From Sulfuritalea sp. (GTDB taxonomy: Bacteria; Pseudomonadota; Gammaproteobacteria; Burkholderiales; Rhodocyclaceae), in contig JAUSCI010000019.1 of the NCBI GenBank assembly GCA_030651305.1, positions 1 to 64,000 on the forward strand: a stretch of DNA of 64,000 nt. Reading direction: 5' to 3'. Each line of letters opens with the position of its first letter. The first letter of the stretch is position 1. The translations under genes and the position numbers were made by a program. Positions 1-64,000 of this stretch are shown piece by piece. The notes below the pieces were generated by a model that searched no databases, was not told where the DNA came from, and saw only the letters and a list, made by a program, of their open reading frames with translations.

Positions 1-938
1 TCGACCTTCTCTTTTTTGGCCAGGCCGGTCGAGTCAATGTAGTGATTGAGCGTGCGCGTCATGGCGGCGCGCAGGCCGGCGAGATGGGTGCCGCCGTCTT
101 TCTGCGGGATATTGTTGGTGTAGCAAAAAATATTTTCCTGATACGAGTCATTCCACTGGATGGCGAGTTCAATGCTGGTGCGGTCGCGCTCCGCCGTCAT
201 GTAGATCACTTTCGGATGCAGCGGCGTTTTGTTGCGGTTGAGGTGCTGCACAAAGGCGGCGATGCCGCCCTGGTATTCGAAGATATCTTCTTTGGCGTCT
301 CGATCGTCGCGCAGCACAATGCGCACGCCGGAATTGAGAAACGACAGCTCGCGCAGTCTCTTGGCGAGCAGCTCGTAGTGCATGAGCGTATCCGTGAAAA
401 TTTCCGTGCTAGGCCGGAAATGCACACTGGTGCCGGTTTCAGTGGTGTCACCAATGATTTTGAGTGGCGCAACCGGGTCGCCCAAACGGAATTCCTGATG
501 GTGGATCTTGCCGCCGCGCCGGACCGTGACTTCGAGAAACTCGGACAGGGCGTTGACTACCGATATGCCCACGCCGTGCAGGCCACCCGAGACTTTGTAG
601 GAATTCTGATCGAACTTGCCGCCGGCATGCAGTACCGTCATAACCACCTCAACCGCCGATTTGCCCTCTTCCGGGATCATTTCGGTCGGGATACCGCGGC
701 CGTTGTCGGTAACGGTTATCGAGTTGTCGGTGTGGATGCTGACCTGAATTTCGTTGCAGTGGCCGGCCAGAGCCTCGTCGATGGAGTTATCCACCGCTTC
801 GAATACCATGTGGTGCAGGCCGGTACCATCATCCGTGTCGCCGATATACATGCCGGGACGCTTCCGTACCGCCTCCAGTCCTTCAAGTTGCTGGATACTG
901 GACTCGTCGTAGGCAGCTTCAGTGTTGCTTTCGGTCAT
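1..938 (-). CDS. gyrB: DNA gyrase subunit B, 5' part (runs off the window)
   Basis: This is the N-terminal 312 codons of the ATP-hydrolysing subunit of gyrase, which introduces negative supercoils into DNA as an A2B2 complex in the cytoplasm. The reverse strand shows the GHKL ATPase pocket: an N-box around residues 47-60 ([14 protein letters not shown]), the ATP-lid motif DNGRGIP near 78-84 and [13 protein letters not shown] near 118-130. The reading frame is open to the window edge, so the gene is cut by the window, not truncated. It lies 23 bases downstream of dnaN in the same direction, the classical dnaA-dnaN-gyrB order (recF is absent between them, as in many betaproteobacteria). Identity is secure. 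Confidence 0.97.
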
Positions 939-961
939 TGTGTTCTTTTCGTGTTTGGATA

Positions 962-2065
962 TCAGATACGCATCGGCATGACGACATACTTGAAAGTCTC
1001 GTTGCCGGGCAGTACAAAAAGTGCGCTGGAATTGGCATCGGCAAGATGCAACTCGATGGTTTCGTTGCTGACGTTATTGAGGACATCCAGCAGGTAGGTG
1101 ACATTAAAGCCGACATCGAGAGCGTCGCTGTTGTAATCAATTTCGATTTCTTCCTGCGCCTCTTCCTGTTCGGCATTGCTGGAAATGATCTTCAGGCTGC
1201 CAGGCGCCAGCACCAGGCGAACACCGCGAAACTTTTCATTGGTCAGGATTGCCGCCCGCAGCAATGACTGCAGCAGTGCATTGCGTGACAGCTTGATGAG
1301 CTTGCTGTGGTGTTGTGGAATGACGCGTTCATAGTCCGGAAACTTGCCGTCGATCAGTTTTGAAACAAGTTCGATACTGCCAAAACTGAAGCGGGCCTGG
1401 GTTGGTGTCAGGGTGATCTCAAGCGGATCATCGCTGTCGACCAGTTGACGGGAGAGTTCGAGCACCGTCTTGCGCGGAAGAATTACTTCGATCGGTACCG
1501 GAGCGTTTGGGAGCGGTTCGGCAGCGTAGGCAAGACGATGTCCGTCTGTCGCCACCATGCGCAATTCATTGCCTTTGGCAACCAGAAGCAAGCCATTCAA
1601 GTAGTAACGAATATCCTGTTGGGCCATCGCGTATTGAACCAAAGCCAACAGACGCTTCATTTGCCTTTGGGTGATGGATAGCCGCGAAGGCTGGGCGTCA
1701 ACCATGCTCATGCGCGGAAAATCTTCAGCGGGAAGAGTCTGCAAGTTGAAGCGACTTTTTCCTGCTTTCAGCTGCAGACGTTTGTCATCGAAGGCCAGGC
1801 TGACTTCGGCGGTGTCCGGCAAAGAACGCAAAATATCTTGCAGCTTTCGCGCGCCGACAGTCATTGCCGCCTTATCAACCCCTACCGTGGGTGCATGGGT
1901 AGTGATTTGTATTTCGATATCAGTGGCCAGCAAGGTCAGTTTTTCGCCGTCCTTTTCCATCAGAACATTGGAAAGAATAGGCAAGGTATGGCGTTTTTCT
2001 ACAATACCGCATACCGACTGCAGTGGGATGAGAAGTTGATCGCGTGGACCTTTAAATAGGAGCAT
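962..2065 (-). CDS. dnaN: DNA polymerase III beta subunit (sliding clamp)
   Basis: The 367-residue product is the usual length for the beta clamp, the dimeric ring that tethers DNA polymerase III and other factors to DNA. It starts [18 protein letters not shown] and contains the conserved [14 protein letters not shown] stretch near residue 22, then ends with the FVLPG...YVVMPMRI type C-terminus whose last strand contributes to the clamp-binding pocket. It is transcribed in the same direction as dnaA, 209 bases downstream of it, and is followed closely by gyrB. The long dnaA-dnaN spacer holds DnaA boxes, so clamp expression may be tied to DnaA occupancy. Confidence 0.98.
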
Positions 2066-2274
2066 ATATAGATCTCTTATGATTAATAAGGGAGACTGTT
2101 TGCTGTGGATAAGCGCTTATTATCTTTTAAATACAGTAAATTAAAACGTGGATAAGCCGGTTGAAAAACCTGCAGTCTTGCTGTGAATGATTGTGAATGA
2201 ATCTGGTAGTACTCGGCGTCAATAGGGCTTATCCACAATCCTTCATTGCTTTGTTGTTTGAACTTATACACATA
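2066..2274. other. oriC: Candidate replication origin (oriC) between dnaA and dnaN
   Basis: This 209-base spacer carries four DnaA-box-like nonamers: TGTGGATAA at 2104-2112 (perfect TTATCCACA on the other strand), CGTGGATAA at 2147-2155 (8 of 9), TTATCCACA at 2229-2237 and TTATACACA at 2264-2272 (fits TTATNCACA). Between the first two boxes, 2114-2146 is strongly AT-rich in a GC-rich genome and could be the unwinding element; 2080-2100 is also AT-rich. Box density, the AT-rich stretch and the position next to dnaA make this the best origin candidate in the window. A further box lies upstream of rpmH, so a bipartite origin flanking dnaA is possible. No strand-skew calculation was done. Confidence 0.75.
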
Positions 2275-3642
2275 CTAGCTCTTGATTGTTTGCATCAAGA
2301 CGTGCAGATCGTTGTTGAGTCGTGTGTCTTTTCCACGCAGGTCAATGATGGTGCGGCAAGCGTGCATTACCGTGGTGTGATCGCGTCCGCCAAACGCCTC
2401 GCCAATTTCAGGAAGGCTGTGTGACGTAAGTTCGCGGGTTAACCACATGGCTATTTGGCGAGGTCTGGCGATAGCGCGGGTCCGCTTTTGCGAGTACATG
2501 TCGGCAACTTTTATTTTATAGAAGTCGGAGACGGTTTTTTGAACAAGTTCAAGCGATATCTGCCGGTTTGTGGCACCAATGATGTCGCGCAAGGCTTCTT
2601 TGGCGACTTCCAGGTTGATTTCTCGACCGTGAAAGCGGGCATAGGCCACGACACGATTCAGAGCGCCTTCAAGTTCCCTGACGTTCGAGCGCAGGTTTTT
2701 TGCGATAAGAAAAGAAACCTCGTCTGAAATGCTGATGTGTTCCGCCTCGGCTTTTTTCTTGAGGATGGCAATGCGCATCTCAAGTTCCGGAGGTTCGATA
2801 GCAACGGTAAGTCCCCAGTCGAATCGCGAAACCAGACGTTCTTCAAGTCCCTGAACGTCTTTTGGATAAGTATCGCAGGTGATGATGATTTGCTTCTTTG
2901 CCTCAATCAGGGCGTTGAAGGCATAGAAAAACTCTTCTTGCGTGCGATCCTTTCGATTGAAAAACTGTATGTCGTCAATCAACAGCAGGTCGAGCGAGCG
3001 GTAGTAGCGTTTGAAAGCTTCGCGCGAGTTTTGTTGAAAGGCTCGAACGACATCGGAGAAATAATCCTCGGCGTGTACGTAACGCACCTCCATTGTCGGA
3101 TTGGCGGCATAGATCGAATTGCCAATGGCGTGAATCAGGTGGGTTTTTCCCAATCCAACCCCACCATAGATAAACAGTGGGTTGTAGGAAACCCCAGGGT
3201 TCATGGCGACCTGCTGGGCGGCGGCACGTGCCAGATCGTTGGCGCGGCCGGTAACCAGGGTATCGAAGGTGAAATCAGCGTTGAGTCGTGTTTTTTCGTA
3301 TCCGGGGTCGCCTGTCCTGGTGGCAGTTACAGGGGCGGCAAGTTCTCCTTCGGAACCCGCGATGGGGCTTTCCGTGGCTGGAGAGGCATCAGCGACCACG
3401 TCAGCAACAGCAAGATTGATATTGACCGGGGCGGAAAAGAATTCAAGCCCCAGCGCTTCAATCTGGGCCAGATAGCGTTCTCTCACCCATTGCATGACAA
3501 AACGGTTAGGCGCTATAAGCTTGAAATGGGTAGTACCGCCCCCCCCATTTTCCAGGCGCAGACCCTTTATCCATGTGTTGAATTGCTGTGCAGGAAGTTC
3601 CTGTTCGAAGCGGTTCAGACAGGAGGACCAGAATTCACTCAT
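2275..3642 (-). CDS. dnaA: Chromosomal replication initiator protein DnaA
   Basis: The 455-residue AAA+ protein binds DnaA boxes and melts oriC. Domain I covers about residues 1-80, followed by a short low-complexity linker to about 115. The AAA+ core has Walker A GGVGLGKTH near 160-168 and Walker B LLLIDDIQFF near 219-228. The C-terminal DNA-binding domain carries the signature GGRDHTTVMHACR at about 418-430. The start ATG lies 206 bases from divergent rpmH. Oddity: codons for Gly33-Gly36 contain an uninterrupted run of eight G on the coding strand (C8 at 3539-3546), a slippage-prone tract in an essential gene. Identity is secure. Confidence 0.98.
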   Translation of the reverse strand: MSEFWSSCLNRFEQELPAQQFNTWIKGLRLENGGGGTTHFKLIAPNRFVMQWVRERYLAQIEALGLEFFSAPVNINLAVADVVADASPATESPIAGSEGELAAPVTATRTGDPGYEKTRLNADFTFDTLVTGRANDLARAAAQQVAMNPGVSYNPLFIYGGVGLGKTHLIHAIGNSIYAANPTMEVRYVHAEDYFSDVVRAFQQNSREAFKRYYRSLDLLLIDDIQFFNRKDRTQEEFFYAFNALIEAKKQIIITCDTYPKDVQGLEERLVSRFDWGLTVAIEPPELEMRIAILKKKAEAEHISISDEVSFLIAKNLRSNVRELEGALNRVVAYARFHGREINLEVAKEALRDIIGATNRQISLELVQKTVSDFYKIKVADMYSQKRTRAIARPRQIAMWLTRELTSHSLPEIGEAFGGRDHTTVMHACRTIIDLRGKDTRLNNDLHVLMQTIKS

Positions 3643-3758
3643 TGCGATGGGATGGGCTCGGGGCGGAGGGACGGCTGGTTAATTTCGTGAGAATGCAATG
3701 TTTTTATTGCCGCCCGTTGGCTTAGGGTGGAGACGCATTCTAGCGGTTTCACAAAAAG

Positions 3759-3767
3759 TTATCCACA
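3759..3767 (+). promoter_or_regulatory. DnaA box upstream of rpmH/dnaA
   Basis: A perfect TTATCCACA nonamer sits in the 206-base divergent spacer between dnaA and rpmH, 117 bases upstream of the dnaA start codon and 21 bases upstream of the rpmH -35 hexamer. By position it could serve DnaA autoregulation or act as an outlying part of a bipartite origin. Only this one perfect box is visible in this spacer. Confidence 0.75.
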
Positions 3768-3787
3768 GCCGTGCTAAGTTGTTGTCC

Positions 3788-3816
3788 TTGACAAATCGCA
3801 CGTGAAACGCTGTAAT
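3788..3816 (+). promoter_or_regulatory. Predicted sigma70 promoter of rpmH-rnpA
   Basis: A consensus -35 TTGACA (3788-3793) is separated by 17 bases from a -10-like TGTAAT (3811-3816), 32 bases before the rpmH start. The spacer contains CACGTGAAAC (3799-3808), which equals the right half of a parS site; its left half is degenerate, so this is probably chance. Confidence 0.7.
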
Positions 3817-3848
3817 CCTCGGTTTTTCTTAATTCAAGGGATATTGCC

Positions 3849-3983
3849 ATGAAACGCACCTACCAGCCTTCGGTTGTGCGCCGTAAGCGCACCCACGGCT
3901 TCCTAGTGCGCATGCGCACCCGTGGTGGTCGTGCCGTGATTCGCGCGCGTCGCGCCAAGGGCCGTCATCGTCTCGCCGTCTAG
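3849..3983 (+). CDS. rpmH: 50S ribosomal protein L34
   Basis: This encodes a 44-residue basic ribosomal protein of the large subunit, starting [18 protein letters not shown] and ending in the AKGRHRLAV tail typical of L34. It is the first gene of the rpmH-rnpA-yidD-yidC-mnmE block and diverges from dnaA, a nearly universal arrangement. A good -35/-10 pair lies just upstream. The size matches the family exactly. Confidence 0.97.
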
Positions 3984-4044
3984 ACATTCCGCTTCGTTTC
4001 GCTCTGAGCAGCGCCTGCATCGGCCGCAAGAGTTTTCTGCTGTC

Positions 4045-4356
4045 ATGGCAGCCCGGCGCGTGGTGCGCGGCGAGTGCTTTGATTTGCACTATTGCCCGGT
4101 CCGCGCGGACAGCCTTGCTCGTCTTGGATTGATCGTACCGAAACGGCTGGCGCGGACTGCGTCGTTGCGCAATGCGATCAAGCGACAGGGACGAGAAGCC
4201 TTCCGTTTGATTGTGACTGAAATCCCACCTTGCGATCTCATCCTGAGGCTGACGCGACCGGTCAAAGGCGTGATGGCGAGGGATAATGAGCAGCGAAAAG
4301 CTTGGCGCAGGGAAATGGAAACGCTATTGAGACGTCTGTCGGTGTTGCCGCAATGA
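4045..4356 (+). CDS. rnpA: Ribonuclease P protein component (true start probably upstream, non-canonical)
   Basis: This is the protein cofactor of RNase P, which assists the catalytic RNA in maturing tRNA 5' ends. The basic motif [13 protein letters not shown] (near residues 48-60 from this ATG) is the family RNR-type signature. The given ATG gives 103 residues and omits the usual N-terminal helix. In the same frame upstream, codons 3985-4044 encode a good family match ending RLHRPQEFSAV, yet no ATG, GTG or TTG occurs between the in-frame stop at 3937 and this ATG. The real start must be a rare codon (CTG at 4015 or ATC at 3967 are available), or the short form is used. It overlaps yidD by four bases (ATGA). 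Confidence 0.93.
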
Positions 4357-4574
4357 AATCTTTGGTTGTCTACCCGTTCTTGTTGCTGATTCGCGCCTAC
4401 CAGTTGGCGATCAGCCCCATGTTGGGTAGTCGCTGTCGTTTTCACCCGAGTTGCTCGGACTACTGCATGGAGGCCTTGAGTCGCCAAGGCTTGTTCAGGG
4501 GTTTGTGGCTGGCTTTTCGGCGAATCGGGCGGTGTCATCCTTGGCATCCGGGCGGGTATGATCCCGTTCCCTGA
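4353..4574 (+). CDS. yidD: Membrane protein insertion efficiency factor YidD
   Basis: This is a 73-residue membrane-associated protein that aids YidC-dependent insertion of inner-membrane proteins. It starts [17 protein letters not shown], an amphipathic/hydrophobic N-terminus, then has the conserved cysteine cluster [13 protein letters not shown] and ends [15 protein letters not shown], all diagnostic. The start at 4353 overlaps the rnpA stop as ATGA, so translation is probably coupled. It lies between rnpA and yidC as in most proteobacteria. Confidence 0.95.
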
Positions 4575-4621
4575 TTGTTTTGTGTTTTGTATTTCCGACT
4601 TGAATCACTGCCGAGACAGTA

Positions 4622-6259
4622 ATGGATAACCGACGATTGATCCTGCTATTAGTGTTCAGTTTCTCGCTGATCATGCTTTGGGACGCCTGGCAGCGGCAGG
4701 GTATGCCCAAGGCGTCGGCACCGGGGATAACGGCTGCTGTGCCAGCTGCCGGTCCGGCCGGCGCAGTGCCAACGCCGACTTTGCCGGTTGCCGGCGGCAA
4801 CGGGGCTCCCGCCGCCATTCCTGCGAGCGTGGCTGTTGCCGTACCGGGCGCTGCGAGCATAAAGGTCAAGACTGATCTATATGTTGCGGACATTGCTTCG
4901 CAGGGCGGGGATATCACGCGCCTTGAATTGGTCAGCTATCCGGATACCGAGAACAAATCAAAGAATTTCATTCTTTTCGACAGCGGTGAAAAGCACATTT
5001 ACCTCGCCCAGTCGGGGCTGATTGGCGAAGGGTTGCCAAACCACAAGACCGAGTGGAAGCTGGCTGGGGGCGAGCAGGTGCTGAAGGATGGCGAACAGCA
5101 GTTAGAGGTTCGACTGGAGGCGAACGCCCGGACTGGCGCCAAGGTGTCCAAGACCTATGTGTTCCATCGCGGCAGCTATCAGATCGACGTTCGTCACGAA
5201 GGGGCGGGAGCCGGGGCACATGCCTACTATCAGATCACCAGAGACGGCAAGCCGGCCGAGGGGCAGCAAGGCAGCTCGATGATGATGGGCGTGACGACGT
5301 TCACCGGGCCGGCGGTATTTACTGACGCGGAAAAATACCAGAAGGTTGAATTCGCGGATATTCTCAAGAACAAAGCCAAGTTTGCGCAAAAAGCCGATAA
5401 CGGCTGGGTGGCATTGGTGCAGCATTATTTTGTGAGTGCCTGGCTACCACCGGCGGGAACGGCTCGCGAGTTTTACATGCGCAAAGTCGGAGAGGATCTG
5501 TATTCGGCGGGAGTCATTCTGCCGGCGAGTGCTGACGGCAAGAGTTCGGTGTCGCTGTACGCGGGACCGCAGGAGCAGGACAAGCTGGAAAAGGTCGCTC
5601 CAGGACTCGATCTGGTGGTTGACTATGGCTGGTTGACGGTAATCGCTGCGCCGCTGTTCTGGGTCCTCGGTGCGATTCACAAACTGGTGGGAAACTGGGG
5701 TTGGGCGATCATCGGTCTGACCGTTTTGCTTAAGCTGATGTTTTTTCCGCTTTCAGCCGCAAGCTACAAGTCGATGGCGAAGATGCGGGTGTTGACGCCA
5801 AAGCTGGTCAAGCTCAAGGAAGCTTACGGCGATGACAAGCAGCGCCTGAACCAGGAAATGATGGCCCTGTACAAGCGGGAGAAGGTGAATCCGCTGGGCG
5901 GTTGTCTGCCGGTCCTGGTGCAGATTCCGGTATTCATTGCACTCTACTGGGTACTGCTGGGTACTGTCGAGATGCGCAACGCGCCCTGGCTGGGCTGGAT
6001 CACCGATCTTTCGGTCAAGGATCCGTTTTATGTGCTGCCGCTGATCATGGGCGCTACGATGTTTATCCAGACCAGGCTGAATCCGACGCCACCCGATCCG
6101 ATTCAGGCCAAGGTCATGTTGTTCATGCCGATCATGTTTACCGGCATGTTCCTCTTCTTCCCGGCCGGCCTGGTGCTTTACTGGACGGTGAATAACCTGT
6201 TGTCGATTGCCCAGCAGTGGCAGATAACCCGCCTTGTCGAGGCGGGGGAGAAGAAATAG
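4622..6259 (+). CDS. yidC: Membrane protein insertase YidC
   Basis: This 545-residue inner-membrane insertase works alone or with SecYEG. An N-terminal membrane segment (about residues 5-20) is followed by an Ala/Pro-rich linker, the large periplasmic beta domain (about 85-330) and the C-terminal five-helix Oxa1 core from about 345. The core shows the conserved GNWGWAIIGLTVLLK and NPLGGCLPVLVQIPVFIALY stretches. Length and domain order fit Gram-negative YidC. It follows yidD by 47 bases and precedes mnmE. Confidence 0.97.
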   Translation: MDNRRLILLLVFSFSLIMLWDAWQRQGMPKASAPGITAAVPAAGPAGAVPTPTLPVAGGNGAPAAIPASVAVAVPGAASIKVKTDLYVADIASQGGDITRLELVSYPDTENKSKNFILFDSGEKHIYLAQSGLIGEGLPNHKTEWKLAGGEQVLKDGEQQLEVRLEANARTGAKVSKTYVFHRGSYQIDVRHEGAGAGAHAYYQITRDGKPAEGQQGSSMMMGVTTFTGPAVFTDAEKYQKVEFADILKNKAKFAQKADNGWVALVQHYFVSAWLPPAGTAREFYMRKVGEDLYSAGVILPASADGKSSVSLYAGPQEQDKLEKVAPGLDLVVDYGWLTVIAAPLFWVLGAIHKLVGNWGWAIIGLTVLLKLMFFPLSAASYKSMAKMRVLTPKLVKLKEAYGDDKQRLNQEMMALYKREKVNPLGGCLPVLVQIPVFIALYWVLLGTVEMRNAPWLGWITDLSVKDPFYVLPLIMGATMFIQTRLNPTPPDPIQAKVMLFMPIMFTGMFLFFPAGLVLYWTVNNLLSIAQQWQITRLVEAGEKK

Positions 6260-6366
6260 GCCGGACACCGCTCCTGCGGGAGTGGAGGATTCGGCGGGGC
6301 GCCTTGTGCCGACTTGATGTTCCCTGCGCCGCCGGGGATGGTATCCCTTGGGGATAGGAGGGGTGG

Positions 6367-7713
6367 ATGGGTCTGCCGAGTACCGGTGTCATCGCCGCCA
6401 TCGCCACCGCTTCCGGTCGCGGCGGAATAGGGGTGGTGAGGGTCTCGGGTGCGGGTCTGCTGCCCTTGGCCAAGGTATTGACGGGCAAGGTGCCACTGCC
6501 TCGTCGCGCCACGCTCAGCACCTTTCTTGGGGCTGACGGCGTCGCCATCGATCAGGGAATCCTGTTGTATTTTCCAGCACCTCATTCCTTTACCGGCGAG
6601 GATGTGCTGGAACTTCAAGGTCACGGTGGTCCGGTGGTGTTGCAGATGCTGTTGGGGCGTTGTCTGGAACTGGGCGCTCGCGTGGCCGAGCCGGGCGAAT
6701 TCTCGCAGCGCGCCTTTCTCAATGACAAGCTCGATCTGGTCCAGGCTGAGGCCGTAGCCGATCTGATTGAGGCCGGCACAGCGGCGGCGGCACGTTCGGC
6801 ATTGCGCTCTTTGTCAGGCGAGTTTTCGCGCGAGGTGCGTGCCCTGGTGGCGCGTCTTACCGAATTGCGCATGCTGGTGGAAGCGACACTGGATTTTCCC
6901 GAAGAGGAAATCGACGTTCTGCGGGATACCGATGCCGCACAGCGCCTGTCTGCGTTCCGCGCTGATCTGGCCGCGCTGCTGGAGCGCGCGCGCGCCGGGT
7001 GCATGTTGCGTTCCGGACTGCACGTGGTGCTGGCGGGTCTGCCCAATGTCGGCAAGTCTTCCTTGCTGAATCGCCTGGCCGGCGAGGAGCGCGCGATTGT
7101 CACCGAGGTCGCCGGCACAACGCGTGACGCCGTGCGCGAAACGATTCAGGTCGAGGGCATACCGTTGCACATCATCGACACGGCGGGCTTGCGTGAGACG
7201 GACAATGTCGTCGAGAAGATCGGCATCGAGCGAGCCTGGCACGAAATAGAGCGGGCCGACGTGGTGTTGCAGTTGGTCGACGCGCGCAGTGGCGAAACGC
7301 CTGCCGACCATGCCATCGCCGTACGCCTTCCCGTGACTGTTGAACGCATCGTGGTGGAGAACAAGTGCGATCTGGCGGGGCAGGCTGCGGCGCGCTTTGC
7401 CGACGGAGGCCGGGTGCATCTGCGGCTGTCTGCCAAGAGCGGTGCGGGCATCGATTTGCTGCACGATGAACTGCTGCGTGTGGCGGGTTGGCGGGGGCAT
7501 GGCGAGGATGTGGTGCTGGCTCGCGAGCGGCATCTGGAGGCGCTTGGACTTGCGGCGGAAAAGTCGGCTCTGGCGGCACGGCGACTGGACCAGATAGAAC
7601 TTTGCGCGGAAGAACTGCGTTTGGCGCAGGAAGCGCTTTCACGCATTACCGGCGAGTTTCGGGCCGACGATTTGCTGGGGGAGATATTTTCCCGGTTTTG
7701 CATAGGCAAATAG
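6367..7713 (+). CDS. mnmE: tRNA modification GTPase MnmE
   Basis: The 448-residue GTPase acts with MnmG to install the cmnm5 group on wobble U34 of certain tRNAs. The N-terminal tetrahydrofolate-binding domain is about residues 1-118, the G domain has its P-loop GLPNVGKSS near 225 and the DTAGLRE switch near 270, and the protein ends in the invariant CIGK whose cysteine is functionally important. Its partner mnmG is about 4.6 kb downstream, beyond the liv transporter genes. It is the last gene of the rpmH block. Confidence 0.97.
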
Positions 7714-7723
7714 ACAGGGCGAG

Positions 7724-8488
7724 ATGGCTGAATTCGACCTGATCCTGCTTTTGGTGGCCGCCTTGTTCGCCGGATTCGTCGATGCAGTGGCCGGTGGCGG
7801 CGGCTTGATCCAGGTGCCTACCTTGTTGATGGCACTGCCCGCCGAGTCACCCGCGACCGTGTTTGGCACCAACAAGGTGTCAAGTATATTTGGCACTGCA
7901 AACGCGGCGCTGCGTTATGCTAGACGAATTGCCATGCCCTGGGGTATCGCCTTGCCGGCAGCGGCAGCGGCGTTCCTTTTCTCCTTTGCGGGAGCCATGG
8001 TTGTGGCGTGGCTGCCGAGGGCGGTGGTACGTCCGCTGGTTCTCGGCTTATTGGTGCTGGTCATGATATATACCGCGATTCGGCCGGAGTTCGGCGCGGT
8101 TTCGGGCTCGCGGCTGGAACCCTCGCTGGAGAGACGATGGGCGCTGTTGGCGGGCGCTTTGCTCGGGTTCTACGACGGCTTCTTCGGGCCGGGTGCAGGC
8201 AGTTTCATGATCTTCGCGTTCGTCCGGCTGTTTCGGCTTGATTTCCTGCATGCGTCGAGTGCCGCCAAGGTGGTAAATCTTGCCACCAATGCTGCCGCGC
8301 TCGCCTATTTTGTACCAAGCGGCCATGTACTCTGGATCACGGGTTTGGCAATGGCAGTATTCAATATCGCCGGAGCCTTGCTTGGCGCGCGTCTCGCGTT
8401 GCGCCACGGCAGTGGCTTCGTGCGATGGGTCTTTCTTGTCGTGGCGTCGGTGCTGATTGCTCGCCTTGCCTATGACACGTTTGTCTGA
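7724..8488 (+). CDS. TSUP-family (TauE/SafE-like) membrane transporter
   Basis: This 254-residue polytopic inner-membrane protein has at least seven hydrophobic segments. The N-terminal FAGFVDAVAGGGGLIQVP motif and the second-half GFYDGFFGPGAGSFM motif are the paired signatures of the YfcA/TauE/SafE sulfite/organosulfonate exporter family. It starts 10 bases after mnmE and may be read through from it. Substrate cannot be deduced; family members move sulfite, sulfoacetate and other anions, so the name is kept at family level. Confidence 0.88.
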   Translation: MAEFDLILLLVAALFAGFVDAVAGGGGLIQVPTLLMALPAESPATVFGTNKVSSIFGTANAALRYARRIAMPWGIALPAAAAAFLFSFAGAMVVAWLPRAVVRPLVLGLLVLVMIYTAIRPEFGAVSGSRLEPSLERRWALLAGALLGFYDGFFGPGAGSFMIFAFVRLFRLDFLHASSAAKVVNLATNAAALAYFVPSGHVLWITGLAMAVFNIAGALLGARLALRHGSGFVRWVFLVVASVLIARLAYDTFV

Positions 8489-8518
8489 GAGCCGCCTGTG
8501 AGTCATGACCGTTGTTAC

Positions 8519-8531
8519 GTATACTGTATAC
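8519..8531. promoter_or_regulatory. Palindrome upstream of the liv-type operon
   Basis: GTATAC-T-GTATAC is a perfect 6-bp inverted (and direct) repeat in the 162-base spacer before livH. It is the only marked symmetry in the spacer and resembles GntR-type operators, so it could be the operator of the transporter operon. The regulator is not in the window and the assignment is inferential. Confidence 0.4.
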
Positions 8532-8650
8532 TTCTGGCGATTCCTGCGTGAGCTTTGCTTCCGGGCTGATTCAATACCGGTCTGCGAAGGGATGAGGCGG
8601 ACGCCGATGGATGTCCAACAGGCGGCACGATTTCGATAGAGAACGGATCG

Positions 8651-9688
8651 ATGGATCTGCAAATTGCGCTTCTTCTGGGGCAGGACGGCATCACCAACGG
8701 CGCCATCTATGCTCTGTTGGCATTGGCATTGGTGCTTGTGTTCGCCGTCACCCGCGTAATATTTATTCCGCAGGGCGAATTTGTCGCTTTCGGCGCTTTG
8801 ACGCTTGCCAGTTTTCAGGCTGGCAAGACGCCGGGTACACTTTGGTTGCTGATTGGTGCCGGAGTGGTGGTGGCTCTGGTCGATATCACGCAGGCGTTGC
8901 GCTCCGGCGCGCTCAGGCGAATTCCCCGCATCGTCGGCTGGAATCTGGTCTACCCGGCTGCGGCGGCAGCGACCGTCTTCCTTTTGAAACCCGGCGAATT
9001 TCCCCTGGTCGGGCAAATTGTTCTTGCGCTGGTGTTGGTAGTGCCGCTAGGACCGATGATGTATCGATTGGCCTTCCAGCCGCTGGCAGAGGCCAGTGTA
9101 TTGGTATTGCTGATTGTTGCGGTGGCCGTACATCTGGCATTGGTCGGGCTGGGGCTGCTGTTTTTCGGTGCGGAAGGTTCCCGGACGCCAAGTTTTTCTG
9201 ATGCGAGCTTCAACCTCGGACTGGTGACGGTAAGTGGTCAGACGGTATGGGTCGTGAGCGCCAGCTTGCTGTTGATCGTGGTGCTGTTTGTATTTTTTGA
9301 GCGCACCATCTACGGCAAGGCTTTGCGCGCCACCGCAATGAATCGAACCGGGGCGCGTCTGATGGGTATTTCTACTGTCATGGCCGGAAAGCTTTCCTTT
9401 CTGCTGGCCGCCCTGATTGGTGCCTTTTCGGGAATCCTGATCGCTCCGATCACCACGGTTTATTACGACACGGGCTTCCTCATCGGCCTGAAGGGCTTTG
9501 TGGGTGCCATCGTTGGCGGACTCACCAGTTACCCGGTTGCCGCCGCCGGTGCGATCCTGGTTGGCTTGCTGGAGGCTTTCTCCTCCTTCTGGGCTTCCGC
9601 CTTCAAGGAAGTGATCGTCTTCACCCTCATCATCCCGGTATTGGTCTGGCGCTCGCTGACCACGCGTCATGTCGAGGAGGATGAGTGA
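8651..9688 (+). CDS. livH: Branched-chain amino acid-type ABC transporter permease (LivH)
   Basis: This 345-residue polytopic permease carries LivH family hallmarks: the N-terminal [20 protein letters not shown] segment, the [16 protein letters not shown] cytoplasmic coupling loop and the C-terminal [11 protein letters not shown] stretch. It is longer than typical LivH (about 300) because of extra hydrophobic sequence around residues 65-135. It overlaps the next gene by four bases (ATGA), so the cassette is translationally coupled. The family imports branched-chain amino acids, but related HAAT systems also take amides, urea or aromatic acids; the substrate is undetermined because no binding protein is encoded here. 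Confidence 0.9.
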
Positions 9689-11475
9689 TGGCGCGGCGCC
9701 TGCTGCTCGCCGGATTCCTTGGTCTGCTGTTGATTTCGCCGTTGGTGGCGTCCGAGTTCCACATTACTCTGCTCAACTACATAGGTCTCTATGCCATCGT
9801 TGCTCTTGGCCTGGTTCTGCTTACCGGAGTGGGCGGCCTTACCTCCTTCGGGCAGGCGGCCTTCGTCGGGCTGGGCGCTTACACGACGGCCTATCTATCA
9901 ACCGCCCAGGGTCTTCCAGGCTGGGCCTCGATGCTCGGGGGTTCGCCCTGGCTGGGACTGTTGGCAGGGCTGCTGGTGACCGGTTTGGTGGCGTATCTGC
10001 TTGGTTTGCTGACCCTGCGGCTGTCCGGACACTATTTGCCGCTGGGAACGATTGCCTGGGGCATCAGCCTCTACTTCCTGTTCGGCAATCTCGAGTTTCT
10101 CGGCGGTCACACCGGAATGTCAGGCATTCCGGCGCTGTCACTATTCGGTGTCGAACTCAGGGATGGCCGCAAATTTTATTACATGGTATGGGCGACTGTC
10201 CTCGGTGCGGTCTGGCTCACCCAGAATCTGCTGAACTCCCGCGAGGGTCGCGCGATTCGCGCGCTCAAGGGTGGGGTCGTGATGGCAGAAGCGATGGGCG
10301 TCGATACGGCTCGTTCCAAGGTGGTTATTTTTCTAATTGCCGCCTTGTTCGCTTGCGTTTCAGGCTGGTTGTATGCTCATCTGCAGCGCTTCGTCAATCC
10401 GACGCCGTTTGGTTTGCACATCGGTATCGAGTATCTGTTCATGGCCGTGGTGGGTGGAGCGGCACATGTCTGGGGCGCGCTGATCGGGGCTGGGGTCATT
10501 ACCGTGCTCAAGCAATGGCTGCAGGACTGGCTACCCAAGCTGTTGGGTGCTTCGGGCAATTTCGAAATGATCGTCTTCGGCGTGATGATGATCTTCGTCT
10601 TGCAACGTGCTCGCGATGGTCTCTGGCCAATTCTGACGCGCTTCGTGCCACTGAGTGATGCCAAGCGTGAAGTGCCAATAGGGGATGCCCTGCCGAAAAA
10701 ACCTGTTCCGGAGTCGGGCAAGGTATTACTCGAAGCGAGAAATGTCTTCAAGCGGTTTGGCGGCCTGGTCGCGAACAACAACATGTGCCTGAGCGTCAAG
10801 GCGGGTGAGGTAATGGCGCTGATCGGTCCGAACGGGGCTGGCAAGTCGACCATGTTCAATTGCGTGTCGGGCGTTGATTCTGCGAGCGAGGGTGAAGTGC
10901 TGTTTCGCGGCGAAGCGGTGACCAATCTCAACTCCCGCCAGATCGCCAGGCTGGGGATGAGCCGCACCTTTCAGCATGTGCGTCTGCTACCGACGATGAC
11001 GGTGCTGGAGAACGTGGCTATTGGCGGACACTTGCGCGGCAGCCAAGGCGTACTGTCCGCGATGTTGCACCTGGAGCGCGGCGAGGAGGCGCGTCTGCTG
11101 GCTGAGGCGGCGCGCCAGGTGGAGCGGGTCGGTTTGAGGGATTCGATGTTCGATCTGGCGGGGAGCCTCGCTCTTGGGCAGCAGCGAACCCTGGAGATCG
11201 CGCGTGCCTTGTGTGCCGACCCCTGCCTGCTGCTGCTCGACGAGCCGGCGGCGGGTTTGCGCTACATGGAGAAGCAGGCACTTGCCGAGCTGCTGAGGAA
11301 ACTGCGCGGTGAGGGCATGGGCATTCTGCTGGTGGAACACGACATGGATTTTGTGATGGGTCTGGCCGATCGCGTGGTGGTCATGGAGTTTGGCGAGAAG
11401 ATCGCGGAGGGCCTGCCTGATGAGGTGCAGCGCGATCCGGTTGTGCTCGAGGCCTATCTCGGAGGCGTTGATTGA
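9685..11475 (+). CDS. Fused LivM permease - LivG ATPase
   Basis: One 596-residue chain combines two normally separate HAAT-transporter subunits. Residues about 1-310 are a LivM-type permease, including LTGVGGLTSFGQAAFVGLGA near 47. After a short linker, residues about 345-596 form a LivG-type ATPase: Walker A GPNGAGKST near 380-388, Walker B LLLLDEPAAGL near 514 and the LVEHDMDFVMGLADRVVV stretch typical of LivG. It overlaps livH upstream and livF downstream by four bases each. Fusion fixes permease and ATPase in a 1:1 ratio. No frameshift is needed. Confidence 0.92.
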   Translation: MMARRLLLAGFLGLLLISPLVASEFHITLLNYIGLYAIVALGLVLLTGVGGLTSFGQAAFVGLGAYTTAYLSTAQGLPGWASMLGGSPWLGLLAGLLVTGLVAYLLGLLTLRLSGHYLPLGTIAWGISLYFLFGNLEFLGGHTGMSGIPALSLFGVELRDGRKFYYMVWATVLGAVWLTQNLLNSREGRAIRALKGGVVMAEAMGVDTARSKVVIFLIAALFACVSGWLYAHLQRFVNPTPFGLHIGIEYLFMAVVGGAAHVWGALIGAGVITVLKQWLQDWLPKLLGASGNFEMIVFGVMMIFVLQRARDGLWPILTRFVPLSDAKREVPIGDALPKKPVPESGKVLLEARNVFKRFGGLVANNNMCLSVKAGEVMALIGPNGAGKSTMFNCVSGVDSASEGEVLFRGEAVTNLNSRQIARLGMSRTFQHVRLLPTMTVLENVAIGGHLRGSQGVLSAMLHLERGEEARLLAEAARQVERVGLRDSMFDLAGSLALGQQRTLEIARALCADPCLLLLDEPAAGLRYMEKQALAELLRKLRGEGMGILLVEHDMDFVMGLADRVVVMEFGEKIAEGLPDEVQRDPVVLEAYLGGVD

Positions 11476-12215
11476 TGACGCAAGTCAAGACCGTTCTCGA
11501 GGTGGAAGATCTTTGCGTTTCCTACGGCAAGGTCGAAGCGCTGCATCGTGTCAGCGTCAAAGTGGGCGAGGGCCAGATCGTGACGGTGATCGGGCCCAAC
11601 GGAGCCGGCAAGACCACCATGCTGTGCTCGATCATGGGCTTGCTGCCGCACAGCCGAGGTGCGATCCGCTTTCTCGGAGACGAGCTGGGCCAGGCCGAAG
11701 TGGAGCAGATGGTGGCGCTGGGCATCACGCTCGTGCCTGAATCACGCGCCCTGTTTGGCGAAATGAGCGTCGGCGATAACCTGTTGCTCGGCGCATTTAT
11801 GCGACACCGGGCGGGGCATCGCGATCATGAGCGGAGTATGGAAGACGTGTTCCAGATATTTCCGCGACTCAAGGAGCGACGTGCGCAGCACGCGGGAACC
11901 CTGTCTGGCGGCGAGCGCCAGATGCTTGCTTTGGCGCGCGCCCTGATGGCCAAACCCAAGTTGCTGCTGCTGGATGAGCCGAGTCTTGGTTTGGCGCCAC
12001 TGATCGTGAAAGAGATTTTTCGGGTTATTGCCGATTTGAAAAAGAGGGGCGTGTCGATTCTGCTGGTGGAGCAGAATGCGCGCGCAGCATTGCAGGTGGC
12101 GGACTACGCTTATGTTCTCGAAACGGGCGAGGTCGCCTTGGAGGGAGCAAGCGAGCAGTTGATTGATGACCCGAAAGTGGTTGAGTCCTATCTCGGCTTG
12201 GGCGGCAGGAAGTAG
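11472..12215 (+). CDS. livF: Branched-chain amino acid-type ABC transporter ATPase (LivF)
   Basis: This 247-residue ATPase has Walker A GPNGAGKTT near residue 40, signature LSGGERQ and Walker B LLLLDEPSLGLAP, followed by LVEQNARAALQVADYAYVLE, characteristic of LivF rather than LivG. It completes a livH-livMG-livF cassette with all junctions overlapping. No periplasmic binding protein follows; instead the parS sites and mnmG come next. Confidence 0.94.
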   Translation: MMTQVKTVLEVEDLCVSYGKVEALHRVSVKVGEGQIVTVIGPNGAGKTTMLCSIMGLLPHSRGAIRFLGDELGQAEVEQMVALGITLVPESRALFGEMSVGDNLLLGAFMRHRAGHRDHERSMEDVFQIFPRLKERRAQHAGTLSGGERQMLALARALMAKPKLLLLDEPSLGLAPLIVKEIFRVIADLKKRGVSILLVEQNARAALQVADYAYVLETGEVALEGASEQLIDDPKVVESYLGLGGRK

Positions 12216-12220
12216 GGCGT

Positions 12221-12236
12221 TGATTCACGTGAAACC
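12221..12236. promoter_or_regulatory. Degenerate parS-like site
   Basis: TGATTCACGTGAAACC matches the 16-bp parS consensus at 14 of 16 positions and keeps the central CACGTG. It lies 10 bases before a perfect parS copy, immediately after livF. Two close sites fit a ParB loading centre. Confidence 0.65.
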
Positions 12237-12246
12237 AGATCCGTTC

Positions 12247-12262
12247 TGTTTCACGTGAAACA
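12247..12262. promoter_or_regulatory. parS: parS centromere site
   Basis: TGTTTCACGTGAAACA is a perfect match to the conserved 16-bp palindromic chromosomal parS site bound by ParB. It lies about 2.6 kb upstream of parA and 10 kb from the oriC candidate, the usual origin-proximal position. It also sits in the mnmG leader, so ParB could affect transcription of mnmG-rsmG-parAB. Confidence 0.95.
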
Positions 12263-12299
12263 AAGCGCCGGTATTCACTGAAGCAGTGTTATTGAAACG

Positions 12300-12325
12300 A
12301 GAGGCGTATGATTGCGCCTCTTTTT
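12300..12325 (+). terminator. Intrinsic-terminator-like hairpin overlapping the mnmG start
   Basis: AGAGGCG (12300-12306) pairs with CGCCTCT (12315-12321) across an 8-base loop and is followed by T to 12325, giving a terminator-like structure. It may end the liv operon transcript. The mnmG ATG at 12308 lies inside the loop, so either mnmG starts at the GTG at 12338 or the hairpin is an attenuator in the mnmG leader. Confidence 0.6.
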
Positions 12326-14215
12326 GGGTCTCCCGGCGTGCAATTCCCTGCTTCGTTCGATGTGATTGTGATTGGTGGCGGCCATGCGGGCACCGAGGCG
12401 GCGCTGGCGGCCGCGCGCTCCGGTGCGCGAACTCTGCTGTTGACGCACAACATCGAAACCCTGGGTGCCATGTCCTGCAATCCGTCGATCGGCGGAATCG
12501 GCAAGGGGCATCTGGTGAAGGAGGTCGATGCGCTCGGCGGCGCAATGGCGGCAGCCACGGATGAGGCGGGAATTCAGTTTCGCATTCTGAATGCCTCGAA
12601 GGGGCCTGCGGTACGTGCCACGCGGGCCCAGGCTGATCGCCAACTCTACAAGCAGGCTATCCGCCGGCGCCTCGAAAACCAGCCGAATCTGACGCTGTTC
12701 CAGCAGGCCGCCGATGATCTGATCCTGCGCGGTGACCGCGTCGGCGGCGTTGTGACGCAGTTGGGGATTCGCTTCGAGGCTCCTGCGGTGATCCTCACGG
12801 CAGGGACTTTTCTGAATGGCCTGGTTCATGTCGGACTGGCGAATTACCGGGCCGGACGTTTTGGCGATCCGTCGGCGATCTCCTTGGCTGAGCGGCTGAA
12901 GGAGATGCAGCTTCCGGTAGGCCGGCTCAAGACCGGAACGCCACCCCGCCTCGATGGGCGCAGTGTCGATTATTCGGTGCTGCATGAGCAGCCCGGAGAC
13001 GACCCGGTACCGGTATTCTCGTTCATGGGTACCCGCGCCCAGCATCCGCGCCAGGTATCCTGCTGGATCACACATACCAACAGGCGCACCCACGACATCA
13101 TCCGTTCCGGACTGGATCGATCGCCGATGTTTACCGGCGTCATCGAGGGGGTGGGACCGCGCTATTGCCCATCGATAGAGGACAAGATTCATCGGTTCGC
13201 CGGCAAGGACAGTCATCAGATATTTCTTGAGCCTGAAGGCCTCGATACCCACGAAATATATCCGCAGGGCGTCTCCACCAGCCTGCCCTACGACATTCAG
13301 CTGGCTTTGCTGCGCTCCATCCGCGGACTTGAGCGCGCACACATTACTCGCCCCGGATACGCCATCGAGTACGACTATTTCGATCCGCGCAACCTCAAGG
13401 ACAGCCTGGAAACCAAGTCGATCGCCGGGCTGTTTTTCGCCGGACAGATCAACGGCACGACGGGTTATGAGGAAGCTGCGGCGCAGGGCTTGCTTGCAGG
13501 TCTGAATGCGGCGCGCAGCGCGAAACAGTTGCCGGCGTGGTCGCCGCGCCGCGATCAGGCCTACCTCGGCGTCCTGGTGGACGACTTGATCACGCGCGGC
13601 GTGTCCGAGCCCTATCGAATGTTTACCAGCCGCGCCGAATATCGCCTGTCCCTGCGCGAGGACAACGCCGATTTGCGTCTGACCGAAATCGGACGGGTAC
13701 TTGGGCTGGTGGATGATCGACGCTGGGATGCATTCAACCGCAAGCGTGACGCTGTAGCGGTCGAAGCGGAGCGCCTGAAAGCTACCTGGGTCAATCCGCG
13801 TCAATTTTCCGAGGCCGACGCGGCGCGTGTGCTGGGCCAGCCGATGGAACGTGAATACCGGCTGTTCGATTTGCTGCGACGGCCCGAAGTCAGCTATGCC
13901 AGTCTGCTGACCTTGCCCGGGGCAGGCGAGGGCGTTGCGACTCCCGAAGTTATCGAACAAGTGGAGATCCAGGCCAAGTATCAGGGCTATATCGAGCGGC
14001 AAAAGGACGAGGTCGAAAAGAGTCTTGCCCATGAATCCCTGCCGCTGCCGGGTGACATTGACTATGCGCAGGTGCCGGGTTTGTCCTTCGAGGTGAGGCA
14101 GAAGCTCGTCCAGGCGCGGCCGCAGACCCTGGGGCAGGCGTCGCGTCTGCAGGGAGTAACCCCGGCGGCGATTTCCCTGCTGCTGGTGTATCTTAAACGG
14201 CGCAAGGCAGCATGA
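12308..14215 (+). CDS. mnmG: tRNA uridine-5-carboxymethylaminomethyl modification enzyme MnmG (GidA)
   Basis: This is the FAD-dependent partner of MnmE in U34 tRNA modification. The dinucleotide-binding motif [20 protein letters not shown] is at about residues 20-39, with the family stretches [20 protein letters not shown] and [20 protein letters not shown] further on; the 635 residues fit the family. The ATG at 12308 has a GAGAGG ribosome site but lies within a terminator-like hairpin; a GTG at 12338 would give the more usual short N-terminus. It overlaps rsmG by four bases. Confidence 0.96.
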
Positions 14216-14847
14216 ACCTGACGAGCCAGCTAAAGGAAGGTCTCGCTGCCCTGGGGCTTGACCTGTCTGTGGCAGTCCAGGCAAAGCTGCTCGGCTACGT
14301 GGCGCTGCTGAAGAAATGGAACCGTACTTATAACCTGACCGCGATCCGCGATGAAAGCGAAATGGTCACCCAGCATCTGCTCGATTCACTCGCCGTCCTG
14401 CCGGCTGTGCAAGAGTCGGCGCTGGCGGGACGGCGCTGGGCGGATGTCGGTAGTGGCGCAGGATTACCTGGGATCCCGTTGGCGCTGGCGCGCCCGGATC
14501 TCGCCATGACTCTGATCGAGGCGGTGGAAAAAAAGTCCGCCTTCCAGCGGCAGGCCAAGATCGAGCTCGGCCTGGAAAATATTGCAGTTGTCAGCGGACG
14601 GGTGGAAGAAGCACCGGGTGGGCTGTTCGATGCTGTCATTTCCCGCGCCTTCGCCGATCTGGCCACCTTCGTCGATCTCGCGGGTCATTTGCTTGCCAGG
14701 AATGGCAGGCTCTATGCCATGAAGGGCCTTGCACCCGAGGACGAGTTGAGCCGCCTGCCGACTGGCTGGGCGGTGCTTGATTGCACCAGGCTGAATGTTC
14801 CGGGGCTGGACGCGCAGCGCCATTTGATTGTTCTTGAGAGAATCTGA
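14212..14847 (+). CDS. rsmG: 16S rRNA (guanine527-N7)-methyltransferase RsmG (GidB)
   Basis: This 211-residue SAM-dependent methyltransferase modifies G527 of 16S rRNA. The SAM-binding motif [15 protein letters not shown] lies near residues 77-91, and the N-terminal [13 protein letters not shown] is a family signature. It is coupled to mnmG by a four-base overlap and followed two bases later by parA, the mnmG-rsmG-parA-parB order common near bacterial origins. Confidence 0.96.
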
Positions 14848-14849
14848 CG

Positions 14850-15629
14850 ATGCACATATTTGCAATAGCCAATCAAAAAGGCGGGGTGGCAAAAACCACT
14901 ACCGCCGTAAATCTGGCGGCCGCGCTGACGGCCAGCGGCCAGCGTACCCTGCTGGTGGACCTTGATCCCCAGGGTAACGCGACCATGGGTTGCGGGATAG
15001 ACAAGCGCGGTCTCAAATCATCCGTCTATCAGGTATTGCTCAAGCTGGGAACACTCGCTGATGCGCGGGTGATGTCGCCTTCGGGCAAGTTCGACGTTTT
15101 GCCGGCGAACCGCGATCTGGCGGGAGCAGAGGTCGAACTGGTGGATCTCGACATGCGTGAGACGCGCCTGAAGGAGGCGCTGGCTGCACACGAAGCGGAT
15201 TACGATTTCGTGTTGATCGATTGTCCGCCGTCGCTGTCGATGCTGACTTTGAATGGCTTATGCGCGGCGCACGGCGTGATTATTCCTATGCAGTGTGAGT
15301 ACTACGCGCTGGAAGGATTGTCGGACCTGGTGAACACAATCAAGAAGGTGCATGCCAATCTGAATCGCGACCTCAAGATCATCGGTTTGCTGCGGGTCAT
15401 GTATGACCCGCGGAATACCCTCTCGACACAGGTTTCGGCACAGCTGGAACAGCATTTCGGGGACAAGGTGTTCAAGACCCTGGTGCCGCGCAACGTACGC
15501 CTCGCCGAAGCGCCCAGCTACGGCGTGCCCGGCGTGCTCTTCGACAAGGCGGCCAAAGGCGCGCAGGCCTACATGGCCTTCGCCGTTGAAATGATCGATC
15601 GTGTCAATTCCTGGAAGGATGAGTCGTGA
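14850..15629 (+). CDS. parA: Chromosome-partitioning ATPase ParA (Soj)
   Basis: This 259-residue deviant-Walker ATPase forms DNA-bound gradients that move ParB-parS complexes. The P-loop is KGGVAKTTT (residues about 10-18) with the signature lysine; Ala replaces the more common Gly before Lys, a known natural variant. LVDLDPQGNATMG and FVLIDCPPSLSMLT follow. The start overlaps nothing but lies two bases after rsmG; the end overlaps parB by four bases. parS sites are 2.6 kb upstream. Confidence 0.96.
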   Translation: MHIFAIANQKGGVAKTTTAVNLAAALTASGQRTLLVDLDPQGNATMGCGIDKRGLKSSVYQVLLKLGTLADARVMSPSGKFDVLPANRDLAGAEVELVDLDMRETRLKEALAAHEADYDFVLIDCPPSLSMLTLNGLCAAHGVIIPMQCEYYALEGLSDLVNTIKKVHANLNRDLKIIGLLRVMYDPRNTLSTQVSAQLEQHFGDKVFKTLVPRNVRLAEAPSYGVPGVLFDKAAKGAQAYMAFAVEMIDRVNSWKDES

Positions 15630-16480
15630 ATCTACCGAAAACAACGAAACAAAGGGGCCTTGGCCGTGGCCTCGATGCCCTCCTGGCCGCCAACAATACC
15701 CCGGAGAGCCAGCGCCAGGAAATGCTTGCGGTCGGCGCTTTGCAGCCGGGGAAATATCAGCCGCGAACGCGCATGGATCCCGGCTCGCTTGAGGAACTGG
15801 CGGCTTCGATCAAGGCCCAGGGACTGATCCAGCCGATCTCCGTGCGGCCGGTGAGCACTGGGCACTACGAGATCATCGCTGGTGAGCGGCGCTGGCGTGC
15901 AGCACAAATTGCCGGACTGGCAGAAGTGCCAGTGCTGATCCGCGATATTCCTGATGACGCCGCATTGGCGATGTCGCTGATCGAGAATATCCAGCGCGAA
16001 GATCTGAATCCGCTCGAAGAAGCGGCGGGCATCCAGCGTTTGATCGACGAATTCAAAATGACCCATCAGCAGGCCGCCGACGCCGTCGGCCGCTCGCGTT
16101 CAGCCGCTACCAACCTGCTGCGCCTGCTGCTACTGGCGAAACCGGCGCAGGACATGCTGATGGCCGGCGACATCGAGATGGGCCATGCCAGGGCTCTGTT
16201 GCCCCTGTCCAAGAGTGAGCAAGGCCGCGTTGCCGCCCTGGTGGCGGATAAGGGTTTTTCGGTGCGAGAGACCGAGCGCTTGGTGGCGCGGCAACTGAAT
16301 CCACCGGCCAGCGGCAGCAAAAACAAGCCGGATCGCGACCTTCTGCGTCTTGAAGAAGAACTCTCCGATCGTCTCGGGGCCACGGTCAAGATCAGCGCCA
16401 ACCGCAAAGGGGGTGGCAGTCTTTCGATACGTTTTGGCAGCCTCGATCAATTGGATGGTCTGCTGGCGAAGCTCGGCTAA
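15626..16480 (+). CDS. parB: Chromosome-partitioning protein ParB (Spo0J)
   Basis: This 284-residue parS-binding CTP-switch protein has the RGLGRGLDALL N-terminal ParA-interacting peptide (near residue 10), the ParB/Srx core with GERRWRAAQIAGL near 86, ENIQREDLNPLEEA and a helix-turn-helix around 140-165. The C-terminal dimerisation domain ends the protein. It is translationally coupled to parA. The perfect parS in the mnmG leader is its likely loading site. Confidence 0.96.
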   Translation: MNLPKTTKQRGLGRGLDALLAANNTPESQRQEMLAVGALQPGKYQPRTRMDPGSLEELAASIKAQGLIQPISVRPVSTGHYEIIAGERRWRAAQIAGLAEVPVLIRDIPDDAALAMSLIENIQREDLNPLEEAAGIQRLIDEFKMTHQQAADAVGRSRSAATNLLRLLLLAKPAQDMLMAGDIEMGHARALLPLSKSEQGRVAALVADKGFSVRETERLVARQLNPPASGSKNKPDRDLLRLEEELSDRLGATVKISANRKGGGSLSIRFGSLDQLDGLLAKLG

Positions 16481-16534
16481 GCGCACAAGCGTTTGTCGAT
16501 GCAAATTGCCATGCCGCGCTGCAGCATAAAGCAT

Positions 16535-16563
16535 TTGACAACCTATCATCAATGGCCTATATT
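16535..16563 (+). promoter_or_regulatory. Predicted sigma70 promoter of the atp operon
   Basis: A consensus -35 TTGACA (16535-16540) and -10 TATATT (16558-16563) are separated by 17 bases, 32 bases upstream of the atpI start. This is among the best promoter matches in the window and lies in the only non-coding gap between parB and atpI. Confidence 0.8.
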
Positions 16564-16595
16564 CGCGGGCTTTTGGGCGCGGCCAGGTCTTATAG

Positions 16596-18093
<1,498 letters not shown>

Positions 18094-18125
18094 TCGTCTC
18101 CCCTAACGCTTAAGGAGCGATTACC

Positions 18126-18596
18126 GTGAATCTGAACGCAACGCTGTTTGCCCAGCTGGTTGTGTTCCTCATTTTGGCGTGGTTCACGATGAAGTTCGTG
18201 TGGCCGCCCATCATGAAGGCACTTGATGAGCGCGCGAGCAAGATCGCCGACGGGCTTGCGGCCGCAGACAAGGCCAAAGCCGATCTGGCTCACGCAGAAA
18301 AGAAAGCAGGCGACGAATTGCGCAAGGCGCGCGAGTCGGCGGCCGAATTCCGCAGTGGCGCCGAGAGGCAGGTGGCCCAGTTGATCGAAGACGCGCGCGC
18401 CGAAGGTGCTCGCATCGTCAATGCGGCTCGCGAAGCTGCCGAGGCCGAGGCGGGTGCCGCTTCGCAGCGTGCCAAGGAAGCCTTGCGCGAACACGTGGCC
18501 GTCCTCGCTGTTGCTGGTGCCGAGCGTATCCTGCGCAAGGAAATCAATGCTCAGGCCCACGCAGAGTTGCTGACGCAACTCAAGTTGGAGCTGTAA
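18126..18596 (+). CDS. atpF: F1Fo ATP synthase subunit b
   Basis: This 156-residue peripheral stalk subunit has one N-terminal membrane helix (about residues 4-26) followed by a long charged, Ala-rich coiled coil. It starts MNLNATLFAQLVVFLILAWF, the standard b-subunit N-terminus. An AAGGAG ribosome site is upstream. One copy only, as expected for a homodimeric stalk. Confidence 0.97.
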   Translation: MNLNATLFAQLVVFLILAWFTMKFVWPPIMKALDERASKIADGLAAADKAKADLAHAEKKAGDELRKARESAAEFRSGAERQVAQLIEDARAEGARIVNAAREAAEAEAGAASQRAKEALREHVAVLAVAGAERILRKEINAQAHAELLTQLKLEL

Positions 18597-18602
18597 TCCG
18601 CC

Positions 18603-19151
18603 ATGGCCGAAAACGTCACCCTTGCGCGTCCCTATGCCGAGGCCGCGTTCCAGCTGGCCAAAGGCGGGAATGCACTGGCGGCCTGGTCCGATGTACTTTC
18701 GAGGCTTTCCGCCGTGGCGGCAAATCCGGAAATGGAAGAGTGCATCGGCAATCCGCGCTTGAGCCCTGCAGAGCTGGCACAGCTCTGCCTCGATGTGGCT
18801 GCATCGGGTTCGAAGGCGGGCTTGTCGGACGACCAGCAGAACTTCGTCCGGGTGCTGGCAGACAATGATCGTCTTATCGTCCTGCCCGAGATCAATGAAC
18901 TCTTCAATCAGCTCAAGCATGGGCATGAAGGTGTCAAGGATGCTGAAATCAGCTCGGCCTTTGCCCTTGATGAAGCCACACTGAACGCCCTGGTGGCCGA
19001 TCTCGAACGCAAATTCGGGTGCAAGATCCAGGCGACCGTCAAGGTCGATGCCGAACTTATCGGCGGCGTGCGCATTGCCGTCGGCGATGAAGTGATTGAT
19101 GCCTCGGTCCGCAGCAAACTCGCTGCGATGGCCATCGCGCTAAAGAACTAG
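18603..19151 (+). CDS. atpH: F1Fo ATP synthase subunit delta
   Basis: This 182-residue stator subunit links F1 to the b dimer. It starts with the family-typical [14 protein letters not shown] and has the conserved C-terminal [21 protein letters not shown]. Length and position between atpF and atpA match the standard operon. Confidence 0.97.
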
Positions 19152-19161
19152 GAGCAATTCC

Positions 19162-20700
<1,539 letters not shown>

Positions 20701-20735
20701 TCGCAAACCGCTGACGAACTGTTAACGAGGCGATC

Positions 20736-23067
<2,332 letters not shown>

Positions 23068-23098
23068 TCTCTACCCGCGATCACAATAGAGGTAAATA

Positions 23099-23521
23099 AT
23101 GGCCATGACTATTCATGTGGACGTCGTTAGTGCCGAGGAGTCGATCTTCTCCGGTCTGGCGGAATTCGTCGTCCTGCCGGGCGAGGCAGGCGAACTGGGC
23201 ATTCTGCCCGGCCATATGCCGCTGATGACCCGCATCAAGCCAGGTGCGGTTCGCATCAAGTTGCCCGGCGACAAGGAAGAGTTGATTTTTGTTGCCGGCG
23301 GATTGCTTGAAGTGCAACCGGGTCTGGTCACCGTATTGGCCGATACCGCGATTCGCGGCGCCGATCTTGATCACGCAAAGGCGATGGAAGCGAAAAAAAT
23401 GGCCGAGGAAGCAATGGTCAATCGCGGCTCCCAAATGGATTATGCCCGTGCCCAGGCCGAACTCGCCGAAGCCATCGCCCAACTGGCCGCCATTGATCGT
23501 TTGCGCAAACAGCGCCACTAA
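23099..23521 (+). CDS. atpC: F1Fo ATP synthase subunit epsilon
   Basis: This 140-residue rotor subunit has an N-terminal beta sandwich ([16 protein letters not shown] near 34-49) and a C-terminal helical hairpin that regulates ATPase activity. It is the last gene of the operon, followed 25 bases later by an intrinsic terminator. An alternative start two codons in (ATG 23105) is possible. Confidence 0.96.
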
Positions 23522-23546
23522 ACCGAGCCTACCGGCAATGCAATAC

Positions 23547-23571
23547 AAGGGCAGCTTCGGCTGCCCTTTTT
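23547..23571 (+). terminator. Intrinsic terminator of the atp operon
   Basis: A 9-bp perfect stem AAGGGCAGC/GCTGCCCTT closed by an extra-stable TTCG tetraloop is followed by a T run to 23571. It lies 25 bases after the atpC stop and ends the atp transcript. Confidence 0.95.
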
Positions 23572-23659
23572 GTTCGAAACAAGAGTCGGCGCCGGCGGTA
23601 CGGCGATCAGATTCTTGCGGCGCCCGGCTGCCCGGCTTGCAATTGGTTTAGTCCTAAAT

Positions 23660-23680
23660 TAGACTGTACGGTCCAGTCTA
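23660..23680. promoter_or_regulatory. Inverted-repeat operator upstream of tetR
   Basis: TAGACTG (23660-23666) and CAGTCTA (23674-23680) form a perfect 7-bp inverted repeat with a 7-base spacer, 11 bases before the regulator start. The size and position are typical of a TetR-family operator that would autoregulate the regulator and the efflux operon behind it. Confidence 0.65.
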
Positions 23681-23691
23681 CTCCTGACCCC

Positions 23692-24348
23692 ATGGATCCG
23701 CTTTCCGAACCCGAAATCAGCGACTGTCGCGTCCGTCTCATTCAGGCGGCGGCGGAAGTCTTTGTCGAGCAGGGTTACCGGGCCAGCGTAGAGCGCGTCG
23801 CGGCACGCGCGGGAGTCGCCCGGCAAACTCTCTACAACCATTTTCCGTGCAAGGCGGATTTGTTCGGCGAGGTCGTCCGCCAGGCCACCGCCGCACTGTT
23901 GATAACACTGCACGCCAACCAGCTAACTTTACGTGAGCGCTTGCTCCGCTTTGGCGCGATGTATAGAGAAAAGGTCTTGAGTGCCGAGGGCCTGGGATTC
24001 TTCCGTACTCTGGCGGCCGAAACGGTGCGCTTCCCCGAACTTGCGGCGAGTTTTTACCGCACCGGTCCGGCTCAGACCGCCGCACGCCTGTCCGCGGTGC
24101 TCGGGGAAGCCATGAAGCGGGGCGAGATGCGTTGCGATTCTCCCGAGTTTGCCGCCAACATGCTGCTGTCAATGCTTGTCGGTGCCGACCGCAGCCATTA
24201 CCTGTTTTCCGGCGATCCGCCACCCGCACCCGACCCCGAGCATGTAGCGCAGATCATCGATTGTTATCTGCGCGCCTTTGCTCCCATTGCAATAGAAGCG
24301 CCCGCATCTTCCTCTCTCACTCCCGCCTCCCAACGGAGCATTCCATGA
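23692..24348 (+). CDS. TetR/AcrR-family transcriptional repressor
   Basis: This 218-residue regulator has an N-terminal helix-turn-helix at about residues 18-60 containing SVERVAARAGVARQTLYNHF, the conserved TetR recognition region. The remaining all-helical domain is the presumed ligand pocket. It is co-directional with, and overlaps by four bases, the RND adaptor gene, so it is the likely local repressor of the pump. The operator candidate is just upstream. Confidence 0.92.
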   Translation: MDPLSEPEISDCRVRLIQAAAEVFVEQGYRASVERVAARAGVARQTLYNHFPCKADLFGEVVRQATAALLITLHANQLTLRERLLRFGAMYREKVLSAEGLGFFRTLAAETVRFPELAASFYRTGPAQTAARLSAVLGEAMKRGEMRCDSPEFAANMLLSMLVGADRSHYLFSGDPPPAPDPEHVAQIIDCYLRAFAPIAIEAPASSSLTPASQRSIP

Positions 24349-25535
24349 ATAAGACACTTCCCTTGCTGTTGCTTGTACTTCTGGCCGCCTGCGGCGAAAG
24401 TGACAAAAAAGGTCCGGCAGCTGCGGGGCCGGGAGCCGGCATGCCGGCTCCCGAGGTGGATGTAATCACCATCGCTACCGGCAGCGCGACCATCACTCAG
24501 GATTTGCCCGGCCGGCTGCAGGCAGTGCGCTCCGCACAAGTGAGGGCTCGCGTCGAGGGCGTCGTCGAGAAGCGCCTGTTCGCCGAAGGTACCGATATCG
24601 CCGCCGGCACGCCCTTGTTCCGCATCGATGCCCGCACCTACCAGGCGCAGGCCGCATCGGCTGCGGCGGACCTTGCCGCGGCAAAGGCAGTATTCGGCCG
24701 CTACAAACCCCTGCTCGACATCAAGGCCGTCAGCCAGCAGGAGTTCGACGCCGCCGAGGCACGTGTCAAGCAGGCCGAGGCGACATCGGCGAAGGCGCAG
24801 CTGGACCTGGAAAACGCCGTGCCGCCAGCGCCGATTTCCGGACGCATCGGGCGCGCGCTGGTCACCGAAGGCGCGCTGGTCGGCAGGGGTGAGGCGACCC
24901 ATCTGGTCACCATCGAGCAGCTCGACCCGATCCGCGTCGAGTTTTCGCAGTCCTATTCCGATCTGCTGCGCCTGCAGCAGGCGGTCAGGAGTGGCAAGCA
25001 AAAGAAGGCTGATTCGGCGAAAGTCGAGCTGGTGCTCGAAGACGGCTCGCTCTATCCGGAAAAAGGTCGGCTCCAGTTCGCCGACCTGGCGGTCGATCCG
25101 AACAGCGGCGCGGTGATCCTGCGCGCCGAGTTTCCCAATCCGCGGCGTGACCTCCTGCCCGGCACCTTCGTGCGTATACGCTTCCCGCAGGCCCAGCTCG
25201 ACGCCGCCATCCGCGTGCCCCAACGTGCGGTGCAGGGCGGCGCCCAGGGCCAGTTCGTGATGACCGTCGACGCCGAGGGCAAGGTGGTGCCGCGGCCGAT
25301 CAAGACCAGCACCATGTCCGGCGGCGACTTCATTGTCGATTCCGGCCTGACGGGCGGCGAAAAAGTGATCGTCAATGGCCTGCAGAAAGCCAGGCCGGGC
25401 GCGGTTGTCAAACCGCTGCCCTGGACTCCGGGCGCGCCGCTGATGGCGGCACCCGCCGCCGCGGGCAAACCCGCCGTGGCAGCGCCAGGCGCAGCGCCGG
25501 CCGCCGGCGCCAAGCCCGATGCCGAAAAGAAGTAA
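24345..25535 (+). CDS. RND efflux periplasmic adaptor lipoprotein (MFP)
   Basis: This 396-residue AcrA/MexA-type adaptor bridges pump and outer-membrane channel. The signal peptide ends in lipobox LLAAC with the lipidated Cys16. The lipoyl-like and coiled-coil regions span about 55-170, including the split biotinyl-lipoyl motif around VRARVEGVVEKRLFAEG; the C-terminus is a Pro/Ala-rich tail. The start at 24345 overlaps the tetR stop (ATGA) and fits the signal peptide. Confidence 0.94.
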   Translation: MNKTLPLLLLVLLAACGESDKKGPAAAGPGAGMPAPEVDVITIATGSATITQDLPGRLQAVRSAQVRARVEGVVEKRLFAEGTDIAAGTPLFRIDARTYQAQAASAAADLAAAKAVFGRYKPLLDIKAVSQQEFDAAEARVKQAEATSAKAQLDLENAVPPAPISGRIGRALVTEGALVGRGEATHLVTIEQLDPIRVEFSQSYSDLLRLQQAVRSGKQKKADSAKVELVLEDGSLYPEKGRLQFADLAVDPNSGAVILRAEFPNPRRDLLPGTFVRIRFPQAQLDAAIRVPQRAVQGGAQGQFVMTVDAEGKVVPRPIKTSTMSGGDFIVDSGLTGGEKVIVNGLQKARPGAVVKPLPWTPGAPLMAAPAAAGKPAVAAPGAAPAAGAKPDAEKK

Positions 25536-25538
25536 GCC

Positions 25539-28500
25539 ATGATCCCAAGATTCTTTATCGACCGGCCGATTTTTGCCTGGGTTCTCGCCATCATCATCGT
25601 TCTTGGCGGCAGCCTCGCCCTGCGCCAGTTGCCGGTGGCGAGTTACCCGGCCGTGGCGCCGCCCGCCCTGGCCATCAGCGTCACCTACCCCGGCGCCTCG
25701 GCCAAGGTGCTGGAGGAAACTGCGGTCGCCCTGATCGAACAGGAACTCAACGGCATCGAGAACCTGCTCTACATGGATTCCGCCTCCGAGCAGAACGTCG
25801 GCACCATTACGCTGACTTTCCAGGCCGGTACCAATCTCGATCTGGCCTCGGTGGAAACGCAGAACCGCATCAAGCGCGCCGAGCCGCGCCTGCCGGAAGA
25901 GGTGCGCCGCCTCGGTATTCCCGTGGTGAAGTCGGCGCGCAACTACCTGATGTTCATTTCCCTGTTCTCGCCGGACAAGTCGCAGGACAACGTCGCGCTC
26001 GGCAGCTATGCCGCAGCCAACGTGCTGGAAAACATTCGCCGCACGCCGGGCGTCGGCGAGGCGATCCTGTTCGGCACCGAGTACTCGATGCGTCTGTGGC
26101 TTAAGCCCGAGCGCCTGCAAGCCTTCGGCTTGACCCCGGCCGACGTGGCGAAAGCGGTGCGCGCACAGAACGCGCAGATCGCCACCGGCGAGCTCGGCCA
26201 GGTTCCCGCCGCACCCGGCCAGGAATATGCCGCGACGATCATCACCCAGGGCCGCTTGTCCACCCCCGCCGAATTCGGCAATGTGATTATCCGCAGCGAC
26301 GGGCGCGGCGCCACGGTTCGCGTCAAGGATGTCGCCCGCGTCGAGCTCGGCGCGCAGGACTACAACATCGCCGCCCGCGTCGATGGCCAGCCCACGGCCG
26401 CGATTGCCGTGCGCATGGCGCCGGGCGCCAACGCGCTCAACACCGCCAAGGCGGTGAACGCCAAAATGACCGAGTTGGCCAAATATTTCCCGCCCAGCAT
26501 TTCCTGGATGGTGCCCTACGACACCTCGACCTTCGTCGACATCTCGATCCGCGAAGTAGTCAAGACGCTGATCGAGGCCATGATCCTGGTGGTGCTGGTG
26601 ATGTACCTGTTCCTCGAAAACGTGCGCGCCACCTTCATCCCCGCCGTAGTCGTGCCGGTCTCGCTGTTCGGCGCCATGATCGGCCTGTATGTGCTCGGCT
26701 ATTCGATCAATGTGCTGACCTTGTTCGCCATGGTGCTGGCAATCGCCATTGTCGTAGACGATGCCATTGTCGTGATCGAGAACGTCGAGCGCATCATGAG
26801 CGAAGAGGGCCTCAGCCCACGCGATGCGACGCGCAAGGCCATGGGCCAGATCATCAATGCCATCATCGCCATCACCGTAGTGCTGACGGCGGTGTTCGTG
26901 CCGCTGCTGTTCTTCGGCGGCTCGGTCGGCGCGATCTACCGCCAGTTCGCCGTGACGCTGATCCTGACCATGGCCTTTTCGGCCTCGATGGCGCTGACGT
27001 TGACGCCGGCGCTGTGCGCGACGCTGCTCAAGCATGAAGTCGGCAAGGATGATGTGTTGCCCTCGACCGGCTTCTTCGGCTGGTTCAACCGTTTTTTTGC
27101 GGCCACCGTGCGGCGCTACATCGGCGCCACGCGCAGCATCCTGGGCAGGCCCGGACGCTGGCTGATCGTCTATGCGACGATCCTCGCCGCCACCGGCTGG
27201 TTTTTCACCAAGCTGCCGGGCAGCTTCCTGCCCAGCGAAGACCAGGGCTACTTCCTCAGCATCGTCCAGCTTCCCGCCGGCGCGACGCGCGAGCGCAGCC
27301 TCGAAGTACTCCAGACCGTCGAGAAGCACTACCTGGCGCAGAAGGAAGTCGCCCATGTCATCGGCGTACTTGGCTTCTCCTTCTTCGGCCGCGGCCAGAA
27401 CGCGGCGATCACCTTCGTCCGGCTCAAGAGCTGGGACGAGCGGCCGCACAAGGACAACAGCGCCGAGTCGGTGGTGCAACGCGCCAACATGGCCTTCTTC
27501 CGCATCAAGCAGGCGATGATCTTCGCCATCAACGTGCCGCCGATTCCCGAACTGGCGGCCGTTGGCGGTTTCGACTTCCGCCTGCAGGATCGTGGCGGTC
27601 TGGGCCGCGACAAACTGCTCGAAGCGCGCAACATGGCGCTCGGCCTGGCCGGGCAGAATCCGGCGTTGGCGGGGGTCCGACCGGAAGGGCAGGAGGCCGC
27701 CCCGCAGGTCTTCCTCAGCGTGGATCGCGTCAAGGCGCGCGCGCTGGGCATCGACCTCGGCGAGCTCAACGACACCTTGCAGGCCACGCTGGGCACCGCC
27801 TACATCAACGACTTCGTGCGCGAAGGCCGCATCCTGCGCGTGCAGATGCAGGCCGAAGCCGACACCCGGCGCACGCCCGAGGATCTGCTGCGGCTGCCGG
27901 TCAAGAACGCGCGCGGCGACATGATTCCGCTCGCGGAAATCGCCACGGCGCAATGGATCGTCGGCAGCCCCAAGCTCGACCGCTACAACGGTTTGCCCTC
28001 GATGAAGATTGCCGGCAATCCGGCACCCGGCCGCTCGACCGGCGAGGCCTTGCTGGCGATGGAGGATGTTGCCGCCAAGCTGCCGGCCGGCGTCGGCTTC
28101 GAATGGTCGGGAACTTCCTACGAGGAGCGGCTCTCCGGCACCCAGGCGCCCTTCCTATTTGCCGTGTCGCTGGTGGTGGTCTTCCTCTGCCTTGCCGCGC
28201 TGTACGAGAGCTGGTCGATTCCCTTCGCGGTGATGCTGGTGGTGCCGCTGGGCATCTTCGGTGCGGTGCTCGCCGTTCATCTGCGCGGCCTGCCCAACGA
28301 CGTCTACTTCAAGGTCGGCCTGATCGCCATCATCGGCCTTTCGGCGAAGAACGCGATCCTGATCATCGAGTTCGCCCGCGAGTTGCAGGAGCAGGGCAAG
28401 GATCTGATCGAGGCCACGCTGGAAGCCTGCCGCTTGCGCTTCCGCCCGATCCTGATGACCTCGATCGCCTTCATGTTCGGCGTGCTGCCGCTGGCGGTGT

Positions 28501-28667
28501 CCACCGGCGCCGGCGCCAACAGCCGCATCGCCATCGGCACTGGCGTGATCGGCGGCATGTTTACCGCCACCGTGTTGGCAGTCTTCCTGGTCCCGGTATT
28601 TTTCGTCGTGGTGCGCCGCTTCTTCCCCGGGCATGCGCGCCACCACGAGGAGAAGCATGATGCGTAA
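25539..28667 (+). CDS. RND-family multidrug efflux transporter (HAE1 type)
   Basis: This 1042-residue AcrB/MexF-like proton-driven pump has N-terminus MIPRFFIDRPIFAWVLAIII, the proton-relay Asp pair in AIVVDDAIVVIENVE (about 405-408) and the TM10 lysine in GLSAKNAILIIEFA (about 935). Two large periplasmic loops follow TM1 and TM7. Length and motifs fit a complete drug exporter of the hydrophobe/amphiphile class. It is three bases after the adaptor gene and overlaps the outer-membrane factor. Confidence 0.95.
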   Translation: MIPRFFIDRPIFAWVLAIIIVLGGSLALRQLPVASYPAVAPPALAISVTYPGASAKVLEETAVALIEQELNGIENLLYMDSASEQNVGTITLTFQAGTNLDLASVETQNRIKRAEPRLPEEVRRLGIPVVKSARNYLMFISLFSPDKSQDNVALGSYAAANVLENIRRTPGVGEAILFGTEYSMRLWLKPERLQAFGLTPADVAKAVRAQNAQIATGELGQVPAAPGQEYAATIITQGRLSTPAEFGNVIIRSDGRGATVRVKDVARVELGAQDYNIAARVDGQPTAAIAVRMAPGANALNTAKAVNAKMTELAKYFPPSISWMVPYDTSTFVDISIREVVKTLIEAMILVVLVMYLFLENVRATFIPAVVVPVSLFGAMIGLYVLGYSINVLTLFAMVLAIAIVVDDAIVVIENVERIMSEEGLSPRDATRKAMGQIINAIIAITVVLTAVFVPLLFFGGSVGAIYRQFAVTLILTMAFSASMALTLTPALCATLLKHEVGKDDVLPSTGFFGWFNRFFAATVRRYIGATRSILGRPGRWLIVYATILAATGWFFTKLPGSFLPSEDQGYFLSIVQLPAGATRERSLEVLQTVEKHYLAQKEVAHVIGVLGFSFFGRGQNAAITFVRLKSWDERPHKDNSAESVVQRANMAFFRIKQAMIFAINVPPIPELAAVGGFDFRLQDRGGLGRDKLLEARNMALGLAGQNPALAGVRPEGQEAAPQVFLSVDRVKARALGIDLGELNDTLQATLGTAYINDFVREGRILRVQMQAEADTRRTPEDLLRLPVKNARGDMIPLAEIATAQWIVGSPKLDRYNGLPSMKIAGNPAPGRSTGEALLAMEDVAAKLPAGVGFEWSGTSYEERLSGTQAPFLFAVSLVVVFLCLAALYESWSIPFAVMLVVPLGIFGAVLAVHLRGLPNDVYFKVGLIAIIGLSAKNAILIIEFARELQEQGKDLIEATLEACRLRFRPILMTSIAFMFGVLPLAVSTGAGANSRIAIGTGVIGGMFTATVLAVFLVPVFFVVVRRFFPGHARHHEEKHDA

Positions 28668-30060
28668 ATATCTTTTCTGCGCCATCACTCTTGTCATGGC
28701 GGGGTGCTCATTTACGCCCGACTATCAACGCCCGGTTGCGCCGGTACCCGCCGCCTGGCCCGCAGACATGAATCCAGGAGTCGGCGCCGGCGCTACGGCG
28801 GCATCTCTTGACTGGCGCAGTGTATTTACCGACCCGCAACTACAGGCGCTGATTGCCGCCGCACTGGAACAAAACCGCGACCTGCGGCTTGCCGTCGCGC
28901 GCGTCGATGAGGCACGTGCACTGGCGGGCATTGCCCGCGCCGACCGGTTTCCGACTGTGGATCTTGCGGCGCAGCGCGCAGCCTCCCTCACACCCGCCAA
29001 CCTGTCTCCCGCGGGCCGCCAGTTGAACAGCCAGCGCTACGACGTAAATCTGGCAGTGGCTTCATTCGAGCTCGACTTTTGGGGCAGGGTCAAGAACCTC
29101 GACGATGCCGGGCGCGCCAATTTTCTGGCCAGCGACTATGCGCGCCAGGCTTTCCGGCTGTCGCTGATCGCCGATGTAACCAACGCGTATCTCAGCCTGC
29201 TGGAACTGCGCGAGCGTCTCGAACTGGCGCACGCCACCACGAAAAGTCGCGACGAAACCCGCAGCCTGATCGCCCGCCGTCGTGACGTCGGACTGGCCGG
29301 CGATCTCGACTATCTGCAGGCCGATGGCGCCTTCCAGAATTCACGAGCCGAAACTGCCAGTCTGGCGCGCAGTCACGCAGCCGCAGAAAATGCATTGCGC
29401 CTGCTGGTCGGCACCGCACCAACAGTTGCCAATGGCCGCAAACTGGCGCAACAGGGCCTGATCGCAGACTTGGCAGTCGGTCTGCCGGCCGAAGTCCTGC
29501 TGGCTCGCCCGGATGTTCTGGCCGCCGAGCAGAAGCTGATCGCGGCCAATGCCAACATCGGTGCGGCACGTGCCGCTTTCCTGCCGAAGATCGTGCTAAC
29601 CGCCGCTGCGGGCACCGCAAGTAGCGGCCTGGCCGGTTTGTTCGGTGGCGGCAGCGGTGCCTGGAGCTTCCTGCCCGTATTGCGCCTGCCACTGTTCGAT
29701 GCGGGGCGCGCGAGTGGTAATGTCGATCTGGCAGAAGCGCGCAAGAATATCGCTGTGGCCGAGTACGAAAAGACAATCCAGCAGGCCTTCCGCGAGATCG
29801 CTGACCTGCTGGCTGGCCGTAGCCAGTTGGCTGAGCAATTGCAGGCGCAGGAAGACAATGTCACGGCCCAGAGCCGGCGTCTCGTGCTTGTCGAAGCTCG
29901 TTACAAGGCGGGCGTTTCCAGCCACCTCGAGTTGCTCGACGCCCAGCGCGAACACTTTGCCGCACAACAGTCGGCGCTGGCAGTACGGCGGCAATTGCTA
30001 TCCACCACAGCAAGCTTCTACAAGGCCCTGGGTGGCGGCACGGTGGAACAGATAAACTGA
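28657..30060 (+). CDS. RND efflux outer-membrane factor lipoprotein (NodT/OprM family)
   Basis: A TolC-like trimeric outer-membrane channel of about 467 residues with a lipoprotein signal (MAGC, Cys about 17-18). The paired OEP repeats cover about 60-250 and 265-455, with VASFELDFWGRVKNLDDAGR typical of the family. The start is placed at 28657 (or 28660) behind GAGGAG and overlaps the pump gene end. It completes a tetR-MFP-RND-OMF operon. Confidence 0.94.
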   Translation: MMRKYLFCAITLVMAGCSFTPDYQRPVAPVPAAWPADMNPGVGAGATAASLDWRSVFTDPQLQALIAAALEQNRDLRLAVARVDEARALAGIARADRFPTVDLAAQRAASLTPANLSPAGRQLNSQRYDVNLAVASFELDFWGRVKNLDDAGRANFLASDYARQAFRLSLIADVTNAYLSLLELRERLELAHATTKSRDETRSLIARRRDVGLAGDLDYLQADGAFQNSRAETASLARSHAAAENALRLLVGTAPTVANGRKLAQQGLIADLAVGLPAEVLLARPDVLAAEQKLIAANANIGAARAAFLPKIVLTAAAGTASSGLAGLFGGGSGAWSFLPVLRLPLFDAGRASGNVDLAEARKNIAVAEYEKTIQQAFREIADLLAGRSQLAEQLQAQEDNVTAQSRRLVLVEARYKAGVSSHLELLDAQREHFAAQQSALAVRRQLLSTTASFYKALGGGTVEQIN

Positions 30061-30126
30061 GTTGGCCGCGGGGAATTTTTCATTGCCGGAACGAGACCAC
30101 TGAATTTCAGGCGGCAAGCAGTGCCT

Positions 30127-30699
30127 TCAACCAAGTCGTTGCACTCGCTTCTCAAGACGCGCCACATCGTCACGCAGCCGGTCGATATCGCCTGACAGTC
30201 CGGCGATATCCTCCTGGCGCGCAATCAGGGGCTGCTCTTCGGTAAAGTATTCGGCGAGATTTTCCGCGAAGTTTTGCGCCGCCTGCTGCTGCCAGACGGC
30301 GAACTCGCGCGTGCCGGCAACGATGCGGTGAGCCGCTATGTCGCCGACGACCCTGGACAAGTCTTCCTCGGCGTCCCAGCGCAGATTGCGAATGACAAAA
30401 CCCAGGGCCTCGGCAAATTCGGCAGAGCCCTCGATACGCGCCGAACGCATCACGGCATCCTTGCCTTGCAGGGCGAGCAAGGGCGTTGCCGCCGGCAGGG
30501 AAATGCTCACTTCGAGTTCAGCTTCGATTGCGGGTGCAGCAACGCATCCATCTTCGCCAATCAAAAAAGCCGCCTCGAAAGGCGGCAGCTTGATCCGGGC
30601 GGAATGCCCGGCGAACGGAGCGAGCTTTTCGCGCGCCCAAGCGGCCTGCCCGAGCAGGTGGTTGATCGCGGCCAGCAGCGGCGCGGGCAGGGCGTGCAT
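30127..30699 (-). CDS. ubiJ: Ubiquinone biosynthesis accessory factor UbiJ
   Basis: This 190-residue protein has an N-terminal SCP2-like lipid-binding domain (about residues 15-115) and a C-terminal coiled coil (about 160-190, RQEDIAGLSGDIDRLRDDVA). It fits UbiJ, which with UbiK organises the soluble ubiquinone-biosynthesis complex. It is downstream of ubiE in the same direction, separated by a Tim44-like gene; the usual next gene, ubiB, is not in the window. It converges with the efflux operon. Confidence 0.88.
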   Translation of the reverse strand: MHALPAPLLAAINHLLGQAAWAREKLAPFAGHSARIKLPPFEAAFLIGEDGCVAAPAIEAELEVSISLPAATPLLALQGKDAVMRSARIEGSAEFAEALGFVIRNLRWDAEEDLSRVVGDIAAHRIVAGTREFAVWQQQAAQNFAENLAEYFTEEQPLIARQEDIAGLSGDIDRLRDDVARLEKRVQRLG

Positions 30700-30705
30700 T
30701 GGTTA

Positions 30706-31611
30706 TCAGACCTGCTGAATACCGGCCACGTTCCAGCCGCGACTGCCGTCGGTGGGCTTGACCAGATGCCAGGTTTCGGCGAAGGCTTCCGGCGCGGCGT
30801 TGGCCTCTTCGCGCAACTGGCCCGAGAAATGCACGCTGGCGATGTGGCGGTTGTCTTCGGTGACGACTTCGAGCAGTTCGGCGTTCAAAGCCATGACGTC
30901 GGTTTCCTGGGACTTGTTGCCGCGCTCCTGATACTGCATCTTGATCTCGGCGAACATCTCGGGCGAAGTGAACTCGCGGATGTCGTCCATGTCGCCTCGG
31001 TCATTGGCCGCCTGCAGGCGGACGAAGCTGAGCTTGGCCTGGCGCAGGAAGCCTTCGACGTCGAAATCGGCGGGAATATTGCGGGCAGCGGTGCCAGCCG
31101 CCGTACCACCAGCGCCAGCGTTGTGCGTCCCTCCCGGAACTCCTGTGACCTCGAATTGGGCCGCTGCCGGACTGAAGTTTGTCGGCTCCATCTTCCCGGG
31201 TCGGGACCCTGCGTATTGCAGGCCAGCTTCGGCTGTACGCTTGCTCATCAGCCAGCGCACGACAAAGAACGCGGCTCCCGCCAGCGCCAGGATCAGCAGC
31301 ATGTTGGCCATGCCCTCGCCCAGGCCGAAGTGGGAAAGCAATGCCGCGATGCCCAGACCGGCGGCGAGTCCGGCCAAAGGTCCGAGGAAGCGGCTCATGC
31401 CGGCCGGTTTTGCGGCCGCAGCCGGGGTTCCGGCTGCCGCCGCGGCCGGAGCAGCGGCAGGCTTGCCGACCTGCGTCGGGGCCGGTGCGGGGGTTGCCTG
31501 GCGCTTCATGCCGATCGACCTGCCGCCACCAAAACGCGCAGCTTCGGCTTCCGGCACCATCAGGCTGAGTCCAACCACGACCGCAAAGGTCGCAATCACT
31601 AATCGCTTCAT
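30706..31611 (-). CDS. Tim44-like domain membrane protein
   Basis: This 301-residue protein has an N-terminal signal/anchor, an Ala/Pro-rich low-complexity stretch (about 35-75), two hydrophobic segments (about 78-118) and a C-terminal Tim44-like/NTF2-fold domain (about 165-301) with DFDVEGFLRQAKLSFVRLQA. Bacterial Tim44-domain proteins are of uncertain function. Its place between ubiE and ubiJ, six bases before ubiJ, suggests a membrane role near ubiquinone synthesis, but this is inference. Confidence 0.85.
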   Translation of the reverse strand: MKRLVIATFAVVVGLSLMVPEAEAARFGGGRSIGMKRQATPAPAPTQVGKPAAAPAAAAAGTPAAAAKPAGMSRFLGPLAGLAAGLGIAALLSHFGLGEGMANMLLILALAGAAFFVVRWLMSKRTAEAGLQYAGSRPGKMEPTNFSPAAAQFEVTGVPGGTHNAGAGGTAAGTAARNIPADFDVEGFLRQAKLSFVRLQAANDRGDMDDIREFTSPEMFAEIKMQYQERGNKSQETDVMALNAELLEVVTEDNRHIASVHFSGQLREEANAAPEAFAETWHLVKPTDGSRGWNVAGIQQV

Positions 31612-31626
31612 TGATTCTTCTCCTCG

Positions 31627-32370
31627 TTAGAACTTGTAACCACGATGCAGCGCGACGACGCCGGCTGTCATATTGAATACTTCGACCCGTTCCAGGCCGG
31701 CTTGTTCCATCAGGGCCTTGAGCGCGGCCTGATCCGGATGCATGCGAATCGATTCGGCGAGATAACGATAGGACTCGGCATCGCCGGCGATTTTTTGCCC
31801 CAGCCACGGCAGCAGCTTGAACGAGTAGGCATCGTAGACCTTTTCCAGGGGTTTCCACACTTTCGAAAATTCGAGCACCAGCAGTCGGCCCCCGGGGCGC
31901 AGCACGCGCCGCATTTCGGTCAGCGCCTTGTCCTTGTGCGTCATGTTGCGCAGGCCGAAGGCTACCGTGACGATGTCGAAGTGATTGTCCGGGAAGGGCA
32001 GCTTTTCCGCGTCACACTGCGCCACCGGCGCCAGCACGCCTTCGTCGAGCAGACGATCACGCCCTACGCCCAGCATGGCATTGTTGATGTCGGTGAGCCA
32101 GACTTCGCCGCCGGTTTTGTCGTGTGCGCCAACGCGCCGGGCGAAGGCCGCGGCAAGATCGGCAGTACCGCCGGCGACATCGAGCACGCGTTCCCCCGGT
32201 CGCGGGGCGGCAAGCTCGATGGTGAACTTCTTCCATAGCCGATGCAGCCCCAGCGACATGAGGTCGTTCATCACGTCGTACTTCTGCGCGACGGACGAAA
32301 AAACGCCCGCTACGCGCTGCGCTTTTTCGTTTTCGTCGACAGATTCAAAGCCGAAATGGGTTTGGGTCAT
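31627..32370 (-). CDS. ubiE: Ubiquinone/menaquinone C-methyltransferase UbiE
   Basis: This 247-residue SAM methyltransferase carries out the C-methylation in ubiquinone (and menaquinone) synthesis. The SAM motif [15 protein letters not shown] is at about residues 63-77 and the family motifs [19 protein letters not shown] and LEFSKV follow. It heads ubiE-tim44-ubiJ and follows a DUF971 gene by 13 bases. Confidence 0.97.
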
Positions 32371-32383
32371 TGCCGGTGAGTGC

Positions 32384-32803
32384 CTAATGGCTTCCGCAGC
32401 TACCTGATTTCGGCGGCAGCGTGGTCGAGTCTATATCGCGGCTGCCACCCGATTTTTCAAGTCGTTCGAGGTATTCGGCCCACAGCGTCTCATGGTTGGA
32501 GCCGATGTGGTACAGCCAGTCCCACGAATAAATTCCCGTGTTATGGCCGTCGGAGAAGGTCGGCTGCACGGCGTAGTTGCCTACCGCTTCAAGGGCGGTG
32601 ATCTCGACATTGCGCTTGCCGGTCTGCAGCGTTTCCTGTCCCGGCCCGTGGCCGCGCACTTCGGCGGATGGGCTGCAGACGCGCAGGAATTCGGCGGGCA
32701 ACTGGTAATGGCCGCCGTCATCGAACATGAGTTCGAGCATGCGGGATTTCTTGTGCAGGGTGATCTCGGTGGGGATCGGTGTCTTGCGGTCGAGACCGGA
32801 CAT
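32384..32803 (-). CDS. DUF971 (GBBH-like N-terminal domain) protein
   Basis: This 139-residue cytoplasmic protein has the DUF971 fold also found at the N-terminus of gamma-butyrobetaine hydroxylase: [20 protein letters not shown] near residues 16-35 and [14 protein letters not shown] near 87-100. The short C-terminal tail is Ser/Gly/Cys-rich. It sits directly upstream of ubiE, an arrangement often seen in betaproteobacteria. Function is not established. Confidence 0.85.
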
Positions 32804-32960
32804 GGCGGCATCTCCTTTATGGGGCCGGCTATGATAGCGCAGGCGGCCCGCCGGATATATGTCGCTGCACGCTCATTCAGCGCAACAAACGAAACCCTGT
32901 TATCCGGCGAAGCGCCGCACCGAGCTTGAAAACGCAGTGCCTGACATCCCCGCGCCGCGT

Positions 32961-34643
32961 TCAGTCGTAAAAATTGCAGCGCTCGAACTCGAGTCCACGA
33001 TCGAGGACACGGAACAGCTTCAGTACCTGCAACTTCTGATCGACCATGACTTCAATGCTGCGATTGATGTGAAATGTGCCGCCGGGAACGATGACGCTGG
33101 CAGGTTCCTTGAGGGCCGCAAATTCGGGCAACAGGAAACCCTGGCGCCAGGCGCCGCGTTCTGCGCCAGAGTCCACCGTACGAATCGCCACGGGGCGAGG
33201 CTCCCCCGGAAACAACTGGATGCCCGCGGCAAGTGAGTCGTTTCCTTCGCGCAGCGCCCAGCGCACGTTACCCAAAGTGAAACCCTGACCGTCCTTGGTA
33301 CTTACCGCAATCAACAGGCCGGCGCCAATACGCACGCCTTCCTTGAGCGGCCTCCTGATGCGCAGTCCGGTGGCTGATTCGTCGAGCAGGCGCCAGTCAT
33401 CCATGACCTGCCAGTTTTCGATATGCGAATTGTCCTGATCGTCGGCACTTTCCGCGCGATGGCTGCGGTCGCCAAAAGTCTCGAATTCCTCGCGTTCGCG
33501 GCGCAGCGCTGAATCGTTGCGGGAAGGTGCGCGGAACAGTTGGCGACCCGAGAGGTGGTAATGCACTGCTTCGAAGCCGGCAATGAAACTGCATCCGGCA
33601 CTTGCCGCGTGCCGCTCGTGCCGGCGCGGCGCTCCGCCCTTGCACCAGCGTTGCAGCACCCGTTGCAGCACCTGGCCTGCCGCCGGCTGCGTGACGTCGT
33701 CGCCGAGTTGCAGGTCGCCCGGCGCGCGGCCTTGTTCCAGCATGGCAATGCGGCCGGCCACGCTATTTCTGAGTGCCGTGGTTTCCAGCCAGCGGCCGCT
33801 TTGTATTGCCTGCGGCGAATAGTTCGCCGGCTGGTCCGATTCGAGGTCAATCCACAAAGGCACGGCGCGGTTGCTGATATCCTGCGGCGGCATTTTCAGC
33901 AATGCCAGTTTGGAGCCCCAGCGACGCGACCAGCGCGCCACCCAGGCCAGATGGCGCGCCGGAAGCTCATACGGCTTGGCAGCGCTCAACAGGTGGCATT
34001 CCGCGTAAGCCGCGAGCGCACTGGTAGGCGTCTTGCCGTGACGCACCCGATCATCCACGGCGCGCGATGCCACGCCCAGTGTTTCCGCGGCGAAAAAAAT
34101 CTGGTGCAGCTTTTTCCAGTAGATGGCTTCTGGCAACAGTTCGCCGCGACAGAGATCGACCTGCCAGTCGGCGAATACCGACAGAGTGCGCTGGGCCAGC
34201 ACGGCGGCCTTGGCTGCCAGCTCGGCGTCGCCGGCAACCAGGGTGCGCTTTGACTGCAAAATGGGAAGTGAGGGAATGTTGGCATCTCCCGAGAGCAAGG
34301 CAACAAAACAGCGGAGGTAGCCCAGAGCCAGCATGTTCCAGACATTCAGCGTGCTCTCCAGCGCGGCCTGCTCGTGGGGTGCGAGGGGCAGGGGCTTGCC
34401 GGCGAACTTCTTTGCCGCGTCGTCCTGCACTCTGGAGACGGGGGCGCGCAGTACCTCAAGGACCGCAAAGCGTTCGTTCGGCGCCAGGGCAAACCGATGC
34501 AGCAAACTCAATTGGCGCAGGAACATCGATTGCGCCTGCACTGAATTTGCCAGAGGCACGCTGGCCAGCCAGTCCTTGCAGGCGGCAACATTTGCAAAGG
34601 CAGGGTTTTGCTCGGTTCCGGCGGCAGGCAGTTCAAAGTTCAT
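32961..34643 (-). CDS. Large protein with C-terminal PilZ-like domain
   Basis: This 560-residue protein lacks a signal peptide. The first 400 residues are mostly helical without a domain I recognise. The C-terminal 150 residues look like a PilZ beta-barrel: LLDESATGLRIRRPLKEG resembles the D/NxSxxG motif, followed by TLGNVRWALREGNDSLAAGI. A clear upstream RxxxR diguanylate-binding motif is not evident, so c-di-GMP binding is uncertain. It overlaps the HIT gene upstream by four bases. Related long proteins occur in betaproteobacteria without assigned function. Confidence 0.7.
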   Translation of the reverse strand: MNFELPAAGTEQNPAFANVAACKDWLASVPLANSVQAQSMFLRQLSLLHRFALAPNERFAVLEVLRAPVSRVQDDAAKKFAGKPLPLAPHEQAALESTLNVWNMLALGYLRCFVALLSGDANIPSLPILQSKRTLVAGDAELAAKAAVLAQRTLSVFADWQVDLCRGELLPEAIYWKKLHQIFFAAETLGVASRAVDDRVRHGKTPTSALAAYAECHLLSAAKPYELPARHLAWVARWSRRWGSKLALLKMPPQDISNRAVPLWIDLESDQPANYSPQAIQSGRWLETTALRNSVAGRIAMLEQGRAPGDLQLGDDVTQPAAGQVLQRVLQRWCKGGAPRRHERHAASAGCSFIAGFEAVHYHLSGRQLFRAPSRNDSALRREREEFETFGDRSHRAESADDQDNSHIENWQVMDDWRLLDESATGLRIRRPLKEGVRIGAGLLIAVSTKDGQGFTLGNVRWALREGNDSLAAGIQLFPGEPRPVAIRTVDSGAERGAWRQGFLLPEFAALKEPASVIVPGGTFHINRSIEVMVDQKLQVLKLFRVLDRGLEFERCNFYD

Positions 34644-35083
34644 GGCATCTCATTCAAGGTCGAGAGTTCGGCTTTCAGGGCGTCCAGCAGACTGGAGTTG
34701 GCGGGCACGGGGCGGGCGATACCGGTGCGCTGTGCCGCCGCCCAGATGGGCGCGGGAAAATGGCTGTCATCCTTCCAGCGCGGAATGACATGCCAATGCA
34801 GATGCGGGACAAGGTTGCCGAGGCTGGCCAGGTTGATCTTCTCCGGCTGGACAATACGGCGCACGGCGCGCTCGGTGGCGAGCACGACGTCCATGACATG
34901 ACGCGCGTCGCTGGTCGCGAGGGCGCTCATTTCAGCGACATGCTGATGCCAGACCACGCGGCAGAAGCCGGGAAAAGCTTCGCCCGCGGCGTCGGCTACA
35001 CGCACCACGCGGCAAAATCCGTCCTGCCATAGCAGGTCACCACCGGCACCGGCACAGAGTTCGCAATCCATAGTTGTCACCAC
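34640..35083 (-). CDS. HIT-family nucleotide hydrolase
   Basis: This 147-residue histidine-triad protein has catalytic motif HLHWHVIPR near residues 93-101 and the N-terminal cysteine pair CELC, which in some HIT proteins helps bind zinc. It probably hydrolyses nucleotide phosphoramidates or dinucleoside polyphosphates; substrate unknown. Its stop overlaps the start of the PilZ-like gene, so the two are coupled. Confidence 0.92.
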   Translation of the reverse strand: MVTTMDCELCAGAGGDLLWQDGFCRVVRVADAAGEAFPGFCRVVWHQHVAEMSALATSDARHVMDVVLATERAVRRIVQPEKINLASLGNLVPHLHWHVIPRWKDDSHFPAPIWAAAQRTGIARPVPANSSLLDALKAELSTLNEMP

Positions 35084-35139
35084 CCAATAAGGATAGCGCC
35101 AATCGGAGGCTCTGTGCTAGCGGGAATTTGGCGCGCCGG

Positions 35140-38100
35140 TCACAGCAATATCCGCTCGATGCCACCGCTGTTCGCGGCGCGAATGTAGTCCTGCATCCAG
35201 TCGGGACCGAGAATCTTCCTGGCCATTTCGACCACGATGTAGTCCGCCGAGATGGAAGCATCGTTGGCAAAGCGCGACAAGCCCTGCAGGCAGGACGGGC
35301 AGGAGGTGAGGATTTTCACCGTAGCGCCAGCGCCGACTATTGACTCTCCCCGCAAGCGGGCGGCGCCGGCGGCGATTTCCTCCTGCTTGCGAAAACGTAT
35401 CTGGGTCGACACGTCCGGCCGCGATACGGCCAGCGTGCCGGATTCGCCGCAGCAACGGTCATTGAGATCGACGCCGCTACCCATCAGCGCGTTGGCCACC
35501 TTGATGCCCGAGTAATGCTTCATCGGCGTGTGGCAGGGCTCGTGGTACATGTAACGCGTACCGCTCGTTTGGCCAGCGTTCGCGTCGAGCTTGATGCCCT
35601 TCTCCATCAGCCATTCGTGGATGTCCACCAGCCGGCAGCCGGGGAAAATCTTGCCGAACTCGTATTTCAGCAACTGGTCCATGCAGGTACCGCAGGAGAC
35701 CACCACCGTCTTGATGTCGAGATAGTTGAGCGTATTGGCGACGCGGTGAAACAGCACACGGTTGGCGGTGGTAATCGCCTGCCCCTTGTCTTCGTCGCCG
35801 GCGGACGTCTGCGGATAGCCGCAGCACAAATAGCCCGGCGGCAGCACCGTGGTGGCGCCGGCGTGCCAGAGCATGGCTTGCGTGGCGAGGCCGACTTGTG
35901 AAAACAATCGTTCCGAACCGCAACCGGGAAAGTAGAACACGGCATCCCGATCTTCGTCACTGAGCTCGCTCGCCCGCTTCGGATCGCGGATCACGGGGAT
36001 CAGGGTGTCGTCCTCGACGTCCAGCAGCGCACGCGAAGTGCGCATGGGCACATTCCTCGGCATGGGTTTGTTGAGGAAATGAATGACCTGTGCCTTGATG
36101 TCCGGGCGGCCCAGGGTGGCGGGGGGATGTTTCACGCTAGCCTGAATCAGGCCGAATGACCTGGACAGCGCATGGCCCAGGCGCTGCGCCTTGTAGCCGA
36201 GCTGGATCATGCCGGCACGCATCAGCTTGATGGTGACCGGGTCGGTGGCGCTGAGGAAGGCCATCGCCGCCGCCGTGCCGGGATTGAATTTCTTCTTGCC
36301 CTGACGGCGCAGCAGGTTGCGCATCGCCACCGAGACATCGCCGAAATCGATGTCCACCGGGCAGGGTGTGACGCACTTGTGGCACACCGTGCAGTGGTCG
36401 GCGACATCGGAAAACTCGTCGAAGTGCTGCAGTGAAACGCCGCGCCGGGTCTGCTCTTCGTACAGAAAGGCTTCGATCAGCAGGGAGGTGCCGAGAATCT
36501 TGTTGCGCGGGCTGTAGAGCAGGTTGGCGCGCGGCACATGGGTTGAGCAGACCGGTTTGCACTTACCGCAACGCAGGCAGTTTTTTATGTCCGCGGCGAT
36601 TTGTCCGATGTCCGATTGCTCCATGATCAGCGACTCGACACCGAGCAGGGCGAAGGACGGCGTATAGGCATTGGACAGGTCGCTGCGCATGTGCGGCAAA
36701 TTCATCAACTTGCCGCGATTGAAGCGGCCCTCGGGATCGATCCGCTGCTTGTAGTCGCGGAAGGGGCGGATCTCGTCGTCGCCGAGGAATTCGAGCTTGG
36801 TGATGCCGATCCCGTGTTCGCCGGAGACCACCCCGCCGAGGCCCGTTGCCAGCGTCATGATGCGTGCCACGGCCTGGTAGGCGATTTGCAGCATGGCGTA
36901 GTGATCGGAGTTCACCGGGATGTTGGTATGCACGTTGCCGTCGCCGGCATGCATGTGCAGGGCGACAAACACCCGGCCGCGCAGAATTTCCGTGTGAATG
37001 CTTTCGATGCCGAGCAACACCGGGGCAAAGGCATTGCCGTCAAAAATGGCTTCCAGCGGCGCCTTCAGTTCGGTCTTCCATGACACCCGCACATGGCGAT
37101 CCTGCAATTCGCGGAAGTGTCGATCCAGGTTGTCGAGCAGCGCCTGCCATCCGCTGCGCACCGCAGCGATCAGTTCCAGCGCTTGCTCGCGGCGATCGCC
37201 GAGCAGTTCGTCAGGGTCGAGGTTGGCGTCGCCTGCGTGCAGCGGCAGTTCCCCGTGAAGGAATTCCGTCAGCGCATCGGCCAGTTCTATCTTGTTGGCG
37301 ATCGACAGCTCGATGTTGATGCGCTCGATGCCTTCGCAATAATCGCCCATGCGCGGCAGCGGTATCACCACGTCTTCATTGATCTTGAAAGCGTTGGTGT
37401 GCTTCGAGATGGCGGCCGTGCGGGCGCGATCGAGCCAGAACTTCTTGCGTGCCTCGGGCGACACGGCGATGAAGCCTTCTGCACCGCGCGCGTTCGCCAG
37501 CCGGACCACTTCGGACGCGGCGGCCATAACCGCCGTCTCGTCAGCGCCGACTATGTCACCGATCAGCACCATCTTCGGCCGGCCGTGGCGCTTTGCCTTG
37601 GTCGAGTAGCCGACGGCGCGCACATAGCGCTCGTCGAGATGTTCGAGGCCCGCCAGCCGTACACCTGACGCCAGCCCAGCGCCGCCCGGCTTGAAGTAAT
37701 CGGTGATCTCGACAATCGACGGCACGGCGTCCGTGACGCGGCCGAAGAATTCGAGGCAGACCGTGCGCGTCACCGGCGGCATCGTGTGCAGCACCCATAC
37801 GGCCGACGTGATCAGGCCATCGGTGCCTTCCTTCTGCACCCCTGGCACGCCGGCGAGGAACTTGTCGGTGACGTCCTTGCCCAGGCCTTGCTTGCGAAAC
37901 AGCCGGCCGGGCACGTCCAGTTGTTCCTCGCCCAGTTTCTTTTTTCCACTTGCGTCGTAGCGCGTGAGCCGGAAGCTGACCAGCTCCTGCTCGTGGATCT
38001 TGCCGAAATTGTGGTTAAGGCGCTCGACGTCGAGCCAGTTGCCGTCCGGCGTCACCATGCGCCACGAAGCCAGGTTGTCCAGCGCTGTGCCCCACAGCAC

Positions 38101-38955
38101 GGCCTTCTTGCCGCCGGCATTCATGGCGATGTTGCCGCCGATGCAGGAGGCGTCGGCCGAGGTCGGGTCGCAGGCGAAAACCAGGCCGGCATTTTCCGCC
38201 GCCTCCATGACACGCCGCGTGACCAGGCCGGCGCCGGTGCGTACCGTCGCGTAGTCTCGATCCGTACCGGGCAGGCGCTTGATCTCCACCGCCCCCAGAT
38301 CGATCAGCTTTTCGGTGTTGATCACCACCGACAGCGCATCCAGCGGTATCGCGCCGCCGGTGTAGCCGGTGCCGCCGCCACGCGGAATGATAGTCAGGCC
38401 CAACTCGATACAAGCGCTCACCAGTGGCGCCATCTCCGCTTCCGTGTCCGGCGCCAGCACGACAAACGGATACTCGACGCGCCAGTCGGTGGCATCGGTG
38501 ACATGCGAGACCCGCGCCAGTCCGTCAAAGCAGATGTTGTCCTTGCGGGTGTGGCGGGCCAGCACCTTGACAGCCTTCTTGCGCAATGTTCGGGTCTCAT
38601 CGAACCAGCGTTCGAAAGACTGCACGGCGACTTTCGCGGCGGTCAGCAAGCGCGTGACGCGATCGTTGCCGTCGCGGCGCTTGTCGATTTCGTGCAAGCG
38701 GTGGCGCAGCGCCTCCACCAGCGCCTCGCGCCGCTCGCGATTGCCCAGCAGGTCGTCTTCGAGATAGGGGTTGCGCCGCACCACCCAGATATCGCCCAGC
38801 ACCTCGTAGAGCATGCGCGCCGAGCGTCCGGTAACCCGTTCATTGCGCAGATCGGTCAGCGTCGCCCAGGCCTCTCTGCCCAACAGGCGAATGACGATCT
38901 CGCGATCCGAGAACGAGGTGTAGTTGTAGGGGATTTCGCGCAGGCGGGCGGTCAT
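35140..38955 (-). CDS. DUF3683 FAD-linked oxidoreductase with Fe-S and CCG domains
   Basis: This giant 1271-residue respiratory-type dehydrogenase carries an N-terminal DUF3683 region (about 1-140), an FAD-binding PCMH domain with [20 protein letters not shown] (about 190-210), an FAD-oxidase C domain to about 750, two [4Fe-4S] motifs [11 protein letters not shown] (about 795) and [12 protein letters not shown] (about 857), and two cysteine-rich CCG domains with CCGY (about 1043) and CCGES (about 1168). The design matches D-lactate/glycolate-type dehydrogenases fused to their electron-transfer subunit. Substrate is not determinable here; D-2-hydroxy acids are likely. It is a single gene with 56 bases to the HIT gene. 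Confidence 0.92.
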
Positions 38956-39114
38956 GCTGATTTTGCTGGAGCCAAAAGGGGTTCTATTGTAGGCGATGGG
39001 CCGCGGCAGAGGCCCTGCGAGGCGCTACCCGCCCGCTAAGCGGTGTCCCAAGTACGCAAACCGAATTGCCGCCGACTTTGGGGCAAGAAATTCGAGCCTG
39101 GAAGCTCTTAACGC

Positions 39115-39696
39115 TTAGCGCAAATCCGACGTCGCAGTGGGCTTTGGCAACAACTCATCCAGAGTGTTCAACAGGTCATGCATGGCCTGCACGTTGTTGG
39201 CCGCCCCGGCCGCTTCCAGACGTGACATCTGCTCCCGAATCAGCCTCAAGCGGGTTCTGTCCCGCTCTCTTTGAGCCTGAGCCAGATCCAGCAGTTGATG
39301 CCGATCACCCGTTTCCGGGTCGGCGGTGAAGTCCAGCCTGCGGGTCTTGGCAACCAGATGCATGAAACGTCGAAGGATCGAATATGCATGGCGGCGCCAA
39401 ATGAAATCGACCAGCACCAGGGCCGCCACGTTCGCCACGCCAAAAAGTACCAGCAAAATCAGGGTTTCATTCCGCAACTGACTCAGAATGGGTGCGGCAT
39501 CGGCCAAGTGCACCCGATACAGGTTGTCTTCGATAATCCGGGTCAGGTGGCGGAACATCACCCAGGTCAGGCCCGCAGCCACTAGTCCCGTCTCAAGCAA
39601 CACCAGCCCGATCAGAAGGAACTTCTGGAGGGCATCATCGATATAGCGGATCTTCCGTCGGGAATGGTGGGGGGCGCCGAATGATGGAAATTTCAT
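39115..39696 (-). CDS. Two-helix membrane protein, third gene of a cytochrome cluster
   Basis: This 193-residue inner-membrane protein has hydrophobic segments near residues 25-45 and 80-102, a short periplasmic loop between them and a charged cytoplasmic coiled-coil tail. The arrangement resembles the sensor half of a HAMP-type signalling protein without an output domain. The start at 39696 overlaps the stop of the cytochrome gene (ATGA), so production is coupled. Function unknown; membership with the cytochrome suggests a redox-linked role. Confidence 0.75.
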   Translation of the reverse strand: MKFPSFGAPHHSRRKIRYIDDALQKFLLIGLVLLETGLVAAGLTWVMFRHLTRIIEDNLYRVHLADAAPILSQLRNETLILLVLFGVANVAALVLVDFIWRRHAYSILRRFMHLVAKTRRLDFTADPETGDRHQLLDLAQAQRERDRTRLRLIREQMSRLEAAGAANNVQAMHDLLNTLDELLPKPTATSDLR

Positions 39697-40484
39697 AGAT
39701 CGTGGCATTGCGTGCAAAGGGTGGAACCCGCATTGGACATGACCAGCTGTCCATGTATTTTCTTGTAGGGCTGATGGCAGGAGACGCAGCTAAGCTTTCC
39801 GTCCGGCAGCCAGATCGCCTTGGGCAGCGCCTCCTTGGGACGGAAGCCACTATTTCCGAAGGCGGCCGGATAGAAAATACCGATGGGATGATTTGCCCCA
39901 CCCGAACGATGGCGAACAATGCCTTTGGCATCTACTCTGACTCCAACTGCATCGTTTTGAGCGATGTGACAGCCCATGCAATGCAGCGACAGGCTGTCGA
40001 TACCACCACCAAGACTGCCCGGCGTCACGTTGGGAAGTGCGTGCCCGGACTGCGGTAACGAAGCTCCGCGGTCTTTCATTCCACTGAAGAACTGCTTGTC
40101 GTGACAGGAGAGGCAGAACTCCCTGCTGCGCTTCGCACTGCGCATCAAGCCGGGCATCGTGCCATGCACTTCATGGCAGGTGCTGCAGGTCATGTCTCCC
40201 TTCCAGTCCAGCGGAAATTCAGCCGGCAACTTTTCCTTCGGCGCAAAACCGGTGGGATGACTCATTCTCTTGACATTCTTGTGACAGATCCCGCACAACA
40301 GCTCCTGCGAGCCGATCAGCCTGCCTGCTTTGCCTGGAGCAACCTCCTTGCCTGCCAGGTGGCAGTTGCTGCAAGTCAGGTCGGATAGATGCGGTTTGCT
40401 GCCAAATCCGGCAAACAACCAAGTGCCTGCGTACAGAAAAATCGTGGCGGCGAACCAAGCCAGACGGGAGTTAAAGTTGGACAC
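39693..40484 (-). CDS. Seven-haem c-type cytochrome
   Basis: This exported protein of about 263 residues has seven CxxCH haem-binding motifs (CSNCH, CGICH, CSTCH, CLSCH, CMGCH, CVSCH, CTQCH) spread along the chain. A single N-terminal hydrophobic segment (about 8-24) acts as signal or anchor. A GTG start at 40484 is preferred because it places the signal segment at the N-terminus and gives a 14-base overlap with the previous gene; longer ATG starts extend far into that gene. It is probably a periplasmic electron carrier. Confidence 0.9.
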   Translation of the reverse strand: MSNFNSRLAWFAATIFLYAGTWLFAGFGSKPHLSDLTCSNCHLAGKEVAPGKAGRLIGSQELLCGICHKNVKRMSHPTGFAPKEKLPAEFPLDWKGDMTCSTCHEVHGTMPGLMRSAKRSREFCLSCHDKQFFSGMKDRGASLPQSGHALPNVTPGSLGGGIDSLSLHCMGCHIAQNDAVGVRVDAKGIVRHRSGGANHPIGIFYPAAFGNSGFRPKEALPKAIWLPDGKLSCVSCHQPYKKIHGQLVMSNAGSTLCTQCHDL

Positions 40485-41028
40485 GGCGTTCGACGTCCTG
40501 CAAGCGAGCCAGCGCCGGAGCCGAACCAGCCGTGTCGGCATCGGCGCTTCCTGGCGCCGTCCGCCGACAGTGATCAAGCGCTTGCCGCAGGCTGGCGTAG
40601 TGTTCCCGCAAGCGGGCCTGGCTGGCGTCGAAATCGGTCCACTCGCGTTGCAACATATCGGTTTGTCGAATCGCCATCGGCACCGCGAAGGGATTCTCGA
40701 TAACGTCTCTCAAGTTTTGCGAAAACCTGAACAGCGGGCCGGCAATGCGAAAACTGCTGTAGAGCGCGATGGACCAAGTGGCGATGGCAGCCACAACCAC
40801 CAGCAGGAGCCCGAAGATCAGCATGAGCGGCCCCAGACTCTGCTGCGTCAGGCTGTGGCTGACGACAATGCGCGCATAGCCGCCACCATTTTCGTTCGTT
40901 GCCAGAAAGATCGCCAGCGGCGCCCCGACGACGGCCACCACACCGACGCTCAAGGCAATACGCGCCACCCACTTAACATGAAAGAGGACAGGCGGTTCGT
41001 TCTTGGCGTGGGTTGTCTGTGGGATCAT
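40471..41028 (-). CDS. Two-helix membrane protein with HAMP-like region, first gene of a cytochrome cluster
   Basis: This 185-residue protein has membrane segments near residues 21-42 and 66-88, followed by ALYSSFRIAGPLFRFSQNL, a motif seen at the start of HAMP-like linkers, and a helical C-terminal tail. It lacks kinase, cyclase or chemotaxis output domains. The ATG at 41028 is preferred over an in-frame TTG five codons upstream. It is co-transcribed with the seven-haem cytochrome and a second similar membrane protein. Confidence 0.75.
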   Translation of the reverse strand: MIPQTTHAKNEPPVLFHVKWVARIALSVGVVAVVGAPLAIFLATNENGGGYARIVVSHSLTQQSLGPLMLIFGLLLVVVAAIATWSIALYSSFRIAGPLFRFSQNLRDVIENPFAVPMAIRQTDMLQREWTDFDASQARLREHYASLRQALDHCRRTAPGSADADTAGSAPALARLQDVERRVQL

Positions 41029-41282
41029 GCCGAAAGACTGCAAGGCGAAGGCATACTCATTCTACATGGGTTTGACGCACTTGCCCGACGCAACTGTTTC
41101 ACCTCCCCAATCAAAGGGGGCCACCCATTAGCCGGCCGGTGTCAAGCGAGTAAATGATTTCATGGCGGCGCAAGCCGCCGATTCTGAATTTCTCCATCTC
41201 TCCGTCGCAGAGAAAAGAAAGGTTCCAGTCTCGAAATTACCGCTAATTTACTGCACAAGAGTCGGCGCTCGCGGGACCGCGA

Positions 41283-41567
41283 TCAACTACGCTGCAAGCG
41301 CTCCGTGATCGACGCCGGATTCTGGCGGCAGTCGAGCACCGCGACGACGGTGGCGACGTCGTCCCTCAGGTCGTAATAGGTCGCGAACGGAAAACGTTTG
41401 GCGAGGGTGCGGTGCAGGTTCCTATCCGGTTTGGGATGAATGCCCGCGAACAGCGCCAGCGCATCGATGTCGGCGAAAAGGCTGTCGAGAAAATACTCTC
41501 CGACTCCTGCCTGCCGCTCTTCGCAAGACGCATGGCATTTGAGAAGATCGGTCTCCGCCGCGCGGGC
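41283..41567 (-). pseudogene. RelE/ParE-type toxin, 5'-truncated
   Basis: The frame from 41567 encodes about 94 residues with typical ParE-like features: AETDLLKCHASCEERQAGVG followed by EYFLDSLFADIDAL, then KRFPFATYYDLRDDVATVVA and the C-terminal NPASITERL. The family start (a short beta strand before the first helix) is absent, and the frame runs instead into the antitoxin region, so the N-terminus appears deleted. The antitoxin partner upstream is also broken. Confidence 0.7.
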
Positions 41568-41631
41568 AATTCCATGTTTCCGCCGGATTGCAGGCACAGC
41601 GAGTCCCAAAGCGTTTCCATTGGCTTCAGCT

Positions 41632-41639
41632 TTTCGAAA
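41632..41639. repeat. Target-site duplication, left copy
   Basis: TTTCGAAA abuts the left end of the 148-bp insertion; the identical right copy is 41788-41795. Collapsing the two copies restores the antitoxin reading frame, supporting true transposition. Confidence 0.8.
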
Positions 41640-41787
41640 GGCTCTAGTGTCATTGAGTAGTGATATCCGCGAAAACCTTTGTGGCACAACGACCTTCGCA
41701 GATTCATCTGGGAATGGTAGATTTCAAGCCAGCCCTTGGTTTTCGGGCAATTTACGCTCCCCATCCTCAGCTAACAGCACTAGAGCC
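41640..41787. mobile_element. 148-bp MITE-like element with 10-bp terminal inverted repeats
   Basis: The ends GGCTCTAGTG (41640-41649) and CACTAGAGCC (41778-41787) are perfect inverted repeats. Exact 8-bp direct repeats TTTCGAAA flank them; because this target is itself palindromic, the apparent inverted repeat is 19 bp (41631-41649 and 41778-41796). The interior has no transposase and no credible gene, so it needs a transposase in trans. An 8-bp duplication is compatible with several IS families; I cannot name one. No second copy was noticed in the window. Confidence 0.8.
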
Positions 41788-41795
41788 TTTCGAAA
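41788..41795. repeat. Target-site duplication, right copy
   Basis: Second copy of TTTCGAAA at the right end of the 148-bp insertion, identical to 41632-41639. Confidence 0.8.
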
Positions 41796-41866
41796 ACCGG
41801 CATGGCAACGATGTCGACAGTGGTCACTGGGGGATCTCCTTGACTGGCGCTGATATGGATCGGATG

Positions 41867-42248
41867 CCACAAAAGGCGTCGCGTCGAAACGGCGTATTTC
41901 GCCGTTTGCAAAAGTGAGATGCAGTGAGCAATCGTCATGGGCAGTTGCTGCGGTAACCCGTGGGTTCATGGTCTTGTCCCAGCGCAGGGGGTCTACCTTG
42001 ACGAGGGCTTCGCCGCGTATCGCGAGAGTCCAGTCAGCCATCAATTCTTCGCGGTGAATCTCGATCCACGCCTGGATGAGCCGTGCTTGCCTTGGCGGCA
42101 TGGAGCCCTCCAGCAACTCGCATTCCGCTACTTAAAACACGGCTTCGCTACCGGCATATTCGGCATGGATATGGGGCGAGTGATGTCGCTTGGTGTCGAG
42201 CCAATACATGTAGATCAGGATGCCGTAAAACGAACTGATGAGTGGCAT
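41867..42248 (-). pseudogene. DUF4160 gene with internal stop, fused to a DUF2442 remnant
   Basis: From ATG 42248 the frame reads MPLISSFYGILIYMYWLDTK and HHSPHIHAEYAG, the DUF4160 N-terminus, then hits TAA at 42132-42134. In the same frame it resumes VAECELLEGSMPPRQARLIQ and WIEIHREELMADW, the DUF4160 C-terminus, then runs without a stop into MNPRVTAATAHDD and LTFANGEIRRFDATPF, the N-terminus of DUF2442. DUF2442 similarity fades near 41867. These small proteins often neighbour each other and resemble toxin-antitoxin pairs. One stop codon and a lost 3' end indicate decay. Confidence 0.7.
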
Positions 42249-42415
42249 GGTAAGGTTTTCCTTTGCCGATTCGGGAGTAAGCACAGCTTTGCGTTCGTCC
42301 CCTGCCCATTTCAGGCTTATTGGCGCGGATCAACCGGCGAAACCCCCGGCCCCTTGCAATCGCACCCTATCACCGCCATATTCCATCCTGTTTCCCCTTC
42401 TTGATGGAGATTCCC

Positions 42416-43063
42416 ATGCGTATGCGTCTGCTCGCCGTGCTGGCCCTTGCGGCTTCCCTGCTGTCCGGCTGCGGCTACAACCAGATTCAGGTCAACGACG
42501 AGGCGGTGAATGCCTCGTGGTCCGAAGTGTTGAACCAGTACAAGCGCCGTGCCGACCTGATTCCCAATCTGGTGTCGGTAGTGCAGGGTTATGCCGGCCA
42601 CGAAAAGGAAGTCCTGACCCGGGTGACCGAGGCGCGCGCCAATGTCGCCGGCCTCAAGGCGACGCCGGAGCTGATCAATGACCCGGCCGCATTCGCCAAA
42701 TTCCAGAAGGCCCAGAGCGAGCTCGGAGGCGCACTGTCGCGCCTGCTGGTGGTTTCGGAAAACTACCCGAATCTCAAGGCCGACGCCAATTTCCGCGACT
42801 TGCAGGCTCAGGTGGAAGGCACCGAGAACCGCATCACCGTGGCGCGCAACCGCTACATCAAGTCGGTGCAGGAGTACAACATTTCGGTGCGCACCTTTCC
42901 CAACAGCTTGACCGCCAGCGTCATGGGCTGGAAGACCAAGGCCAACTTCACGGTCGATGACGAAAAGGCCATCTCGACGCCGCCTGCGATCAAATTCAAC
43001 GCGCCTGCCGCCGCGCCCGATAGCCCCGCTCCTGGCGCTCCCGGTACTCCTGGTTATTCCTAA
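42416..43063 (+). CDS. LemA-family lipoprotein
   Basis: This 215-residue LemA-type protein starts MRMRLLAVLALAASLLSGC with a lipobox (Cys19), then the family stretch VNASWSEVLNQYKRRADLIP and a long coiled-coil helical bundle. The start at 42416 is preferred because GGAGA lies six bases upstream and the signal peptide begins there. It precedes two TPM-domain genes, a widespread lemA-TPM-TPM trio of poorly known envelope function. Confidence 0.92.
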   Translation: MRMRLLAVLALAASLLSGCGYNQIQVNDEAVNASWSEVLNQYKRRADLIPNLVSVVQGYAGHEKEVLTRVTEARANVAGLKATPELINDPAAFAKFQKAQSELGGALSRLLVVSENYPNLKADANFRDLQAQVEGTENRITVARNRYIKSVQEYNISVRTFPNSLTASVMGWKTKANFTVDDEKAISTPPAIKFNAPAAAPDSPAPGAPGTPGYS

Positions 43064-43909
43064 GTGCGTTGCCTCCGCGTCGGTCTGCTGACACTGCTCT
43101 GGCTGGCGCTGTTGCCCGCCATCGGCCGGGCGGCGGAGCCGGTGCCGCTGCCGGCCCTGAGCGCACGCGTCACCGACCTGACCGCCACGCTCGACGCCAC
43201 CCAGCGCGGGCGGCTGGAAGCGCAGCTCGCTGCCGTCGAGCGCAGTGGTCGGGCACAGATCGCCGTGCTGCTGCTGCCGACTACCCAGCCCGAGCCCATC
43301 GAAGCTTTCGGCATACGCCTCGCCGAAGCCTGGAAGATAGGCCGCAAGGGCGCCGACAACGGCCTCATCGTCATCGTGGCGAAGGACGACCGCAAGATGC
43401 GCATCGAGGTCGGCTATGGTCTGGAGGGCGCGGTGCCCGATGCCATCGCCAGTCGCATCGTCAATGAACGCATGGCGCCGGCCTTCCGCCAGGACGATTT
43501 CTTCGGCGGTCTGCAGGCCGCCGTTGCGGCGCTGGATCAGGCCATCGGCGGCACGGGTGCTGCGGGTGTTGCTGAAATGCCGTCGCCGATGCAGAACTCT
43601 GGCGGCGAACATTCGGACTGGATTCAATGGCTGTTCATGACGGTGGTCGGCGCCGGGGTACTGCGCCGCATGTTCGGCCTGCTCGGTTCGCTGGCAGCCG
43701 CGGCCGTCGGCGGCTGGCTCGGTTTCGTCGTTTTCGGTTCGCTCGGTTTCGGCATCGGTGCCGCGGTGCTGGTGTTCCTGATTTCCTTCGTGAACCTGAT
43801 GGCGGGCGGAATTGGTGGCAGATTCGGCGGCGGCGGATTTTCCGGGGGCGGTGGTTTCTCGGGCGGTGGCGGCGGCTTTGGCGGCGGCGGTGCTTCGGGG
43901 AGGTGGTGA
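43064..43909 (+). CDS. TPM-domain (YgcG-like) membrane protein
   Basis: This 281-residue protein has a signal peptide (about 1-24), a TPM domain (about 35-155, with KIGRKGADNGLIVIVAKDDR and the IEVGYGLEGAVPD motif), two hydrophobic segments (about 188-240) and a Gly-rich C-terminal tail of the GGGGFSGGGG type common in YgcG proteins. It starts with GTG directly after the lemA stop. The TPM fold is linked to photosystem II repair in plants and to envelope processes in bacteria; a specific role here is unknown. Confidence 0.9.
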   Translation: MRCLRVGLLTLLWLALLPAIGRAAEPVPLPALSARVTDLTATLDATQRGRLEAQLAAVERSGRAQIAVLLLPTTQPEPIEAFGIRLAEAWKIGRKGADNGLIVIVAKDDRKMRIEVGYGLEGAVPDAIASRIVNERMAPAFRQDDFFGGLQAAVAALDQAIGGTGAAGVAEMPSPMQNSGGEHSDWIQWLFMTVVGAGVLRRMFGLLGSLAAAAVGGWLGFVVFGSLGFGIGAAVLVFLISFVNLMAGGIGGRFGGGGFSGGGGFSGGGGGFGGGGASGRW

Positions 43910-43910
43910 C

Positions 43911-44408
43911 ATGAAGCCCTTACGCTGGCTTGAGCATCTGCTGCTGCCGGACTGGTGGCTGCGGCGTGTGTTTTCAAAGGCCGACCTGGCGGCGATCGGC
44001 GAGGCCGTCACGGCCGGCGAGAAACTGCATCGCGGCGAACTGCGTTTCGTCGTCGAGGGCGCCATGCCGCTGTCGGCACTGTGGCGCGATCTGTCGCCGC
44101 GGGCGCGGGCGGCGGAGTTGTTCGCGACCTTGCGCGTATGGGACACGGCAGAAAACTCCGGCGTCCTGATTTACGTGCAACTGGTCGACCGTCGCGTCGA
44201 AATTCTGGCCGATCGCGGCATTGCCGCGCAGGTGGCGCAGGCCGAGTGGGATGCGATTTGCCGCGGCATGGAGCAGAGCTTCGGCGAGGGGCGCTGGCGG
44301 CAAGGCGCCCTGCAGGCCGTTGCGCGTGCCGGCGACCTGCTGGCGGCGCACTTTCCGGCCGGCGAACATAACCCCAACGAGCTGCCGGATCAGCCGGTCG
44401 TCCTCTAG
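43911..44408 (+). CDS. Second TPM-domain protein
   Basis: This 165-residue protein has a TPM domain (about 20-150: WDTAENSGVLIYVQLVDRRV, ILADRGIAAQV) but no signal peptide and no membrane segment beyond a weak N-terminal hydrophobic stretch. The ATG at 43911, one base after the previous stop, fits the family start MKPLRWLEHLLLPDWWLRRV. It completes the lemA-TPM-TPM group. Confidence 0.88.
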   Translation: MKPLRWLEHLLLPDWWLRRVFSKADLAAIGEAVTAGEKLHRGELRFVVEGAMPLSALWRDLSPRARAAELFATLRVWDTAENSGVLIYVQLVDRRVEILADRGIAAQVAQAEWDAICRGMEQSFGEGRWRQGALQAVARAGDLLAAHFPAGEHNPNELPDQPVVL

Positions 44409-44455
44409 GCTGTCCTGTCGCCAGCGGCGCCGAAGCTGTCGGCTAGACTCCGCGC

Positions 44456-45823
44456 ATGACCACGTCCCGTTCCCTGCCGCGCGAACTGCTGCACCTCGCC
44501 TGGCCCGTGCTGATTGCGCAGGCGGCGGTGATGGCCAATGGCGTGATCGACACCCTGATGGCGGGCCGCCTTTCGTCGATTGATCTGGCGGCGGTCGGCA
44601 TCGGCGCCAGCATCTACGCCACGGTTTTCGTCACCGCCATGGGCGTGCTGCTGGCGCTGACGCCGGTGGTTTCGCATCACTATGGCGCCGGTCGCTATGC
44701 CGAGATCGGCGCCGATGTACGGCAATGCGCATGGCTCGCCCTGGTGCTGTCGGTGATCGCGTTTGCGGTGTTGAAGCATCCCGATCCCCTGCTGCATTTT
44801 TCGCGTCTGACGCCCGAGGTCGAGTTCAAAGTACGCGCCTATCTCGACGGCGTGGCCTGGGCGGTGCCGGGCGTGCTGTTCTTCCGCGTCTTCTTCGGCT
44901 TCACTGCCGGCATCGGCCGGACGCGCCCGATCATGGCATTCAATTTAATGGGCCTGACGCTGAAAGCCCCGCTCAACTGGGTCTTCATGTACGGCCATTT
45001 CGGTTTCCCGGCACTGGGCGCCGCCGGCTGCGGCTGGTCTTCCGCCGTCATCATGTGGGCCGTCGCCACGCTGGCCTGGCTGTGGTGCCGCCGCGACGCC
45101 GACTACGCGCCGTATGGCGTCTTCGCCCGCTTCGACCCGCCGCGCATCGCCGCCCTGCGCGAGCTTCTGGTACTCGGCTTGCCGATGGGTGCGACCTTCC
45201 TGGTCGATGTTACGGCCTTCACCTTCATGGCGTTGTTCATCGCCCGGCTCGGGCCGGAAATCTCCGCTGCCCACCAGATTGCCGCCAATGTCGCGGTATT
45301 CGTCTTCATGGTGCCGCTGGCGCTGGGCAGTGCCACCGGTGTGCTGGTCGGCCAGGCGCTGGGCGCCGGTGACAGTCGGCGCTCGCGACACGCCGGTTTG
45401 CTCGGCCTGGCGGTCGGCTGCACGGCGTCAGCGATTCTCGGCACGGCGATCTACTTTGGCGCCGGCCCACTGGCGCGTGCCTACACGGCTGATGCACAGG
45501 TCGCGGCAGCGGCGACGACGCTGCTTTCAATCGTTGCCTTCTATCACGTGGCCGACGCCGTGCAGGCGGTCATGGCCCAGGTGCTGCGCGGTTACAAGCG
45601 CGCTACCGCGCCGATGGTGATCTATGCCGTGGCGCTGTGGGGTGTCGGCCTCGGCGGCGGCTATCTGCTGGGACTGACGGATACCTTTGGGCCACCACTC
45701 GGCGCGGCGGGGTTCTGGATGGCGGCAGTGGCGAGCCTGGTGATTGCAGGAGCCGGTGTGCTGGCCTACTTCCTGCGCATTTCGGCTCAGAGCATCCCGG
45801 CGCCGGCTGCCACCAAGCCGTAA
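44456..45823 (+). CDS. MATE-family efflux transporter
   Basis: This 455-residue inner-membrane exporter has about 12 hydrophobic helices in two homologous halves. The N-terminus HLAWPVLIAQAAVMANGVID and the second-half LVLGLPMGATFLVDVTAF are typical of NorM-like MATE transporters, which export cationic drugs by Na+ or H+ antiport. Its 3' end overlaps the convergent yqaA-like gene by 37 bases. Confidence 0.92.
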   Translation: MTTSRSLPRELLHLAWPVLIAQAAVMANGVIDTLMAGRLSSIDLAAVGIGASIYATVFVTAMGVLLALTPVVSHHYGAGRYAEIGADVRQCAWLALVLSVIAFAVLKHPDPLLHFSRLTPEVEFKVRAYLDGVAWAVPGVLFFRVFFGFTAGIGRTRPIMAFNLMGLTLKAPLNWVFMYGHFGFPALGAAGCGWSSAVIMWAVATLAWLWCRRDADYAPYGVFARFDPPRIAALRELLVLGLPMGATFLVDVTAFTFMALFIARLGPEISAAHQIAANVAVFVFMVPLALGSATGVLVGQALGAGDSRRSRHAGLLGLAVGCTASAILGTAIYFGAGPLARAYTADAQVAAAATTLLSIVAFYHVADAVQAVMAQVLRGYKRATAPMVIYAVALWGVGLGGGYLLGLTDTFGPPLGAAGFWMAAVASLVIAGAGVLAYFLRISAQSIPAPAATKP

Positions 45824-46239
45824 CGCGCCGCCTTTCCGGTCGCCATCCACAGCGCGCAAGGCAGCCACGGCAGCCGCAGCCAGCCGGCGGCAGCGCACAG
45901 GGCATCGCCGATGATCGGCGCCCAGGCCAGAAGCAGCAGTGGCGCGCCATGACGGCGCAAGGCATTCAGCCGATTTGCCGCCTTCCTGCCGTCCCCGTCC
46001 CCGGGGATACCGCTACGCATAACTCTTGCGGGAAGCAGGCGGACCATGCCATACGTCGTCATGCCGCCTAAAGTATTACCCAGCGTCGCCAGCGCGAGCG
46101 CCGCAGCGGCCTGATCCGGATGCAGCTTGATCACGGCGAACAGCACGGCTTCCGAACCGCCGGGCAGCAGCGTGGCGGAAAGGAAGCTGGCGAGGAACAG
46201 GCCGGCCAGCCCGGCTTCGGCGGTGGAGAAGAAGTCCAT
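45787..46239 (-). CDS. YqaA/DedA-family membrane protein
   Basis: This 150-residue membrane protein has several hydrophobic helices and the YqaA-like motif LATLGNTLGGMTTYGMVRLL (about 50-69). Family members belong to the SNARE-associated (DedA/VTT) fold group of membrane proteins; the role is not established. It is convergent with the MATE gene and divergent from ilvA, with a 46-base divergent spacer. Confidence 0.87.
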   Translation of the reverse strand: MDFFSTAEAGLAGLFLASFLSATLLPGGSEAVLFAVIKLHPDQAAAALALATLGNTLGGMTTYGMVRLLPARVMRSGIPGDGDGRKAANRLNALRRHGAPLLLLAWAPIIGDALCAAAGWLRLPWLPCALWMATGKAARYGLVAAGAGML

Positions 46240-46285
46240 GCCGCATGTTACCCTTTGCGCTTGGTGACCCGGCCGTATTATCCCG

Positions 46286-47803
46286 ATGGACTATCTCGAA
46301 AAAATACTCAACGCCCGCGTCTATGATGTCGCCCACGAAACGCCACTGGAGCTCGCCCCGATTCTCTCGGCGCGCATCGGCAATCGCGTGTTTTTCAAGC
46401 GCGAGGACATGCAGCCGGTATTCAGCTTCAAGCTGCGCGGCGCCTACAACAAGATCGTTCATCTGACGCCGGCGCAACGTCGGCGCGGCGTGATCTGTGC
46501 CTCGGCCGGCAATCACGCCCAGGGCGTGGCGCTGGCGGCGCGGAAACTGGGTATTCGCGCCGTGATCGTGATGCCGACCACCACACCGCAGATCAAGAAC
46601 GACGCGCTGAACAAGCTCGGCGGCGAAGTGGTGCTGGCCGGCGAGTCCTATGACGCTGCCTACAGCCACGCCCTGCAGCTGGAGAAGAAGCAGAAGCTGA
46701 ACTTCGTGCATCCCTTCGATGATCCGGAGGTGATCGCCGGGCAGGGCACCATCGGCATGGAGATTCTGCGTCAGCATCCCGAACCGATCGAGGCGGTGTT
46801 TTGTGGCGTCGGCGGCGGCGGCCTGATCTCAGGCGTGGCGGCCTACATCAAGCGCCTGCGACCGCAGACAAAAGTCATCGGCGTCGAGGCCGCCGATGCC
46901 GATGCCATGGCGCGCTCGCTGGCGGCGGGCAAGCGCGTGCGTCTCGAAACGGTGGGCCAGTTCGTCGATGGCGCCGCGGTAAAGTACGTGGGCGCCGAGA
47001 CTTTTCGGCTGTGCCGCGAATACGTCGATGAAATGGTGCTGGTCGACACCGACGCCATTTGCGCGGCGATCAAGGATGTGTTCGAAGACACGCGCACCAT
47101 CCTCGAGCCGGCCGGTGCGCTTGCCATTGCCGGCGCCAAGGCCTGGGTGCACAGGCATGGCGCGCGGGGCAAGACGCTGGTGGCGGTGGCTTCCGGCGCC
47201 AACATGAACTTCGACCGCCTGCGCTTTGTTGCCGAGCGCGCCGAAGTCGGCGAACAGCGCGAAGCGGTGCTCGCCGTGACCCTGCCGGAGAAGCCCGGAG
47301 CCTACAAGAAATTCGTCGCGCTGATCGGTTCGCGCGACATCACCGAGTTCAATTATCGCTATCACGATGCCGGCGAGGCGCATGTATTCGTCGGCGTGCA
47401 GGTTGCCAATCGCGGCGAGGCGAGCAAACTCGTCCTGCAACTGGAGAAGAACGGCTATCCGACACTGGACCTGACCGACGACGAAATGGCCAAGCTGCAC
47501 ATTCGCCATCTGGTCGGCGGCCATGCGTCGCAACTCAGTGACGCACATGCGAACGAGTTGATTTACCGCTTCGAGTTTCCCGAGCGTCCCGGCGCGCTGA
47601 AGAATTTCCTCGACAAGATGAGCGCCGGCTGGAACATCAGCCTGTTCCACTATCGCAACCACGGCGCGGATACCGGTCGCGTGCTGGTCGGCATGGAGGT
47701 GCCGCCGAAGGAAATGAAGGACTTCCGCGGCTTTCTCAAAAGCCTGGGCTACCGCTATTGGGATGAGTCGAAAAACCCGGCTTACCGTTTGTTTCTTGGC
47801 TAG
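46286..47803 (+). CDS. ilvA: Threonine ammonia-lyase, biosynthetic
   Basis: The 505-residue PLP enzyme makes 2-oxobutanoate from threonine, the first step of isoleucine synthesis. The PLP-binding lysine is Lys49 in SFKLRGAYNK; the glycine-rich phosphate loop is GVGGGGLISG near 172. Two C-terminal ACT-like regulatory domains (about 330-505) show this is the feedback-inhibited anabolic form rather than the catabolic one. The next gene begins two bases later. Confidence 0.96.
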   Translation: MDYLEKILNARVYDVAHETPLELAPILSARIGNRVFFKREDMQPVFSFKLRGAYNKIVHLTPAQRRRGVICASAGNHAQGVALAARKLGIRAVIVMPTTTPQIKNDALNKLGGEVVLAGESYDAAYSHALQLEKKQKLNFVHPFDDPEVIAGQGTIGMEILRQHPEPIEAVFCGVGGGGLISGVAAYIKRLRPQTKVIGVEAADADAMARSLAAGKRVRLETVGQFVDGAAVKYVGAETFRLCREYVDEMVLVDTDAICAAIKDVFEDTRTILEPAGALAIAGAKAWVHRHGARGKTLVAVASGANMNFDRLRFVAERAEVGEQREAVLAVTLPEKPGAYKKFVALIGSRDITEFNYRYHDAGEAHVFVGVQVANRGEASKLVLQLEKNGYPTLDLTDDEMAKLHIRHLVGGHASQLSDAHANELIYRFEFPERPGALKNFLDKMSAGWNISLFHYRNHGADTGRVLVGMEVPPKEMKDFRGFLKSLGYRYWDESKNPAYRLFLG

Positions 47804-47805
47804 CC

Positions 47806-49710
47806 ATGGGCCTCGCGCGCCGCCTCGGACACAATGCCGGCATCATTGCGCTGGCCGCGGCATTGCTGGCAACCACTGCGGCCGAGGGTTTGTATCGAAG
47901 CGGCATCGCCACGCGCATTGAATATCTCTATACGGATTTGTGGCATCGCCTGGCCGGGCCGCGTCAGGTGCCGCGCCACACCGCGCTGGTGATGCTCGAT
48001 GATCCGACCCTCAACGAGCGGCCGGATGAGCCGCTGCCCTTCTGGACGCCGCATTTCGCCAGGGCGGTGGCCACGCTGCGCCAGGTCGGCGTCAAGGTGG
48101 TTGCCATCGATTTCATTTTCAGCGGCAGTCCCGAACGCTGGATCGGCAAGCTGGGGTTGATCGGACGCGAAGCGTCGCGCAACTACGACCAGCACTTCCG
48201 CGAGCAGATCAACCAGGGCGGCGTGCTGCTTGCCGGCTTCAGAGTCGGCGCTGGCGATACGGCGAACGACTTCATCCTGCCCAGCCCGGATTACCTGCTG
48301 GCCCTGCCCAATCTGGATATGCCGGGCCATGTCGGCCTGGCCAACCTGCCGTCGGATGCCGACGGTGCCGTGCGGCGTTTTGCGCTGGTCGAGGCGCCCG
48401 GCGAATTCCCCAAGAAGGAGGGGATGCCACGGCTGGCTTTCGGTGCGCTTGCGGCAACGACGGCGACAGGCCAGGATAGCCAGGCCAAGGTTTGGCGCTT
48501 CGGCGGCCGCGAGATCGGCGCGGAGAGTGCTGTTCCGATTGCTTTTGCCGGCCCGCCGGGCAGCTTTGTTGCCTTGTCTTTCCGCAAACTGCTGGCGCCG
48601 AATGCCGTCAATGATCCTGCTGTTCGCGCCCTGGCGGGAAAAGTCGTGGTGATCGGGGCCGGCTACGCCAGCATGAATGACCTCCATCCGACGCCCTACT
48701 CGACCAGCATCGGCGGCGCCAACATCCTGATGGCCGGTCCGGAGATTCAAGCCAATGTGATCGAGACCCTGCTCGCCGGGCATTTCCTTGACGAGGCGCC
48801 GGCCGCCGTGCGACTGGCGATTTTCGCTGCGGTGCTGGGTGCGCTGGCCTATGCCTGCATGTGGCTTTCGGCCTGGCGTTCGGTGGTGCTGGTGATTCTG
48901 GCGATGCAGCTTGCAGCGATAGTCGGCCATCTGCTGTTCAAGCAGGACTTCCTGTTTCCGGTAGCGCACCTGCAGGCAGCCATGATGCTCGTGCTGATCG
49001 GCCAGTCACTGTTGCGTCTGAGGCGCGAGGAGCGCGAACGCAAGCGCATCGGTCAGATGTTTGGTCGCTATGTCTCGCCGCAGGTGGTGACCGCGCTGCT
49101 GGCGTCGCCGGAACTGCCTGAACTGGGGGGTCAGACACGACAGATCAGCGTGTTGTTTTCTGACATCCGCAACTTCACCACGTTTTCCGAAAGGTTGAGC
49201 GCGAAAGAGGTGGTGGAGTTGCTCAACACCTACCTCGAGCGCGCCTGCGCCGTACTGCTGGCGGAAGGTGCGAGCATCGACAAGTTCATCGGCGATGCCG
49301 TCATGGCCGAGTTCGGCGCGCCTCTGGCGCAGTCCGACCATGCCCGCCGCGCGCTGCGTGCGGCGGTAGCCTTGCGTGCCGTGGCGGTGGAGTATCGCGT
49401 CTGGGTCAGGCAGCGCTTCGCCGGCCGCGATTTGCCGGAATTCGACATCGGCATCGGTGTGCACAGTGGCGAGGCGGTGGTCGGCAACATCGGCTCTTCG
49501 GTGCGCATGGAATACACTGCGATTGGCGATACGGTCAATATCGCTTCGCGTCTTGAAGGAAAAACCAAGGAAACCGGCGCCCATATTCTCGCCAGTCGTG
49601 ATACCGTTTCCTTGTTCGGGGGGGAATTGAAGACGGGCACCCTCTATTGTTTGACGGTCAAGGGCCGTGCCGAGCCGGTAGAGGCGTTCGAGATCGTCGC
49701 TCTCAAGTGA
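47806..49710 (+). CDS. CHASE2-domain class III adenylate cyclase
   Basis: The 634-residue membrane receptor cyclase has a first membrane helix (about 10-28), a periplasmic CHASE2 sensor (about 30-310, with VVAIDFIFSGS), three helices (about 325-400) and a cytoplasmic class III cyclase domain (about 420-630). Catalytic features are intact: metal Asp in FSDIRNFT (about 450) and GDAVMAEFG (about 494), the adenine-selecting Lys in DKFIGD, and GDTVNIASR (about 572). It should make cAMP in response to a periplasmic cue. CHASE2 cyclases are often encoded beside FecR-like genes, as here. Confidence 0.93.
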   Translation: MGLARRLGHNAGIIALAAALLATTAAEGLYRSGIATRIEYLYTDLWHRLAGPRQVPRHTALVMLDDPTLNERPDEPLPFWTPHFARAVATLRQVGVKVVAIDFIFSGSPERWIGKLGLIGREASRNYDQHFREQINQGGVLLAGFRVGAGDTANDFILPSPDYLLALPNLDMPGHVGLANLPSDADGAVRRFALVEAPGEFPKKEGMPRLAFGALAATTATGQDSQAKVWRFGGREIGAESAVPIAFAGPPGSFVALSFRKLLAPNAVNDPAVRALAGKVVVIGAGYASMNDLHPTPYSTSIGGANILMAGPEIQANVIETLLAGHFLDEAPAAVRLAIFAAVLGALAYACMWLSAWRSVVLVILAMQLAAIVGHLLFKQDFLFPVAHLQAAMMLVLIGQSLLRLRREERERKRIGQMFGRYVSPQVVTALLASPELPELGGQTRQISVLFSDIRNFTTFSERLSAKEVVELLNTYLERACAVLLAEGASIDKFIGDAVMAEFGAPLAQSDHARRALRAAVALRAVAVEYRVWVRQRFAGRDLPEFDIGIGVHSGEAVVGNIGSSVRMEYTAIGDTVNIASRLEGKTKETGAHILASRDTVSLFGGELKTGTLYCLTVKGRAEPVEAFEIVALK

Positions 49711-49717
49711 GGTTGTA

Positions 49718-50353
49718 ATGACACTTCGATATTTTTGCATCGGTCTGATATTGCTGGGTTGCAACCAGGTCTGGGCGGATGAAGTGGCCTTGGTCATGTC
49801 CGTGCAAGGCAAGGTGGTGCGAATTGCCGACACGGTGCAGGTGCCGGTCGAAGCCTTCGTCAAGCTCAAGGAGGGCGACAAACTCAGCCTCGAAAAAGAC
49901 AGCCGGCTGCAGGTGGTGTATTTCGACAACGGCCGTCAGGAAACCTGGTCGGGTCCAGGACGTCTGGAAATGACGCTGCGTGAAGGCAAGGCCAGCGGCT
50001 TGTCTGCCCCGGAAGTGAAGTCACTGCCCATGGTGATGGCCAGGCAGCTGGCGCGGACGCCGGCTCTGGATGGACAGGGTCGAGGCGGCGTTACACGGTT
50101 GCGTTCGGTGCCCGGTCTGGATGCCATGACCAGGCTGGAAGACACCTACCACGACCTCAGAAGCCGCGCCGGGCCGAACGACCTGGGGCCGGAGATGTAT
50201 TTGCTGTCCGGCTTGTACGATATGCGGGAGCTGGACCGGGTCGAACGGGTCCTCGGTGATCTGCAACAGGACCGGCGACAGAACCCCGAAGCGGCTCTGC
50301 TGGTGGCGCTCTACAAGAAAGCAGTAAAAAATGCGCGCGAAAACAAGAAATAG
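49718..50353 (+). CDS. Exported FecR-like domain protein
   Basis: This 211-residue protein has a signal peptide (about 1-20; cysteine at 15 is not in a good lipobox). Residues about 22-90 resemble a FecR-type beta domain (SVQGKVVRIADTVQVPVEAF, LKEGDKLSLEKDSRLQVVYF). The C-terminal third is helical and TPR-like (LSGLYDMRELDRVERVLGDL). It directly follows the CHASE2 cyclase by seven bases, so it is a candidate ligand or partner of that sensor. Assignment of the FecR fold is moderate. Confidence 0.7.
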   Translation: MTLRYFCIGLILLGCNQVWADEVALVMSVQGKVVRIADTVQVPVEAFVKLKEGDKLSLEKDSRLQVVYFDNGRQETWSGPGRLEMTLREGKASGLSAPEVKSLPMVMARQLARTPALDGQGRGGVTRLRSVPGLDAMTRLEDTYHDLRSRAGPNDLGPEMYLLSGLYDMRELDRVERVLGDLQQDRRQNPEAALLVALYKKAVKNARENKK

Positions 50354-50392
50354 TATTGTTTTTAGGAGTAGGGTTATTACTTTTGGGAGGTC

Positions 50393-51562
50393 ATGATGAT
50401 CAAGCAACTTAGGCGATTGATCCTTGGTGCAGGTTTGTTGGTAGTGAGTACTGCTGCATTGGCAACGGCATGTTCGGCCGTGCAGTCATGTGCGGCAAAC
50501 CCCGGCTGCGCCAATTCAGTCGTTTCACCCGGTATGACGCAGTTGATGGTTTATCAACAAAGCCATCCTGAATGCTTTGGATCCGCGAATAGCACGGCAG
50601 GTGCATCCCAGGCCATTGGCGGAACGACGATCCAGCAAATGCTGACGATTTCAAACGCTATTTCTGCGCGGGCATCCGCCCTGCTTGCCGGGCCTGCTAG
50701 GACTTCCGCCAGCTCACAACAGCAGCTTGGTCTTGCCGCCGGCAACGCTCCGAGCAAGATCAATGTTTGGGGCAGTCTTTCCGGCGACAACAGCGAATAC
50801 GCAGGCAGATCGTTTGTGAACGGTGGCGGCAACACCATTAACATCAAGTCAAGCTTGGACGTCACGAACGTAGTATTGGGCGCCGACTACGCAATCTCTC
50901 CCTCGACCGTTCTTGGTTTGTCGGCAGCATTTGATGACGGTAGCGGTTCTACCGAGTCCTTCGTCAATGGAGCAAGCAATGCCGGTTCCAAGGGATCGAC
51001 TACAAAAGGCTATACGGTGGCGCCGTATCTCGGATGGCAAATCGACAAGAGCTGGTCTGTTGATGCCACTTTGGGGTTTGGACACGTCAAATTGTCGACG
51101 GTCGATAGCTTGACGGGTAGCGCCGATCGGATGTTCTACGGTGCCAATTTGAGCTACGCACATTGGTACGGAAACTGGCAGCTTACCGGAAAGGGAAGCT
51201 ATCTCTATGGTCAGGAGAAGTACGGAAATCTCAACGGCACCACCGGTACGCTGGCCGATACGGCCAGCAACAACAAGATGGATCAAGCGCGCATAAGCGG
51301 TCAGGCTGCGTACTGGATGGACGGCTTTATGCCCTATCTTGGCCTGGCCTATTCGTCGGATCTTAGCCGATCGACTTCCGGCGACGCTGCGACTCAGGCT
51401 GCCACGGCGGATTTGGGAAAGAACGCCTGGGTATGGTCTCTTGGAGCGAACTTCATTTCCCTGAAGAACAATATGACAGGCGGGATAGTTTATAACCAGG
51501 AAAGCGGACGGACTGCCGGAAAGCGAGATAGCTTGATGGCGAACATCAACGTTCGCTTCTGA
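50393..51562 (+). CDS. Outer-membrane autotransporter-type beta-barrel protein
   Basis: This 389-residue exported protein has a signal peptide (about 1-25), a short Cys-containing region with four cysteines (about 27-60), a linker, and a barrel domain (about 115-389) whose alternating strands and end in ANINVRF fit an autotransporter barrel with C-terminal aromatic. There is no long repetitive passenger, so it may display only about 80 residues or act as a porin-like barrel. A second ATG at 50396 is equally possible behind GGGAGG. Confidence 0.75.
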   Translation: MMIKQLRRLILGAGLLVVSTAALATACSAVQSCAANPGCANSVVSPGMTQLMVYQQSHPECFGSANSTAGASQAIGGTTIQQMLTISNAISARASALLAGPARTSASSQQQLGLAAGNAPSKINVWGSLSGDNSEYAGRSFVNGGGNTINIKSSLDVTNVVLGADYAISPSTVLGLSAAFDDGSGSTESFVNGASNAGSKGSTTKGYTVAPYLGWQIDKSWSVDATLGFGHVKLSTVDSLTGSADRMFYGANLSYAHWYGNWQLTGKGSYLYGQEKYGNLNGTTGTLADTASNNKMDQARISGQAAYWMDGFMPYLGLAYSSDLSRSTSGDAATQAATADLGKNAWVWSLGANFISLKNNMTGGIVYNQESGRTAGKRDSLMANINVRF

Positions 51563-52419
51563 TGTTGCCGGGGGTTTCCCCGATCAAGGCCGCGCTCCTG
51601 GGCGCGGCCTTTTTGTTTGCGGTCTTGTCCGGCTGCAGTACCCCGCGTTCATTTCGCGATGCGCGTGAGATAGCGGTCTGGGCTGGCGAACATGGTTTTG
51701 TCGAAACTCTCGTTCAAGCCGGCGCGTTCCGTCTTGCCGCGTTCGTGCGCAAGCCATCGATTCCAAGTAATACGCTGGTCATCTACATCGAGGGCGATGG
51801 GGCCGCCTGGCCGACGCCCTACCATCCGCCACGCAATCCGACGCCGGCAAGACCCGTCTCGCTGGCGTTGGCGATGGCTGATCCGTCGCCGGCTGTCATC
51901 TACTTGGGACGGCCCTGCCAGTATCTGAGTGCGGACGAACTGGAAAGATGCGACAGCGCGTACTGGACAGACCGGCGCTTTGCCCCGGAAGTGGTTGCAG
52001 CGTATGACACGGCGATCAACCGGCAAAAGTCGGCGCTGGTGGCACGGCGCCTCAGGCTCACGGGCTATTCCGGCGGCGGCGTGCTGGCCACCCTGCTGGC
52101 GGTGCGACGTGATGACGTCGATGCTCTTGTAACTGTTGCGGCGCCTTTGGCGGTAGCCGAATGGGTGGCCTGGCACAAAGCTTCGCCGTTGAAGGGCTCG
52201 CTCGACCCTGCCGAATTGGGAGAAAATCCGCGTCTGATGCAAAGTGTGCATTTTGTCGGCGGCAAGGATGAGATCGTCCCGTCGACAATTGTCGAGAGTT
52301 TCGTCCGCCGCGTGGGTGGCCGCATCGAGACCATTACCAGTTTTGATCACGAATGCTGCTGGGCGCGGGACTGGGCGACGCTGCTGCAGCGGACGATGGC
52401 AAAGGAGAATGAAAAATGA
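51562..52419 (+). CDS. Alpha/beta-hydrolase lipoprotein
   Basis: This 285-residue lipoprotein (LSGC lipobox, Cys about 25) has an alpha/beta-hydrolase catalytic set: nucleophile elbow GYSGGG (Ser about 170), acid in GGKDEIVP (Asp about 236) and His263 in FDHECCW. It starts by a one-base overlap with the preceding barrel gene (TGATG) and ends in a four-base overlap with the caspase gene. Substrate is unknown; an envelope esterase or peptidase is plausible. Confidence 0.78.
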   Translation: MLPGVSPIKAALLGAAFLFAVLSGCSTPRSFRDAREIAVWAGEHGFVETLVQAGAFRLAAFVRKPSIPSNTLVIYIEGDGAAWPTPYHPPRNPTPARPVSLALAMADPSPAVIYLGRPCQYLSADELERCDSAYWTDRRFAPEVVAAYDTAINRQKSALVARRLRLTGYSGGGVLATLLAVRRDDVDALVTVAAPLAVAEWVAWHKASPLKGSLDPAELGENPRLMQSVHFVGGKDEIVPSTIVESFVRRVGGRIETITSFDHECCWARDWATLLQRTMAKENEK

Positions 52420-53483
52420 GATCGAAACGGCTGTTCTGGTCTGGCTTGGCCGTCGCATTGATGGCGCCACTTGTCCAGGCGCAAATGATACGTCCGCCTG
52501 CCTTCATGGGCGGCATCCCGGGAATGGCCCAGTTTCAGTCGATTCAGATGCAGCGGCATCAGGCGCGTACCTTGCTGTATCGCGAAGCGCTTGAAGAACT
52601 GCGCAAGAACCCGGCGGCGGCGGATGTTCGGGAGTGTTCTGCGGGGCAGGTTCCAAAGGCCGGAGAATGCCTGGCCCGACCTGAGCCAGTAGCGGCCGTG
52701 GCGCCGACGCCGGTTATTGAAGCACCGGCAGCGGCCGTACCCGTCATCGCGCCGCCTGCGCCCGCCGCCCCGGTCGCCCGTCGTTTCGCCATCCTGGTGG
52801 GCAATAACGCTTATGCCGCACCGATTCCTGCTTTGGAAACGCCGATTGCCGATGTATCGCAAATTGCCAGCGTGTTGCAGACCCGCTTTGGTTTTGAGAC
52901 GAGAATTGTGAAGGATGCGACCAAGGCGAAGCTTATAGAGGCCCTCAACAACATTGCCGCCGAAGCAAAACCGGAGGACGCTGTTCTGCTGATGTATGCA
53001 GGCCACGGCTATCTGATGGACGACATCAAGATGGGCTACTGGATTCCGGTCGATGCCTCGGTCAAGACTGCGCAGGGCTGGATCTCGAATAGCGACATCT
53101 CCAAATTGCTCTCGGCGATACGCGCCCGTCAGTTGATCCTGATTTCGGACAGTTGCTATTCCGGCAGCTTGACCAAGGAACAGAAAGTGGCTCAGGGCAA
53201 GGAGATCAAGGCAGAAGAGATACTCAAGCAGCGCTCGGTGCTGGTGTTTTCCTCGGGAGCCGACGAGCCCGTTTCGGATGAAGGCAAGGAAGGACATTCG
53301 ATATTCGCCTGGAATCTTATCAAGACGCTGCAAAGCACCGGCAGTCTTACCGCCGGAGCACAAATCTGGAGTGTGGTCAGTAAAGGCGTGACCAAGGAAT
53401 ATCCGCAGCAACCCCAGTACGGGGCAGTGGTTTCCGCCGGGCATACCGAGGGCGGCGATTTTCTCTTTCAGACCCCAAAATGA
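52416..53483 (+). CDS. Exported caspase-like (peptidase C14) protein
   Basis: This 355-residue protein has a signal peptide (about 1-22), a Pro/Ala-rich spacer (about 90-118) and a caspase-like p20 domain from about 122: RFAILVGNNAYAAPIPALET, catalytic His in MYAGHGYLMDD (about 196) and Cys in SDSCYSG (about 245). Both catalytic residues are present. The domain would act in the periplasm or be exported, unusual for caspase homologues. It is coupled to the hydrolase upstream and followed by FecR. Confidence 0.88.
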   Translation: MRSKRLFWSGLAVALMAPLVQAQMIRPPAFMGGIPGMAQFQSIQMQRHQARTLLYREALEELRKNPAAADVRECSAGQVPKAGECLARPEPVAAVAPTPVIEAPAAAVPVIAPPAPAAPVARRFAILVGNNAYAAPIPALETPIADVSQIASVLQTRFGFETRIVKDATKAKLIEALNNIAAEAKPEDAVLLMYAGHGYLMDDIKMGYWIPVDASVKTAQGWISNSDISKLLSAIRARQLILISDSCYSGSLTKEQKVAQGKEIKAEEILKQRSVLVFSSGADEPVSDEGKEGHSIFAWNLIKTLQSTGSLTAGAQIWSVVSKGVTKEYPQQPQYGAVVSAGHTEGGDFLFQTPK

Positions 53484-53524
53484 GCTTGTGGTATGGGTAG
53501 AATAAACCGCTCCCGCTCCGGAGG

Positions 53525-53564
53525 TTCCAGCGATGACGATCACTTTCCAGCGATGACGATCACT
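53525..53564 (+). repeat. Exact 20-bp tandem duplication at the 5' end of the fecR-like gene
   Basis: TTCCAGCGATGACGATCACT occurs twice head to tail (53525-53544 and 53545-53564) with no mismatch. Each copy contains an ATG (53533 and 53553). The first has a perfect GGAGG ribosome site (53520-53524) eight bases upstream; the second is the start of the long frame. Confidence 0.95.
53533..53556 (+). CDS. Seven-codon leader ORF created by the tandem duplication
   Basis: ATG 53533 with GGAGG eight bases upstream reads MTITFQR and stops at TGA 53554-53556, which overlaps the ATG of the FecR frame (ATGA). Translation of the downstream gene would then depend on re-initiation. It is probably a by-product of the 20-bp duplication rather than an evolved peptide. 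Confidence 0.5.
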   Translation: MTITFQR

Positions 53565-54047
53565 TGGCTTGGGTTCTTGAGTTGCTGCGCGGTTTTTGGC
53601 CTGGTTTTCTCTTGCCCCGTGGTCGCCCAGATGGGCGCCGCCAGTGCGGCGGGACAAACGGCGCCAGCGTGGGTGGCACAGGTCAAGGTTTCGCGCGGGA
53701 TTGTGCGCATTGAGCGCGGCGGGCAGCGCTTCCCGTCCCCGGTAGGGGCCCGCCTGAAGGTCGAGGATACGGTGATTACCGAAGCCAATGGTTCGGTCGG
53801 CCTGATGTTTGCCGACAATTCGACTCTTTCGATGGGCCCGGGCGGCGAGGTTTTTCTTCACACCTTCAGCTACGATCCGACCACCTATATGGGTGCGTTC
53901 GATGCGTTCGTCAAACAGGGAACTGTCTCGCTGCAAGCTGGAAATCTGGCTCAGGGTGCGCCGGATAGCGTCAAGATCAGGACGCCGCAGGCTGAGGTGA
54001 AAGGTAATGCCCGGCAATTTCTGGTCAGCGTCGAGGAGAAGAAGTGA
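53553..54047 (+). CDS. FecR-domain exported protein
   Basis: This 164-residue protein has a signal peptide (MTITWLGFLSCCAVFGLVFS) and a FecR domain: VSRGIVRIERGGQRFPSPVG, ADNSTLSMGPGGEVFLHTFS and VKIRTPQAEVKGNARQFLVS. FecR domains often perceive or transmit periplasmic signals. The start is placed at 53553; an in-frame ATG at 53493 lacks a ribosome site and gives a hydrophilic N-terminus. It overlaps the next lipoprotein gene by four bases. Confidence 0.85.
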   Translation: MTITWLGFLSCCAVFGLVFSCPVVAQMGAASAAGQTAPAWVAQVKVSRGIVRIERGGQRFPSPVGARLKVEDTVITEANGSVGLMFADNSTLSMGPGGEVFLHTFSYDPTTYMGAFDAFVKQGTVSLQAGNLAQGAPDSVKIRTPQAEVKGNARQFLVSVEEKK

Positions 54048-54658
54048 TGACTATCTCGACACGCCGTCCCTCTTTAATCCTTGCTGCTGCCCTGGCTCTT
54101 GAGCTGCTTGCGGCATGCAGCGGCCCGCGCGAATATTTCTCGGTGCTTCCCGATCACGATGGCAAGACTGGTCAGATGGTCGTAACGCCGCGCCAGGGAA
54201 CTGCCTTGACGCTTGATCGAACCAATGCGAGTGCAACGGTTCGTGGTGGCGAGATATCTCCCGCCAAACTGAGCGAGGCGGAGCTCAAGGAAATGTATAG
54301 GGAGGCTCTCTCTGCCCAGCCCATGGCACCCACCCGCTTCCTTATTTATTTTGTCGAGGGCGGCGATATCCTGACCGCTGAATCGCAGCGCGAACTTGAT
54401 AATGTACTTGCTGAAATCAAGAAGCGCCCGGCCCCTGATCTGATCGTGGTAGACCACACCGATCGCATTGGCTCGGTAGCCGACAATGATCGCCTGGCCT
54501 TGAGGCGCGCGGAGAAGGTCCGCTCCCAGCTGGTCGCACAAGGTTTTTCGCCGGAAAGCATCAGTGCATCCGGGCGTGGCGAACGAGAGCCCTTGGTCGC
54601 CACGGCGGATGAAATCGCGGAAGCGCGCAACCGGCGCGTCGAGATCCTGGTTCGATGA
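54044..54658 (+). CDS. OmpA-family peptidoglycan-binding lipoprotein
   Basis: This 204-residue lipoprotein (lipobox LLAAC, Cys25) has an OmpA-like C-terminal domain (about 100-204) with VVDHTDRIGSVADNDRLALR and ASGRGEREP. The usual Gly before HTD is Asp here, a mild deviation. It should anchor to peptidoglycan. It is coupled by four-base overlaps to both the FecR gene and the WD40-caspase gene. Confidence 0.88.
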   Translation: MMTISTRRPSLILAAALALELLAACSGPREYFSVLPDHDGKTGQMVVTPRQGTALTLDRTNASATVRGGEISPAKLSEAELKEMYREALSAQPMAPTRFLIYFVEGGDILTAESQRELDNVLAEIKKRPAPDLIVVDHTDRIGSVADNDRLALRRAEKVRSQLVAQGFSPESISASGRGEREPLVATADEIAEARNRRVEILVR

Positions 54659-57651
54659 AAGTACATCTGGCGGCGCGTTCCTTGTTGCAAGCCTTGCGCC
54701 ACGGTCTTCGCGCCGCAGCGCTCGGTTTCTCCGTGACTGCAGTCCTGGCAGCGCCGAACCTGCCGAAGGATCCCGTGCTGAGAATCGAGACCGGCAGTCA
54801 TCTTGGATTGATCTCCCGCATCAGCGCAGACGCATCCGGACGCTGGATCGTCACCGCTTCCGAAGACAAGACTGCGCGGCTATGGGATGCCCGCAGCGGT
54901 CAGGCCATTGCCGTTCTGCGCCCACCGATCGGCACCGAGAGCCTGGGCGCGGTCTATGCCGCAGCCATATCACCGGATGGGCGCACCGTGGCTTTGGGCG
55001 GTAACTCGGCCTTCGATGGCGGTGGTGGCCATCTGCTTCATCTGTTCGATCGTGCCAGTGCCAGCGTGCCACCGAAGAGCACGCTGACCGGCATGGAAGC
55101 GCCGATCACCCAGCTGGCGTGGTCGCGGGATAACCAGTATCTGGCGATTGGTTTGCGACAGCAAGGCTTGCGCGTGTTTCGCCGCAATCTGCAATTTGTC
55201 GGTGCCGATCCGGAATTCAACGAAGCCGTGTTTGGCGCCGAGTTCGCGGCCGATGGCCGACTCGCCGTCGCCAGTATCGATGGCGCCATCCGCATCTACC
55301 AGATTGGACCCAAAGGGCTGGAGCGCATCGCGCGTAAGCAGGCGCCCGGCGGCAAGCCCTACGGAGTAAGTTTCTCCCCAGACGGGCGTACGCTTGCGGT
55401 CGGCTACCAGGATCAGGCGCGGGTTGATTTGCTGGATGCAAGAAGCCTGGCTGTGGTCCACAGCATTGAACTCAGGGGAGGCAATCTGGGGCGCGTTGCC
55501 TGGTCGTCCGACGGCAGCAGCCTTTTCGCGGCGGGCAGCCATGTCAGCGGTGGCCGCTTTCCTGTGTTCGCCTTTGGTCAGAATGGCCGCGGCTCTAAAC
55601 GCGAAATCGGGCAATTCAGCAATACCGTGATGGCGCTGGCAAGCTTGCCGAATGGCAGCGTTGCCGCAGCCTCGGCCGAACCGGCTTGGGCGGTTTTTGA
55701 CTCGCAGGGGAAAGCTCAGGCGGCCAGCCGTTCTCAAAGCGCGGATTTTCGTGATGCCGGCGACAGCTTTAAACTCAATCCGACTGCAGAGATGGTTGCC
55801 TTCCGCTATTCCTCCGGGGATGGCGGGATGATTTTCGATTTGGGCGCAGGCAGCCTGAAAAGCGGCTCACCTCCGGACAAGACCAACGCCGCGAGAATCA
55901 GCGGGGATTCGAGTGACTGGAAAAACTCTACCGCGCCGCGTTTCAACGGTCGCTTGCTTCAGGTGAAGCCGGGTGAGGTGGCGCGCAGCCTCGCCGTGGC
56001 GCCCAATGGTCGCAGCTTCGTGCTCGGCAGCGAATGGTTCCTGAGGCAATACAGCACCGATGGCGTGGCACTTTGGGAACGCCGCGTGCCGGCAGCGGCC
56101 TGGGCAGTGAATATCAGTGCCGATGGTCGCTGGGTGGTCGCTGGCCTAGGCGACGGCAGTATCCGCTGGCTACGCCTTGATGATGGCGCTGAGCAGATGG
56201 CGCTTTTTATTCACGCTGATCGTGAACGTTGGATCGTGTGGACGCCTTCCGGTTACTACGATACTTCCGTTGGTGGCGAGAATCTGGTCGGCTGGCACCT
56301 CAACCGGGCCTTCAACCAGTCGGCCGATTTCTTCAGCGCCGGTCGCTTTCGTGATCGACTCTATCGCCCGGATGTGATCCAGAAACTGCTGGCCACCGGG
56401 GATGAAAAGGAAGCCTGGCGACTGGCGCAGGCGGATCTGGCCGCCCTCGAAGCGGCGAATGCCGAACCCGCACGAGTCCAGGCGAAGGCAAAGCCCGACG
56501 CCAAGGAGCGCAAACCGGCCGTTGCCACTCTGGTGGCTGCCGCCGCTCCGGCGCGGCTTGTCGAAATCGTGCCCCCCGTCATCGAACTGCAATCGGATAG
56601 CCAGATGGAAACTACCGGCAATATGGTGAAAGTGCGCTACGCCGTGCGTACTCCGCCGGATGCGCCGGTCAAGGACGTCAAGGTTCGTGTCAACGGCCGT
56701 CTCGATCGAAGCATCAAGCCTGTAGCCCTGCGTGGGGTGCAAGGGGATATCGCGGTGCAGGAAGTACAGGTGCACGTGCCGCCCGGCAAGGATGCCGAGA
56801 TCCTGCTGATTGCCGAAAACCGGAATGCCAAGTCGGACCCGATTAGCATCAAGGTAAGTCGCGCAACCGAGGCGAAGATGCCTGTTGCCAAGGACAAAGC
56901 CGACTTCGAAACGCTCTATATGCTGGTGGTCGCGGTCAACAAATATCCCGCGCCCAATGATCTGGCGAGCCCCGTCAAGGATGCCAATGCCTTCAAGTCG
57001 CAAATGGCCCGTATTGCCAACCCGCCGGCAGGTGTGCGCAAGATCTATGACAAACTCGAATTCAAGATGCTGACTGACGAGACCGCAACGCGGGAGGCAA
57101 TTCTTGACGGCCTCGGCTGGCTCAAGGCGAACGTCAAGGAAAAGGATGCCGGCGTATTGTTCCTCGCCGGCCATGGTATTGCCGAGGGCGCGTCGTATTA
57201 CTACGTTCCCTTCAAGCTTGGCGGCATGGCCGGCAAGGCGGCGGAGTGGGTGCCAGGGGATCAAATCGTCGGCACCCTGCAAAGTTTGCCGGGGCGCGCC
57301 ATGTTTTTTCTCGACGCCTGCTATTCCGGTGCCCTCACCAATCAGGCCTCTGCAAAAGGGTCGAACCCAACCGACATGATCAACAAGATCGACGATGAAC
57401 GGGGCGTCACTATCTTTGCATCGTCTACGGGCAAGGAGAAATCCGGCGAGGACGATGAAAATGGATTTTTCACCAAGGCCTTGATCGAAGGACTGCGGGG
57501 CAAAGCCGCGGACAAGGAGGACAATCTGGTCTACCCCACCGGGCTCAAGCGTTATGTCACGCGGCGGGTCAAGGAGTTGTCGAACAACGAACAGAGACCC
57601 TTCATCAGCGACCGAGGGGTCGATGAGCCCATCGCCATCGTCATCAAATAA
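54655..57651 (+). CDS. WD40-repeat / caspase-like fusion protein
   Basis: This 998-residue protein has a probable N-terminal signal segment (about 15-35), a WD40-type propeller (about 40-530, e.g. GRWIVTASEDKTARLWDARS near 62), a linker with coiled charged sequence (about 580-640), a beta domain (about 645-740) and a C-terminal caspase-like domain (about 755-998). Catalytic His is in FLAGHGIAEGASYY (about 838) and Cys in LDACYSG (about 885). It is the second caspase homologue in the cluster. The propeller could gate the protease. Confidence 0.88.
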   Translation: MKVHLAARSLLQALRHGLRAAALGFSVTAVLAAPNLPKDPVLRIETGSHLGLISRISADASGRWIVTASEDKTARLWDARSGQAIAVLRPPIGTESLGAVYAAAISPDGRTVALGGNSAFDGGGGHLLHLFDRASASVPPKSTLTGMEAPITQLAWSRDNQYLAIGLRQQGLRVFRRNLQFVGADPEFNEAVFGAEFAADGRLAVASIDGAIRIYQIGPKGLERIARKQAPGGKPYGVSFSPDGRTLAVGYQDQARVDLLDARSLAVVHSIELRGGNLGRVAWSSDGSSLFAAGSHVSGGRFPVFAFGQNGRGSKREIGQFSNTVMALASLPNGSVAAASAEPAWAVFDSQGKAQAASRSQSADFRDAGDSFKLNPTAEMVAFRYSSGDGGMIFDLGAGSLKSGSPPDKTNAARISGDSSDWKNSTAPRFNGRLLQVKPGEVARSLAVAPNGRSFVLGSEWFLRQYSTDGVALWERRVPAAAWAVNISADGRWVVAGLGDGSIRWLRLDDGAEQMALFIHADRERWIVWTPSGYYDTSVGGENLVGWHLNRAFNQSADFFSAGRFRDRLYRPDVIQKLLATGDEKEAWRLAQADLAALEAANAEPARVQAKAKPDAKERKPAVATLVAAAAPARLVEIVPPVIELQSDSQMETTGNMVKVRYAVRTPPDAPVKDVKVRVNGRLDRSIKPVALRGVQGDIAVQEVQVHVPPGKDAEILLIAENRNAKSDPISIKVSRATEAKMPVAKDKADFETLYMLVVAVNKYPAPNDLASPVKDANAFKSQMARIANPPAGVRKIYDKLEFKMLTDETATREAILDGLGWLKANVKEKDAGVLFLAGHGIAEGASYYYVPFKLGGMAGKAAEWVPGDQIVGTLQSLPGRAMFFLDACYSGALTNQASAKGSNPTDMINKIDDERGVTIFASSTGKEKSGEDDENGFFTKALIEGLRGKAADKEDNLVYPTGLKRYVTRRVKELSNNEQRPFISDRGVDEPIAIVIK

Positions 57652-57679
57652 GCCAAACATTACCGACTGGAGAAATGCC

Positions 57680-58402
57680 ATGAACCAAAACTGCCTGCGT
57701 CGCCCTCTTGCCGCTGCTATCGCCCTTGTTTTCCTGGCAAGCTCAAGCGGTTGTGCGACAAACCCCGACGGCAGCTTCAAGAAGAACGCCGACGGCACTT
57801 TCGTCGTGGACGACAAGGCCAAGGGGGCGCTGATTGGCGCTGCCGCTGGTTGCGCTCTGGGCAGCGCCACGGGTGCAGGTTGCGCCAAGGGGGCGGTGGT
57901 CGGAGCGGTCGCCGGAGCCCTGATCGGCTGGTACTTCGAATCGAAAAAGATCGCAAGTGCTCAGCAGGTCAATAAGGAATACGCCTCTATCAAGACCAAG
58001 AAGGACAAGGTTGAACTGCCAAAGAAGGATGTGGTACCGGCGAGTTTCAGCACCAAGGTTACAACGGCTGCGCCGGATGCTTCCGGCCAGAAGGAAGTCC
58101 AGCTCACGTCCAGCACCGACATGATCGGGTATGGCGATAAGGTGCCCGAGGTACAGCAGAAATACGCCATCTACGACGAGAACAACAAGTTGGTCGAAGA
58201 GAAGACGGAAAAGGTCGCTGCAGTGGATGGCGCCGGCCGCTATCAGACCAATTCGAAGTTCAAGCTGCCGGCAGCAGCCAAGGGCAAGACCTACACGGTC
58301 AAGACCACGCTGGTCAGCAACAACAAGACCTACAAGGAAAACAGCTACAAGGTGGCCTTTGCCGACGACGGCCGCGTTATCGCGCTGGCGATGGCGAACT
58401 GA
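57680..58402 (+). CDS. Glycine-zipper lipoprotein
   Basis: This 240-residue protein has a lipoprotein signal ending SSSGC (Cys about 25), a glycine-zipper membrane region (about 50-85, GALIGAAAGCALGSATGAGC) and a C-terminal domain of unknown type with Thr/Lys-rich strands. It starts at 57680, preceded by CTGGAGA; an in-frame upstream extension overlaps the previous gene and is rejected. It is the last plus-strand gene and faces the minus-strand amyloid-like cluster. Confidence 0.8.
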   Translation: MNQNCLRRPLAAAIALVFLASSSGCATNPDGSFKKNADGTFVVDDKAKGALIGAAAGCALGSATGAGCAKGAVVGAVAGALIGWYFESKKIASAQQVNKEYASIKTKKDKVELPKKDVVPASFSTKVTTAAPDASGQKEVQLTSSTDMIGYGDKVPEVQQKYAIYDENNKLVEEKTEKVAAVDGAGRYQTNSKFKLPAAAKGKTYTVKTTLVSNNKTYKENSYKVAFADDGRVIALAMAN

Positions 58403-58449
58403 TAGTCGTCGCGGCGCAAGACCGGCTCGTACAGCAGTACCCAAGAAGC

Positions 58450-58480
58450 AAAAAAAGAAGGCGGGGTCGCCCCCGCCTTC
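58450..58480 (-). terminator. Intrinsic terminator of the minus-strand cluster
   Basis: A perfect 10-bp stem GAAGGCGGGG/CCCCGCCTTC (58457-58480) with a TCGC loop is followed, on the minus strand, by seven T (58456-58450). It lies 25 bases past the stop of the last minus-strand gene and closes that operon. On the plus strand no T run follows. Confidence 0.9.
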
Positions 58481-58505
58481 CCGTCAAGCAACAGCTGTGA
58501 ATGTA

Positions 58506-58826
58506 TTACTTGCCGCCGATTACGCCGGCTTCGTTGGCGGCGGTGTTGCCCTTGCCCTGGGCTACCGCGGTCGTGTTCTTCTGGCTGGCCTTGATCTTGG
58601 TGTTGCCCTGGATCTGCGTGCCGCCCTTGATCGCGCCGGCTGTGTTCTTCGCCGTGTTGCCCTCGCCTACTGCGACGGCCGTCGTGTTTTCCTGCTTGGC
58701 CTTGATGTCGGTGTTGCCTTGAATCTGCACGCCTTGCGCGTTCGTCGAAGTCATGGACTTGCTTTGAGCAAAAGCCGCGGTGGACAGAACTGCGGTGAGA
58801 GCGATGAGTGCAATATGGGTACGCAT
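58506..58826 (-). CDS. Small exported curlin-like repeat protein, copy 1
   Basis: This 106-residue protein has a signal peptide (cleavage after AAFA, about residue 20). The mature part is two imperfect 36-37-residue repeats: each begins VQIQGNT/TQIQGNT, then K-x-x-Q-x-NTTAVA-x-G-x-GNTA-x-N-x-AG-x-I. The G-x-G-N-x-A core and alternating polar/hydrophobic residues resemble curlin repeats of CsgA/CsgB. It shares a cluster with a CsgG-like gene. AAGGAG lies upstream. Best guess: secreted fibre subunit. No cysteines. Confidence 0.75.
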   Translation of the reverse strand: MRTHIALIALTAVLSTAAFAQSKSMTSTNAQGVQIQGNTDIKAKQENTTAVAVGEGNTAKNTAGAIKGGTQIQGNTKIKASQKNTTAVAQGKGNTAANEAGVIGGK

Positions 58827-58862
58827 GGTTTACTACTCCTTTGTTAAAAAAGTGGATGTTGC

Positions 58863-59177
58863 CTATTTACCGCCGATTACGCCTGCTTCGTTTGCTGCCT
58901 TGTTATCCTTGCCAATCGCAAGAGCCGTTGCGTTCTTTTGCTCGACCTTGATCTTGGTGTTGCCCTGGATCTGGGTGCCGCCCTTGATGGCGCTGGCTGT
59001 ATTCTTGGCCTCATTGCCCTGACCGGTAGCGACCGCCGCAGTGTTTTCCTGCGCCGCCTTGAGGTCGGTATTCCCCTGAATCTGGACGCCCTGCGGATTG
59101 CTGGAGCGCATGGTTAGCTGCGCGAATACGGGGGAAGCGATAAGGGCAGAGGCAATGAGGATAGTGATGGTACGCAT
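58863..59177 (-). CDS. Small exported curlin-like repeat protein, copy 2
   Basis: This is a 104-residue paralogue of the next gene, clearly a tandem duplicate: signal peptide MRTITILIASALIASPVFA, then repeats VQIQGNTDLKAAQENTAAVA...GNEAKNTASAI and TQIQGNTKIKVEQKNATALA...ANEAGVI. The second repeat has lost one Gly-Asn-Thr (GKDNKA). The start at 59177 has AGGAG upstream; an in-frame extension to 59195 is unlikely. Confidence 0.75.
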   Translation of the reverse strand: MRTITILIASALIASPVFAQLTMRSSNPQGVQIQGNTDLKAAQENTAAVATGQGNEAKNTASAIKGGTQIQGNTKIKVEQKNATALAIGKDNKAANEAGVIGGK

Positions 59178-59237
59178 GCTACGTCTCCTGACCATGAATA
59201 TTGACGGTGAAACCGAACTGAAGAAGCATGCCCGCTG

Positions 59238-59843
59238 TTAGCCAGCGACAACCTTGAAGACGACACGACGATTCTTGGGATCGTTCGGCGCGAGGCCCGC
59301 TGCCGGATTGCCCGAGCCCTTGCCCAGCGGCACCAGACGCTTGCGTTCGATACCCGCCTTTTCCGTAATGTAGTTGACCACCGAACCTGCCCTGTCCTTC
59401 GACAGAGCCATGTTCCTGTCGGCATTGCCGGTCGAGTCGGTATGGCCTTCCACGATCACGCAACGATCGGGGGCAAGCGCCAGAATCTTCGCAATGCTGG
59501 ACAAGGTACCTTCGGAGCTTTGTGAAACCCGGGCGCTTCCAATCTGGAACTGAATTGAAAAATCAACCGCATTGGCTTTTACGTCAGGCGGGAGATTGGC
59601 ACAGTCCAGAGCTGCTGCCGGAGCGTTGGCCGCAGCCGGAGAGCCGGCGTTGTCAAAAACGATGGCCCGCGTTTTTGCTTTCCTCTTGACACTGTCGCCA
59701 TCACCGGGCGCCGTCATGGCCCGTTCAAGATCCTTGAGCTTCGCGGCGTCGTCATCAGCGGCAACAGCCTGGCCGCTGCTCATGGCCAGAAGAATCAGAC
59801 CACACAGCAACGCGGACGTCGCAGGGCGAAAATTGGTTTTCAT
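59238..59843 (-). CDS. OmpA-family outer-membrane/periplasmic protein
   Basis: This 201-residue protein has a signal peptide (about 1-30) and an OmpA-like domain (about 95-201) with the canonical VEGHTDSTGNADRNMALSKD and GKGSGNP. A lysine/arginine-rich spacer lies between. Start 59843 is preferred (TAAGGAG upstream). It should tether the amyloid-like locus to peptidoglycan. Confidence 0.9.
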   Translation of the reverse strand: MKTNFRPATSALLCGLILLAMSSGQAVAADDDAAKLKDLERAMTAPGDGDSVKRKAKTRAIVFDNAGSPAAANAPAAALDCANLPPDVKANAVDFSIQFQIGSARVSQSSEGTLSSIAKILALAPDRCVIVEGHTDSTGNADRNMALSKDRAGSVVNYITEKAGIERKRLVPLGKGSGNPAAGLAPNDPKNRRVVFKVVAG

Positions 59844-59854
59844 AGCTTGGCTCC

Positions 59855-60157
59855 TTATTTGCAAATGTTGATGACGTTTTTGGTTGTGACCACGATGTCC
59901 TTCGGCGCCTTCTCACCCGCTTTTACGGTACCGACATTGACATCATTGCAGCCACCGCCGCGTTTGCTGCCGATATTCACTACATCCTTCTTGAATCGGT
60001 CATCCTTGATCGACCCGTCGGTCCATGCCTTGGCCTTGGCGTTGTTGATCTTGGTTTGGGACCTGGCATCCACGCCCTGCTCCGCAAAAACCACGGAAAC
60101 TGCCAAGCCCAGAACCAGCCCTGCGCAAGCTCGCAGGAAGCGCTTATTTGCATTCAT
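59855..60157 (-). CDS. Small exported Cys-containing protein
   Basis: This 100-residue protein has a signal peptide (about 1-24) and a mature part with VVNIGSKRGGGCNDVNVGTV and a C-terminal VTTKNVINICK. The two mature cysteines and Asn/Gly/Val-rich strands resemble the C-terminal half of the neighbouring curlin-like gene 60144-60446, but no clear repeat is present. ATG 60157 is used; a TTG nine bases upstream is an alternative. It overlaps that gene by 14 bases. Function unknown; minor subunit or assembly factor is possible. Confidence 0.6.
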   Translation of the reverse strand: MNANKRFLRACAGLVLGLAVSVVFAEQGVDARSQTKINNAKAKAWTDGSIKDDRFKKDVVNIGSKRGGGCNDVNVGTVKAGEKAPKDIVVTTKNVINICK

Positions 60158-60446
60158 CTTTGACAATCGCTCCTATATTGGTACAGGTTTTCTTGTTGCG
60201 TCCGCCGACTACCGTAGTTACGTTGGTTGCGCTGACGGAGATTCTGGTATCACCCTTCTTGTCGCCCTGGATTACGCCAATCCTGTTTTTCGCTACGTTA
60301 TTTTCTCCTGTAGCGACCGCCGTGGTGTTCTGTGTCGTGACGTTGATTTCGGTATTACCCTTGATGCGGGTCTGGCTGGTCTGGGCCATGGACCCAGTGG
60401 CAATCAGGACCACGGCTGTGGTTACGCCAATGCATGATGCCTTCAT
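60144..60446 (-). CDS. Small exported curlin-like repeat protein, copy 3 (divergent)
   Basis: This 100-residue protein has a signal peptide (about 1-22), then IKGNTEINVTTQNTTAVATG plus ENNVAKNRIGVIQG, a good copy of the curlin-like unit, and a second divergent unit GDTRISVSATNVTTVVGGRN with two cysteines near the C-terminus. The start at 60446 has GGAG upstream. It follows the HExxH gene by two bases and overlaps the small Cys gene. Confidence 0.7.
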   Translation of the reverse strand: MKASCIGVTTAVVLIATGSMAQTSQTRIKGNTEINVTTQNTTAVATGENNVAKNRIGVIQGDKKGDTRISVSATNVTTVVGGRNKKTCTNIGAIVKDECK

Positions 60447-60448
60447 GT

Positions 60449-61360
60449 TTATTCTCCAATATTCCAACGTAACGGCAACGTGGTCGGCGGCCTGCCCTTG
60501 CGGAAGGCATTCCTCATTGCCTCGAGTTCTTCGTTCGTAACGCCCAGCTTGCGGGCGCTGAATGATGACGGATCCGGAGTGAACATCAGATAGGCCTGCG
60601 TTTCATTGATCACCAACGCATCGGATCCGACGGCATAGTTGTACTTGCCAAGGAAAGCCTTGAACGCTTCACGCTGGGCATCCGTCAGCGACTCCTGCCA
60701 AAAACGCAGACAGTACTGCGCGTAATAGGCGTTGGTGTAGTACTCGCCATGGGCCATCTCGTGCAGCGCGATTGCAAAGCGCGCCGTCGCGTTGATAAGC
60801 GGCTGACCGGCGCTCTTTTCCTGCGTTTGAGGGATCGAAAGGATGACATTGTTTGGCTCGACGGCCTGCCAGAAGCCACGCCAGTCACGGATCATTCCTT
60901 GCGCAACCAGAAAATCCCTTATTGCAGTTTCTTCTGGGTTCAGCGGCACCTTGTCGCGCAGGGCAAAATTGAAGAACTGCACGAGCTCATGGACCATGAG
61001 GTCGTGACCGAAGGCGAAATCCGATTCGGACCGCTTTGCCGCGACAAGGCGTCCCGCCATTTCCTGTTCGGTAAGTACTCGCGGATAGGGCTCGGTGGTT
61101 TGCTGTTCGATGAACTGGGTGACTCGATTGAAGCTTCGCCCCTGATAGGCAAGACCGGGGAAGTCAAACACATAAATCTTCGGATTGTCGGCGTAACGCC
61201 AGATTATGAGCTGAGCTGAGCGGTTGTTGACGATCTGGTTGAAGCCGGCACTTACGGGTTGTGGTGCTGCGCCATGCGCAAGGAAAGCCATTGCGGCCGC
61301 CAGAATCAACAGTCCGAAACGGACAACAGTCATACCACTTGGTTTCTGGATCGACATCAT
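60449..61360 (-). CDS. Exported protein with HExxH motif (putative metallopeptidase)
   Basis: This 303-residue protein has a signal peptide (about 10-31). A zinc-peptidase-like motif HEMAH is at residues 200-204 within FAIALHEMAHGEYY, and a possible third ligand Glu253 lies in NETQAYLMF, 49 residues later, a spacing compatible with gluzincin-like folds. No known family was recognised. In an operon with a CsgG-like channel it could process subunits or mature the fibre; this is inference. Confidence 0.65.
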   Translation of the reverse strand: MMSIQKPSGMTVVRFGLLILAAAMAFLAHGAAPQPVSAGFNQIVNNRSAQLIIWRYADNPKIYVFDFPGLAYQGRSFNRVTQFIEQQTTEPYPRVLTEQEMAGRLVAAKRSESDFAFGHDLMVHELVQFFNFALRDKVPLNPEETAIRDFLVAQGMIRDWRGFWQAVEPNNVILSIPQTQEKSAGQPLINATARFAIALHEMAHGEYYTNAYYAQYCLRFWQESLTDAQREAFKAFLGKYNYAVGSDALVINETQAYLMFTPDPSSFSARKLGVTNEELEAMRNAFRKGRPPTTLPLRWNIGE

Positions 61361-61369
61361 ATTCCCCGC

Positions 61370-61777
61370 TTATCTTTTGAAATACTCGAGTCGGTATGCG
61401 TTGGCGCGGGCAGAATGCTCGCGCGCAGTCGCCTGACGAGGGCTTGTGGCCGACAGCGTACCACTGCCGGCAGGATCGACCAACAGGAACCCGGTCGAGC
61501 TTTCGCCGCGACGGTTGTAAGTACCCCAAGCCATGGCGCGCTGACTCATGAAGCCGGCGTTGCCACGAACATTCGGCACCAGGACGATACCGGGCATGGT
61601 GCCTGGCGCGCCCTGAAAGCCGGCAGCAAACTGGTTTCCACTGACCCAAACCCCGGAATTTGTTTGCAGAAGGATGCCTGCCCCGGCCTGACCTGGCGCA
61701 ACGGCCAATATCAATGCCAGAGCGGCCGATGCAAAGCCAGCAAGCAAATCAGTTTTGCTCAACACTGACGTTTCCAT
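61370..61777 (-). CDS. Exported RAxAxxY-repeat protein
   Basis: This 135-residue protein has a signal peptide with start METSVLSKTDLLAGF (61777; the longer in-frame start gives a hydrophilic N-terminus). The mature part has Gly-rich strand sequence (GILLQTNSGVWVSGNQFAAG) and the repeated motif SQRAMAWGTY and SARANAYRL, resembling RAKARxY motifs in the gene at 62180-62803. It overlaps the previous gene by 29 bases. Function unknown. Confidence 0.6.
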   Translation of the reverse strand: METSVLSKTDLLAGFASAALALILAVAPGQAGAGILLQTNSGVWVSGNQFAAGFQGAPGTMPGIVLVPNVRGNAGFMSQRAMAWGTYNRRGESSTGFLLVDPAGSGTLSATSPRQATAREHSARANAYRLEYFKR

Positions 61778-62096
61778 TTTTTCCCCACTGAATCCGATAG
61801 GACTTGCCGGTTTTCTTCGATGTGTAGCTGGCTTTTCCACGCTGGATCTTTTCGCCATCAATGAATACATCATCGTTGATTACGGCTATCCCTTCCATTT
61901 CCACGTCAGCGTCGATCGACCCCGAGGAATTGCTGGCCGTGCTACCGGGGCCTACGCTAACTGCGGTATTGCCCTTGCCCTTTTTCACCTTTACGCTGCC
62001 TCCTGGAGCATCTACCGTCACCTGCCCGACAACGAGGGCTGAAGTGGTGGCCAGCAACCAAAAACAGGCGATGACGGAAGGTGACAACAGCTTCAT
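61749..62096 (-). CDS. Exported protein with one curlin-like unit
   Basis: This 115-residue protein has a signal peptide (about 1-24) and VKVKKGKGNTAVSVGPGSTA SNSSGSID, a single unit with the same G-x-G-N-T-A core as the paralogues, followed by a separate C-terminal region (VFIDGEKIQRGKASYTSKKT). It could be a nucleator or cap rather than the major subunit. It overlaps the next gene start. Confidence 0.65.
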   Translation of the reverse strand: MKLLSPSVIACFWLLATTSALVVGQVTVDAPGGSVKVKKGKGNTAVSVGPGSTASNSSGSIDADVEMEGIAVINDDVFIDGEKIQRGKASYTSKKTGKSYRIQWGKNGNVSVEQN

Positions 62097-62179
62097 TTTG
62101 AATTTACCAAAACCTTGCGTGAATAACGTTTTAGGGTACTTTAGGTTGACAACGCCGGCTCGCCGTGACTTTTGTCACG

Positions 62180-62803
62180 CTACTGCAGCGCGCACCGAAC
62201 CTTGAATGGCTTGTTATCGCGCATGATGAAAAATATTCCACCAGGCTGCATGTCGTCGCCAATGCGTCCGGCAACGTTGGCAATCAGTTTTCCGCAGGAG
62301 ACGATGGGAATGCCATCCGACCCGATCCTCTCGATGACGACCGTGTTGTCTGTGGAAACGTAACTGCGCGCCTTTGCGCGGTTTCCCTGGGCACGCTCCG
62401 AGTTCGTCGCTCCCGGGTTCAAGGAATCCGGCGTGGCGGGGATCGGAACCTGCGTCGCTCCTTGCTGATACAGGCGTGCCTTGGCCCGACTCTGTGAAGC
62501 GCCGCTGTCCGGTTGCCGCCGGGGGCCGAGCAGACCCTCTTCCTCCTCCTCCTCCTCGGGCATGACGATGATCGTGGGGGCTGACCCCGACTCCTGATAT
62601 GCCCTGGCTTTGCCGCGAACCTCTGCCGCCGATTTCGCAGATTTCTTTCCGCTGTCAGGCTGAGCCGGAACCACAATTTCGGCCAGCAGAATAACGCCTG
62701 GGGAATCCAGCCTTGCTGCTTCCCCGGCATTCACCGCACCCGCCGCCGAGAGCAGCCAAGCTCCCGTCAGCAGGAACAGACGGGTTGCAGCGATACTCCT
62801 CAT
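62180..62803 (-). CDS. Exported repeat protein with RxKARxY motifs and a poly-Glu tract
   Basis: This 207-residue protein has a signal peptide (about 1-26), three motifs VRGKARAY, SRAKARLY and NRAKARSY (about 62, 107 and 144), a seven-Glu run (about 82-88) encoded by GAG/GAA triplets, and a C-terminal domain with two cysteines (VSCGKLIANVAGRIG, VRCALQ). It lies six bases after the CsgG-like gene. Family not recognised; possibly an accessory of the channel. Confidence 0.6.
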   Translation of the reverse strand: MRSIAATRLFLLTGAWLLSAAGAVNAGEAARLDSPGVILLAEIVVPAQPDSGKKSAKSAAEVRGKARAYQESGSAPTIIVMPEEEEEEEGLLGPRRQPDSGASQSRAKARLYQQGATQVPIPATPDSLNPGATNSERAQGNRAKARSYVSTDNTVVIERIGSDGIPIVSCGKLIANVAGRIGDDMQPGGIFFIMRDNKPFKVRCALQ

Positions 62804-62809
62804 GGCGTA

Positions 62810-64000
62810 TCAGCGATTGACGGTTATATCGATCTGACTGACCATTGCGGCCGGATTGATCTGGCGAAACTGATTGACGATTTCGTCAACCGACTTGACC
62901 GGCAATGGCGTCAGATCTTTTGCCCCCACCAGTGTTTTCGGAACGACCAACTCGCGATCGGCACCAATACAGGCCACTTTCTCGCGACCGGGTTGGTCGA
63001 AGCGAATCTTGAAGCCTCCACTTGGCAGCCGGACGCTGCTGCTGCCTTTGAGCGTCGGATTGGACTGGAACTGATTGGGAAAAATGCGTGCCGTGTTGTG
63101 TGCGTTGTCTTCGTAGTAGCAGTAGGCCGTGCCGTCGCTCGAAAGCGAGAGATTCATGTTGAGAAACTCACCGACGCGATAGGCCGGACGTCCGCCCTTT
63201 TCGCTATCCAGATTGACGCGGAACGCGCTGGCCGAAGGTGCCGAAGGTGTCGAGGCACCTGGCGGAAGATAGGCTGGAGGAGCTGGCGGAGCGGGCGGTG
63301 GAGCGCCAATTGCCGAGGCAACCCCAGGCACGTTCAATGGCTTGATTGCCGGCAAAGCGGCCAGGCTATTCTGTACATCGTCGAGCAAGCTGGCGTACAG
63401 GTCGAAGTTGATCTGTCCGTTGGCCACCAAACCGGCTGTAGCCTGGTATTCGCCCACGGCTTGCTTGAGTTCGTCATTGGCGACGCCATCGACCGGCCCC
63501 TTGTAGCGGTTCATGCTGCCACCCAGCTTGCGCTGAATGAACAGGATGCGCTCCTTGTCCTGCAACATGTCGTAGCTTTCGCGGGCCTGGTCGCGAATCA
63601 GGGGATTGGTGATGTCGGTATCCAGGCAACGCCAGTAGGGAACTTGCGTAAATTTGCCGAGAGTTTCGATCAAGCTCAGTTCGAGCAGCGCCCGGGTCGT
63701 TGCGCCCAGCCCTTCCGAACGACTGTTGTCGAGGTTGAAACTCAGCCCGACTTTCCCCAGTTTGCCGCCGGCTTCGCCGGACTTGCCGCCCTTGACCATG
63801 ACCATCGTGTTGGAGGTGCTGGTAACGGGCAGGATCTTGCGCGTGGCTGCTTCACCCACGCTCATGTCCATGCTGAGCAGATCGAAGGACGCGTCCTCCG
63901 AGTAGCCCAGATCCAGAAAGAACAGTGAAATACCCGCGCCCTTGCTCTTGCGTACGGTGTTATCGTCCATTTGCGTAATGGAGCCGCGAATGTAATAGTC
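62810..64000 (-). CDS. CsgG/HfaB-like secretion protein with peptidoglycan-binding and DUF4384 domains (5' part missing)
   Basis: The 396 residues visible, open at the window edge, begin inside a CsgG-like domain: IRGSITQMDDNTVRKSKGAG, a long barrel-hairpin-like stretch, then GATTRALLELSLIETLGKF and VPYWRC, all aligning with CsgG/HfaB C-termini. A peptidoglycan-binding-1-like domain follows (about 140-205), a Pro-rich linker, then a DUF4384 domain (about 250-360; ARIFPNQFQSNPTL). CsgG forms the outer-membrane channel for curli and holdfast subunits. This is a multidomain variant, heading the minus-strand cluster. Its upstream half and promoter are outside the window. Confidence 0.85.
   Translation of the reverse strand, partial: DYYIRGSITQMDDNTVRKSKGAGISLFFLDLGYSEDASFDLLSMDMSVGEAATRKILPVTSTSNTMVMVKGGKSGEAGGKLGKVGLSFNLDNSRSEGLGATTRALLELSLIETLGKFTQVPYWRCLDTDITNPLIRDQARESYDMLQDKERILFIQRKLGGSMNRYKGPVDGVANDELKQAVGEYQATAGLVANGQINFDLYASLLDDVQNSLAALPAIKPLNVPGVASAIGAPPPAPPAPPAYLPPGASTPSAPSASAFRVNLDSEKGGRPAYRVGEFLNMNLSLSSDGTAYCYYEDNAHNTARIFPNQFQSNPTLKGSSSVRLPSGGFKIRFDQPGREKVACIGADRELVVPKTLVGAKDLTPLPVKSVDEIVNQFRQINPAAMVSQIDITVNR

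Follow-up and report, generated by a model that had tools for sequence, protein, structure and literature searches.

What do the closely spaced minus-strand genes at the end of this window, the whole 64,000-nucleotide stretch that was analysed, export or build? A sequence-only reading had proposed a curli-like amyloid secretion locus. We read the locus as encoding a system for export across the outer membrane, one that handles amyloid-like repeat subunits in the manner of curli or the holdfast HfaABD system (probability about 0.68). This reading is based on homology, conserved gene order, the joint presence of channel and subunits in near relatives, the structure of the repeats and promoter-like sites shared within the system.

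Organization of the locus

The ten genes lie on the minus strand from 58506 to C43:64408 and form one conserved unit that runs beyond the window end. The features are as follows, in the order of transcription.

62810..64000, minus strand, continuing to C43:64408 (stop at 62810): channel gene, C-terminal part in the window; full ORF 532 aa
62180..62803, minus strand: g2, exported as judged by eye, carrying the helical motif (E/D)(N/S)R.(K/R)A..Y three times and a C-terminal Cys-pair domain with AG.IGDD
62157..62178, minus strand: palindromic site beginning GTGACAAAAGTCAC; twin upstream of the channel gene at C43:64654-64675
62125..62151, minus strand: promoter-like TGTCAAC-N16-CGTT upstream of g3
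61749..62096, minus strand: g3, exported as judged by eye, with a single GKGNTA unit followed by a C-terminal domain that is conserved
61370..61786, minus strand: g4, C-terminal R(A/S)RANAYR..Y, a motif common to g2; overlaps g3
60449..61360, minus strand: g5, HExxH protein, probable metallopeptidase of no named family
60144..60446, minus strand: g6, minor form of repeat subunit with two repeats and a C-terminal C.NIG..V...C
59855..60157, minus strand: g7, small Cys-pair protein that adjoins repeat subunits across clades
59238..59843, minus strand: g8, OmpA-domain protein, probable peptidoglycan anchor
58863..59177, minus strand: g9, repeat subunit, two 37-residue repeats
58506..58826, minus strand: g10, repeat subunit made of two 37-residue repeats, for which a beta stack of two layers is predicted
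58455..58482, minus strand: terminator-like stem closing the unit

All ten co-directional genes of the sequence-only reading were found. The widest intergenic gap is 83 nt (62097-62179), and two pairs of genes overlap (61786/61749 and 60157/60144). The unit ends at a terminator-like site, where a terminator had been claimed: a 12-pair stem with a T-run at 58482-58455, the longest stem listed among nine terminator-like sites, of which 7.5 were expected from shuffles. The gene order, which that reading had wished to see compared across genomes, is identical in 25 of the 25 loci with a complete set of the six scored genes. Export signals of the products were assessed by eye. Rfam gave no matches at the gathering threshold, and PHROGs, searched with eight of the ten products, gave one match that was not used (phrog_5011 to the signal region of g3, E=4.4e-4).

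Two kinds of site are shared within the system. When up to 3 mismatches are allowed, the genome contains the palindrome only here and at its twin. The promoter-like TGTCAAC-N16-CGTT occurs three times in the genome, each time at a gene of the system: the site upstream of g3, one upstream of the channel gene (C43:64622-64648) and one upstream of a remote subunit gene (C16:3774-3800).

Profile methods place the putative channel protein in the CsgG/HfaB family

The first gene of the unit, whose ORF is cut by the window end, encodes a CsgG/HfaB-like domain in its N-terminal half (about residues 45-265), followed by PG_binding_1 and DUF4384. Both of the additional domains had been predicted; DUF4384 is matched at E=2.2e-11 and PG_binding_1 at 21.5 bits, slightly below the cut-off of 23. 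The window protein itself is missed by PF03783, the curated model for CsgG; the relation to CsgG needs profile methods. With hhalign, the channel aligns to E. coli CsgG at P=92.3% and E=5.6e-7, whereas two unrelated E. coli proteins used as controls give P of 0.3% and 0.1%. The family fits HfaB more often than CsgG: the HfaB model NF037935 matches 45 of 46 channel homologues at E<=0.05 (best 4.9e-11), and PF03783 matches 16 of the 46 at the same threshold. The window protein itself reaches E 0.0049 and 16.1 bits against NF037935, a model with a cut-off of 300. A sequence search of solved structures with the channel and its alignment profiles gave no channel match. CsgG structures come first in a structural comparison of the channel fold model, a low-confidence model built from 9 sequences (mean pLDDT 38) of which the CsgG-like ranking alone was used. 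Profile searches could have placed the channel outside the CsgG family; they place it within the CsgG/HfaB family.

Putative repeat subunits without a convincing family match

The sequence-only reading had counted four small exported products with G-x-G-N-x-A units and an NTTAVA strand motif. Three of them, g6, g9 and g10, are indeed two-repeat proteins, but g3 differs, having a single GKGNTA unit and a C-terminal domain unlike that of the subunits. The motif is exact only in g6 and g10; g9 carries the variants NTAAVA/NATALA. The period is 37 residues in the two last products, g9 and g10 (self-identity 57% and 43%, 0/2000 shuffles each), and 35 in g6 (33%, 13/2000 shuffles). In the wider family, 35 of 117 members, a number that includes duplicate contigs, show no clear period. 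The 37-residue unit carries AxGxxN, and the minimal curlin motif QxGxxN occurs 0 times in g6, g9 and g10 versus 5 times each in CsgA and CsgB.

Pfam and NCBIfam give no convincing family match for the subunits, and annotation would therefore overlook them. A sequence search of solved structures returned only weak, unrelated-looking matches (best E 0.095). AlphaFold2 predicts two stacked beta layers for g10, the one subunit modelled, and the positions of the strands suggest an open two-layer stack, not a closed globule. It had been considered that the repeat proteins might be soluble monomers that are not co-conserved with the channel; they are co-conserved with it in near relatives, and the predicted stack is open.

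Accessory proteins

The predicted OmpA and HExxH proteins are both present. The OmpA domain of g8 is matched at E=4.3e-19. In g5 the HExxH motif reads HEMAHGEYYTN and is followed by NE.QAYL, the Glu of which lies 53 residues past the first His; HExxH is kept in all g5 homologues listed except the truncated L077. Pfam and NCBIfam give no family for g2 at E<=1. A matrix trained on the g2 motif scores g4 in 14 of 18 cases at p<=0.05 and, in part, g7 (14/41), and rarely scores the others (g8 3 of the first 60, g3 4/37, g5 0/38, subunits 2 of the first 60). Comparison of g7 with g2 and with the subunits gave no support for a relationship. The least conserved member is g4, present in 18 of 35 loci.

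Distribution

The channel occurs in 6 of 61 genomes, and the subunit in exactly those 6. The channel is also present in genomes without the g6/g9/g10 subunit family. The channel, with subunits adjacent, is present in records filed under the names Accumulibacter, Azonexus, Propionivibrio and Giesbergeria. A total of 161 relatives of the channel were collected, and cultured carriers include Rhodocyclus purpureus DSM 168, Propionivibrio dicarboxylicus DSM 5885 and Giesbergeria anulus ATCC 35958. More distant channels adjoin longer exported repeat proteins, some of them rich in QxGxxN, and the linkage of the channel to exported repeat proteins recurs in other clades. QxGxxN is found in four repeat proteins, which belong to three distant loci; one of them has 391 aa and 12 copies. 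Repeat periods across loci are 31-37 residues, with QxGxxN units of 31 and 35 in genomes of the same order. Three distant loci, L170, L172 and L173, have repeat proteins that the periodicity screen did not pick out; L170 is backed by QxGxxN counts, and L172 and L173 by eye alone.

Proposed mechanism

From these data we infer a pore, export through it, stacking of the subunits and a role for each accessory protein. The CsgG/HfaB-like protein would form an oligomeric outer-membrane pore, tethered to the cell wall via its own peptidoglycan-binding domain and g8. Unfolded g9 and g10, with g6 as a minor form, would pass through the pore to the cell surface. There each repeat would form a single beta layer, and end-to-end stacking of the subunits, two layers each, could give amyloid-like fibres or a coat on the cell. 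Nucleator, cap or gate are possible roles for the Cys-pair protein g7 and for g6, which ends in a Cys motif. By analogy with the FapD protease of Fap, g5 may trim or clear periplasmic subunits. The helical motif common to g2 and g4 may dock both on the channel, although docking is a guess.

Comparison with holdfast, Fap and curli systems

The preference of the channel family for the HfaB model raises an alternative: channel and repeat proteins might form a short, holdfast-like surface anchor that holds polysaccharide, not extended fibres. In the Caulobacter HfaABD system an HfaB channel serves a small curlin-like surface protein, HfaA, which is said to resemble CsgA and to need HfaB for its targeting to the outer membrane (PMC6707917). 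The short two-repeat subunits would suit an anchor, and the peptidoglycan-binding and OmpA domains suggest anchoring. We nevertheless consider this unlikely. The names HfaA and HfaD do not occur among the NCBIfam matches of the ten products, a library whose models for both were not confirmed, or among the 25 of 31 NCBIfam families listed for 93 repeat proteins. No polysaccharide gene was recognised among the ten products with Pfam and NCBIfam. The duplicated subunits and the longer repeat proteins of distant relatives suit a bulk fibre. Unlike HfaABD, the locus has a channel with peptidoglycan-binding and DUF4384 domains and adds OmpA, HExxH and Cys-pair proteins and several subunit paralogues.

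LpoB, PelC and FlgT are periplasmic scaffolds of the CsgG superfamily. The channel protein could likewise be a scaffold, not a pore, with the repeat proteins as small soluble beta-solenoids of the envelope. This appears improbable, as the hhalign alignment spans the hairpin-1 region of CsgG with one four-residue gap, CsgG entries lead the fold-model comparison, and the linkage to exported repeat proteins extends to other clades.

Fap of Pseudomonas resembles the locus in repeat length (38-39 residues, one cross-beta layer per repeat with a G.gN core, versus 37 here; PMC12392863) and in having a peptidase in the unit (FapD, C39-like, PMC6173800, versus HExxH here). By our own reading of the motif (PMC12392863), the spacing is off by one residue. 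Among 16 Foldseek entries for the g10 model, FapC takes ranks 1 and 5, at E of 1.6 and 3.4, values that do not establish homology. Fap uses the FapF barrel whereas the locus has a CsgG-type channel, and Pfam and NCBIfam found no Fap-type family (FapF, FapD C39) in the ten products, the FapF model in the library not being confirmed.

The locus shares with curli a CsgG-family channel accompanied by small exported repeat subunits. It differs in its AxGxxN repeat, in a window channel without lipobox and in the lack of any CsgE family among the ten products; csgE is also reported missing from alphaproteobacterial curli (PMC3521004). The curlin repeat PF07012 and CsgF (PF10614) were each found in 0 of 11 genomes, with E. 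coli as positive control, and therefore the system is not curli; PF07012 is also absent among the 25 of 29 families listed for the 93 repeat proteins. A diverged classical csg system is thus very improbable and disfavoured, for despite the CsgG relation of the channel and the QxGxxN of distant loci, g2 and g7 fit neither CsgE nor CsgF profiles, the repeat period is 31-37 and hhalign to CsgA and CsgB gives P of 3.4% and 1.1%. The sequence-only reading had likewise recognised no CsgE, CsgF or CsgC homologue. Its term curli-like holds only in the sense of a system that works like curli, given the missing curlin repeats and CsgF, a channel family that matches the HfaB model more often than CsgG, and the genomes that have the channel without this subunit family.

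Significance

Our best reading is that the locus represents a new form of CsgG/HfaB-dependent export of amyloid-like proteins, in which both the subunits and the accessory proteins are particular to the system. No description of the ten-gene unit was found in open-access titles and abstracts, the longer result lists being covered in part. A broader proposal, to which we give a little less than even odds, is a third, as yet undescribed, class of bacterial functional-amyloid machine: a wall-tethered CsgG/HfaB pore, g7 and interchangeable repeat subunits (AxGxxN of 37 residues; QxGxxN of 31 or 35), present in Rhodocyclaceae including Accumulibacter, Giesbergeria, Gallionella, Desulfobulbaceae and Alphaproteobacteria, that could explain the amyloid adhesins found in biofilms such as activated sludge. 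Flocs and granules of activated sludge are reported to contain amyloids (PMC12016536). Most of the corresponding genes probably lack assignment. In passages from recent studies of the Accumulibacter secretome and of granule transcriptomes, curli is reported only from Flavobacterium or Kaistella. The system may help explain the amyloid glue of environmental biofilms, and the locus supplies named candidate genes for knock-out in cultured strains. The natural series from QxGxxN to AxGxxN on one channel family may also inform the cargo requirements of a CsgG-type pore.

Gene content and context of the unit

All ten minus-strand genes claimed by the sequence-only reading were found in the sequence. 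The first encodes the channel, a CsgG/HfaB-like protein with peptidoglycan-binding and DUF4384 domains, and the genes downstream are denoted g2 to g10, with g9, g10 and the minor g6 as repeat subunits. The channel gene is truncated by the window end; its complete product is 532 aa, with the ATG at C43:64408 (contig C43, 182,679 nt, of which the window covers 1-64000; genome 3.9 Mb). The unit is closed by one feature:

58482-58455, minus strand, terminator-like 12-pair hairpin with a T-run

A glycine-zipper protein with a DUF7490-like stretch (57677-58402, plus strand) is convergent with the unit, which a WD40 and caspase (Peptidase_C14) protein also adjoins (54655-57651, plus strand). Caspase-domain proteins lie near the channel in loci L119 (14694-17375) and L169 (11382-12350) as well, and DUF4384 is named in listed papers on cyanobacterial orthocaspases. 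The same contig carries a second channel copy, about 73-78% identical (L045 8385-9947, C43:86388-87941), near which no subunit or accessory gene was detected.

Conservation among near relatives

A survey of 61 genomes (our own and 60 relatives) gave full-length channel matches in six, and the subunit occurs in the same six. Three more genomes have partial channel matches only, among them G052, where a distant channel relative shares the N-terminal region. The order is identical in all six carriers: channel, g2 to g8 and two further subunit stretches, which in G032 lie in different, overlapping frames. In G004 (C172, L056 14411-15955), subunit repeats run on, without a break in the open frame, into a long repeat of alanine, lysine and aspartate; further along, the composition of this frame changes, perhaps because of a frameshift within the repeats.

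The wider family and its repeat proteins

When 200 genomes were sampled evenly across the order, some match to the channel profile was seen in 38 and a full-length one (over 340 bits) in 10; the subunit family was found in three genomes, all among these 10. Neighbourhoods were covered for five of the seven subunit-less full-length carriers (G119, G120, G154, G207 and G169; the other two are G193 and G195), and in all five a repeat-like protein, signal-bearing by eye, adjoins the channel. Those of G119, G120 and G154 are Q/N-rich and contain the minimal curlin motif QxGxxN 6 and 12, 4 and 6 times, respectively, against shuffle expectations of 0.59 and 1.27, 0.13 and 0.34; CsgA and CsgB have five each. 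None of these QxGxxN-bearing proteins matched the curlin repeat PF07012. The G207 and G169 proteins contain no QxGxxN, and their repeats were seen by eye only.

Giant proteins with subunit-like repeats occur in L052 (10021-13053, 1010 aa) and L176 (8780-10888, 703 aa), each adjoined by a lipobox-bearing channel relative, that of L052 without DUF4384. Proteins resembling LuxR-type response regulators by eye adjoin repeat genes in L172 (9746-10633) and L173 (9480-10295); CsgD of curli is likewise LuxR-like. In L169, a DUF2807 (head GIN domain) protein (8112-8810) separates the channel from the second repeat protein.

Distribution across the genome collection

The best 80 of 161 channel relatives were taken forward. 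Loci L058-L092 are mostly betaproteobacterial, and two come from records labelled Desulfobulbaceae and Deltaproteobacteria; five (L058, L059, L060, L062 and L089) are contigs from genomes already in the count. Among these 35 loci, g2 is present in 32, g3 in 31, g5 in 30 and g4 in 18, and the subunits, g7 (a small Cys-pair protein) and g8 (an OmpA-domain protein) in 29 each. One order is kept in 25/25 loci having the channel, g2, g3, g5, g7 and g8 on the same strand. Six loci are without subunits: L060 is one genome's second channel copy, four contigs stop within 1,529 nt, and in L088 the remainder of the unit is truly missing.

Another seven loci, L093-L098 and L111, come from Rhodocyclus purpureus, Propionivibrio dicarboxylicus, Terasakiella and others; here the channel gene mostly points away from g7, g8 and the subunit genes, in a divergent arrangement. 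The remaining 38, largely from Azospirillum and other Alphaproteobacteria, have subunits in 12 and OmpA in 30. When the whole records of 12 such loci and our own genome were searched, the subunit was found in 6/13, a count that takes in our own genome, whereas all four Azospirillum genomes were negative. In Azospirillum brasilense (L119 7899-12759), two small HHLLVD-sharing proteins are followed by the channel, an OmpA protein and another protein with DUF4384. This locus is without a repeat subunit, which hints that the same channel family may serve other cargo.

An iterated profile, built on these very loci, detected g7-like Cys-pair proteins in 29/35 beta loci, 6/7 divergent loci, 10/38 others and 9/9 further loci; before iteration it matched 5/8 newly fetched loci. 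Among the 38, nine of the ten loci with g7 belong to the 12 with subunits. The core thus appears to consist of the channel, g7 and a repeat subunit, and g2-g5 and OmpA appear to be additions in some clades.

Accessory genes

The HExxH protein g5 keeps H199, E200, H203 and N251-E252-x-Q254-A255-Y256-L257 at no less than 97% across 37 homologues and has no family match in Pfam. A helical motif occurs three times in g2 and ends g4 (14/18 at p<=0.05 against shuffles); in g7 it is partial only (14/41). Neither g2 nor g7 matches CsgE or CsgF, and neither assignment is supported.

Regulation

The element GTGACA(A/T)AAGTCACG.CGAGCC lies upstream of the channel and of g3, its sole two matches in the genome at <=3 mismatches. 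After both sites comes TGTCAAC-N16-CGTT, which has three genome matches: the channel, g3 and a remote subunit gene on C16. In that region (L046 28-4218) the subunit gene closely follows one for a protein of at least 1225 aa that carries YDG and MBG domains. A reversed control of TGTCAAC-N16-CGTT yields an equal number of matches, so the weight lies on the places of this element, not on the count. Matches fall within the operon in 2/2 cases in G007, 1/4 in G002 and 1/2 in G011 (same genus as our genome by kinship); six genomes without the system have zero or one each. We read the element as a putative promoter, perhaps of the ECF sigma type; the G119 locus is adjoined by a gene for an ECF factor. 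A sigma-70 scan gave nothing above chance (1 site versus 1.9 expected).

Proposed mechanism and relation to known systems

The subunits most likely cross the outer membrane via a CsgG-type pore, which would most likely be tied to the cell wall, and most likely stack after passage. The nearest described system is the holdfast anchor HfaABD, in which, according to passages of one source, HfaA resembles CsgA and targeting of HfaA and HfaD needs HfaB (PMC6707917). An anchor reading stands beside the fibre reading, and the two are not separated by sequence. In the part of the Fap literature consulted, Fap offers the nearest repeat geometry to our subunits, but its pore differs (PMC6173800). The earlier curli-like reading holds in the sense that the system would work like curli; curli itself as a label is excluded, because PF07012 and CsgF are absent from 11 of 11 genomes with E. 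coli as a positive control.

Among the matches listed in open-access literature on CsgG with DUF4384, Rhodocyclaceae, Accumulibacter and the like, no description of the unit appears. Excerpts of an Accumulibacter granule secretome name a curli protein from Flavobacterium only (PMC12019908), and those of a granule transcriptome curli genes from Kaistella only (PMC12016536). There is a fair chance that the system represents a distinct class.
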